Part shown: positions 1 to 39,994 of the stretch, piece after piece
Layout of the letters: each line of letters begins with the position of its first letter
Position numbering within the stretch: the first letter of the stretch is position 1
NCBI GenBank assembly: GCA_020431405.1
Contig: JAGQIK010000178.1
Coordinates: forward strand, 1 to 39,994
Source: Myxococcales bacterium
Lineage (GTDB): Bacteria > Myxococcota_A > Polyangia > GCA-2747355
Direction: 5' to 3'
DNA length: 39,994 bases
Program-made: the position numbers and the translations under genes
Notes under the pieces: generated by a model
Seen by the model: the letters and a program-made list of their open reading frames with translations, nothing else
What the model was told of the DNA's origin: nothing
Databases searched by the model: none

Positions 1-309
1 CCGCTGGCCTCGCGCCGCTGATGTCCCCGCCGCCGTGCCGGCGCTGGCGCCTTCGCCGTCATCCGCAGCGCCCGCGGCCGCGCCGCTGCGCCGCGCCCGG
101 ATCGCCGCCATCACGTCGCGCGTCAGCTCGGGGTCGACCTCGTCGGCGCCGACGGCGAAGCGCGCGACCATCGCGTCGAGCTCGGCGCGCCGCGTTCGAC
201 ACGCCGCGCAGCCCAGGTAGTGCGCGGCGAGCTCCTCGTGGCGGTTGACCGACAGCTCGCCGTCGACGTCGCGCACGACCTCGTCGATGGATGGGCAGCG
301 CGATGGCAT
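1..309 (-). CDS. Zinc-finger anti-sigma factor (3' end outside window)
   Basis: The reverse strand is open from an ATG at 309 to the window edge (103 codons, no stop), so the C-terminus is missing. Near residues 30-37 the translation reads HYLGCAAC, the H-x3-C-x2-C signature of zinc-binding anti-sigma (ZAS/putative zinc-finger) domains that hold ECF sigma factors inactive. After about residue 70 it becomes Ala/Gly-rich and probably disordered; any membrane segment would lie outside the window. The ATG overlaps the TGA of the upstream ECF sigma gene (TGATG), the usual translationally coupled sigma/anti-sigma arrangement. It probably binds the sigma factor encoded at 309-935. The stimulus cannot be read from the sequence. 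Confidence 0.8.
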   Translation of the reverse strand, partial: MPSRCPSIDEVVRDVDGELSVNRHEELAAHYLGCAACRTRRAELDAMVARFAVGADEVDPELTRDVMAAIRARRSGAAAGAADDGEGASAGTAAGTSAARGQR

Positions 310-935
310 CAGCGCGACTCCTCCGACAGCCGTTGGTACAGCGTGCGCAGCCCGCGGCTGACCTGCGACTTGAGCGTGCCCGTGCGACGGCCCGTCGCGG
401 CGCTGATCTCGTCGTAGCTCAGACCGTGAAAGAAACGCAGGATCAGCGCCGAGCGCGTGCGCTCGTCGAGCGTGAGCAGCTCGCGGTGCAGGCGCGCCGC
501 GCGCTCGGCCTCGAGCATCTGCTCGAGCGGCAGCCCCTCGACGCCCGGCGAGACCGACCCGGCCGCGGGCGCCTCGTCGGGAGCCACCTCGCTATGGCGC
601 GCGTGCGCGCTTTGGCGCCGGCGCGCCGCCGCGCGACAGCGGTTGAACGCGATGGCGATCAGATAGGCGCGAAATCGCCCCTGCGGCCGATAGCTCGCGC
701 GCTCCTCCCACGCGGTGATGAACACGTCCTGCACCACCTCCCGCGCCAGCTGCCGCTCGCCGAGAAAGCGCATCGCGTAGCCGACCAGCAACGACTGGTG
801 GCGGTCCACCAGCGTCTCGAACGGCGCATCCTGACCGCCGGCGCAAAGCAGCATCAGCTCGTCGTCCGACAGGTCGGCGAGCTGTTGTCGTCGCTGCGAG
901 CCGCCGGCGACCAGCTTGATGTCTGCTTTAACCAT
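309..935 (-). CDS. ECF-family RNA polymerase sigma factor
   Basis: A 208-residue sigma-70 family factor of extracytoplasmic-function type. Region 2 spans about residues 22-107 (DELMLLCAGGQDAPFETLV, then REVVQDVFITAWE, the core-binding and -10 recognition helices). Region 4 spans about 145-203 (LDERTRSALILRFFHGLSYDEI, with the helix-turn-helix around SYDEISAATGRRTGTLKSQV). Regions 1 and 3 are absent, as expected for ECF factors. The reading frame continues upstream to 1235, but homology begins just after the ATG at 935, so that start is chosen. It is followed by a ZAS anti-sigma gene with overlapping stop and start, implying control by reversible sequestration. The regulon is unknown; autoregulation is common for such pairs but no promoter motif could be assigned here. 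Confidence 0.92.
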   Translation of the reverse strand: MVKADIKLVAGGSQRRQQLADLSDDELMLLCAGGQDAPFETLVDRHQSLLVGYAMRFLGERQLAREVVQDVFITAWEERASYRPQGRFRAYLIAIAFNRCRAAARRRQSAHARHSEVAPDEAPAAGSVSPGVEGLPLEQMLEAERAARLHRELLTLDERTRSALILRFFHGLSYDEISAATGRRTGTLKSQVSRGLRTLYQRLSEESR

Positions 936-1161
936 CGACTGTCGTCTTGGTGCGCGCCCACCTCGGCGGGTAAGCACCCGACTACAGTAAACGGTTGCAG
1001 CCCGCGGCGCATTTTGCTGGCCGCGAAGCCCTCGTCCCCGTGAAGCCTCGGAAATGCTGCCCAAAAACGCGCGCGCGCGGCGCGAAAAAGCCATCGGTTG
1101 ACGGCGAGGCTTTCGGCCGCACGTAGGGTGCACGGACTTTCCCCAAGTCGGAGGTGATTTC

Positions 1162-2832
1162 ATGGGCCTCATGCGCTCGGTGGCCGCCGTGCTGATCATC
1201 GCGCTCGCTGGCTGCTCGGACTCCGAGACGCCCACCGCCGATGGCCCTGGTCAGGGTGACACGCACTCTGTCGACGCCGCGCTCGATGGCCCGCCGCAGG
1301 AGGTCGGCGCCGATACGCGGGTCGACGCGCCCTTCGACAGCAGCGCCGACAGCGCCGCTGACAGCGTCGCCGACGCCGACACGATCGTCGATCGCCTCGA
1401 TGGCCGCATCGACGGCGCCGCCGACACGGCGAGCGACACGGCGAGCGACACCGCGAGCGACGCGGCGAGCGACGCGACGAGCGACGCGACGAGCGACGCC
1501 GACGCGGGCACCGTCTCGCTGTGGCCGGCCTACGTCAGCTCGGGACACGACGACTTCGTCAGCGATGTAGCCGTCGGCCCCAACGGCAACGTCTACGTGC
1601 GCGGCGTCTATTACCCGCCGACGACGGTCGGCAGCCAGGGCAGCACCAAGCTGCAGCTGACCAGCGGGCGGCCCAACTCCGTCTTCCTGGTCAAGCTCTC
1701 GCCGCTGGGGCTGCCGCTGTGGGTGCGCAGCGCCGACACCGCCGATGGGATCTCTAGCGGCGGGCTCGCCGTCGACGGCGCGGGCAACGTCTATCTGAGC
1801 GGCGCATTCGGCGGGACGCTGACCCTCGGCAGCAAAACCGTGACCTCGGCCGGCAGCCGCGACGTCTTCGTCGCCAAGCTCGACGCCAACGGCAACACCT
1901 TGTGGGCCATCTCGGGCGGCGGCACGGCATCGGACAGCGCGCACGACCTCGCCGTCTCGGCAGGCGGCACGAGCGTCATCACCGGCGCCTTCTTGGACTC
2001 GGCGACCTTCGGCACGCACACCATCACCGCCACCAACGTCACCAGCGACATCTTCGTGGCCCGCATCTCGTCGTCGGGCGCCTTCACCTACGCGGCCTCG
2101 GCAGGCGGCATCTCGCCCGACTCGGGCAACGCCGTCGGCCTCGACAGCGCGGGCAACGCCTACGTCGTCGGCACCTTCGCCAGCACCAACGCCAAGTTCG
2201 GCAGCCACACCGTCACGTCGTCGTCGTCGACGTACAACGAAGAGATCTTCGTCGCCAAGGTCGATCCCACCGGACTGTGGGTCTGGGCGGTCGGCGCCGG
2301 CGGCACGGGCAACGACTACGGCCAGGACATCGCGGTGAGGAGCAACGGCACGAGCTACATCGTCGGCAGCTTCACCACCACGGCCACGTTCGGCACCACC
2401 ACGCTCGCGCCGACCCAGAGCGGCGGCCACGCCTACATCGCGCAGCTGTCGAGCAGCGGCGTCTTCGGCTGGGCTCAGGACATCGAGGCGAGCAGCAACG
2501 CCTTCGGCGTCGCCGCCGACAGCAGCGGCCCGGTGCTCACCGGTTGGTTTCAGGGCACCGTCAGCATCGGCGGCACGACGCTGACGGCCGCAGGCCTGGT
2601 CGATGCCTACGTCGCGCGCATGAACACCAGCGGCGCGTTTACTTGGGCGGCGCAGGTGACCGCCGCCGGCACCGTCAACAACGTGCGCGCCGCGGCGATC
2701 GACGGCTCGGGCAACGTCTTCGTCGGCGGCACCTATCCGCTCAACACCTGTTTCGGCTCGGTCTGCCTGCCCGGCAACAACTCCAACAGCGCCTTCGTCG
2801 CGCGCCTCAGCCCGGCGGGCAGCTTCTACTGA
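1162..2832 (+). CDS. SBBP beta-propeller repeat lipoprotein
   Basis: A 556-residue predicted lipoprotein. The N-terminus has a short hydrophobic core ending in LAGC, a good lipobox with Cys at residue 18. Next is a disordered Asp/Ala/Ser-rich linker including six copies of a four-residue unit (residues 89-112). From about residue 115 to the end, repeats of roughly 50 residues carry the pattern GN-x-Y/V-x-x-G-x-F followed by FVAKLD or FVARLS and W-x2-x-x-GG. This is the SBBP (beta-propeller) repeat common in secreted proteins of Myxococcota and Planctomycetes. A strong Shine-Dalgarno (GGAGGTGA, 1150-1157) sits 4 bases before the ATG. Function is unknown; it is likely an outer-membrane-anchored propeller with a binding role. 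It lies divergently from the ECF sigma gene, so it could be a target, but this is speculative. Confidence 0.88.
   Translation: MGLMRSVAAVLIIALAGCSDSETPTADGPGQGDTHSVDAALDGPPQEVGADTRVDAPFDSSADSAADSVADADTIVDRLDGRIDGAADTASDTASDTASDAASDATSDATSDADAGTVSLWPAYVSSGHDDFVSDVAVGPNGNVYVRGVYYPPTTVGSQGSTKLQLTSGRPNSVFLVKLSPLGLPLWVRSADTADGISSGGLAVDGAGNVYLSGAFGGTLTLGSKTVTSAGSRDVFVAKLDANGNTLWAISGGGTASDSAHDLAVSAGGTSVITGAFLDSATFGTHTITATNVTSDIFVARISSSGAFTYAASAGGISPDSGNAVGLDSAGNAYVVGTFASTNAKFGSHTVTSSSSTYNEEIFVAKVDPTGLWVWAVGAGGTGNDYGQDIAVRSNGTSYIVGSFTTTATFGTTTLAPTQSGGHAYIAQLSSSGVFGWAQDIEASSNAFGVAADSSGPVLTGWFQGTVSIGGTTLTAAGLVDAYVARMNTSGAFTWAAQVTAAGTVNNVRAAAIDGSGNVFVGGTYPLNTCFGSVCLPGNNSNSAFVARLSPAGSFY
1426..1497 (+). 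repeat. Six tandem 12-bp units encoding T/A-A/T-S-D linker
   Basis: Six in-frame 12-bp units (consensus A/G-CG-G/A-CG-AGC-GAC) encode TASD x3, AASD, ATSD x2 in the lipoprotein linker. The units differ at synonymous and non-synonymous sites, so the tract is old rather than a fresh slippage product, but its copy number could vary between strains. Confidence 0.9.
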
Positions 2833-2835
2833 CCG

Positions 2836-2859
2836 ATGGCGCGCTATCATCGGCGCCAT
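2836..2859. terminator. Candidate bidirectional terminator hairpin
   Basis: A perfect 7-bp stem, ATGGCGC (2836-2842) with GCGCCAT (2853-2859), encloses a 10-base loop. It begins 4 bases after the stop of the SBBP lipoprotein, between that gene and the convergent lipoprotein ending at 2918. There is no T-run, so it is a weak intrinsic-terminator candidate. Confidence 0.4.
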
Positions 2860-2917
2860 TCCGAGCTAGCGATCGCGCGCCACGCGCCGCGTGCGCGCTC
2901 GCGCCGGAGCATCTCTG

Positions 2918-3439
2918 CTAGAGGGTGATCTCGCTCGACGTCGCCGTGCGCGTCATCTTCGATGACCACGGCTCTTTCGCGTCGCACGCGTCGCCATAGC
3001 CGATGCGCGCGCGCACGACGCGCCCCTTGCACAGGGCGAGGTCGCCGAGGTCGATGCTGGTCTCGCCGCCGACGACCAGCTCGTTGCAACTCGGCAGCGC
3101 GGCGCAGCAGGCGCCCGTGGCCGGCAGGCACTGAGTCTGCTGCCACGCGCCGCTGCCATCGAGCGCCTCGAACCACGGCAGGCCTTCGCCGCAGCAGCCC
3201 TGCAGACGGACCGCCGCGCCGCAACCGACGTTGCGCAGCTCGAGCCGGTAGTCGGCGCCGTCGCGCACGATGCGCGCCGACAGCAGCGGCGGATCGCCGG
3301 CCGCGCACTGCGTGGCGACGTCGACCGTGCTGTCGCCGCGAACGCGCGCGTCGTCCGGCGGCGTCGAGCGCGAGCCGCAGCCGCCAGCGGCGAGCGCCGC
3401 GACGACGAGCAGCCATAGCAGCGCTCGGGCCTTGTTCAT
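2918..3439 (-). CDS. Small Cys-rich lipoprotein, function unknown
   Basis: A 173-residue protein with a basic N-terminus, a hydrophobic stretch (ALLWLLVVAALAAGGC) and a Cys that can be lipidated at about residue 21. A short Asp/Arg-rich spacer follows. The mature part (residues 45-173) contains many cysteines, including two Cys-Cys pairs (GCCGEG and ACCAAL), suggesting a disulfide-stabilised periplasmic or surface domain. The overall look, a small beta-rich domain after a linker, is typical of myxobacterial lipoproteins of unknown function; I recognise no named family. The upstream frame is open to 3880, but the signal peptide fixes the start at 3439. It is transcribed convergently to the SBBP lipoprotein and divergently from the metallo-hydrolase gene, with a 73-base promoter gap. 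Confidence 0.8.
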   Translation of the reverse strand: MNKARALLWLLVVAALAAGGCGSRSTPPDDARVRGDSTVDVATQCAAGDPPLLSARIVRDGADYRLELRNVGCGAAVRLQGCCGEGLPWFEALDGSGAWQQTQCLPATGACCAALPSCNELVVGGETSIDLGDLALCKGRVVRARIGYGDACDAKEPWSSKMTRTATSSEITL

Positions 3440-3512
3440 CGCGCCAGTGTAGCGCAGAGCGACCTGCCATACGCGTGCGGGATCGCGCGAGCGCGCGAGT
3501 ACAATCCGCGCC

Positions 3513-4274
3513 ATGAAGATCGAGCACATCCGCAACGCCACGGCCCTCGTCACCCTCGGCGAGCATCGCCTGCTGGTCGACCCGATGCTCTGCGAGCCGG
3601 GCGCGATCATCGGCCTCAAGTTCTTCGGCGGCGGACGCCGGCGAAACCCGCTGGTGCCGCTTCCTGACGGCACCCTCGAGCGCCTCGCGCAGGCCAGCGC
3701 CGTGCTCGTCACCCACAGACATCCCGACCATCTCGACCCAGCGGGCATCGACTGGATCAAGGCGCGCGGCCTGCCCGTCTTCGGCCACGCCGTCGACGTG
3801 CCCCGCCTGCGTCGCAAGGGGCTCGACGCGCGCGCGCTCGACGACCACGCGTTCGGCTTCGCCACCGAGGTCATCCCCACCGTCCACGGCCACGGCGTGA
3901 TGGGCTGGCTGATGGGGCCGATGGCTGGCTTCTATCTGGCGCACCCGGACGAGCCGAGCATCTACATCACCGGCGACACCGTGCTCACCGACGCCGTGCT
4001 CGACGCCGTCTCGCGGCTTCGCCCCGACGTGATCCTCGCGCCAGCGGGCGCCGCCAACTTCGGCTTCGGCAAGAGCATCCTGATGACCGTCGACGAGCAG
4101 GTCGCGCTGGTTCGCGCCGCGCCCGGCGAGGTCGTCTTCAACCACCTCGAGGCGCTCGACCACTGCCCCACCACCCGCACGGGCCTCGCCGAGCGCATGC
4201 GCGCCGAGGGGCTCGACGCGCGCGTGTTCATCCCCGAAGACGGCGAGACGCTCGAGCTCAGCGGTACTTCTTGA
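3513..4274 (+). CDS. Metallo-beta-lactamase-fold metal-dependent hydrolase
   Basis: A 253-residue cytoplasmic protein of the metallo-beta-lactamase superfamily, in the UlaG-like group of stand-alone hydrolases. The metal-binding motif HxHxDH is at residues 68-73 (THRHPDHLD). Further candidate ligands are His in HGHG (125-128), Asp155 in ITGDT and His211 in FNHLEAL. The N-terminal MKIEHIRNAT-ALVTLGEHRLLVDP strand is also typical of this fold. Substrate cannot be inferred. The ATG at 3513 gives a family-length protein. Its 3' end overlaps the convergent acyl-CoA dehydrogenase gene by 17 bases (4258-4274). Confidence 0.88.
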   Translation: MKIEHIRNATALVTLGEHRLLVDPMLCEPGAIIGLKFFGGGRRRNPLVPLPDGTLERLAQASAVLVTHRHPDHLDPAGIDWIKARGLPVFGHAVDVPRLRRKGLDARALDDHAFGFATEVIPTVHGHGVMGWLMGPMAGFYLAHPDEPSIYITGDTVLTDAVLDAVSRLRPDVILAPAGAANFGFGKSILMTVDEQVALVRAAPGEVVFNHLEALDHCPTTRTGLAERMRAEGLDARVFIPEDGETLELSGTS

Positions 4275-5466
4275 GCTCGAGCCGCGCGACCATGCCGCGG
4301 TGCACTTCGTCGGGACCGTCGGCGAGGCGCAGCGCGCGGCCCATCACGAGCAGCCAGTTGAGCTCGGGATCGGACATGCCTTCGCCGCCGTGAATCTGCA
4401 TCGCGGCGTCGGTCACAGACTGCAGCACGTTGGGCGCGATGACCTTGATCGCCGAGATGTCGGTCAGCGCGCCGAAGGTGCCCATGGTGTCGAGCGCCCA
4501 GGCGGCCTTGAGCGTGAGCAGGCGCGCCTGGTCGATGGCCATGCGCGAGTTGGCGATGATGTCGCGGTTGCCGCCGAGGTTGGCGAGCGGCTTGCCGAAG
4601 GCGATGCGGTGCACCGCGCGCTCGCACAGCCGCCGCAGCGCCCGCTCGGCCGCGCCGATGGCGCGCATGCAGTGATGGATGCGGCCCGGGCCGAGCCGCC
4701 CCTGCGCGATCTCGAAGCCGCGCCCCGCGCCTGCGATGATGGCGCGCTTGGGCAGGCGCACGTTGTCGAACAGAAGCTCGCCGTGCCCGTGTGGATCGTC
4801 GTAGTGCCCGAGCACTGGCAGCATGCGCAGGACCTCGAGCCCGGGCGCGTCGGCGGGCACCAGCACCATCGAGTGGCGCTGGTGGCGGTCTGCCTGCGCA
4901 TCGGTGACGCCCATGAAGATGTAAAACGCGCAGCGCGGATCGCCGGCGCCGCTGGTCCACCACTTCTGCCCGTTGAGCACCACCTCGTCGCCGACGACCT
5001 CGCAGGTGGCGCGCATGTTGGTCGCGTCACTGGACGCCACCGCCGGCTCGGTCATGGCGAAGCCGGAGCGGATCTCGCCCGCCAACAGCGGCTCGAGCCA
5101 CTGCTGCTTCTGCTCCTCGGAGCCGTACTGCACCAGCACCTCGGCGTTGCCCGTGTCGGGCGCGCTGCAGTTGAAGACCTCGGGCGCGATGAAGCTCTGG
5201 CCGGTGACCTCGGCGATGGGCGCGTAGTCGCGGTTGTCGAGGCCGCAGCCGTACTTCTCGTCGGGCAGAAACAGGTTCCACAGCCCCAGGTCCTTGGCCT
5301 CCTGCTTGAGCTCTTCGATGATCGGCGGGACCTTCCAACGCGTCCAATCGGCGCCGCCGACGAGCTGGTCGCGATAGGTCTGGTGGTTGGGCACGACGCG
5401 CTGTTCGACGAAACGCCGCACCTGCGCAGTCACCGCTTTGGAGCGCTCGGAGTGTTCGAAGTCCAT
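4258..5466 (-). CDS. Acyl-CoA dehydrogenase (ACAD10/11-like)
   Basis: A 402-residue FAD-dependent acyl-CoA dehydrogenase, which oxidises the alpha-beta bond of an acyl-CoA and passes electrons to ETF. The FAD/substrate motif GFAMTEPAVASSDATN is at about 135-150 and the GQKWWTSGAGDP strand at 166-177. The C-terminal helical domain has AFGKPLANLGGNRDII (289-304) and QIHGGEGMS (357-365). Where medium-chain dehydrogenases carry the catalytic Glu (YEGT), this protein reads LADGPDEVHR with Asp383; this fits the ACAD10/11-like branch, which uses Asp. The frame is open to 5670, but the ATG at 5466 starts directly before the conserved N-terminal helix. No beta-oxidation partner is adjacent, so it appears to be transcribed alone. 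Confidence 0.93.
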   Translation of the reverse strand: MDFEHSERSKAVTAQVRRFVEQRVVPNHQTYRDQLVGGADWTRWKVPPIIEELKQEAKDLGLWNLFLPDEKYGCGLDNRDYAPIAEVTGQSFIAPEVFNCSAPDTGNAEVLVQYGSEEQKQQWLEPLLAGEIRSGFAMTEPAVASSDATNMRATCEVVGDEVVLNGQKWWTSGAGDPRCAFYIFMGVTDAQADRHQRHSMVLVPADAPGLEVLRMLPVLGHYDDPHGHGELLFDNVRLPKRAIIAGAGRGFEIAQGRLGPGRIHHCMRAIGAAERALRRLCERAVHRIAFGKPLANLGGNRDIIANSRMAIDQARLLTLKAAWALDTMGTFGALTDISAIKVIAPNVLQSVTDAAMQIHGGEGMSDPELNWLLVMGRALRLADGPDEVHRGMVARLELKKYR

Positions 5467-5499
5467 CTCAGCCCTCACGCGATTGTTGCATGATAGGTG

Positions 5500-6087
5500 A
5501 TGTTGTTTCGCCGATACGATACGACGCCCGACTCGCCGCTCTCGTTTGGCTACAAGATCGATTGGCTTGCCGTGCAGTCGGTGGACACGGCTCGCTTGGT
5601 CGATAGTCTCGCGCTGCGAAAGATCAAACCAGCAAACTGGCGCGAGGGCCTTCAGGTCAGCCGACGGCACGTCTTCGTCGCCCCTGCCGTGGACGGCTGG
5701 CAGCTGGTCGTGAACTTCCGTCTCGCCGAGTCGGGCGCCGTCGAGCGTTTGGCAGCGATCAGCAGCGACAATGACGCGCGCGTCTGCTTTTTCGGATCAC
5801 ATCGTGGCGTGACCTACCACGCATGGGGTCGTGCGCAGCACGGTGTGACCGAGCGCCTGTACATGCACGCCGACGGCGTGACCTACTACGATTTTGGACC
5901 AAGGACTCGCGACGAGATCGCGCTGGAAGTCGAGTACTGGGATGGTGACCTCGACGAGGTCGACGAGGAGAAGCTCGCGGGCGAAGAGACCGTGATCGCG
6001 CTGGCGTCGCGCTGGTCGCTCGACCCCACGACCCTTGCCGAGCGGCACGAGGCGCTCGGCGTGGGCCTCATCGGCAAGGTCAGCTAG
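5500..6087 (+). CDS. Conserved-looking protein of unknown function
   Basis: A 195-residue soluble protein with no signal peptide or membrane segment. Recognisable pieces are SFGYKIDWLAVQS near the N-terminus, ANWREGL, HVFVAPAVDGWQLVVNF in the middle and an ASRWSLDPTTL motif near the C-terminus. These resemble an unnamed group of bacterial stand-alone proteins; that is recollection, not a search result. The order of motifs suggests a compact alpha/beta fold. The ATG at 5500 is preferred, although GTG at 5497 is equally in frame and no clear Shine-Dalgarno is present. It is divergent from the acyl-CoA dehydrogenase (33 bases apart). Codon use resembles its neighbours but is slightly less GC-extreme. 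Confidence 0.7.
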   Translation: MLFRRYDTTPDSPLSFGYKIDWLAVQSVDTARLVDSLALRKIKPANWREGLQVSRRHVFVAPAVDGWQLVVNFRLAESGAVERLAAISSDNDARVCFFGSHRGVTYHAWGRAQHGVTERLYMHADGVTYYDFGPRTRDEIALEVEYWDGDLDEVDEEKLAGEETVIALASRWSLDPTTLAERHEALGVGLIGKVS

Positions 6088-6103
6088 CGCGCGCGGGCGG
6101 CGC

Positions 6104-6640
6104 TCATGGCAGGCCGCTCTCGTCGAAGTACGCCTGCACGGCGTTGGCGAGGCTGGCGAGGTTGGGCGTCAGCGACTTGGCGACGAAGCTCTCCACCGGC
6201 CCTTGCACGCGGCGCGCGAGAAACTTCGGCAGCCCCGGAACCTTCTGCAGGTCGAGCTCGAGGTTGACCACCAGCGTGAACAGGCTGCCGCCCTCGCTGT
6301 GGGCGAGCGTCGTCGTGCCATGACAGTCGAAGAGCTTCTTGAACTTCACCGGCTCGATGCGCCAGGTGCAGGCGAGCGTCTCGCTGCTCCACTCGGCGCG
6401 GTCGAACCAGCCGACCACGTCGCGGCTGATAAACGGCCGCGCCACCGCCGGCACGTTGTCCTTGGTGCCCTGCCAGCGGTTGTAGACGCGCGTCAGCGGC
6501 GGCGCGTCCTCGCGCTCGAGCACCTTCATGTACTCGACGTGCGGCATGAAGTGGGCGAGCTCCTCGATGCGATCGCGCAGCGCGATAAACACCGCCTCGG
6601 GCGGGTAGCCGATCTCGACGTTGACCTCTATCCGTCGCAT
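6104..6640 (-). CDS. SRPBCC (START-like) domain protein
   Basis: A 178-residue single-domain protein matching the SRPBCC/polyketide-cyclase helix-grip fold. It starts with the typical first strand and helix (RRIEVNVEIGYPPEAVFIAL), contains conserved aromatic strands (VGWFDRAEW, CTWRIEP, TTTLAHSEGGSLFTLVVN) and ends in the long C-terminal helix (ESFVAKSLTPNLASLANAV) that closes the ligand pocket. Such proteins bind hydrophobic ligands; the ligand is unknown. The frame is open to 6751 but homology begins at the ATG at 6640. It converges on the unknown protein at 5500-6087 with 16 bases between stops. Confidence 0.82.
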   Translation of the reverse strand: MRRIEVNVEIGYPPEAVFIALRDRIEELAHFMPHVEYMKVLEREDAPPLTRVYNRWQGTKDNVPAVARPFISRDVVGWFDRAEWSSETLACTWRIEPVKFKKLFDCHGTTTLAHSEGGSLFTLVVNLELDLQKVPGLPKFLARRVQGPVESFVAKSLTPNLASLANAVQAYFDESGLP

Positions 6641-6810
6641 CGCCGGCGAGCATAGCAGCGACTCGCCGCAGCGACCCCGATGCCCCAGCCAGCGGCGATC
6701 CTGAACTAGATCATGGCTGTGACTGCGTGGTCGAAGCTCGGTCAGTTCCACGCGCGTGCCTCGTAATTACAGCAACTTACGTCTATTCGGAGGGTGGTAC
6801 TGCGCTTGCT

Positions 6811-6827
6811 CTGTTGTCGGGCAACAG
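6811..6827 (+). promoter_or_regulatory. Leader hairpin abutting the Shine-Dalgarno
   Basis: CTGTTG (6811-6816) pairs perfectly with CAACAG (6822-6827) around a 5-base loop. The Shine-Dalgarno AGGAGG (6826-6831) begins inside the 3' arm, and the ATG follows at 6838. In mRNA the hairpin would occlude the first two bases of the ribosome binding site, so it may tune translation of the sigma-like gene. Confidence 0.4.
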
Positions 6828-6837
6828 GAGGGTGACC

Positions 6838-7461
6838 ATGACCACGATGCCGACCCTAGCGCTGCCCGCAGGCGACAAGGCGACCTCGTCAGCCCGCGCA
6901 GATAGGCAGCTGCTCGAGCGCTACCGTCGCGGCGACGCCCGCGCGCTGGCGCAGATCTATGACGCGCACGCGCCGGCCATCGCGGCTTTTCTCGCGCGCG
7001 GGTTTACCTGCTGGAGCGAGGGACGGCAGGTCTGCTTCGATGGCTGCCGCGAGCCCTCCGAGCTCGAGGCAGCGCTCGAGGAGACGTTCGCGCGCGCGTT
7101 CTCGGCGCGGGCGCGCCTCGCCTATGACGGCGCATCATCCTTCGAGATCTACCTGACCGGCATCGCCCGCACCGTGGCGCTGTCCAAGCTGCGCGCGCGC
7201 GACGGCGACAACAACACGCGCGCCGTGCGCCTCGCCGACCACGAGCGCGTGCGCCGCGCGCTGCTCGACCTGCAGCGCGCGTTCATCGCCGGCCTCGACG
7301 ACGACGAGCGCAGCCTGCTGTTCGCGCGCGTCGAGCGGCACGCCACCGCCGGGCTCGCGCCGCTGCGCGCACGCAAAGTGGAGCGCACGCTGCGCACGCG
7401 CTTTGTCGAGCTGATGCACGAAAAGTCTCACGCCGAGCAGCGCCTCAGCTCGCGCGGCTGA
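6838..7461 (+). CDS. Sigma-70-family-like protein with degenerate region 4
   Basis: A 207-residue protein. Residues 24-120 look like sigma region 2 (LLERYRRGDARALAQIYDAHAP, later FEIYLTGIARTVALSKLRAR), but a roughly 25-residue Cys-containing insert (residues 56-80) separates the first two helices. Region 4 is poor: residues 150-195 have DDDERSLLFARVERH and a basic helix, but no clear helix-turn-helix. The start is fixed by a strong Shine-Dalgarno, AGGAGG, 6 bases before ATG 6838; the frame is open further upstream to 6727. It may be a divergent sigma factor or a sigma-like regulator that has lost promoter recognition. No anti-sigma gene is adjacent; the next gene is a small lipoprotein. Confidence 0.65.
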   Translation: MTTMPTLALPAGDKATSSARADRQLLERYRRGDARALAQIYDAHAPAIAAFLARGFTCWSEGRQVCFDGCREPSELEAALEETFARAFSARARLAYDGASSFEIYLTGIARTVALSKLRARDGDNNTRAVRLADHERVRRALLDLQRAFIAGLDDDERSLLFARVERHATAGLAPLRARKVERTLRTRFVELMHEKSHAEQRLSSRG

Positions 7462-7466
7462 CCTCG

Positions 7467-7490
7467 CTCGACCTCGACCTCGACCTCGAC
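7467..7490. repeat. Four tandem CTCGAC hexamers
   Basis: Four perfect copies of CTCGAC lie just after the stop codon of the sigma-like gene, in the non-coding gap before the mini-lipoprotein. The hexamer is rich in the GAC/GTC words of this genome and may be slippage-derived; no function is evident. Confidence 0.85.
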
Positions 7491-7571
7491 ATCGCTGGCG
7501 CGAGCGCGCACCCGCTTGCCGTCCCATCTGCAGGGTGCCATCGTCTTGTCGTGAGACCGATTGCTGCTGCG

Positions 7572-7790
7572 ATGCTCGTGCGGATCGCGACGCTGGCGCT
7601 GGCGCTGCTGCTGGCCAGCCTCGTGCTCGCGGGCTGCCCGGAGAAGCGCCGCGGCGACGCGCCCTCGCCGATCTGCACCAGCGCGTTTCAGCGCTGCAGG
7701 CTCGGCAACGGGCCGCTCGGCGTGTGTACGCCGATCCCCTGCAAGCCTGGACAGAAGCCGCCCTGCCTGATGTGTCGCCCGCAGCACTAG
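7572..7790 (+). CDS. Cys-rich mini-lipoprotein
   Basis: A 72-residue peptide with a clear lipoprotein signal (LALALLLASLVLAGC, lipid Cys near residue 21) and a mature part of about 50 residues carrying six further cysteines in three pairs (CTSAFQRC, VCTPIPC, PCLMC). The even Cys number suggests a disulfide-knotted periplasmic peptide. A GTG at 7551 is also in frame, but the ATG at 7572 gives a normal signal length. I recognise no family. It sits 110 bases after the sigma-like gene and on the same strand as the HExxH protein gene. Confidence 0.7.
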   Translation: MLVRIATLALALLLASLVLAGCPEKRRGDAPSPICTSAFQRCRLGNGPLGVCTPIPCKPGQKPPCLMCRPQH

Positions 7791-7857
7791 ATCACTTGGC
7801 TATAAGAATGCGCTGTTGCGTGCGCGCTACGTCACCGGTTGATAGCGACAGATCAAG

Positions 7858-9237
7858 ATGCGAACCTCGCTGCGCGGTGCGACGTCGATGAGCATCAAAC
7901 CCAGCCGCTGCGTCCGATGGCTCGTGCTCGTCGCGTGCCTCGCCTTCGGCGCATCGGCGCACGCCAAAGACGTCGGCGAGATCGCGCTCGTCGAGGACGT
8001 CGACGGATCGATCGCCGCCGCGGGCGGGTCGTTCCTGCCGCAGGAAGTCATCGCTAAGGCCTCCTGCGCCTTTCTGCAGAGCCACGCCGACAAGTACGGG
8101 CTGCACGTCTTCTTCTTCACTTTTCCGCTCGGCCTGTTCGGCGGCACGCCCACCGGCTGGCCCGTCACCGTCCCCGCCAAAGGCATCGGGCTCGACGGCT
8201 GGGGCGATCACGGCGCGGCGTTCTGCGCCCCCGGCGGAACGCTGCGGCACGCGATCAAGATGGGCGAGCTCGACGCGCTGCCCGACGATCCCGACGCGCT
8301 CTACACGTTGACGGCCGCGGGGCTGAGCGCCATCGAGGTGCTGGGCCACGAGCTCGGCCACCAGTGGATGGCGGCGGTCAACTTCAAGCTCGCCGACGGC
8401 CAGCTTCACTGCCTGCATCGTCAGTTCAAGTCCGGAAACACCAGCGGCCGAAACGCCCAGTGCGATGGCTACGCCATGTCGGACTTCGCCACGCACTGGT
8501 CGGCCTTCTTCGCCGGCGGCTCGGTGATGTACGGCAACAGCATCGACGACCTGGGAAACGGCCGCTTCCGGCTCTACAACAACGGCCCCAAGTACAGCGC
8601 GTTCGACCAGTACCTGATGGGGCTGCGCGACAAGCGCGAGGTCCCGGCGATGTTCGTCATCGCCCCGTCCGATCTCGCCAACAGCGGGTCGGGCGACTAC
8701 CCGCAGCCACCGGGCGCCGAAAAGATCGTCAGCGGCACGCGCATCGACTTCACCGTCGACGACGTGATCCGAGTGCACGGCCCGCGCGATCCCGCCGTCG
8801 AGCCCTGCCACTGGAAAGCCGCCTTCGCCATCGTGCACCCCAAGGACGCGCCGCCGTCGGCCGCACAGATCGCCAAGGTCGACGCCTACCGCAAGCGCTT
8901 CGAGGCGTTCTACGCCACGGCAACCGATCAACGCGGATCGATCGACACCACGCTCGCCGCCACGGGCGCTGGCACCACCGGCTGTCCGGCGAGCGGCATT
9001 CGCCCCGACGGCGGCGCCGCGCAGGACGCCGCGACGCCCGGCGACGGCGGCCTCGGCGGCGAGCCGGCCAGCGACGCCGGCAACGACGCCAACCCGCCGG
9101 GCGGCTGCAGCTGTCGCAGCGCTGACGGCGAGCCAGCGGCCGGCGCCACCTGGATTTGTTTCGCCCTGCTCGCGCTCGCGCTGCTAGCAGCGCGCAGAGG
9201 AACCACATGCCGAAGGCTGCCGCGACGATCCAAGTGA
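7858..9237 (+). CDS. Secreted HExxH metalloprotease-like protein with MYXO-CTERM tail
   Basis: A 459-residue exported protein. Residues 11-37 form a signal peptide ending AHA. The catalytic-type motif HELGHQW lies at 164-170 (HExxH zincin), followed by DFATHWSAFF (His213) and AFDQYLMG (Asp250), either of which could supply a third zinc ligand. After a Gly/Asp/Ala linker (370-415) the C-terminus has GCSC (416-419), a hydrophobic segment (WICFALLALALLAARR) and a basic end, matching the MYXO-CTERM sorting tail used in Myxococcota. The product is probably a surface-anchored or shed protease. ATG 7888 is an alternative start. Its last 31 bases overlap the next gene, suggesting co-translation. Confidence 0.85.
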   Translation: MRTSLRGATSMSIKPSRCVRWLVLVACLAFGASAHAKDVGEIALVEDVDGSIAAAGGSFLPQEVIAKASCAFLQSHADKYGLHVFFFTFPLGLFGGTPTGWPVTVPAKGIGLDGWGDHGAAFCAPGGTLRHAIKMGELDALPDDPDALYTLTAAGLSAIEVLGHELGHQWMAAVNFKLADGQLHCLHRQFKSGNTSGRNAQCDGYAMSDFATHWSAFFAGGSVMYGNSIDDLGNGRFRLYNNGPKYSAFDQYLMGLRDKREVPAMFVIAPSDLANSGSGDYPQPPGAEKIVSGTRIDFTVDDVIRVHGPRDPAVEPCHWKAAFAIVHPKDAPPSAAQIAKVDAYRKRFEAFYATATDQRGSIDTTLAATGAGTTGCPASGIRPDGGAAQDAATPGDGGLGGEPASDAGNDANPPGGCSCRSADGEPAAGATWICFALLALALLAARRGTTCRRLPRRSK

Positions 9238-10205
9238 AGGCAGGGTGTTCGGTCGCTGTCGCCCTGCTCGTGGTTGTCGGTGGCTGCGCCGCGCCGCAGG
9301 CCAAGCCGTCCGCGAGCGCGGCTAAAGGCCATCATGCCGCCGCCACCGCACCACGAAAGAACCGCTGGACCGAGGCAGCACGCCGCGCCGCCGCCGACGC
9401 GCTGGGCGCCGACCTGCTGGCTCACATCGACAAGCTCGAGCAGGGCCACATCGAGCTCGGCGTCACCGTGATGCCGATGACCAACGCCAAGCACTTCGAG
9501 TCGATGGTGCATCGCTTCGAGGCGCGTATCGGCACGTCGAAGCGCCTCAAGGTCAGCGACGAGGGCTTCAACGTGGTGGTCTACGGCGAGCACTTCGACC
9601 TCGGCCGTTCAGCCTGCGCGGCGGCGGCGGCGGCGGTGGCCGCGGCGGGAAAACCGGCGCACCACGCGTTGGTTTACCGCGCCGTGGAGATCCACAGCGA
9701 GGAGCTGCTGTGGATCGGAATCCACCCGTCGCCCGCACCCGCGAGCGCTGCCCGCGCGCTGCCTTCGAGCCTGACCCACCTCTGCGCCGCCGGCCTGCAG
9801 CGCATCGCGGCCGACTTCGGCGCGACGCTCGTCAAGGCCCTCGCCGCCCACCCATCGCCTCTGGTGATCAAGCTGAAGGACGCCATCGACGTGACCGGGC
9901 ACGAGGTGCCCGTGGCGCTCGTCTCCGCGCTCGTCGAGCGTCAGTTGTACCGGCGCTTCGGTCGCAAGGGGCCCCACATCCTGCTGGCTGGCGGCGACGG
10001 CCACCTGATGGCCCGCTCCGCGCGCCGCCGCGCCGCCCTCGATCCGCAGCGTGGCAAGCCGGCCGACCGTCTCGAGGCCAACGCGCTGCTGTCGGGCAGG
10101 CTGAAGCCGCTTGGCGCCAGCAAGGGCTTCGAGCTGCAGCTGTCGTTGGTGCACACCATCAATCAGCGCACCCTGTGGAAGCGGAGCGCGACCTTCACCA
10201 AGTAG
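9207..10205 (+). CDS. LpoB-like outer-membrane lipoprotein (tentative)
   Basis: A 332-residue lipoprotein: hydrophobic VALLVVVGGC with Cys27, then an Ala/Lys-rich spacer. The C-terminal third (about 215-332) reads like the LpoB/CsgG-type fold: VIKLKDAIDVTGHEVPVALV, ALVERQLYRRF, ANALLSGRLKPL and the closing strand LQLSLVHTINQRTLWKRS. LpoB-family lipoproteins activate penicillin-binding proteins from the outer membrane; whether this one does is unproved. The N-terminal half (45-210) has no recognised domain. The start is set by AGAGG (9196-9200) upstream of ATG 9207; it overlaps the HExxH gene by 31 bases and is probably in its operon. Confidence 0.65.
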   Translation: MPKAAATIQVKAGCSVAVALLVVVGGCAAPQAKPSASAAKGHHAAATAPRKNRWTEAARRAAADALGADLLAHIDKLEQGHIELGVTVMPMTNAKHFESMVHRFEARIGTSKRLKVSDEGFNVVVYGEHFDLGRSACAAAAAAVAAAGKPAHHALVYRAVEIHSEELLWIGIHPSPAPASAARALPSSLTHLCAAGLQRIAADFGATLVKALAAHPSPLVIKLKDAIDVTGHEVPVALVSALVERQLYRRFGRKGPHILLAGGDGHLMARSARRRAALDPQRGKPADRLEANALLSGRLKPLGASKGFELQLSLVHTINQRTLWKRSATFTK

Positions 10206-10224
10206 CGACGCGCCGTCGTCGCGA

Positions 10225-10246
10225 CGCGCTGCCCGCTGGAAGCGCG
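10225..10246. terminator. Candidate terminator hairpin between convergent genes
   Basis: CGCGCT (10225-10230) pairs with AGCGCG (10241-10246) around a 10-base loop, in the 43-base gap between two convergent lipoprotein genes. Without a T-tract the call is weak. Confidence 0.3.
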
Positions 10247-10248
10247 CG

Positions 10249-11052
10249 CTAGTCCTTGCGCAGTGTCGCGTCCTCGAGCAGCACGGGGTACTTGTAGCCG
10301 GCGCCGAAGTTCTTATCGACGACGATGGTGCCGACGGCGACGACGATGTCGCCGACGTTGGCCACGCCCTGGCTCGTCACCGTCAGGTCGTGCGAGCCCT
10401 TCTCGCCGGTGCCGTCCTGCAGGTGCAGCCAGTTCTTGCCGAGGATGCCGCGATTGACCTTAGTGACCTTGCCGCGCACCGCGATCTTCTTTTTGGCGAG
10501 CTTGGCGCGCTGCGCGTAGATCTGCGCGATGGTGCGCCCGTTGGCCGAGCTCGCCGGCTTGAGCGGCTTGTCGAACTTCGCCTGCCCCTCGCTGACCTTG
10601 GCGTGCGCGGTGGCGAGCTTGTTGGCGCCGCCTTTGGCCAGCGCGCCGGGCTTGGCCAGCTGACCGAAGACGATCGTGGGGAAGGTGCGCTTGAGCGTCT
10701 TGCTCTTGAAGTTGCGCATCACGGTGGCGCCGACGATGGCGACCCGGTCGCCCTTGTTGACGGTGGTCTTGCGCACCGCCGCCCAGCGCTCGCCGCCGGC
10801 GGCCTTGATCTTGAGGTAGGTGTAGCCGGCGGCGTTCATCGACTCGAGGACCTCGCCAGCGAGCGCGGCTTTGACCGCCGTCGGCTGCTGGCCGTGGTGG
10901 GTCGGGGCCGACGTCGGCGCGCTCTGCGGCGTCTCCGGCGCGGCGGCGGCGAGGCTGCTGGCAGGCGCCGGCGCCGACTTGTTCTTCTCTTCTTTGCAGG
11001 CGCCGAACAGCGCGGCGCAGCACACGACCATCAAAGCGACTTTGGTTCTCAT
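10249..11052 (-). CDS. OB-fold lipoprotein, NrfJ-like
   Basis: A 267-residue lipoprotein (ALFGAC, lipid Cys19) with two similar OB-fold segments. The first, about 60-135, has LESMNAAGYTYLKIK and MRNFKSKTLKRTFPTIVFGQL. The second, about 185-267, has RGKVTKVNRGILGKNWLHLQ, DGTG, TVTSQGVANVGDIVV and DKNFGAGYKYPVLLEDA. The same pattern occurs in periplasmic NrfJ-related proteins of Deltaproteobacteria, sometimes mislabelled DNA-binding. The fold is clear; the role (perhaps cytochrome or envelope assembly) is not. An Ala/Pro/Ser linker follows the lipid anchor. The upstream frame is open to 11202, but the signal peptide and an AGAGG element fix the start at 11052. Confidence 0.85.
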   Translation of the reverse strand: MRTKVALMVVCCAALFGACKEEKNKSAPAPASSLAAAAPETPQSAPTSAPTHHGQQPTAVKAALAGEVLESMNAAGYTYLKIKAAGGERWAAVRKTTVNKGDRVAIVGATVMRNFKSKTLKRTFPTIVFGQLAKPGALAKGGANKLATAHAKVSEGQAKFDKPLKPASSANGRTIAQIYAQRAKLAKKKIAVRGKVTKVNRGILGKNWLHLQDGTGEKGSHDLTVTSQGVANVGDIVVAVGTIVVDKNFGAGYKYPVLLEDATLRKD

Positions 11053-11235
11053 CGGTGACCTCTCGGCATCAAGCAGCGCTTCTACCACGTGCCGAGCACG
11101 CTGGCACGCGATCGGGCGCGTTGCCCCGCCGCAGCGGTGTGGCGCCTTCACACAAGCCAATGGCGCCATCGGTGAAGCGGTCGTGGTGGCGGCGCAACAC
11201 AATGCGGGGTGCGTGCAAGACCCTGATCGGAATAC

Positions 11236-13050
11236 ATGCCGATGCGCCTCGCTCGAACCGCCACTATCGCCTGCTCGTTGCCCCGCTCGACGCTAGTCGC
11301 CTGCTGCCTGCTGTGGCTGTGCGCCGCCTGCAGTGCCAGCGAGACCACGCCCGCTGACGATCCCAGCCCACCACCGCTCGGCGGCAAGGCGGACGCCGTC
11401 GTCGACTCGGGGCGCTACCTCGACAAGGTCACCGCCGGCTATCAGGGGTGGTTCTCGGCGCGCGGCGACGGCTCGCCGCTCGCACACTTCACGCACTGGA
11501 GCGCCGGCGGCGTGCCGCACGCTGGCCACGTGCGCTTCGAGCTGTATCCCGACCTGCGCGACTACGACGCCGCCGACCTGTACCCCACCGACCTCGCCGC
11601 GCATCGCGACGGAACGCCGGCGCGCCTCTTCAGCTCGCACTCGAGCCGCGTGGTGAGCACGCACTTTCGCTGGATGGCGCAGCACGGCATCCACGGCGTC
11701 GGCCTGCAGCGCTTCGTCGGCGAGCTGCAGAACGGCGACACCCTGCGCTTTCGCAACGGCGTAGCGCGCATGGTGCGTCAGGCCGCCGAGCAGCACGGCC
11801 GCATCTTCTACATCGAATACGACATCTCCGGCGGCGACGCGCTGCGCTGGGCGGACCACGTCAAAGACGACTGGACGCGCGTGATCGAAGGCGAGCTCGC
11901 GCTGACGGCGTCGAGCCGCTACGCGCGCCAGGACGCAAAGCCCGTGGTGATGATCTGGGGCTTCGGCTTCGCCGATCGCCCCGGCAACGCCGGCCAGTCG
12001 AGCGCGCTGGTCGAGTGGTTCAAGCAGCGCGGCGTCTTCGTCGGCGCGGGCGTTCCCTACGCCTGGCTTCGCGGCGGCCCCGGCATCAAGGCGGGTTTTC
12101 TCGACACCTACGGGCGCGTCGATCTGATCCAGCCGTGGGCGGTGGGCGCGGTCAACAACGACAGCGAGATCGATCGCGACTTTCGCGGCATCGTCGCCGA
12201 CGACATCGCCTGGACGCGCGCGCGCGGCATCGCCTACCAGCGCGTGATCTTCCCAGGCTTCGCCTGGTCCAACTGGAACGGCGGCGCGCGCAATCAGATC
12301 CCGCGCCGCGCGGGGCGCTTCTTCTGGCGCCAGGCCTATCAGGTGCGTCAGGCCGGCATCGGCGCCTTCATCGCGATGTTCGACGAATACGACGAAGGCA
12401 CCGCCATCGCCAAGGCCGCCGAGTCGCCCTCGGCGACGCCCGCCGACCAGTACTTCCTCACGCTCGACGCCGACGGCACGGCGCTCTCGTCGGACTTCTA
12501 TCTGCGCCTCGCCGGCGCGGCGACGCGCATGATCGCGGGCCAGGCCGGCGCGTCGCCGACGGTGCCGGTGCCGCCCTACCCCGATGGCGGCAACAACAAC
12601 AACGGCGGCGGCGGAGGAGGAGGCGGCGGAGGCGGCGGCGGCAATACCCCACCGCCCGCCACGGGCAGCGTCCCCGCGCAGCAGCGCATCGCCGACACGA
12701 GCCCGACGTTCTCGTCGGCGGCCGCCCAGACCATCGTCGATCGCCTCTACCGCACGCTGCTCGCGCGCGCGGCCGATGCGTCGGGCAGCGGCGCCTACGC
12801 GCCGATGGTCGCGCAGGGCCGGCTCTCCGAGGTCATCTCGGCGTTGATCACCAGCGCGCCGTTCGAGCAGCGCCGCGCCACGCTGACCGCGGCGGCGCTG
12901 GCAGCAGACTTCTACCGAGAGATCCTCGATCGCGCCGGCGACGCGGCTGGGCTCGCGAGCACGCAGCAGGGCATCGCGCAGGGGCTCGGCGCGCGCTTTC
13001 TGCGCGCGATGATCCTCTCTGCCGAGTACGCCAGCAACAACGCGCTCTAG
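11236..13050 (+). CDS. GH71/GH99-like glycosidase lipoprotein with DUF4214 tail
   Basis: A 604-residue exported protein. The N-terminus has a hydrophobic segment and a weak lipobox (CLLWLCAAC). Residues 60-440 match GH71/GH99-like proteins: TAGYQGWFSARGDG, the FELYPDLRDYD strand, LFSSHSSRVVSTHFRWM, HGIHGVGLQRF, VVMIWGFGF and IAMFDEYDEGT with acidic residues at the expected barrel end. GH99 enzymes cut internal alpha-mannosidic links; the related GH71 group acts on alpha-1,3-glucan, so the substrate is open. A 13-Gly linker (457-469) leads to two DUF4214-type helical units (about 490-600: DRLYRTLLARAADASG and DFYREILDRAGDAAG). Its TAG shares CTAG with the convergent FG-GAP gene. Confidence 0.87.
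   Translation: MPMRLARTATIACSLPRSTLVACCLLWLCAACSASETTPADDPSPPPLGGKADAVVDSGRYLDKVTAGYQGWFSARGDGSPLAHFTHWSAGGVPHAGHVRFELYPDLRDYDAADLYPTDLAAHRDGTPARLFSSHSSRVVSTHFRWMAQHGIHGVGLQRFVGELQNGDTLRFRNGVARMVRQAAEQHGRIFYIEYDISGGDALRWADHVKDDWTRVIEGELALTASSRYARQDAKPVVMIWGFGFADRPGNAGQSSALVEWFKQRGVFVGAGVPYAWLRGGPGIKAGFLDTYGRVDLIQPWAVGAVNNDSEIDRDFRGIVADDIAWTRARGIAYQRVIFPGFAWSNWNGGARNQIPRRAGRFFWRQAYQVRQAGIGAFIAMFDEYDEGTAIAKAAESPSATPADQYFLTLDADGTALSSDFYLRLAGAATRMIAGQAGASPTVPVPPYPDGGNNNNGGGGGGGGGGGGGNTPPPATGSVPAQQRIADTSPTFSSAAAQTIVDRLYRTLLARAADASGSGAYAPMVAQGRLSEVISALITSAPFEQRRATLTAAALAADFYREILDRAGDAAGLASTQQGIAQGLGARFLRAMILSAEYASNNAL
12604..12642 (+). repeat. Poly-glycine codon tract
   Basis: Thirteen consecutive GGC/GGA codons encode the flexible linker between the glycosidase and DUF4214 domains. 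The mixture of GGC and GGA argues against very recent expansion. Confidence 0.95.
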
Positions 13051-15443
13051 GGCGTGACCACGCCGAGGTACACGCCGCCGCTGTCGTCGTTGCCCAACGT
13101 GAGGTCGGTACGCGGCGCGCCGATGGCGAAGCGGTTGCCGCCCACCGCCAGCACGTCGGCCCACGCTTCGGCGCCGCTCGGCGCGTTGAGCTCGAGCACC
13201 GCCGAATACGTGCCGTCGCCATCGGACGCGTAGAAGCGCGCCTTCGCGCCACCGACGGCGCGCGGCTCGCTGGCGAGCAGCCATCCCGCCGAGACGGCGG
13301 CGTCTTGGCCGAAGAGGCCGGTGGTCGTACCGTGAGGCGCCTGCACCACGGTGTAGCCCGTGCTCTGCGAGGCATAGACCCACACGCGGCCGCCCACCGA
13401 CTGCAGGAACAGCTCCTCGGGCGCGCCGACCACGAGCGTGCCGTCGCGCGCGGCCAGCGAGCTGCCAAACGAGTCGTCGTTGCTGTTGGCGAGCGTCTTC
13501 CACAAGGTCCAGCTCGGCGGCGTCTTCGAGTAGACGTAGACGCGTCCGGCGCTGCCGCCGTTGGGCGAGCGCACGCCGACGGCGAGCCGATCGTTGCCGT
13601 CGAAGGCGAGCGCGCGCCGCTGGCCGCCCATGTTCGGCCCGCTCTGGTTGGGGTTGAGCAGCTTCGTCGACGGCGAGAAGAAGCCCGCCGGATTGCCGCT
13701 GCGCAGGTAGGTGTAGACCGCGCCGGCGTTGCTGCCCGCGTCGTCGTCGCCAGGCGCGCCGGCGGCGAGCCACTGTCCATCGGACGAGATCGCCACCGCG
13801 CTGCCGACCGCATCGCCGGCGTCGACACCGTTCGGCACGATGCGGGCCTCTCGTAGGTAGCGCCCGCCTTGCAGGCTGAAGACGTAGAACGCCCCGCGAG
13901 CCCCACTGTCGGACGGCGCCCCGACGACGAGGCGCTCGTTGCGCAGCTCGACCGCCGCACCAAAGTTTCCGCCCGTCGCGGCGTCGTCCGGATAGACGCG
14001 CTGATGCAGCTTCCAGGCGACGCCGTCGTGCTTGAAGATGAAGACGCTGCCGCCTTGTGGGCTGCTCACCGGATCGCGCGGCGCGCCGACCGCCGCCCAC
14101 ACACCGTCGACCGAGACGGCCGAGCCGAGCTGCGAGCCCGTGTCGCCGAAGGCTGGGCGGTGATAGCCGACGACCCACGGCAGCTGGCCGTTCTGCGCGA
14201 CGCCGAGTCGCCCTTCGTCCGTCACCTCGTCGTCGGCGCCCGGCTCGCCCCAGAAGCGATCGAAGTACGGGCCGTCGACGACGGCCACGCCGCTGCCGTT
14301 GAGCGCGTTGTTGCTGGCGCCCTTGCGTTCCTCGTACTTGACGTAGGCGCCGCCGGTCCACTGCCACAGCACCATCGCGCCGCGGTTGTACGTGCCGACG
14401 TCGTCGTACCAGGGCGCGCCGCCGGCGACCAGCGTGCCGTCGATCGCGACCGACGCGCCGAGCTGCGCCGTGGTGCTGCCTTCCGGCCACGTCAGCTTGT
14501 CGAGCTGCGACCAATTGAGGCCCGAGCGCTCGAAGACGTACACCGCGCCGGCGTTGTTGCCCTGGTCGTCGTCGTAGGGCGCGCCGACAGCCAGTCGCGT
14601 GCCGTCGAGCGCCACCGCGCTGCCGAAGTAATCGTAGGCGCCCGCGTCGGCAGCGACGTGCTTGGACTCGATGAAGTAGCCCAAAAACGACCAGTAGACG
14701 TACACGGCACCGGCGTTGGTGGCCGCGCTGTCTTCGAGCGGCGCGCCGACGGCGATGTAGCCGCCGGCGGCTGCCACCGACGCCCCGTAGCTATCGCCCG
14801 CGTGCGGCGCCAGCGCCGTCAGCTTGGCTATCTGAGCGTACTGTCCCGAGGCTTGCTGGTAGTAGACGTAGGCTGCGCCTGCCGAGCTGCCGGCGCTGTC
14901 GTGCCCGCGCGCGCCGACGACGATGCGCGCGCCGTCGACCGCGACGCTGATGCCGTAGAAGTCGCCCGCCGCGCCGTCGGCTGCGTTCAGCCGCGCGAGC
15001 TGGCTGACCGACATCCCCGTGCGCTTGAAGATGTAGATCGCGCCGCCGTAGCTGTTGCTGCACGGCGCGCCGACGACGATGGTGTCGCCGTCGACCGCCA
15101 CCGACGTGCCGAAGCACTCGCCGCTGTCGCCGCCTACCGGCGACAGCTTGGCCACGCGCGACCAATAGCCGCTGCGTCGGCGCAGCAGGTACGCGGCGCC
15201 CGTGCCGTCGGCGTAGGGCGCGCCCGCCACGGCCCACTCGCCGCGCGCGGCGATCGCCGAGCCGTAGCGGGCGCCCGGCTGATACTCGTCGACGGTGAAG
15301 AACGTCGGGTTGGCGAGCGTGACGGGGTAGCGTTTGGTCGCGATCGCGGCGCCCGGCACGGCGGGCTCGCCGAGATCGGCGCCGCAGCCAGCGAAAACGG
15401 CGAGCAGGAGGAGCGGGAGCTGACGTCTCGAGAGGGTTGGCAT
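13047..15443 (-). CDS. FG-GAP repeat (integrin-like propeller) lipoprotein
   Basis: A 798-residue lipoprotein with a good lipobox (LLAVFAGC, Cys20). The rest, from about residue 55, consists of roughly a dozen repeats of about 55 residues with the FG-GAP pattern: FG-x-S/A-V-A-V-D-G, then VVGAP or AVGAP, then GAVYVY or GAIYIF. Aspartates in the DG and GAP loops suggest calcium binding. Such proteins fold as beta-propellers on the cell surface and usually bind ligands or other cells. The final repeats differ more from the consensus and two propellers are possible. The start ATG 15443 lies 80 bases from the divergent acidic-tail gene. Confidence 0.92.
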   Translation of the reverse strand: MPTLSRRQLPLLLLAVFAGCGADLGEPAVPGAAIATKRYPVTLANPTFFTVDEYQPGARYGSAIAARGEWAVAGAPYADGTGAAYLLRRRSGYWSRVAKLSPVGGDSGECFGTSVAVDGDTIVVGAPCSNSYGGAIYIFKRTGMSVSQLARLNAADGAAGDFYGISVAVDGARIVVGARGHDSAGSSAGAAYVYYQQASGQYAQIAKLTALAPHAGDSYGASVAAAGGYIAVGAPLEDSAATNAGAVYVYWSFLGYFIESKHVAADAGAYDYFGSAVALDGTRLAVGAPYDDDQGNNAGAVYVFERSGLNWSQLDKLTWPEGSTTAQLGASVAIDGTLVAGGAPWYDDVGTYNRGAMVLWQWTGGAYVKYEERKGASNNALNGSGVAVVDGPYFDRFWGEPGADDEVTDEGRLGVAQNGQLPWVVGYHRPAFGDTGSQLGSAVSVDGVWAAVGAPRDPVSSPQGGSVFIFKHDGVAWKLHQRVYPDDAATGGNFGAAVELRNERLVVGAPSDSGARGAFYVFSLQGGRYLREARIVPNGVDAGDAVGSAVAISSDGQWLAAGAPGDDDAGSNAGAVYTYLRSGNPAGFFSPSTKLLNPNQSGPNMGGQRRALAFDGNDRLAVGVRSPNGGSAGRVYVYSKTPPSWTLWKTLANSNDDSFGSSLAARDGTLVVGAPEELFLQSVGGRVWVYASQSTGYTVVQAPHGTTTGLFGQDAAVSAGWLLASEPRAVGGAKARFYASDGDGTYSAVLELNAPSGAEAWADVLAVGGNRFAIGAPRTDLTLGNDDSGGVYLGVVTP

Positions 15444-15523
15444 GCGCCGACTATAGATGCTGATTGATGGTGCTCGCCACGGGCGGCTGCGGTGATAATC
15501 GCGCCGACAACCAAGGAGCCGCC

Positions 15524-16651
15524 ATGAGACTACACGGCCTCATCGAGATACGACCCCACGGGGACCAGATGCTGCGCTCGCCCGGCGCGTGGAACCGCTA
15601 CCAGGGCGCCTTCGGCAACCAGATGGACCTCAACGCCCGCCAGGTGCAGACGTCGCTGGCCGCCGCCACGCTGGTCGAAGCGGCGCGCGAGGCGCTGACG
15701 CGGATCGGCGTGACCAACGCGGTCTCGCTGAGAATCGACGACCACGTGCTGTACGAGGACCTCTACGGCACGCCCGACGACCTCTTCGACATGATGATGG
15801 TCTTCCGGGAGAACGCGCGCTTCTTCGGCGGCGGCTTCCGCACGCTGCATCTCGTCGTCGAGCATCGCGAGGCCGGCATGCACATCGTCGTCGAGGTCGC
15901 CGCCAGCGGCGTGCACCGCGTCGGCCAGCCGGCGGTGCGTGTCATCGTCGGTGCGCGCCCGCTCGAGTTCGTGCCGCACCCGCACGAGCCCGCGCACGTC
16001 TATCGGCAGCGCGTCGAGCCGATGATGCGCATGGCCGCGCGCTTCGAGCACTACCCGCACCACTTCGAGGCGTTCGTGCACCGCCTCGCCGACGCGCTGG
16101 CCTTCGCGCTGCCCGAGGGCGACGTGGCGCTGCGCTACGCCGGCGCCAAGGTCGAGCAGCCCTTCCGCGGCCAAAGGCGACGCCGCCGCAGCGCGACCGT
16201 CTACGACGACTTCTACGATCCCTACACCTACTACTACGCCTCGCCCGTCGACGACCTCTACACCGCGCTGTTCTGGGGCGCGATGATGGGCTGGGGCATG
16301 ATGCCGCACTACCACATCGTCGATTACTGGGGCGCTGACCTCGGCTGGGCCGACACCTACGTCTACGACGACTTCGATGACTACGTCATCGACGACTTCC
16401 TCGAGTACGACGACTACGACGGCGTTGCAGAGGTCTACGACGGCGGCGCGGTCTACGACGACGGCGGCGGCTACGACGACGGCGGCGCGGTCTACGACGA
16501 CGGCGGAGACTACGACGACGACGGCGGCGGAGAGTACGACGACGGTGGCGGCGCCTATGAAGGCGGCGGCGGAGACTACGACGACGGCGGTGGAGATTAC
16601 GACGACGGCGGCGGCGACTACGACGACGGCGGCGACGATCGCGACTGGTAG
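15524..16651 (+). CDS. Unknown protein with Asp/Tyr/Gly-rich repetitive tail
   Basis: A 375-residue protein without signal peptide. Residues 1-215 form an alpha/beta-looking domain (RLHGLIEIRPHGDQML, MMMVFRENARFFGGGFRTL, HIVVEVAASGVH) that I cannot assign. Then comes RRRRRS and a Tyr/Asp-rich stretch (YDDFYDPYTYYYAS), a short hydrophobic Met/Trp/Gly segment (ALFWGAMMGWGMM, about 247-259), and from residue 305 a low-complexity tail built from YDDGG units. The tail is strongly acidic and could bind calcium or metals or be disordered. The start at 15524 is set by AAGGAG (15513-15518); an earlier ATG at 15464 lacks support. Only 15 bases separate its stop from the predicted selenoprotein gene, so both are probably one transcript. 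Confidence 0.8.
   Translation: MRLHGLIEIRPHGDQMLRSPGAWNRYQGAFGNQMDLNARQVQTSLAAATLVEAAREALTRIGVTNAVSLRIDDHVLYEDLYGTPDDLFDMMMVFRENARFFGGGFRTLHLVVEHREAGMHIVVEVAASGVHRVGQPAVRVIVGARPLEFVPHPHEPAHVYRQRVEPMMRMAARFEHYPHHFEAFVHRLADALAFALPEGDVALRYAGAKVEQPFRGQRRRRRSATVYDDFYDPYTYYYASPVDDLYTALFWGAMMGWGMMPHYHIVDYWGADLGWADTYVYDDFDDYVIDDFLEYDDYDGVAEVYDGGAVYDDGGGYDDGGAVYDDGGDYDDDGGGEYDDGGGAYEGGGGDYDDGGGDYDDGGGDYDDGGDDRDW
16436..16648 (+). repeat. Low-complexity YDDGG-type coding repeat
   Basis: About 71 codons of imperfect repeats (tac-gac-gac-ggc-ggc words, variants with gtc or gag) encode the acidic tail. Unit spacing is irregular (5-9 codons), so this is degenerate rather than a perfect tandem array. Confidence 0.9.
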
Positions 16652-16666
16652 CCGACGCGCATTCCC

Positions 16667-17266
16667 ATGAGCGACCACGACCCAGCTGCGACGCCCGATC
16701 CGAGCGACGCGCGCGCCTGCAGCATCGCCACCTATAGCCGACCCGACAGCCTCGCCGTCGGTGACGTGGCGCCGTCGCTGCGCCTCGAGCGGCTCGACGG
16801 CCAAGGCCACGTCGCGCTCGACGCCGTCGACGAGGGCGGCCGGCCGCTGCTTTTGCTGTTCGGCAGCTACACCTGACCGCCGTTTCGGCGCCAGGCTGGC
16901 GCACTACAGAAGATCTTCGACGACCACGGCGCCGCGGCGCGCATCTTCATCGTCTACATCGCCGAAGCACACGCCACGGACGAGTGGCAGGTCGACAGCA
17001 ACCTCGAAGACCGCGTGCTGCTCGTGCAGCATCGCGATCTCGAGGCGCGCCGCGCCGCCGCCAGCGCGATGAGCGCCGCGCTCGGCCTCACCATCCCGCA
17101 GCTCGTCGACGCCATGGACGACGCGGCGAGCCACGCCTTCGCCGCCTGGCCCGAGCGCATCTTCATCATCGACGCCGACGGACGCCTCGCCTACTGCGGC
17201 GCGCGCGGCCCGTGGGGCTTCGCGCCCGACGAGGCGCGCGCCGCGCTCGAAGCGATGCTCGCCTGA
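16667..17266 (+). CDS. Predicted selenoprotein, iodothyronine-deiodinase-like (in-frame TGA = Sec70)
   Basis: One continuous frame of 200 codons with a single internal TGA at 16874-16876 (codon 70) and a terminal TGA at 17264-17266. Upstream of the internal TGA the sequence reads LLLLFGSYT; downstream it continues PPFRRQ, FIVYIAEAHATDEWQ, VDAMDDAASHAFAAWPERIF and GARGPWGF. These are the landmarks of iodothyronine deiodinases in the same order, with the internal TGA exactly at the Dio active-site selenocysteine (FGSxTUP). The fold is thioredoxin-like; bacterial relatives are presumed oxidoreductases, not hormone enzymes. It has no signal peptide. A hairpin suitable as a bacterial SECIS lies 11 bases downstream of the TGA. 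It is probably co-transcribed with the acidic-tail gene. A nonsense mutation is the alternative, but conservation on both sides makes it unlikely. Confidence 0.87.
16888..16902 (+). promoter_or_regulatory. Candidate bacterial SECIS hairpin
   Basis: GCGCCA (16888-16893) pairs perfectly with TGGCGC (16897-16902) around a GGC loop; with one pair open the loop is AGGCT. The loop starts about 18 bases after the Sec TGA and has G in its first or second position, which fits the general rules for bacterial SECIS elements. Binding by SelB is inferred. A competing CGCCG-TTT-CGGCG hairpin (16878-16890) is too near the TGA. Confidence 0.55.
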
Positions 17267-17273
17267 CGCTTAG

Positions 17274-18446
17274 CTAGGGCGGGCAAGCCCCCGACAGATC
17301 GAGGCCGTACTGCTTTTTGTACTGGTCGTAGTGCGGCTTGGCGGCCGCGCCGTTGGCGAACACCGACTTGCTGTTGGAGTTGTTGACGTTGGTCGTGTTC
17401 TCGTCGAGGAAGTAGCCCTTGGCGTCGCTGCCGTAGGGCGCGATGTCGGTGCGGTTGTCGTGGTAGTTGTTGTGCGCGAACCAGACCTCGCCCTGCTGGC
17501 CCTCGTCGTTGATGCGCACCGCTTCGCCGTTGCCCGAAAACTGGCCGCGGTCGTAGCCGTACATCTCGTTGCAGACCACAACCACCGGGCCGAGAAACTC
17601 TTTGAGGTCGATCGCGTTCTCTTCGTCGTCGTGCATGGTGTTGCCGGCGATGTAGACGAACGCCGGGCCGTCGTGGGTGCCGCCGATGCAGGCATGACAG
17701 AACTGGATCGCGTCGCCCGAGTTTTCGTAGATCGTGTTGCGCAGAATCCACAGCCGCTTGGTGTTGCCCGGGACGTTCATGCCGTGATGATCCGCGCTCG
17801 ACGGGATGACGCCGTTGTGGTGGATCACGTTGTTCTCGACGAGGATGTCGCTGCCGCCGGTGTTGAGCGCGCCACCCGTGCCGGGGGCTTTGATCGTGTT
17901 GTTGCGAATCACGTACGGCCCGCCCGAGGCGTTGATGCGGTGATTGACCGTCGAGTTCTGCAGCACGAAGTAGCTGCCGCTGATCTGACAGCGCGTGTTC
18001 TGGTTGACCGTCACCACCTTCCAGCTGCTGGCCGTGCCGTTGACGGTGGTCCCGTTTGACGAGCAGCTCGTGACGTCGGCCTTGGCGCCGAGCGCGGGCA
18101 GCTGGGCGCGATACGGATACTGCGGGATGCCGGGAAAGCTGCCGCCCGTGGTCGCTGGCGCGCCCGAGTCGCCGGCTCCGGCATCGGCGCCGGCGGCACC
18201 ATCGCTCGCGACGACATCTGCGGTCGAGCCGTCCGACGGCGGTGGCGGTGGCGGTGTCGAGCCGCCGTCCGCGTCTGCGATCGGCGGCGTGGTCGAATCG
18301 GCAGCCGGCGCGGCGTCACGTTTGCTCGACGGCGTCGCGTCGGCGCTGTTGTTGTCGAGCGGATCGCCGTCGCGCGTTCCGGGCGCGCAAGCGGCGAGCA
18401 GCGAGACGAGCGACACGACGACGACAGCGGGCGAAAGCTTGGACAT
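17274..18446 (-). CDS. Right-handed beta-helix lipoprotein
   Basis: A 390-residue lipoprotein (VSLVSLLAAC, lipid Cys about residue 20). A long Asp/Pro/Ser/Gly-rich linker (20-105, with a run of prolines) precedes the main domain. From about 150 to 350 there are parallel beta-helix rungs with the Asn-rich pattern VIRNNTIKA, ILVENNVIHHN, LWILRNTIYENSG, VYIAGNTMHDDEENAI and VWFAHNNYHDN, as in NosD/pectate-lyase-like proteins. Four cysteines (including FCHACIGG) suggest disulfides. It may be a polysaccharide lyase or a binding protein; no catalytic Lys/Arg set could be assigned. GGGAGG (complement of 18451-18456) lies 4 bases before the ATG. Its stop is only 7 bases from the selenoprotein gene, convergently. 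Confidence 0.88.
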   Translation of the reverse strand: MSKLSPAVVVVSLVSLLAACAPGTRDGDPLDNNSADATPSSKRDAAPAADSTTPPIADADGGSTPPPPPPSDGSTADVVASDGAAGADAGAGDSGAPATTGGSFPGIPQYPYRAQLPALGAKADVTSCSSNGTTVNGTASSWKVVTVNQNTRCQISGSYFVLQNSTVNHRINASGGPYVIRNNTIKAPGTGGALNTGGSDILVENNVIHHNGVIPSSADHHGMNVPGNTKRLWILRNTIYENSGDAIQFCHACIGGTHDGPAFVYIAGNTMHDDEENAIDLKEFLGPVVVVCNEMYGYDRGQFSGNGEAVRINDEGQQGEVWFAHNNYHDNRTDIAPYGSDAKGYFLDENTTNVNNSNSKSVFANGAAAKPHYDQYKKQYGLDLSGACPP

Positions 18447-18538
18447 TGGGCCTCCCTCGTAAAGGACGGTCCCCGCCGACGGCCGATGTAGCAGCCGATC
18501 GCGCAGAAATCGCACAAGGCCCTTGAATGTCTGTGTTC

Positions 18539-19069
18539 TTAGCGACGATTGGCGTCGGGCCAGGTGTCCTCGTCGTCGAGAACGTGGGTGCCCGTCAGCG
18601 GCGTTTGGTCGGCCTCGAATCCAACGGCCGTGGTGTCGTAGTCGAACGCCGGACGCGCGCGCGGACGCGCGTCGGGCGCGAGCAGCTCGACCTCGGGCGG
18701 CGTTGGCGACGGCGGCGTGTCGTGCTCTTCGAGCTCGCCGCCGCGCACGTACTCGCGGATCAGGCGCGCGACGTTGGCGGGAATGGACTCGAAGCGAAGC
18801 CCCATGGCGAGGCGCGAACGCACGCGCGCTTCGCGCACGATGGTCGCGTCGACGACGACCCAGCGTGCCTGATTCGGCAGCGCGAACGAAACGCGCACGC
18901 GGCGCGCGCTGTCGGGCGCGCGCCTGCGCCGCGCGAACAGCAGCATGCCCGTCTCGCTGATGTTGCCGGCCAGACACGTCAGCTCGTCAGGCTCGACGTG
19001 AACGACGGCCATTCCGTGATATTCGCGACGCGGCGCGCGCTGCAGCGGCGTTGGCGTTGGCGTGTGCAT
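18539..19069 (-). CDS. PilZ domain (c-di-GMP-binding) protein
   Basis: A 176-residue cytoplasmic protein. The PilZ domain covers about 10-110 and has both nucleotide-binding signatures: RxxxR at 11-15 (RAPRR) and N-x-S-x-x-G at 36-41 (NISETG), with later strands RVRVSFALP and AMGLRFESI. A tail of about 65 residues is Pro/Asp-rich and probably disordered. It should bind cyclic di-GMP; its output target is unknown. It begins 2 bases after the stop of the dienelactone-hydrolase-like gene, so both are in one operon. The frame is open upstream but overlaps that gene. Confidence 0.9.
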   Translation of the reverse strand: MHTPTPTPLQRAPRREYHGMAVVHVEPDELTCLAGNISETGMLLFARRRRAPDSARRVRVSFALPNQARWVVVDATIVREARVRSRLAMGLRFESIPANVARLIREYVRGGELEEHDTPPSPTPPEVELLAPDARPRARPAFDYDTTAVGFEADQTPLTGTHVLDDEDTWPDANRR

Positions 19070-19071
19070 GG

Positions 19072-20013
19072 CTACAAGTGCTCGCGAAACATCGCCAGCG
19101 TCCTGGCGAAGGCGCGCTCGGCTTGCGCCTTGTCGTAGACCGGCGAGTCGATGGCGCACCAGCCGTGCTGGGCCGGATAGACCTCGATCTCGGCGGATGC
19201 GCCGGCCTGCGCGGCCGCCTTCTTGAGCTCGACCTTGGCCTCGGGCTGGCGCTTGTCGTCGTTCTGCGCGATGCAGATCAGCGCCGCCTGACCTTTCGAC
19301 TTCGCCAGCAGCCGATGCGGGCTGTCGGGCGCATCGGTGACGAGCCGGCCGCCATGAAACGAGGCGATCACGCCAACACGGCTCGGCGCCGCCGCCGCCG
19401 TGCGAAAGGTGAACGGTCCACCCATGCAGTAGCCCATCGTCGCCAGCTTGCGCTTGGGATCGACCTCGGCCTGCGCGTCGAGCCACGCCGCGAGCGCCTT
19501 GGCGTCGCGCGTGATCGCCGCCGGCGTCAAGGCCGCGCGCAGCGGCGCGATGCGCGCGCGCCCCGCGTCGGTTCGCCACTGCGCGAACGTCTCGAGCAGC
19601 GGCAAGCGGCTGCCGCGGTAGTACGGGTTAACCGTCAGCACGGCGAACCCCTGCGCCGCCAGCCGCGTCGCCATCGTCTCGAACGCGCGGCGCAGCCCCG
19701 CCACGTCCGGCCAGACCAACACGCCAGGGCTTCGGCCGCTGGCGGGCGCGACGAAGTGTGCCTGCGCCTCGCCATCGGGCGTCTTGATCGTCACGATGCG
19801 CGCGCGCGTCTTCGCGGCCGTCGCTTTCGCGTCGGGCTTCGCCGGCGTGCCCGCCGCTGTGCCCGCAGCCGTCCCCGCTTTCGGCTTCGACTCGCCCGTC
19901 GTCGCGCAGCCCGCGACGAGCGAGCTTGCCAGCGCCGCGCCGGCTACACGTCCAAGCTCGCGTCGACTGAGCAGGTAGGCCGCATTTTCGCGTTCGGTCG
20001 TGTCATCGCACAT
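19072..20013 (-). CDS. Dienelactone hydrolase-family protein with Tat/lipoprotein signal
   Basis: A 313-residue alpha/beta hydrolase of the dienelactone hydrolase family. The nucleophile elbow is GYCMGG with Cys196, as in classical DLH, and the other catalytic residues are probably Asp252 or Asp253 (CIAQNDD) and His283 (AQHGWC). Unusually, the N-terminus has SRREL (16-20), a twin-arginine motif, a hydrophobic segment and a lipobox (SLVAGC, Cys36), then an Ala/Lys/Thr/Pro linker. It is therefore probably exported folded by Tat and lipid-anchored. The start ATG 20013 retains the whole signal. It is upstream of, and co-transcribed with, the PilZ gene. Confidence 0.88.
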   Translation of the reverse strand: MCDDTTERENAAYLLSRRELGRVAGAALASSLVAGCATTGESKPKAGTAAGTAAGTPAKPDAKATAAKTRARIVTIKTPDGEAQAHFVAPASGRSPGVLVWPDVAGLRRAFETMATRLAAQGFAVLTVNPYYRGSRLPLLETFAQWRTDAGRARIAPLRAALTPAAITRDAKALAAWLDAQAEVDPKRKLATMGYCMGGPFTFRTAAAAPSRVGVIASFHGGRLVTDAPDSPHRLLAKSKGQAALICIAQNDDKRQPEAKVELKKAAAQAGASAEIEVYPAQHGWCAIDSPVYDKAQAERAFARTLAMFREHL

Positions 20014-20251
20014 GGCGTAAGTCCCTCGGGGCTGGTGTGGGAGCCTAGCCTACCGGAAAGCACGGTGGTGCGGCAGCGGCACCGTTTCTGCTCCTCGCGC
20101 TCGCCTGGCTACGCCTTGTGCCACCGTGTGCAACGTGTGCCGTGCCGCTGGCACCCTGGCACGTCTCGCACCGCGCAGGACTACAGCAAGCGCGGTGACT
20201 TGCACCATGGCTCGACGCTTGCTCTGCAGCGGTCGTCATAAGGAGCAACCC
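20014..20251. promoter_or_regulatory. Divergent intergenic region, promoters likely
   Basis: 238 bases between the divergent dienelactone-hydrolase and MYXO-CTERM genes, so it must hold both promoters, though no convincing -35/-10 pair is visible. It contains CGTGCC (20141-20146) and its complement GGCACG (20158-20163), a possible operator or hairpin, and AAGGAG (20240-20245) as ribosome site for the rightward gene. Confidence 0.35.
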
Positions 20252-20914
20252 ATGACCCATCGCAGCGTCGCCGCCGTCGTTTTCACGCTCGCCCTGGTCG
20301 CTGGCCCGCACGCGGCGCGTGCCGATGGCTGCCCAGCCCCCACCGCGTCGGCGAATCCGTCGGACTACAAGGAGGTGAGCGTCGGTCGGCTGTGCACGAT
20401 CGTTGTCGCACTGCCCGGCGGCACCATCGAGGTCAAGGACGAGGATGGAAACGTCATCAAGGTTAGCGAGAAGGTCATCGGCAGCGAGACGCGCGAGCAA
20501 GCGCACGGCTGCAATCCGTCTGACTATACGTACAGCACCATCGGCTACGAGGTGCGGCAGCTGATCCCCGATGAGCCGCTGCCGGCCAACACGCGCATCT
20601 CGGTCACGTACACCGGCGCCGATATCTACGCTTTCGACGTACGCACCATCGCCACGCTGCTGACCACCGACCAGCTCGACGAACAGGGCTGCGACGGGAC
20701 GGCGCCCGAGATCCACGGTCCGGGCGCGTGCAGCCCGGGCGTGCAGGTGTGCGTGTCTAGCTCGAGCGGTAGCTCGAACAGCGACGGCAGCAACGCCGGC
20801 GGCTGCGCCATCGCGAGCGAGCCAGGCGCCGCGCCGACCGTGCCGTGGCTTCTGTTGGTTTTCGTCGCGCTGTTTGTCGTGCGAAGGCGTGTAGCTCGCA
20901 CGCCTCGCCCGTAG
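20252..20914 (+). CDS. Secreted protein with MYXO-CTERM tail, function unknown
   Basis: A 220-residue exported protein. A signal peptide (VVFTLALVAGPHAARA) precedes a mature domain with six or more cysteines (DGCPAP, RLCTIV, HGCNPSDY, QGCDGT, GACSPGVQVCV) and beta-rich segments, including VALPGGTIEVKDEDGNVIKV and RISVTYTGADIYAFDVRTI. After a Ser/Gly linker the C-terminus has GGCAIAS, a hydrophobic segment (WLLLVFVALFVV) and RRRVARTPRP, matching the MYXO-CTERM surface-anchoring pattern. No enzyme motif is seen. An earlier in-frame ATG (20126) is rejected because AAGGAG lies 6 bases before ATG 20252. It is 51 bases upstream of the GH92 gene. Confidence 0.83.
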   Translation: MTHRSVAAVVFTLALVAGPHAARADGCPAPTASANPSDYKEVSVGRLCTIVVALPGGTIEVKDEDGNVIKVSEKVIGSETREQAHGCNPSDYTYSTIGYEVRQLIPDEPLPANTRISVTYTGADIYAFDVRTIATLLTTDQLDEQGCDGTAPEIHGPGACSPGVQVCVSSSSGSSNSDGSNAGGCAIASEPGAAPTVPWLLLVFVALFVVRRRVARTPRP

Positions 20915-20965
20915 GCTGCGCCCCACGCTAGCGGGCGTGTCGGCGGCGCCCTACCATGCCGGGCC

Positions 20966-23281
20966 ATGACGACGTGCCGTAGGATCTCCCAGCTGCTGTT
21001 GCTGGCGCCGCTCGCGCTGCCCCTCGCGCTGCTCTCGGGCTGCGCGGCGAACAACGGGCCGCCCGCCGATCCCACACCGCCCATCGAGCTGGCCGATCCG
21101 CTGATCGGCAGCGGCGGCCGCTTGCTCGCCATCGGCAGCACGTCGGTGAGCGCCACCGTGCCGTTCGGCATGGTCAAGCCGGGGCCCGACACGACGACCG
21201 CCAAGGAGCTGCTCGCGACCGATCGCTTGAGCGGCTACAACTACAACGACGAGCTGATCACGGCGTTCAGTCAGCTGCACATCCACGGCGCGGGCATCGC
21301 CGACTACGGCGTGCTCGGCGTGATGCCCACGCGCGGCTTCTCGGCCGCCAAGACCGACGAGCGCGGCTATCGCGCCGCCGTGGACAAGGCCAGCGAGGTG
21401 GCCGCGCCGGGCTACTATGCGGCGACGCTCGCCGAGCACGACATCAAGGCCGAGCTGACGGCGACATCGCGCGTCGCGCTTCACCGCTACACCTTCAACC
21501 GCCCGAGCGACGACGACTACCTGCTCGTCGATGCGGCGCACGTCATCAACAGCTGCAAGGTCAGCGAAGCCACGATCGCCGTCGACGCCGCGCGCGGCGA
21601 GCTTTCGGGCTCGCTGCGCTACCAGGGCGGCTTCACCGCGCGCTACGGCGGGCTTCGCGTCTTCTTTGTCATCAAGGTCGACCAGGACATCACCAGCTGG
21701 TCTCTGTGGCAGCAAGGCGAGCTCTTGCCGCAAGCGACGTCGGCGCGCGCCAGCGACGATGCCGGCGTGCGGCTCGGCGCGGCGATCCGCGTCGACTCGT
21801 CGCGCCCCGTGGTGCTCAAGATCGGCATCTCCTTCGTCGATCTCGCCGGCGCGCGCGCCAACCTCGAACAAGAGGCCGCCGCCAAGGACTTCGAGACCGT
21901 GCGCGGCGAAGCGAGCGCGGCGTGGGCTGACGCGCTCGCGTCGATCACGGTGGCCGGCGGCAGCCAGGCGCAGCGCCGCATCTTCTACAGCGCGCTCTAT
22001 CACGCGCATCTCAGCCCGGCGACGTTCAGCGATGTCGACGGCCGCTTCCGCTTCCTCGACAAGATCAGCGAGGCGCGCGGCTTCACGTTCTACTCCGACC
22101 TCACGCTGTGGGACACCTACCGCACGGTGCACCCGCTGTTCAATCTGGTGCAGCCGCGCGTGCAGCGCGACATCGTGCGATCGCTGCTCGAAATGCACGC
22201 GCTCGGCGGCCACCTGCCGCGCTGCCCGGTGGGGCCCGGCTACGGCGGATGTATGATCTCGACGCCGGCCGACATCGTCATCTCCGAGAGCTACCTCAAG
22301 GGCATCACCGACTTCGACGTCGACGCCGCCTACCAGGCGATGCTGCAAAACGCCACCACGCCCGTCGCGCACGGCGGGCGCGCCGAGGTGCAGAGCTACG
22401 TCAAGCTCGGCTACGTCCCGGGCGATCTCGTCTCGGGCTCCGTCGCGCGCACGCAAGAAAACGGCATCGCCGACGCCGCCATCGCCAAGCTCGCCGCCAA
22501 GCTCGGCTTCGACAATCAGGCGCAGCAGCTCGAAGCGCGTGCCAAGGGCTACCGCAAGCTGTGGGACCCCGCGCTCGGCTTCGTGCGCGGCAAAAAAGCC
22601 GACGGCTCGTGGCTCGTGCCCGCCGACAAGTTCGATCCCGTCGATGTCGCCGCCGCGGCGACGATCTCGTCCAACGAGTACGTCGAAGGCACCGCCTGGC
22701 AATACCTGTGGCTAGCGCCTCACGATCCCGCCGGGCTCGCCGAGATGCTCGGCGGCAAGGCCGCCTTCGTCGAGCGCCTCGAGACGTTCTTCTCGTCGAA
22801 GGAGACCAACTTCCTCGCCAAGAAGATCGGCTACTCGTCCTACTACTGGCACGGCAACGAGCCCGTCTTGCACAGCGCCTATCTGTTTGCCCTCGCCGGC
22901 GCGCCGCAGCGCACGCAGTACTGGGTGCATCAGATCATGAGCCACAGCTACAGCACCGAGGTCGACGGCCTCGCCGGCAACGACGACTGCGGCACGCTCT
23001 CGTCGTGGTACCTGTTCAGCGCGGCCGGCTTCTATCCCATCGCCGGCCAGACGCGCTACGTCATCGGCAGCCCGATCTTCAGCCGCGTGCGCCTGCGCCT
23101 GACCGGCGGCAAGGTCCTCGAGATCAAGGCCGATGGCGCCTCCGCCGAAAACATCTACGTCCAGTCGGCCAAGCTCGACGGCAAGCCGCTCAGCTCGCCC
23201 GAGCTATCGCACGACGCGATCCGAGACGGCGCGACGCTCGAGCTGACCATGGGCGCGAGCCCGTCGCAGTGGGGCGAGTAG
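20966..23281 (+). CDS. GH92 alpha-mannosidase lipoprotein
   Basis: A 771-residue lipoprotein (LALLSGC, Cys about 26) of glycoside hydrolase family 92, calcium-dependent exo-alpha-mannosidases that remove terminal mannose with inversion. Landmarks are the N-terminal beta-sandwich (VNPLIGS-like DPLIGSGG, PFGMVKPGPDTT, SGYNYND, SQLHIHGAG) and the (alpha/alpha)6 domain with YSDLTLWDTYRTVHPLF, PVGPGYGGCMI, ENGIADAAIAKLA, YVEGTAWQYLW and the GNDDCGTLSSWYLFSAAGFY stretch holding the proposed catalytic Asp residues. Length is normal for the family. Together with the GH71/GH99-like enzyme it suggests degradation of mannose-containing glycans, for example fungal or algal. Confidence 0.95.
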   Translation: MTTCRRISQLLLLAPLALPLALLSGCAANNGPPADPTPPIELADPLIGSGGRLLAIGSTSVSATVPFGMVKPGPDTTTAKELLATDRLSGYNYNDELITAFSQLHIHGAGIADYGVLGVMPTRGFSAAKTDERGYRAAVDKASEVAAPGYYAATLAEHDIKAELTATSRVALHRYTFNRPSDDDYLLVDAAHVINSCKVSEATIAVDAARGELSGSLRYQGGFTARYGGLRVFFVIKVDQDITSWSLWQQGELLPQATSARASDDAGVRLGAAIRVDSSRPVVLKIGISFVDLAGARANLEQEAAAKDFETVRGEASAAWADALASITVAGGSQAQRRIFYSALYHAHLSPATFSDVDGRFRFLDKISEARGFTFYSDLTLWDTYRTVHPLFNLVQPRVQRDIVRSLLEMHALGGHLPRCPVGPGYGGCMISTPADIVISESYLKGITDFDVDAAYQAMLQNATTPVAHGGRAEVQSYVKLGYVPGDLVSGSVARTQENGIADAAIAKLAAKLGFDNQAQQLEARAKGYRKLWDPALGFVRGKKADGSWLVPADKFDPVDVAAAATISSNEYVEGTAWQYLWLAPHDPAGLAEMLGGKAAFVERLETFFSSKETNFLAKKIGYSSYYWHGNEPVLHSAYLFALAGAPQRTQYWVHQIMSHSYSTEVDGLAGNDDCGTLSSWYLFSAAGFYPIAGQTRYVIGSPIFSRVRLRLTGGKVLEIKADGASAENIYVQSAKLDGKPLSSPELSHDAIRDGATLELTMGASPSQWGE

Positions 23282-23304
23282 CGAGCAACGTCGGACCCGC
23301 ATCG

Positions 23305-25737
23305 CTAGGCCCGCCGCAGCAGCCGAAGCAGAGCGGGCAGCAGCGTGAACGTCGCCGCGAGCGTTAACACGAAGCCGATAGCACCGAGCACACCGACGCT
23401 GCGCAGGCCGGGGTTGGCGCTTACAACGAAGCCGAGGAAGCCGCACATCGTCGTCGCCGTGGCGAGCACGATCGGCCAGCGCATTCGGCGCAGCGCCGCG
23501 CCGACGCCGAGGCCGTGGCGCCGTACCTCGTCGACGAGATGCAGGTTGTCGTCGACGCCGATGCCGACCAGCAGCGGCAGCACGACCATGTTGAAGAGCC
23601 CGAAGCGCAGCCCCGCGACGTGCACGACGAGGACGGTCCACAGCAGCGCCGCCGCCACCGGCGCGAGCACCAGCGCGGCGTCACGCCACCTGCCGTAGAG
23701 CAGGCGCAAGAGCAGCAGCATCGCGACGGTCGCCAGCGCGAGGCAGCTCGGGCCGGCGCGGCGCATCTCGTCGAGCAGCTCGGCGAAGAGCACCACCTCG
23801 CCCGTGAGCACAGCGCCAGCCTCGCGCGCCAGTGGGCGCAGCGCCGAGGCGATACGTCGCGCCACGCGGCCGTCGGAGAGCGCGAGATCGCTGTAGAGCA
23901 GCAGCGCGCGCTCGCCACCGGGCAGCTGCAGGCGGCGCCGCAGCCAGCTCGGCAGCTGCTCGGGGCCGAACGGCTTGGCGGACAGCAGGCTCAGCGCGCG
24001 GGCGATGCGGCGCTTGTCCGCGATGCTCGCGGCGCCGAGCCGTCGCAGCGCGCGCAGCTCGCTGGCGAGCCGTTGCATCTCGGCGCGCTTTTCGCGCTGC
24101 CGTGGCGGCACCAGCTCGCCGAGCGCGAGGACGCGAACGTGGCCGCCGCGCCCGGCGCCGACCCGCTCGAGCGCCGCGCGGGCTCGACCCAAGAGCCGAG
24201 GCGCGCGGCGCCGCGCCAGTATCAGCACGGGGGAAAAGCGGTGGCTGAAGATCTTATCGAGCGCGCGCTCGGCCTCGCGGTAGCCCGGCGCGTCGTAGAG
24301 GTTGCTGTAGGCGGTGAGACGGTACTCGAAGAGGTCGTCTCTCGACCACAGCAGCAGCGCGCCGGCTACCGCCAGCAGCGCGGTGCCGACCACGGTAAGC
24401 GTCGGACCGATCCGCGGCGGGCGCTGGCTGGCATCGCTGGCCTGGCGCGCCATCGTCGGGTCGGGCCGGGACGTCTGTGACGACGAAGCGCCATCGACGA
24501 GCGCCAGCAACGCCGGCAGAAACGTCAGCGTCGCGGCGAAGCAGACCAGCACGCCGACGCCGGCGATGAGACCGAACTCGCGAAAGCCGCGGTTTTGCGT
24601 CCAGCACAGCGCGAAGAAGGCGGTGGCGGTGGTCAGCGCCGAGGCGAGCAGCGCGAAGCCGCGTCGGCGCGCGACGGCGGCGACTGCCGCTGCGCCACGC
24701 TCGCCGGTGGCGGCGACATGACGGCGGTGATCGAGCAGCCAGTGCAGACCGAAGTCGACGCCCAGACCGAGCAGCACCGAGCCGGCGAAGACCGTCAAGC
24801 TGTTGAGGCGGCCGATGCCGAGGTGCGCCAGCGCGAGCGAGATCAGAAGCCCGATAGTCAGCGGCAGCAGCGCGCAAAGCAGCCCTCGCACCGAACGCAG
24901 CGCGACGGCCAGCAGCAACAGCAGCAGCGCCACGCTGGCGACGGGAGAAGCGATCACGTCTTTGCGCAGCTCTCTGTAGTCGGCCCAATTCTCGGCGTAG
25001 GAGCCGTGATGCGAGACGCGCAGCGCATCGACCTGCTGGCCAGCACCAGCGACGGCGTGGCGCGCCGAGCGCACGGCGGCCGCGACGCGCGCTAGCAAGC
25101 GGCGAACGAACGCCATGTCGCTCGGCAAGCCCGCTGGCCACACCACCAGCGCGGCGATGGCGCCATGCTGCGCTTCGTAGCGGCGGCGCAGCTGTCGCGC
25201 GTTGGTGCTGGGGAGACGCCCTAGCCGCGGCGGATCGTCGAGCGGGACGAAGAGCGGGTTTTTGCGCCGCTCGTGGTACGCGCGCACGGCGGCGACATTT
25301 TCGCGCAGCCGCCGCAGCTCGACCAGCGACAGATAGTACGCCGAGCGCGCTTCGAAGAACGCCACCGGATCGCCGCTGGCGACGTGCTCGATCAGCGGAT
25401 CGCCGCGCAGGTTTCGAGCGAGCACCGAGATGAAGCGCCGCGCGATCGTCCGCTCTGCCGCCCCGCCACTGCTGCGAGCCAGCACGATGTGTGCTCCGAG
25501 CCCGCCGGTAGCGGCGCGGTAGCGTGCCAGGGCGCGTACCGACGGCTGCTGTGGCGCGAGCAGCAGCATGATGTTGCTGTCGATGGAAAGCTGCGCCAGC
25601 GCGAGGACGCTCGCGCCGGCGGCGATGATGCCCACGAGCAGCGTCAGCCGCGGCCAGCGGTACACCGCCAGCGCCCAGGCGCACAGCCCCTCGCGTACGG
25701 CGGCGACGACGCGGCTGGCACGAGCCTCAGATGGCAT
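23305..25737 (-). CDS. MMPL/RND-superfamily exporter, HpnN-like
   Basis: An 810-residue inner-membrane transporter with the two-fold RND layout: one membrane helix, a periplasmic domain, five helices, then the same again. The characteristic TM4 and TM10 signatures are GLGVDFGLHW and VGIGVDDNLHL. The N-terminal periplasmic domain includes the SIDSNIMLLL segment. This class exports lipids and hydrophobic compounds (mycobacterial MmpL, hopanoid HpnN). It overlaps the PAP2 gene by 11 bases and is last in a leftward operon with a PLP enzyme and a methyltransferase/acyltransferase fusion, so a lipid substrate is likely. Start ATG 25737 is chosen over earlier in-frame codons because the first helix follows it. 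Confidence 0.9.
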   Translation of the reverse strand: MPSEARASRVVAAVREGLCAWALAVYRWPRLTLLVGIIAAGASVLALAQLSIDSNIMLLLAPQQPSVRALARYRAATGGLGAHIVLARSSGGAAERTIARRFISVLARNLRGDPLIEHVASGDPVAFFEARSAYYLSLVELRRLRENVAAVRAYHERRKNPLFVPLDDPPRLGRLPSTNARQLRRRYEAQHGAIAALVVWPAGLPSDMAFVRRLLARVAAAVRSARHAVAGAGQQVDALRVSHHGSYAENWADYRELRKDVIASPVASVALLLLLLAVALRSVRGLLCALLPLTIGLLISLALAHLGIGRLNSLTVFAGSVLLGLGVDFGLHWLLDHRRHVAATGERGAAAVAAVARRRGFALLASALTTATAFFALCWTQNRGFREFGLIAGVGVLVCFAATLTFLPALLALVDGASSSQTSRPDPTMARQASDASQRPPRIGPTLTVVGTALLAVAGALLLWSRDDLFEYRLTAYSNLYDAPGYREAERALDKIFSHRFSPVLILARRRAPRLLGRARAALERVGAGRGGHVRVLALGELVPPRQREKRAEMQRLASELRALRRLGAASIADKRRIARALSLLSAKPFGPEQLPSWLRRRLQLPGGERALLLYSDLALSDGRVARRIASALRPLAREAGAVLTGEVVLFAELLDEMRRAGPSCLALATVAMLLLLRLLYGRWRDAALVLAPVAAALLWTVLVVHVAGLRFGLFNMVVLPLLVGIGVDDNLHLVDEVRRHGLGVGAALRRMRWPIVLATATTMCGFLGFVVSANPGLRSVGVLGAIGFVLTLAATFTLLPALLRLLRRA

Positions 25738-26386
25738 GAGCCACGCGCTGGGCGCTGCCGAGCCAGCGGCGCGACAGCCGCAACGCGATGCGCCAGGCGA
25801 TCGACGCCAGCAGCAAGCCGCCGACGACATCGACGATGAAGTGCTGTTTGACCAGCACGGTGGCCACCGAGATCGCGCTCGCGTTGATCGCGAGCGCTGC
25901 CGCCCAGCCGCGGCCGCGATGGCGCAGGCCGAAAAACAAGAGCCACGAGATCGCGACGTGCAGACTGGGGAACGTACAGCGCGTCCCGTCGGTCGCGTAT
26001 TCGAGCGACAGCAGGTAGTCGGTGACGCTGTGGATGGTCAGCGGCGGACGCGGATAGGGCATCGGCGCGGCGATGAACACGGCGAACGCGAGCACGGACG
26101 CTACAGTGAAACCCAGCTGCAGCTCGACGTAGCGGCGGCGCGTTCGCGCGCAGAGAAGCGGCGCGAAGATCTGCACGTAGACCAGCGCGTACACCGGGTA
26201 GGCGGCGCTGACGCGGGGCAGCGCTGCCTCGCCGGGCAGCAGCGGCTGGGCCACGCAGCGACCCGCCGTCGCCGCGTTGATGCCGTAGTAGAGCGCCATC
26301 CACAGCGCCAACTGAGCGACGAAGATCAGCCCGTAGCGCGCTCGCTTGACCGGCAGGTCCCAGGGCGAAGCGGTGCTGGCGGTCAC
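25727..26386 (-). CDS. PAP2-type membrane phosphatase/phosphotransferase
   Basis: A 219-residue integral membrane protein with about five or six helices. Motif CTFPSLHVAIS provides the PSxH signature and VKQHFIVDVVGG the downstream His-x3-Asp, as in the PAP2_3 group related to inositol-phosphoceramide and sphingomyelin synthases; the usual soluble-PAP2 KxxxxxxRP motif is not apparent. It may transfer or remove a phospho-headgroup on a lipid. The start is GTG 26386, whose GTGA overlaps the stop of the acyltransferase fusion. Its 3' end overlaps the MMPL gene by 11 bases. Confidence 0.88.
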   Translation of the reverse strand: MTASTASPWDLPVKRARYGLIFVAQLALWMALYYGINAATAGRCVAQPLLPGEAALPRVSAAYPVYALVYVQIFAPLLCARTRRRYVELQLGFTVASVLAFAVFIAAPMPYPRPPLTIHSVTDYLLSLEYATDGTRCTFPSLHVAISWLLFFGLRHRGRGWAAALAINASAISVATVLVKQHFIVDVVGGLLLASIAWRIALRLSRRWLGSAQRVAHAI

Positions 26387-28011
26387 CGAGCAGCCTCCTC
26401 GCGCCAGCGCTCGATGGCGCGGTGCAGCCGGAACGCCGAGCTCGACTCGTCGCGAAGGCGGAACTGCCACATCTGCTCGCACGTCGCCACCTGCAGTGTG
26501 TCCGCGCGCTCGGTGGAGACGCTGCGGATCTGGGCGATGGGGACCACCAGCGCGCCGCCGAAGCGCACGCCGTCGCGACCGACGACCAGCTCGCTTTCGC
26601 CGAGCTCGCACAGCGGCCGCAGCGGCCCGTACATCGAGACCTCGCGCGCGCCGCGAGCCCGGCAGCGCAGCGGCTGCGTTTCGGCTGCCTGCCACACCGG
26701 CTGCGCGAGCTCGGCGAGCGTGACCGGAGCATGCTGGCGCGGCGCTGACCGCGCGACAAACCGGCCGTCGCCGCTTGGGGCCCAGCCTGCGCCGCATGCG
26801 TCGCACGCGACGTCGGCTGCACGCCAGCGCGCGTCGTCGAGGCAGCGTGGGCAGCGCCATAACACCCGCGCCAGCCGAGCGCGTGGCAGGCCCTCGAGGT
26901 GCACCCGCGGGGCGCGCTGGTGATCGATCAGCGCGTCGAGCGCGGCGTCGAGCGCCGCCGCCGCGTGCTGCGGCTGCTCTCCACAGAGCCACATGCGCTC
27001 GCCGACGCGCACGTCGACGGGGCGGCGGCGCAGCGTGTCGGACCAGCGCGGCCCCACCTCGTAGGCGCCGCTGATGCCTACCGGCACGACGGGGTACGGC
27101 AGGCGCGCGAGCAACGCCGCCACCTCGTGCAGCGCAGGCTGGCGCTCGCCTAGGGGCGCGCGTTCCCCCTCGACGAAGATGCCGACCAGCTCGCCGCGCT
27201 CGAGCCGGCGCAGCAACAGACGACACGCCAGCGGGTCGACGCGGTAGCGCCGCACGGGGATCGCGTGCAGTCGACGAAAGAACAGCCAGCGCAGCAGCGG
27301 TCGGCGAAAGACCTCGGCCGTCACCAGATAGTTGATGCGGCGCGCCGTGGCGCGGCCCAACATCAGGCCGTCGATGTAGCAGGCGTGGTTGGCGACGACG
27401 ATCGCCCCGCCTCGACGCGGCAGGTGCTCGCGTCCGACGACGCGCGTCGGGATCAGGCGCAGCCACATCGCCAGCTGCACCACACGGTAGAGGTCGAGGC
27501 GCGGCAGCATGCCAACAGCGAGGCGATAGTCGCGGTAGTGCGCGCCGAAGCGCCGCAGCAGGCCGCGCTCTTCGACGGCGGCGTAGAGCATCCAGCACGG
27601 CGCGAACGCGGGTGCGACGATCCAGGCCAGCGCGCGCGAGCCGAGCGCCAGCCCGACGCCGAAGGCAGCCACGTTGAAGGCGAGGTAGATCGGATGACGG
27701 GCCAGCCCGTAGGCGCCCTGTACGCACAGCCGACCGGGGGGCAGCGCGCTGATCGGCAGGCCGCGACCGAAACGCAGCAGGTCTGCCATCGACCACAGCG
27801 CGAGCGCCGCGCCCAGCCCGACGACGAGCCAGCCCGGTCCCCACGGCGTGCGGCTCCAGCCTAGCGACGCGTCGATCGTCGAGGCGATGGCCCACAGGGC
27901 GGTCGGCAGCGCGATCCAGAATACCGCGGTGTAGGCGACGACGATCGCGGCGCGGTAGATCCGGCGCGACGGGCGCGCGCGCGCCGCCAGCGGTCGACCT
28001 GCAGCGTCCAC
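26383..28011 (-). CDS. ICMT-like methyltransferase / PlsC-type acyltransferase / zinc-ribbon fusion
   Basis: A 542-residue fusion. Residues 15-170 are hydrophobic and resemble isoprenylcysteine-carboxyl-methyltransferase-like integral membrane proteins, with GAYGLARHPIYLAF (about 99-112) and EERGLLRRFGAHYRDY (147-162). Residues 175-345 are a 1-acylglycerol-3-phosphate acyltransferase domain: NHACYID (H209, D214, the HX4D motif) and FVEGERAP (279-286). Residues 387-406 have CPRC and CDAC, a zinc ribbon, followed by an unassigned domain to 542. The start is uncertain: GTG 28011 has an AGG upstream, while GTG 28029 overlaps the decarboxylase-like gene. It is coupled by GTGA to the PAP2 gene. Confidence 0.85.
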   Translation of the reverse strand: MDAAGRPLAARARPSRRIYRAAIVVAYTAVFWIALPTALWAIASTIDASLGWSRTPWGPGWLVVGLGAALALWSMADLLRFGRGLPISALPPGRLCVQGAYGLARHPIYLAFNVAAFGVGLALGSRALAWIVAPAFAPCWMLYAAVEERGLLRRFGAHYRDYRLAVGMLPRLDLYRVVQLAMWLRLIPTRVVGREHLPRRGGAIVVANHACYIDGLMLGRATARRINYLVTAEVFRRPLLRWLFFRRLHAIPVRRYRVDPLACRLLLRRLERGELVGIFVEGERAPLGERQPALHEVAALLARLPYPVVPVGISGAYEVGPRWSDTLRRRPVDVRVGERMWLCGEQPQHAAAALDAALDALIDHQRAPRVHLEGLPRARLARVLWRCPRCLDDARWRAADVACDACGAGWAPSGDGRFVARSAPRQHAPVTLAELAQPVWQAAETQPLRCRARGAREVSMYGPLRPLCELGESELVVGRDGVRFGGALVVPIAQIRSVSTERADTLQVATCEQMWQFRLRDESSSAFRLHRAIERWREEAAR

Positions 28012-28015
28012 GAGC

Positions 28016-29422
28016 TCAGACCTGCGCACGGCGGACGCGCGCGCCGGCGCGCTCGGCCAGCGTGAGCTCGACGCGCGCGAGGTCGGCGAAGGTCTCGCGC
28101 CGCCGCACCGTGACGACCTCGTCACCGTCGACGAGCAGCACCGCCGGACGCGGGCCGCCGAAGTTGGTTGCCGTCGATGTGAAGTAGGCGCCTGCGTCCA
28201 TCACCGCCAGCACGTCGCCGACCTGCAGCCGCGGCAGCGGCAAGTTGCGATAGACGACGTCCATCGGGCTCGGCACGCGACCGAAGACGCTCGTGCGCTC
28301 GGTCGCTCGCGCGTCGCGGTTGGCGAGCAGCACCGCGTGGTACTCGGAGAGAAACATCATCGAGACGCTCATCGCGCCTCCGTCGACGAGCGCGAAGCGT
28401 CCGATCTTGGCGCGCTCGCGCACCGCGCCGACCGTCAGCAACAGCACCTGGGCGTCGCTGACCAGCGCGCGTCCCGGCTCGAGCACCAGCTCGGGGAGCG
28501 GCAGCGCGAGCTCGCGACATCCCCGCCACAAGGTGTCGCAGATCGCCTCTCCGTAGCGCGCGAAGAGGTCCGCTGCGCCGGGGCGCGGCCAGCGCGGCAG
28601 ATAACCCGTTCCCAGATAGAACAGCATCTCGGCCGTGGTGAATTCGCGCGACAGCCGCGTGCCCAGCCCGCCGCCCACGTCGATGAGAGTCGGCTCGCCG
28701 CCAGCGCGCGCGACGGCGTGCTGCAGGCGCAGCAGGCTGCGGGTCGAGCGGCGGAACGCGTCGAGGTCGTGGATGCCCGAGCCGATGTGCGCGTGCAGGC
28801 CGCGCAAGCGCAGGTGCGGCGAGCTGACCGCGCGTCGGATCGCGCGCTCGGCGAGGGCGTCGCGCGGGTCGAAGCCGAACTGGTTGCGGCGCGAGCCAGC
28901 CACCGACGATGCGTTCATCCGACGCGGCACCACGCCGGGACAGACGCGCAGCGCGATGCGTGCGACACGCTCTGTACGCGCGGCGAGCGCCTCGAGGCGA
29001 ACCAGCTCGTCCCAGGCGTCGACCACGACCAGGCCGACGTCGTGCTCGAGCGCAGCGAGCAGCTCGTCGTCGGACTTGTTGGGCCCGTTGAAGACGATGT
29101 CATCGCCGCGCAGCCCGAGCTGCCGCGCCAGCCACAGCTCGTAGCCGTTGACCACCTCGGCGCCGAGGCCCTGCTGGTGCAGCAGCTGCAGCACCCCGGC
29201 GACGCTGTTGGTCTTGTAGGAGAAGTGTATCGACACGCGGCGCGGGTAGCCGTCAAAGGCGCGGCGCAGCTCCGCACAGCGCGCGCGAATCGTCTGCGCC
29301 GAGACGACGTGCAGTGGGGTGCCGAAGTCGGAGGCGAGCGCGTCGAGCCGCTGGTCTTCGATCAGCAGCTTCCCGTCGCGGTCTCGTCGCAGGTTCCAGA
29401 GGCTGGGGTCGTAGTGATGCAT
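28016..29422 (-). CDS. PLP fold-III decarboxylase-like protein, catalytic Cys missing
   Basis: A 468-residue protein of the alanine-racemase/ornithine and diaminopimelate decarboxylase fold. The PLP lysine is K70 in FSYKTNS; other PLP contacts are HIGSGI (212-217), GGGLGTR (250-256) and EPGR (315-318). Where decarboxylases have the catalytic CExxD, this protein reads PSPMD (384-388): Asp is kept, Cys is not. DAGAYFTST (about 409-417) resembles the usual Tyr motif. It may be a decarboxylase with altered chemistry, an epimerase or a non-catalytic relative. The frame extends to 29557, but ATG 29422 is immediately before the conserved part. First gene of a leftward operon with acyltransferase, PAP2 and MMPL genes. 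Confidence 0.85.
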   Translation of the reverse strand: MHHYDPSLWNLRRDRDGKLLIEDQRLDALASDFGTPLHVVSAQTIRARCAELRRAFDGYPRRVSIHFSYKTNSVAGVLQLLHQQGLGAEVVNGYELWLARQLGLRGDDIVFNGPNKSDDELLAALEHDVGLVVVDAWDELVRLEALAARTERVARIALRVCPGVVPRRMNASSVAGSRRNQFGFDPRDALAERAIRRAVSSPHLRLRGLHAHIGSGIHDLDAFRRSTRSLLRLQHAVARAGGEPTLIDVGGGLGTRLSREFTTAEMLFYLGTGYLPRWPRPGAADLFARYGEAICDTLWRGCRELALPLPELVLEPGRALVSDAQVLLLTVGAVRERAKIGRFALVDGGAMSVSMMFLSEYHAVLLANRDARATERTSVFGRVPSPMDVVYRNLPLPRLQVGDVLAVMDAGAYFTSTATNFGGPRPAVLLVDGDEVVTVRRRETFADLARVELTLAERAGARVRRAQV

Positions 29423-29658
29423 CGAGCGCCTTCCACGCGTGGGCAGAGGGGGGCGGGCCGCAGCATCGGGCTGCAACGCTCGTGCCGCGAGCGAGGCCGT
29501 GGTATCGGCCCGGCATCTGGACGGTGGCTCGGTGACGGCTGCTCGCGGCGCGCGCAAACCGTGCTCGCCCTGGGCAACGGTTGCCCACCGCGCACGCGTC
29601 GCGACCCCGCGTTTTCGCCACGCTAGCGCTGGCGCGTCGCTTGCTCTCGCCGAAGGCC
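29423..29658. promoter_or_regulatory. Divergent control region of the lipid locus
   Basis: 236 bases between two divergent operons. No clear open frame, terminator or strong promoter match is visible; it must hold promoters for both directions. AAGG before ATG 29659 is the only ribosome-binding element that can be pointed to. Confidence 0.4.
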
Positions 29659-30513
29659 ATGCGCTTCGAGCTGAGAAAGATCTACGCCGACGTGCTCGCG
29701 CCCGACGGCACGGTGTGTCTGATGTACTTGGCCTGGGTGCGGCTGTGGCGTCGCTGGTACGCCTCCGCCGGGGTCGAGATCCACGCGCCGGACGGCGGGC
29801 AGCAGGTGCTGCACGCGCGCGCGGTGCCCCCGCCCGTGGCCTCCGACGCGCGTATCAGCGAGCTGCCGCTGCAGCTCGACCTCGTCGACGGCACGCGCTT
29901 CCGCATCGACTACGAGTCGGCGAGCGCGCCGTGGACGCCGCCGCTATCGGCCTGTCCGGACCTTCTGTGGTCGGTGAAGATGCCGCGTGGCGCGGCGCGC
30001 GTGCGCCACGGCGACCGCGAGCTCTTCGGAACGGGCTACGTCGACTGGGTGCAGATGACGAGACCCTCGCGCGCGCTCGGGCTGCAGCGCCTCGAGTGGG
30101 GCCGCGTGCATCAGCCCTCGCGCACCATCGTCTTCGAGCGGCTGCAGCTGGCTGGCGGAGCCGTGTGGGGGCCCGCGCTGTTGATCGGCCACGACGGCAA
30201 CGTCAGCGCCACGACCACCGGCGTCGACGTGCACGACGACGGCAGCGCGCGCGTGCGGTTCGACGTCGACGAGCTTGTCGACATCACACCGATCCGCGTG
30301 CTCCACGACGGCGACGCCTTCGATCGCGCGCGCGTCCCGCGGCTGATCGACCGCACCGTCTGCAAGGTGCTGGGCGGTGCGCACTGGCAGAGACGCTGGC
30401 TCGGCGACACGCGTGGCGGCGGCCTGGCGCTCTACGAGTCGGTGCTCTTCGGCCGCGAGGCACGCCGGCAGGCGGCACGTGCGCGATCGCTCGCGTGTGG
30501 AGCACGAGCGTGA
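29659..30513 (+). CDS. CrtC/tocopherol-cyclase-like beta protein (tentative)
   Basis: A 284-residue protein without signal peptide, dominated by beta strands. Elements LFGTGYVDWVQMTRP, LQRLEWGRVHQPSRTIVF and GALLIGHDGN-like patterns resemble the lipocalin-like hydroxyneurosporene synthase (CrtC) and tocopherol-cyclase group, which act on isoprenoids, but similarity is weak and no catalytic residue can be named. The frame is open from 29581; ATG 29659 is preferred for a GAAGG-like element upstream. Its stop overlaps the next gene in GTGA, so it is first of a tightly coupled five-gene operon. Confidence 0.55.
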   Translation: MRFELRKIYADVLAPDGTVCLMYLAWVRLWRRWYASAGVEIHAPDGGQQVLHARAVPPPVASDARISELPLQLDLVDGTRFRIDYESASAPWTPPLSACPDLLWSVKMPRGAARVRHGDRELFGTGYVDWVQMTRPSRALGLQRLEWGRVHQPSRTIVFERLQLAGGAVWGPALLIGHDGNVSATTTGVDVHDDGSARVRFDVDELVDITPIRVLHDGDAFDRARVPRLIDRTVCKVLGGAHWQRRWLGDTRGGGLALYESVLFGREARRQAARARSLACGARA

Positions 30514-31454
30514 GCACGAGCAAAGGGCTTCACAACAAGGTCGTGCTGTTTCGCATCCGCGGGCTGACGTTCGTCTCCTTTGGTCTGCTCGCAGCGATCG
30601 GCGCGGTGGTGACGGTGTGGCTGACCATGGCACGCCAGGTTCAGATCGGCCTGCCGCTGTCGCGCTATCTGCTGCCCCTGTTTCTCAGTTGTCCGCTGCT
30701 CGCGGTGCTGGGCTCGCGCCTGCTGGCGCTGCTCATCGACTGGCGCACGCTGCGGCGCGATCCGCGCGCCGCGCTGCTCTCCACCGCGTTCGCCTGGCAA
30801 GGCGGCTTCGTGCTGACCGTCGGCGGTGTCGCGTTCGTCGGCGCGCTGCTGGGCGTCGAGCCGTTGCTGCTGCTCGACACGTTCGCGCTGGCGCTGCCGC
30901 TGGGGCACGCCATCGGCCGACTGGGCTGTCACACCTACGGCTGCTGTCACGGCAAGCCGACGCGCGGCCGAGTCGCGATCGTCTATACCAACCCTGAAGC
31001 CAAGGCCGTTCGCGTCTCGCGGCTCGGCGGCGTCGCGCTGCATCCCGCGCAGCTCTACGCCGTGGGCACGAACTTGCTGGTCTTCGCCGTGCTCGATCAG
31101 CTGGCGGGCTGGACGCTGCCGGCGGGCCTGATCGCGGCGAGCTATCTGATGCTGCACTCGGCCTGTCGCTTCGTCGTCGAGCGCTTCAGGGGCGTGACCG
31201 CGCCGCGCTGGCGCGGACTGAGCGTCTACCAGCTCATTGCCGTGGGGCTGTTCGTCGGCGGGGCGCTGTTGGCCGCCTACACGGGGCTGGCTCGCGCGGC
31301 GACGCCGGTGCGTCTCGGCGGCGTAGCGGAGCTAGCACCGGCGCTTGGCCTCGTCGTCGGGCGCTACGGCGCGCTGCTGCTCGTAACGTTCGTAACCATC
31401 TTCTTCGCGTTCGGCGTGCATGGCCGTCGCGTGGGGAGCCTCGCCCGCTCGTGA
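30510..31454 (+). CDS. Lgt-like membrane protein with Cys-rich signature
   Basis: A 314-residue polytopic membrane protein related to prolipoprotein diacylglyceryl transferase. Signature LGHAIGRLGCHTYGCCHG (132-149) replaces the usual GRxGNFxN; Arg137 is kept while the Asn position is Cys140, and two more cysteines follow. HPAQLY (178-183) and RFVVERFR (220-227) match conserved Lgt segments. Orthodox Lgt moves diacylglycerol from phosphatidylglycerol to lipobox Cys; this paralog in a lipid gene cluster may use another acceptor. The start GTG 30510 overlaps the previous stop (GTGA); its own stop overlaps the next GTG in the same way. Confidence 0.85.
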   Translation: MSTSKGLHNKVVLFRIRGLTFVSFGLLAAIGAVVTVWLTMARQVQIGLPLSRYLLPLFLSCPLLAVLGSRLLALLIDWRTLRRDPRAALLSTAFAWQGGFVLTVGGVAFVGALLGVEPLLLLDTFALALPLGHAIGRLGCHTYGCCHGKPTRGRVAIVYTNPEAKAVRVSRLGGVALHPAQLYAVGTNLLVFAVLDQLAGWTLPAGLIAASYLMLHSACRFVVERFRGVTAPRWRGLSVYQLIAVGLFVGGALLAAYTGLARAATPVRLGGVAELAPALGLVVGRYGALLLVTFVTIFFAFGVHGRRVGSLARS

Positions 31455-32362
31455 CGATGCCGAGCACCGAGGCCAGCATGGCGGCTCGCGAGCTTCGGCG
31501 GGCAGGTCGCACCATCGAGGCGGCGATCGCGGCGCGCGGTCGCTGGTGGCGACCGTGGGGGCGCGGGTTGTGGGCCACGGCGCGCACCAGCTACGCACCG
31601 AGGCCGCTCGCCGCAGCCTTCGAGCAGCGGGTGGTCGCGCTCGAGACCGGCGGCGGCGCGCGCGTACGCCGTCGCGTGGCGGTGGCGCGCGGCTCGCGAC
31701 CAGCGCTGCTGATCGTACCCGGCCTTTACGCCTCGCTCGACGAGGGCCTGTTTTCGCACATCGCCGAGCTCGCGCTGGCGAAGACGGGACGCAGCGTGGT
31801 GTTGGTCGAGGACCGGCTGGCGGGTCCAACGCTGGCGCTCAACCGTGGTGAGGTGCCACGTCTGCGACAGATGGCCGACGAGCTGGCGGCCATCGTAGCG
31901 ACGCTCGACGCGCGTCCCGACGCCCTCGCGCTGTCGGCTGGCGCCGCCGTCGCCTTGGCCGCCGCGGAGCGGACCTTCGAGCGCATCGTAGCTTGGTCGG
32001 CGGCGGTCGATATCGGTGCGGTGGCGCGGCAGCTCGGCGACCGGCCGCTGCTGCGGCGCTACTACGAGCGCGTACATTGCAGAGCCTTCGCCAGCGCGGG
32101 CGTGGCGGCGCCGCCGCTCGGCGCGGTGCAGCAAGCGCTAGCGAGCGACCACAGCCTCGCCACGCCACACGCGCCGCTGCTGCTGCTTCACGCCGCGCGC
32201 GATCCCGTCGCGCCGCTCGCGGCGCTGGCGCCGCTGGCGCGCCATCCAGGCGTCATCGTCCACGTGCTGCAGGCAGGAGGTCATCTCGGCTTTGGTGCGG
32301 TCGCCGGTCCCGAGATCTACGTCGCGCCGTTCGTGCAAGCGCCTAGCAGCAGCGTGAGCTAA
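31451..32362 (+). CDS. Alpha/beta-hydrolase fold protein
   Basis: A 303-residue cytoplasmic protein. LLIVPGLYASLDEG (87-100) is the oxyanion strand, ALALSAGAAV the nucleophile elbow (Ser162, atypical A-x-S-x-G), HAARDPVAPL the acidic residue and AGGHLGF the catalytic His. It resembles esterase/acyl-hydrolase proteins; substrate unknown, though the Lgt-like neighbour suggests an acyl-ester. GTG 31451 is chosen because it overlaps the Lgt-like stop (GTGA); no longer start is possible without extended overlap. The next gene begins 3 bases later. Confidence 0.8.
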   Translation: MTMPSTEASMAARELRRAGRTIEAAIAARGRWWRPWGRGLWATARTSYAPRPLAAAFEQRVVALETGGGARVRRRVAVARGSRPALLIVPGLYASLDEGLFSHIAELALAKTGRSVVLVEDRLAGPTLALNRGEVPRLRQMADELAAIVATLDARPDALALSAGAAVALAAAERTFERIVAWSAAVDIGAVARQLGDRPLLRRYYERVHCRAFASAGVAAPPLGAVQQALASDHSLATPHAPLLLLHAARDPVAPLAALAPLARHPGVIVHVLQAGGHLGFGAVAGPEIYVAPFVQAPSSSVS

Positions 32363-32365
32363 GCG

Positions 32366-33637
32366 ATGCCGCTACAAAGTCGCCGCGCGCTGTTCGCGCT
32401 CTTGTTCGCCATCAACCTCCTCAACTATATCGACCGAGCGCTCCCCGCCAGCTTGCTGCCGCTGCTCGAGCGCGCTTTCCCCGGCGTCGACAAGCTGCAG
32501 CTCGGCTACCTCGCGTCGGCCTTCATGGTCGTCTACATGGTCGCCTCGCCCCTCTTCGGCTGGCTGGGTGATCGGCGCTCGCGCAAGCTGATCCTCGCGG
32601 TGGGCGCTCAGCTGTGGAGCCTCGCCACGGCCGCCTCGGGTTTCGCCCGTACGTTTTTGCAGCTGATGGTCACTCGCGTCTTCGTCGGGCTCGGCGAGGC
32701 CACCTTTGGAACGGTCGGCTCGACGGTGGTCGCCGACCTCTACCCGCCGGCTTCGCGCGCGCTGGCGATGGGGATCTTCCAGTGCGCGCTGCCCGCGGGG
32801 ACGGCGCTCGCGTACATCCTGGGCGGGCTGCTCGGCACGGCCTGGGGCTGGCGCGTGCCGCTCTGGGCGGTCGGCTTCACAGGCATGGTCGTCGGTCTGG
32901 CGCTCTTGGCGATCGCCGAGCCGCGCCGCGGCGCCGCAGAGCAAGCGTCCGCTGGACAGCTCGAGCGCTACCTCGCCGAGCGCGCTGACTGGCGCCGCTA
33001 CCTGACGTTGCTGCGCAACCGAAGCTACCTGATCAACACCGTCGCGGTCACCGCCAACTCCTATGCCCTGGGCGGCCTGGCGCACTGGATGCCAACACAC
33101 CTGCATCAGGACCGAGGCATGCCGCTGGCGCACGTCGATCTGTGGTTCGGCATCGTGACCGCCGGCTCCGGCGTGGCGGGCTCGCTGTTCGGCGGCGCGC
33201 TGGGCAAGAGGCTCGCGGTGCGGCGTGGCGCGCACTGGCTCGGTATCGTCTGCGCCATCAGCACGCTGGCGGCGGTGCCGTTGTTCTATCTGTTTCTCGC
33301 CAGCGAGCGGCCAGTGTTCGTCTGGGGGCTGCTCACCGTGGCCATCGTGCTGCTCTTCGTCAGCACCGGGCCGGCAAATGCGATCTTGCTCGACGTGGTC
33401 GAGCCGCGCGTGCGCAGCGGCGCCGTTGCGCTGCATATCCTCGTAATCCACGCGCTGGGCGACGCGCTCTCGCCGGTGCTGATGGGCGCGGTCGCCGACC
33501 ACGGCGGGCTGCCGCGCGCTATCGAGAGCGCAGCGTGGATGGTGGCGCTGAGCGGTGTGGTGTGGCTGTGGTGCAGCCGCTTCATCGAGACGGACAGCGC
33601 CAGCGCCTCCGAGCGTATCAAAGGCGCGAGCGTCTGA
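32366..33637 (+). CDS. MFS transporter, spinster-like
   Basis: A 423-residue, 12-helix major facilitator. NYIDR (20-24) at the end of TM1 and GWLGDRRSRKLIL (about 65-77, motif A) between TM2 and TM3 are family hallmarks; FVGLGEATFGTVGSTVV resembles the spinster (sphingolipid/lysolipid carrier) group. It might move a lipid intermediate or a small precursor. Shares TGATG with the next gene, so translation is coupled. Confidence 0.92.
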   Translation: MPLQSRRALFALLFAINLLNYIDRALPASLLPLLERAFPGVDKLQLGYLASAFMVVYMVASPLFGWLGDRRSRKLILAVGAQLWSLATAASGFARTFLQLMVTRVFVGLGEATFGTVGSTVVADLYPPASRALAMGIFQCALPAGTALAYILGGLLGTAWGWRVPLWAVGFTGMVVGLALLAIAEPRRGAAEQASAGQLERYLAERADWRRYLTLLRNRSYLINTVAVTANSYALGGLAHWMPTHLHQDRGMPLAHVDLWFGIVTAGSGVAGSLFGGALGKRLAVRRGAHWLGIVCAISTLAAVPLFYLFLASERPVFVWGLLTVAIVLLFVSTGPANAILLDVVEPRVRSGAVALHILVIHALGDALSPVLMGAVADHGGLPRAIESAAWMVALSGVVWLWCSRFIETDSASASERIKGASV

Positions 33638-34968
33638 TGTCAATGCCGCGACGACGACGCCAGCGCTCGAGGCGTGACTGCTCGCTGGCGGGCATCGCAG
33701 CAATGCTGCTGGCGATCTCGCTGGTCGCTAGCGCCCCGCGAACGGTCCGAGCAGCCTCCGCACAGAAACAGAGCGAGCAAAAGAAAGACCCCGACCGGCG
33801 CGAAATCGGCCTCGTGCCAGCGATCTCGTTTAGCACCGACATCGGCCTCGGGCTTGGTGCGCTGATGTCGTGGGCCAAGTTCAAGCCAGGCTACGATCCA
33901 TTTCGCTACCGCATCCAAGCACAGGCGTTCTTCACGCTGAAGAAAGGCGAAAGCGGCTTCAGCGCGCCGTTTCATTCAGACTACGTCCAGCTCGACTTGC
34001 CGGACCTGTTCGGCCGTCGCGTTCGCCTCAACTTCGAGCTCGCCTTCCGTCGCTTCTCCAACGCCGGCTATTACGGGCTCGGCAACGCCAGCAGCGGCGA
34101 AAACCCCTACGCGGGAGGCGACGTGCGCGCCGAGCAGCACTTCCGCTACGTGCGCACCTACCCGAGCCTGCAAGCGCGCGCGCGCGTGATGCTGTCGGAC
34201 TCGCGCCGCTGGCAGCTGCTCGCGGGCGCCGCCGTGACCGACAACGCCTTCTCCGATTGCGACGGCGACGCGCCTTGCCCCGAGACCAAGCTAGAACGCG
34301 ACAAACGCGCGCGCGCCGTCGATCGCGAGCTCGAGCGTGCGCTGCGCGGCACCGACGACCACCTGCTGCCGACGGCTATCGTCGGTGTGGTCTACGATAG
34401 TCGCGACCACGCCTTCGCCCCTTCGCGTGGCATGTTCCACGAGCTCAGCGTGCGCGGCTCGCCGCGCCCCGAGCTCGTCTTCGCCGGGGTCAACGCGACG
34501 CTGCGCTTCTTCCACTCGCTGGCGGGCAGGCGCCTCGTGCTTGCCTGGCGCGTCGTCGGTGACATGCTCCTCGGCCAGGTCCCCTTCTACGAGCTCTCGC
34601 GCCATGGCGGGTTGTTCCCCGACGACTCGCTGGGCGGCGCCACGGCCGTGCGCGGCGTACCCATCGGGCGTTATCACGCCCGCATCAAGATCTTCGCGAA
34701 CTTCGAGATGCGCGCGCAGCTTCTGCCCTTCGAGCTCTTCGGGCTGCCGATGAACCTCGGCGCCGTCGCCTTCGTCGACGTCGGTCGGTCCTTCACAGAC
34801 TACCGCGCGATCACGCGCCTCGACGGCGACGGCCACGGCCTCAAGACCGGCGTCGGCGGCGGTCTGCGCCTACTGTGGGGCGACGCCTTCGTCATACGCG
34901 CCGACTTCGCCTGGTCACCCGACGCCGAGCCGCTCGGCGTCTACGTCGACGTCGGCCATATCTTCTAG
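33637..34968 (+). CDS. Omp85/BamA-like outer-membrane barrel (surface antigen D15 type)
   Basis: A 443-residue protein with a basic N-terminus and hydrophobic signal segment (AGIAAMLLAISLVAS), cleaved around residue 38. The mature part is beta-rich with alternating aromatic residues and ends in a strand finishing VDVGHIF, terminal Phe being typical of outer-membrane barrels. GVVYDSRDHAFAPSRGMFHE and GGATAVRGVPIGRY match the Omp85 C-terminal barrel, the latter containing the VRG loop-6 motif. No POTRA domains are visible; it resembles the POTRA-less bacterial surface-antigen group. It could be the outer-membrane exit for the locus. CTAG is shared with the convergent flavoprotein stop. Confidence 0.87.
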   Translation: MSMPRRRRQRSRRDCSLAGIAAMLLAISLVASAPRTVRAASAQKQSEQKKDPDRREIGLVPAISFSTDIGLGLGALMSWAKFKPGYDPFRYRIQAQAFFTLKKGESGFSAPFHSDYVQLDLPDLFGRRVRLNFELAFRRFSNAGYYGLGNASSGENPYAGGDVRAEQHFRYVRTYPSLQARARVMLSDSRRWQLLAGAAVTDNAFSDCDGDAPCPETKLERDKRARAVDRELERALRGTDDHLLPTAIVGVVYDSRDHAFAPSRGMFHELSVRGSPRPELVFAGVNATLRFFHSLAGRRLVLAWRVVGDMLLGQVPFYELSRHGGLFPDDSLGGATAVRGVPIGRYHARIKIFANFEMRAQLLPFELFGLPMNLGAVAFVDVGRSFTDYRAITRLDGDGHGLKTGVGGGLRLLWGDAFVIRADFAWSPDAEPLGVYVDVGHIF

Positions 34969-36470
34969 CTCCGTGAGGTCAGCACCGCGTCGGCAGCGGC
35001 CACGCCAGATTCGATGCTCGGCTGATAGCCGCCGCCCGGCTGGGTCCACGCACCGGCAAACCACAGCCCATCGATCGGTGCGCGCTGCGGGAGACGGAAG
35101 GCAGGGTTTTCGTCCGGGGTGGGCGCGAAGCCGTAGATCGCGCCGGCGATGTTTCCCGTGTAGCGCGTGTTGGTGATCGGCGTGGAGATCACCTCGACGT
35201 CGATGTGGTGCTCGAGACCGGGGTAGAGCTCGGCAGCTCGCGCCACGAGCTGCTCGGCATAGCGTCGCTTGAGTGCCCTGTAGCCCGCGGAGTCGAGCTT
35301 GGACCAGGCGCGCCCGTCGCAAGCGGCGACCAGTGAAACGACACACGTACCCTGCGGCGAAAAGTCGGCGTCGACCACGTTGTAGGCCGTTAGCAGAAAC
35401 GAGTCACTCGGTTCGAGCTGGCAGGCATCGCGGTACTGCTGCTCGAGATCGACCGTTCCGTTGATGAAGACCTCGTGGTCGTCAAGACCGAGCGCGCGGC
35501 GATCGTTCGACAGGCCGAGGTGAACGCAGACCGTGCTGATGCTCGGCGCGCAGCGACTGATGCGGCGGATAAAGGCCGCGGGGAATCTGTCCGGGCCGAC
35601 CAGGTCGAACGCCACGATCAGCGGGTTGGCGTTCGCGACGACCGTCTCGGTCTGCAGTTGCTCGCCATGGTCTGTGATCACGCCGCTCACGCGATTGGAG
35701 CTGCAAGCGATCTCGCGTGCGCCGTCACCTAGGGTGACGACACCACCGGCATCCTCTATGACCGCTACGAGCGCGTTCGACAGCGCCTGGGACTTACCCT
35801 TGATCGTGCACGCGCCGTGACTGAGGTATGTCGTGAGCCCGCTGGCGAAGAGCAGCAGCGACAGGCGAGACGGGGGCAGCCCAAAATAGCTCCACATCTG
35901 GCCGAGAGCCAAGCGCGCCAGCGGATCGCCCACCTCGCGATACAGCAGCGCCGCGAGCGGCGATCTGGCCGCGCGTGCGAACGCCGGGTATCGCGCGATC
36001 ACCTCCGGTGTCGAGAGATCGACCCCATCGGAGAGGCGATCGACATCGCGCTCGATGGCGAACAGATCGTCCATCACGCGCGTGATGCCAGCACGCTCGT
36101 GCGGGAAGGCGTCGAGCAGCGCCTCGGTGGCGCCCTGCCGAGAGGCCGGCAATCGCATGTCGAGCCCGTAACGTGGCGCGACCGCGCGGTACAGATCGGG
36201 GATCGGCAGAAACGTGAGCCTCTTGGCGACATCGAGGCGTTCGAGCGTGCGGTAGAGCGGCCCGGGAGCCTGGGGCGTGCCGATTCCGGAGAGCTCGTGT
36301 AGCGAAGCCTCGAACTCGAACGGCCCTCTGGTGAACGTCGTGGCGTAGCCGCCCGGCTGAACGTGTCGCTCGAGCAACCGCACGCTACGTCCCGCCCGTG
36401 CGAGCGCGGCTGCGGCTGCTAGCCCGCCCAGCCCGCCGCCAACAACAACCGCGTCGAAGCAATTCGTCAT
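34965..36470 (-). CDS. FAD-dependent oxidoreductase, RetSat/CrtISO-like
   Basis: A 501-residue flavoprotein. Dinucleotide motif VVGGGLGGLAAAAALARAG (9-27) with LLERHVQPGG (about 34-43) is typical of phytoene-desaturase, carotene-isomerase and retinol-saturase relatives. FEFEASLHELSGIG and the substrate-domain GACTIKGKSQALSNALV match CrtISO/RetSat rather than CrtI. NAN (about 298-300) precedes the conserved helix; the C-terminus GLWFAGAWTQPGGGYQPSIESG contains the FAD-ribityl motif. It likely reduces or isomerises a polyene or other isoprenoid. Frame extends to 36551 but ATG 36470 directly precedes the FAD motif. Convergent with the barrel gene, sharing CTAG. Confidence 0.92.
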   Translation of the reverse strand: MTNCFDAVVVGGGLGGLAAAAALARAGRSVRLLERHVQPGGYATTFTRGPFEFEASLHELSGIGTPQAPGPLYRTLERLDVAKRLTFLPIPDLYRAVAPRYGLDMRLPASRQGATEALLDAFPHERAGITRVMDDLFAIERDVDRLSDGVDLSTPEVIARYPAFARAARSPLAALLYREVGDPLARLALGQMWSYFGLPPSRLSLLLFASGLTTYLSHGACTIKGKSQALSNALVAVIEDAGGVVTLGDGAREIACSSNRVSGVITDHGEQLQTETVVANANPLIVAFDLVGPDRFPAAFIRRISRCAPSISTVCVHLGLSNDRRALGLDDHEVFINGTVDLEQQYRDACQLEPSDSFLLTAYNVVDADFSPQGTCVVSLVAACDGRAWSKLDSAGYRALKRRYAEQLVARAAELYPGLEHHIDVEVISTPITNTRYTGNIAGAIYGFAPTPDENPAFRLPQRAPIDGLWFAGAWTQPGGGYQPSIESGVAAADAVLTSRS

Positions 36471-36726
36471 CGGATACCTCGCTGCAAAGCTCTGCAGGAA
36501 GCAACGAGTGCGCCACACTGCGGCCAGCGAGGGTGCTCGGCGATCACTCACGAAACTCCCGCTGCTCGACGTCGTGTCCGTACCGTTCTGGGCAAGCTAA
36601 GCGCAGCGGTGAGCAAACGCTGCCAGCCAGCGAACGCCCGGCCGACAGGCGATGGCGAGATCGTAGTGCATTCTGCTCATTCGCTTGCGCCGTGCGCTGG
36701 GCACACCGGTTGCTCTTTGCTCGCGC

Positions 36727-39700
36727 ATGTCTCGTCGCACTCTCGCCAGCGTCGCGTTGCTCTTCTTGTCGATCGCATCTGCCGCTGCAGAGGCCAAGAA
36801 GCCGGCCGCGAGTCGACCCGCCGCTGCAGCGAGCCAGCGCGAAGCCATCCGCGCCAGCGCTATCGCGCCCGCGCTGCAGCGCTTGGCCCATCCTCGCGTC
36901 GCCGACGCCGCGCGCGCGAAGATCGTGGCCGCGCTCGGCGCGACGCGAGCACGGCTGGTGCTCGGCGTTCTGCGGCGCATCGCGCGCGAGGACAGAGCGC
37001 GCAGCGTGCGGCTGGCGGCCATCGACGCGCTGGCCAAGCTCGGCGGCAGCGCGGCCGCCAAGACGCTGGGGCAGCTCGCGCGAAGCGCGCTGTACCCTTC
37101 GAGCGCTGATCGTGCGGTGATCAGGCTGCGCACGATTCATGCGCCTGCCGCCGCGCGCGAGCTGGGCGCGTTGGCGCGCCTGTCGTGGCTGCCGCCGAGC
37201 CGCCGCAAGCTCGCGCTGCAGAGCCTCACCGCGCTGACCATGACGGCGCTTCGCGGCGCCCGCACCGCGGCGCGCGGGCCGCGGCCGTGCAGCGACTGCG
37301 GCAAGGGATCGTGGGTCGTCGTGCTGTCAGAGCTGCTGGGCGGATCGGCGCCGCAGCGCACCGCCGCCGTCGAAACACTTCGACGTGTCTACAGCAAGCG
37401 CGCGCTCGAGCCGCTGCGCTACGCCGCCTCCGATCCCGCCGCGCCGGTGCGCGCCGCGGCGATGTCCGCGCTCGGCAAGCGCCGCTCGAGCCAGCCCACC
37501 AGCCAGCCCGCGGTCGTCGTCGCGAGCCAACCTACCAGCCAGCGCGCGGCCCTCGTCGCGAGCCAGCCCACCAGTCAGCGCGCGGCCATCGTCGAGAGCC
37601 AGCCCACCAGCCAGCCGGCGGCCGTCGTCGAGAGCAAGCCGACCAGTCAGCCCGCGGTCGTCGTCGAGAGCAAGCCCGCGCCACCGACACCGAAGACGCC
37701 CGCGAGCCAGCCGGCGCTCGCCGCGCGCGTGCCGGCGCTGCCCGAGACGCCCACGACGCGCTCGCCCGCGCTGTCCGATACGGCGCCGCCCGTCGACGAC
37801 ACACCCACGCCCGCAGGGCCCGATCGGCGCGGCTACGTGCCGCTGATGCTCGGCGCGGCGGCGTCCGGCTCGCTGGCGCTCTACGCGATCACCGCCGGCG
37901 CGGGCGGCGACAACGCGTGGACATCGGCGCTCGCCGGTGCCGCGCTGGGCGGCGGAACGCCGGCGCTGATCCTGTGGAGCAACAAGAAGCGCATCACGCT
38001 CGGCGGCGCGGCAGCCTTCGCCACGCTCACCGGCTGGAGCACTCTCGGCGGCCTGCAGGCTGGCCTGAGCGCCAAGCTCGATCGGGCGTTGGCCTGGCCC
38101 GTGGTTGGAGGCGACGTGCTCGGCGCGCTGGCTGGCGCGCTGGCGTTGCGCGGCGTGCTGTGGTCGAGGCGCGACCTCGGCTTCATCAACCTCAGCGCGG
38201 CGCAGGGTGCTCTCGCCGGCCTCGGCCTGTCGGCGCTGGTGCACGGTGCGATCGACATCGACACCACCTCCGAACGACTGGGCGTCGCCCTCGGCGCGGG
38301 ACTGCCCGCGCTGCTGTCGCTCGGCGCAGCCAGCGTCGGCGCGCGGCGCGTGAAGATCAGCGCGCGTGACGTCGGCCTGACGGCATACAGCACGCTGACC
38401 GGCGGCGCCGTCGGCGCGCTGCTGGTGCCCGCCGGCGCCGCCAACGCCAAACCCGACCTGCTTCGCATCGCCGGCGGCGTGGCGCTTGGCCAGTCGCTCG
38501 GCTACGGCCTGGGCATCGCGGCCGCGCAAGGCAGCGAGCTTTCCGCCGACCGCCAGGGCGTGCTGTGGCTCGACAGCGCCACGCTCGGCGTCGCCGGCGC
38601 GGGGCTTGGCCTGCTGGTTCGCGGAGCCGGCCCGCGCGTGCCGTTCGCGCTGTCCAGCGCTGGCGTCGCCCTCGGCGCGGGCGCGGGCGCGCTGCTGTCG
38701 CGGCCGCTGTCGCTGCGGGCGCGCGATCTCGGCGGCTCGCTGTTCGGCAGCGGCTACGGCGCCTGGCTCGGCGCGTGGCTGCCCGCGATGATCTACAGTG
38801 CGCCGGCGGCGAGTCAGCGCGGCGGCGGCGCGATGCTGGGAACGGGCCTCGGCCTGCTCGCGGGCAATGTCACGTCGCGCCTCGTCGACGCCTCGCCCCG
38901 CGGCCTCGGCTACGCCGGCTTCGGCGCAGCCGCGGGTGCCGCCGCGGGGGCGGGCGTCGGCATGCTGGTGCCCGCGGTCACTTCGCGCGGCGAGGTCTCG
39001 CTGATGAACGGCGCCTCGCTCGCCGCGATGCTGACAGGCGGCATCTTGGCGCATCGACTACGGCTATCGCCCGCGGACATCGGCCTCGCACAGGTCGGCG
39101 CCCTCTACGGCGCGGCGACGCTCGGCCTGCTGCCGCGCGCGCGCCAAAGCGGCGATGCGTCGGCGCGCGAGCAGCTCGGCGGCGTGCTCGCCGGCGCGGG
39201 CCTCGGCGCGCTGGTCACCGCCGGCGTCGCGCAGGCCGTCGAGCTCGCGGGCATGGACGTGCTCGAGCTGTCGGTGTTTACCGCGAGCGGCTTTGGCTTC
39301 GGCGGCGGCCTCGCGCTGCTCGCGCGCGCGGGCACACAGCACTCGGCGCTGCTGCTGCAAGGCGTGGGCAGCACGGGGCTCGCGCTCGGTGCCCTGCTCG
39401 CGCCGCGTCTTCGCTACAGCGAGCGCGACGCACTGCTCGTCGCCACGCTGAGCGCCGGCGCCGCGTTCAACGGGGCGCTGCTCGCTGACACGTGGCGCAG
39501 CGCCGACGTGCGGGCGAGCGAGCGCGCAGGCGGAGCGCTCGCCGGCGCGACGCTCGGTCTATTGGCGGGTGCGCTGATCTCGCAGCCCAGCGAGATGCCC
39601 TACGGCGACAGCGGCGAGATGGCGCTGTCGCTCGTCGCCGGCGACATGCTCGGCGCCGGCATCGGCCTGCTCGCCAACACCTCGCGTCCGAACACCCTGC

Positions 39701-39994
39701 GTCTGATGCAAGGCGTCGGGCTCGCCACGTGGATCGGCGGCGGCCTGCGCGCGCCGCACACGCGCTACTCGGCGCGCGACGTGCTGCTCACCGCGCAGCT
39801 GGTCGCCGGCGGCGCCGCAAACGGCGCGCTGCTGGCAGACACCTGGCTGGCCGACCGCACGCCGAGCGGCAGCGAGCGCGGCGGCGGCGCCATGCTCGGC
39901 GCCGCCCTCGGCCTCGTCGCCGGCTCCTTCGTCTCGCAGCACAGCGAGATGCACTACGCCGACAGCGGCGAGATGGCCCTGTCGCTCGTCGCCG
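36727..39994 (+). CDS. Giant HEAT / SQPT-repeat / ~118-residue Gly-repeat protein (3' end outside window)
   Basis: An uninterrupted frame of 1089 codons from ATG 36727 to the window end. Residues 1-22 form a signal peptide (LASVALLFLSIASAAA). Residues 30-250 contain HEAT-like helical repeats (RSVRLAAIDALAKLGG, APVRAAAMSALGK) with a CSDCGKG pair. Residues 255-317 are 12-residue Ser-Gln-Pro-Thr repeats. From about 375 to the end the protein is hydrophobic, with Gly/Ala/Leu-rich segments and SxRD-type elements recurring about every 118 residues; conserved G-G pairs begin at 38107, 38473, 38824, 39178, 39529 and 39883. Fold is unclear: a multi-helix or glycine-zipper assembly, or amphipathic barrel strands. 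I know no match. Confidence 0.82.
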   Translation, partial: MSRRTLASVALLFLSIASAAAEAKKPAASRPAAAASQREAIRASAIAPALQRLAHPRVADAARAKIVAALGATRARLVLGVLRRIAREDRARSVRLAAIDALAKLGGSAAAKTLGQLARSALYPSSADRAVIRLRTIHAPAAARELGALARLSWLPPSRRKLALQSLTALTMTALRGARTAARGPRPCSDCGKGSWVVVLSELLGGSAPQRTAAVETLRRVYSKRALEPLRYAASDPAAPVRAAAMSALGKRRSSQPTSQPAVVVASQPTSQRAALVASQPTSQRAAIVESQPTSQPAAVVESKPTSQPAVVVESKPAPPTPKTPASQPALAARVPALPETPTTRSPALSDTAPPVDDTPTPAGPDRRGYVPLMLGAAASGSLALYAITAGAGGDNAWTSALAGAALGGGTPALILWSNKKRITLGGAAAFATLTGWSTLGGLQAGLSAKLDRALAWPVVGGDVLGALAGALALRGVLWSRRDLGFINLSAAQGALAGLGLSALVHGAIDIDTTSERLGVALGAGLPALLSLGAASVGARRVKISARDVGLTAYSTLTGGAVGALLVPAGAANAKPDLLRIAGGVALGQSLGYGLGIAAAQGSELSADRQGVLWLDSATLGVAGAGLGLLVRGAGPRVPFALSSAGVALGAGAGALLSRPLSLRARDLGGSLFGSGYGAWLGAWLPAMIYSAPAASQRGGGAMLGTGLGLLAGNVTSRLVDASPRGLGYAGFGAAAGAAAGAGVGMLVPAVTSRGEVSLMNGASLAAMLTGGILAHRLRLSPADIGLAQVGALYGAATLGLLPRARQSGDASAREQLGGVLAGAGLGALVTAGVAQAVELAGMDVLELSVFTASGFGFGGGLALLARAGTQHSALLLQGVGSTGLALGALLAPRLRYSERDALLVATLSAGAAFNGALLADTWRSADVRASERAGGALAGATLGLLAGALISQPSEMPYGDSGEMALSLVAGDMLGAGIGLLANTSRPNTLRLMQGVGLATWIGGGLRAPHTRYSARDVLLTAQLVAGGAANGALLADTWLADRTPSGSERGGGAMLGAALGLVAGSFVSQHSEMHYADSGEMALSLVA
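37489..37677 (+). repeat. 36-bp tandem repeat encoding SQPTSQPAVVVA
   Basis: Five full units plus a partial sixth, starting at 37489, 37525, 37561, 37597, 37633 and 37669. The consensus 12-residue unit has S-Q/K-P-T-S-Q-P/R then four small hydrophobic residues and A/E. Units differ by a few bases. Confidence 0.93.
38107..39994 (+). repeat. Long coding repeat, period about 354 bp (~118 residues)
   Basis: Six equivalent Gly-Gly positions (38107, 38473, 38824, 39178, 39529, 39883) are 366, 351, 354, 351 and 354 bases apart. The last two units are clearly homologous at DNA level (for example 39583 onward against 39937 onward, near-identical over about 55 bases); the older units are diverged. The array continues past the window. 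Confidence 0.88.

Follow-up and report, generated by a model that had tools for sequence, protein, structure and literature searches.

The locus raises two questions: whether an in-frame TGA codon within a deiodinase-like gene of a Myxococcales bacterium specifies selenocysteine (Sec) in place of termination and, if so, what kind of enzyme is formed. Selenocysteine is a rare amino acid; the deiodinases of animals activate or inactivate thyroid hormone. The window, i.e. the whole stretch of DNA that was analyzed, comprises the 39,994 nucleotides of contig JAGQIK010000178.1. Comparison of its sequence with those of relatives indicates that the gene at 16667-17266 very probably encodes a selenoprotein in which the TGA at 16874-16876 is read as Sec, a reading to which we assign a probability of about 0.93. 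An earlier note on this DNA had proposed a bacterial deiodinase-like selenoprotein, and the proposal is supported by conservation of the TGA in the family, by the Sec genes of the organism and by a SECIS-type hairpin.

The gene and its reading frame

The features of the gene are the following:

16667-17266, plus strand: predicted deiodinase-like selenoprotein gene, an ORF of 199 amino acids with a predicted Sec at residue 70 and the stop codon TGA at 17264-17266
16874-16876, plus strand: in-frame TGA, the predicted selenocysteine codon (U70)
16964-16987, plus strand: codons for EAHATDEW, the loop-D active-site segment (E100, H102, D105, W107)

The frame runs through 199 codons from the ATG at 16667 to the terminal TGA at 17264-17266 and contains a single internal stop codon, in the context FGSYT-U-PPF. 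The claim of one TGA between FGSYT and PPF, at the Sec site of deiodinases, was confirmed by its location at residue 70, and translation likewise placed the motifs claimed downstream of it, EAHATDEW, VDAMDDAASHAF and RGPWGF, in frame 3' of the TGA. The third-position GC of the ORF is 0.88 upstream and 0.92 downstream of the TGA and, because it is high on either side, one coding frame crosses the codon. A standard annotation ends at the TGA, such that the gene is lost, and probably the same applies to many of its relatives.

The preceding gene stops at 16651, 15 bases 5' of the ATG, and shares its frame with the deiodinase-like ORF. This adjoining gene (15464-16648) has a long, repetitive C-terminus rich in Tyr, Asp and Gly; no Pfam match was obtained for it.

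Family, fold and active site

Profile searches were performed with Sec read as Cys. The earlier note had suggested alignment with deiodinase-family profiles, and PF00837 (T4_deiodinase) matches residues 30-196, i.e. across the TGA, with an E-value of 2e-34 and 119.3 bits relative to a gathering cut-off of 27. NCBIfam NF038285 (deiodinase_rel) matches residues 30-195 with E 4e-45 and 154.7 bits, under its curated cut-off of 250; only the C-terminal half of this 347-position model is matched by the window protein. Among PDB sequences, the only relatives are mouse Dio3 (4tr3/4tr4; E 2.6e-23) and Dio2 (9h48; E 6.6e-21), and both alignments run through the Sec site. An AlphaFold2 model built on the family alignment reached a pLDDT of 84 and a pTM of 0.81. 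Its best Foldseek matches are Dio2 9h48 and Dio3 4tr3, with an identity in the fold alignment of ~30-35%, well ahead of the ResA/thioredoxin and peroxiredoxin folds.

The proton relay and loop D of Dio2 include S127, T129, Sec130, Y157, E160, H162, W167 and H182 (PMC11592359). The counterparts in the window protein form a complete set, S67, T69, U70, Y97, E100, H102, W107 and H122, and R180 occupies the place of Arg275 of Dio3. The window protein, whose remaining cysteines are C18 and C177, lacks a second cysteine that many members of the family share (...CM.K...). Inspection of residues 1-30 by eye for an N-terminal membrane segment revealed no hydrophobic stretch; several relatives (L016, L019-L023) possess an N-terminal hydrophobic segment.

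According to these comparisons, the product would be a soluble, single-domain selenoenzyme with a thioredoxin fold that belongs to the deiodinase family (PF00837). The selenolate of U70, aided by the network of Ser67, Thr69, Tyr97, Glu100, His102 and His122, may attack the substrate; candidate targets are a peroxide and the halogen substituent of an activated aromatic ring. A cellular thiol reductant would then reset the selenium, such that the selenol cycles between the reduced and the oxidized (or Se-halogen) state, as proposed for Dio and the peroxiredoxins.

The name deiodinase denotes homology, and we know of no iodothyronine substrate in bacteria. General selenol redox or peroxidase-like chemistry is, with modest confidence, the probable function, and a peroxide-type role appears somewhat more likely than true reductive dehalogenation, which is a less likely possibility. 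The chances are about even that the selenoprotein acts as a peroxiredoxin-like peroxidase devoid of dehalogenase activity. This view draws on an additional match to the AhpC-TSA profile (E 1e-7), on the thioredoxin- and peroxiredoxin-like folds that rank next behind the two Dio structures, and on the fact that bacteria are not expected to contain thyroid hormones (PMC1088965), but in both sequence and predicted fold Dio is clearly closer than the peroxiredoxins, and the loop-D residues of deiodinases are retained. The genes around the ORF in the window provided no functional hint. A conserved gene neighborhood was not found across 12 relatives, in which no Pfam family occurs in more than 3 of the 56 neighboring genes.

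Conservation of the TGA codon

When 379 genomes of the phylum were searched, 51 had a PF00837 match, in most cases with exactly one TGA. The genes of the relatives were picked by a UPPF-type motif, and UxxC forms in the phylum would thus be missed. Among the 32 genes collected in this way, 31, including that of the window, are of the TGA form; the 30 other genes that carry TGA in FGSxT-U-PPF, among the loci that were read, stem from 28 further genomes within the phylum and from Acidobacteria bacterium Mor1 (Acidobacteriota). The sole Cys form among the 32 motif-collected genes (L046, from genome G374 of the same class) reads FGNFTCGPF and lies within an 882-codon frame. Orthologs were thus found with either Sec-type TGA or Cys at the site, as the earlier note had demanded of them. 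No relatives were found in viral contigs. Since the PF00837 match crosses the TGA and the same column is TGA in 30 other genes, the codon does not occur within the frame by chance.

Were the gene a decaying pseudogene, TGA would have replaced a Cys codon by mutation while the rest of the gene stayed intact. The step is small, as TGC and TGT are one base away from TGA and a Cys form exists in one genome of the class, but the identical TGA in 30 other genes and the intact motifs and codon composition 3' of the TGA render such an origin very improbable. The argument of the earlier note, that a random nonsense mutation is unlikely to fall at this site, is borne out by the TGA at the same position in these genes together with intact coding on both sides.

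Of the 39 genomes of the phylum in which a TGA-form match was obtained, 38 contain selA, a count that is approximate because a small number of these matches (e.g. G308, G205) are weak, versus 212 of the 340 others (Fisher p = 7e-7). The sole TGA-form genome without a selA match (G192) is ~85% complete.

Some loci deviate from the common arrangement. In one relative (L034, G282:C238), two Sec-type deiodinase-like genes face each other, with ~50 bases between the matches, and a similar facing pair in G006:C473 includes one frame without TGA. Genome G380 (same family) contains a divergent deiodinase-like frame (L050, ~1350-2148) with TGSFT-U-SPY and EAHP, preceded in the same frame by a CxxCH-rich, cytochrome-like stretch, which is possibly a fused or variant selenoprotein. 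A peroxiredoxin-like frame of the same genome (L051, near 1500) contains GFTUPFC (UxxC) and is probably a different selenoprotein.

A SECIS-type hairpin downstream of the TGA

The TGA is followed by a SECIS-type hairpin:

16888-16902, plus strand: predicted bacterial SECIS hairpin with the stem 16888-16893/16897-16902 (GCGCCA/TGGCGC) and the loop GGC at 16894-16896

The loop lies 17 nt past the TGA on a 6-bp stem, and the folding energy is -10.1 to -10.4 kcal/mol. The published bSECIS model specifies a loop of 3-9 nt with a G in the first two positions, a stem of 4-16 bp, a distance of 16-37 nt from the UGA and an MFE <= -7.5 kcal/mol (PMC13188914), and the window hairpin falls within all four constraints. 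Taken alone, it is no stronger than expected from synonymous recoding (P = 0.36) or dinucleotide shuffles (z = 0.17). Across the family, hairpin strength relative to synonymous recoding amounted to a mean z of -1.9 over 31 genes. In an alignment of 20 sequences, two pairs of the stem vary at both bases yet remain paired, and the window sequence shows the double, compensatory change in each case; none of the 500 shuffles and none of the slid registers reached the covariation score of the alignment. Stem position 14-30 is not paired in the window sequence. Because the window hairpin by itself is not significant, the case for a SECIS element rests on the family and on the compensatory changes. 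Maintenance of the hairpin by such changes is a further argument against a pseudogene, as is the Sec machinery described below.

An Rfam scan of the region revealed no SECIS family; matches to CRISPR-DR28 and to a mycobacterial sRNA were weak, under the cut-off, and were taken as chance.

Selenocysteine machinery of the same genome

The assembly to which the window belongs comprises 11.23 Mb in 733 contigs and is ~96% complete. The Sec machinery predicted by the earlier note was found in its entirety: selA (553 bits), selB (353 bits) and selD (359 bits), all above their curated cut-offs, and selC, the tRNA-Sec gene (68.9 bits), which ARAGORN identified as SeC with the anticodon tca. Two other genes of this genome contain an in-frame TGA at their Sec sites, selD (CAGUASKL) and the gene of the formate dehydrogenase alpha subunit, FdhA (L064, contig C274; HQCAATUHAPT). 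Judged by its gene content, the organism is able to decode UGA as Sec. SelB and Sec-tRNA(Sec) would bind the hairpin and insert Sec at codon 70, in place of termination.

Any form of read-through yields the full-length protein, such that TGA might instead be a sense codon, in another genetic code or by means of a near-cognate or suppressor tRNA (e.g. for Trp or Cys). However, the deiodinase-like gene itself ends with TGA, which therefore still stops translation in this genome, a canonical tRNA-Sec is present, and the three TGA sites examined in the genome (DIO, SelD, FdhA) are all classical Sec sites; decoding of this kind is as improbable as the pseudogene. Least probable of all is a sequencing or assembly error, since in spite of the fragmented assembly it would have to fall on the one conserved Sec codon, with a SECIS-like hairpin after it, and the same codon occurs in many independent assemblies. 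These three alternatives (pseudogene, alternative code, sequencing error) were rejected on the basis of the conserved TGA, the Sec machinery and the gene's own TGA stop, in favor of Sec insertion.

Relation to known deiodinase-like proteins

A 2005 study of the Sargasso Sea described bacterial deiodinase-like proteins that contain Sec or Cys and suggested a redox role for them (PMC1088965), and the selenoproteins were counted again in the GOS study of 2008 (PMC2398784). Because they have been described since 2005, the window gene is not the first of its kind but a further example of the known bacterial deiodinase-like selenoproteins, with which it has in common PF00837, Sec at the same active site, a bacterial SECIS just past the UGA and a predicted redox role. 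A literature search found no paper that combines deiodinase, Myxococcota and selenocysteine. Reviews of 2022 and 2026 give the bacterial deiodinase-like motif as UxxC; by contrast, the window protein and its 30 relatives, a set picked by a UPPF-type motif, have UPPF, as do mouse Dio2 and Dio3.

With the animal enzymes (mouse Dio3 4tr3/4tr4, Dio2 9h48) the window protein shares FGSxT-U-PPF, EAHxxDxW, QHR/AHR, the ERI/ERV segment and (R/K)GP, as well as the fold and the same set of Ser, Thr, Sec, Tyr, Glu, His and His. It differs from them in that its gene contains a bacterial SECIS and the protein has no N-terminal membrane segment. In a phylogenetic tree, a branch with a support of 69/12 separates the window protein and mouse Dio2/3 from the other sequences, at a point where long branches meet. 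A topology test rejected neither the placement of Dio with the membrane-anchored bacterial group (p-AU 0.53) nor that of the window protein with the same group (p-AU 0.20). The complete active site of the animal type, with UPPF, loop D, His122 and Arg180, might mean that the protein is a genuine bacterial enzyme for the reductive dehalogenation of iodinated or brominated aromatics and also lies close to the bacterial source of the animal deiodinases, a combination that we consider quite unlikely.

As the family is common in the phylum and its active site is of the animal type, its members may serve as small, soluble bacterial models of deiodinase chemistry with real Sec and of the origin of the animal deiodinases.
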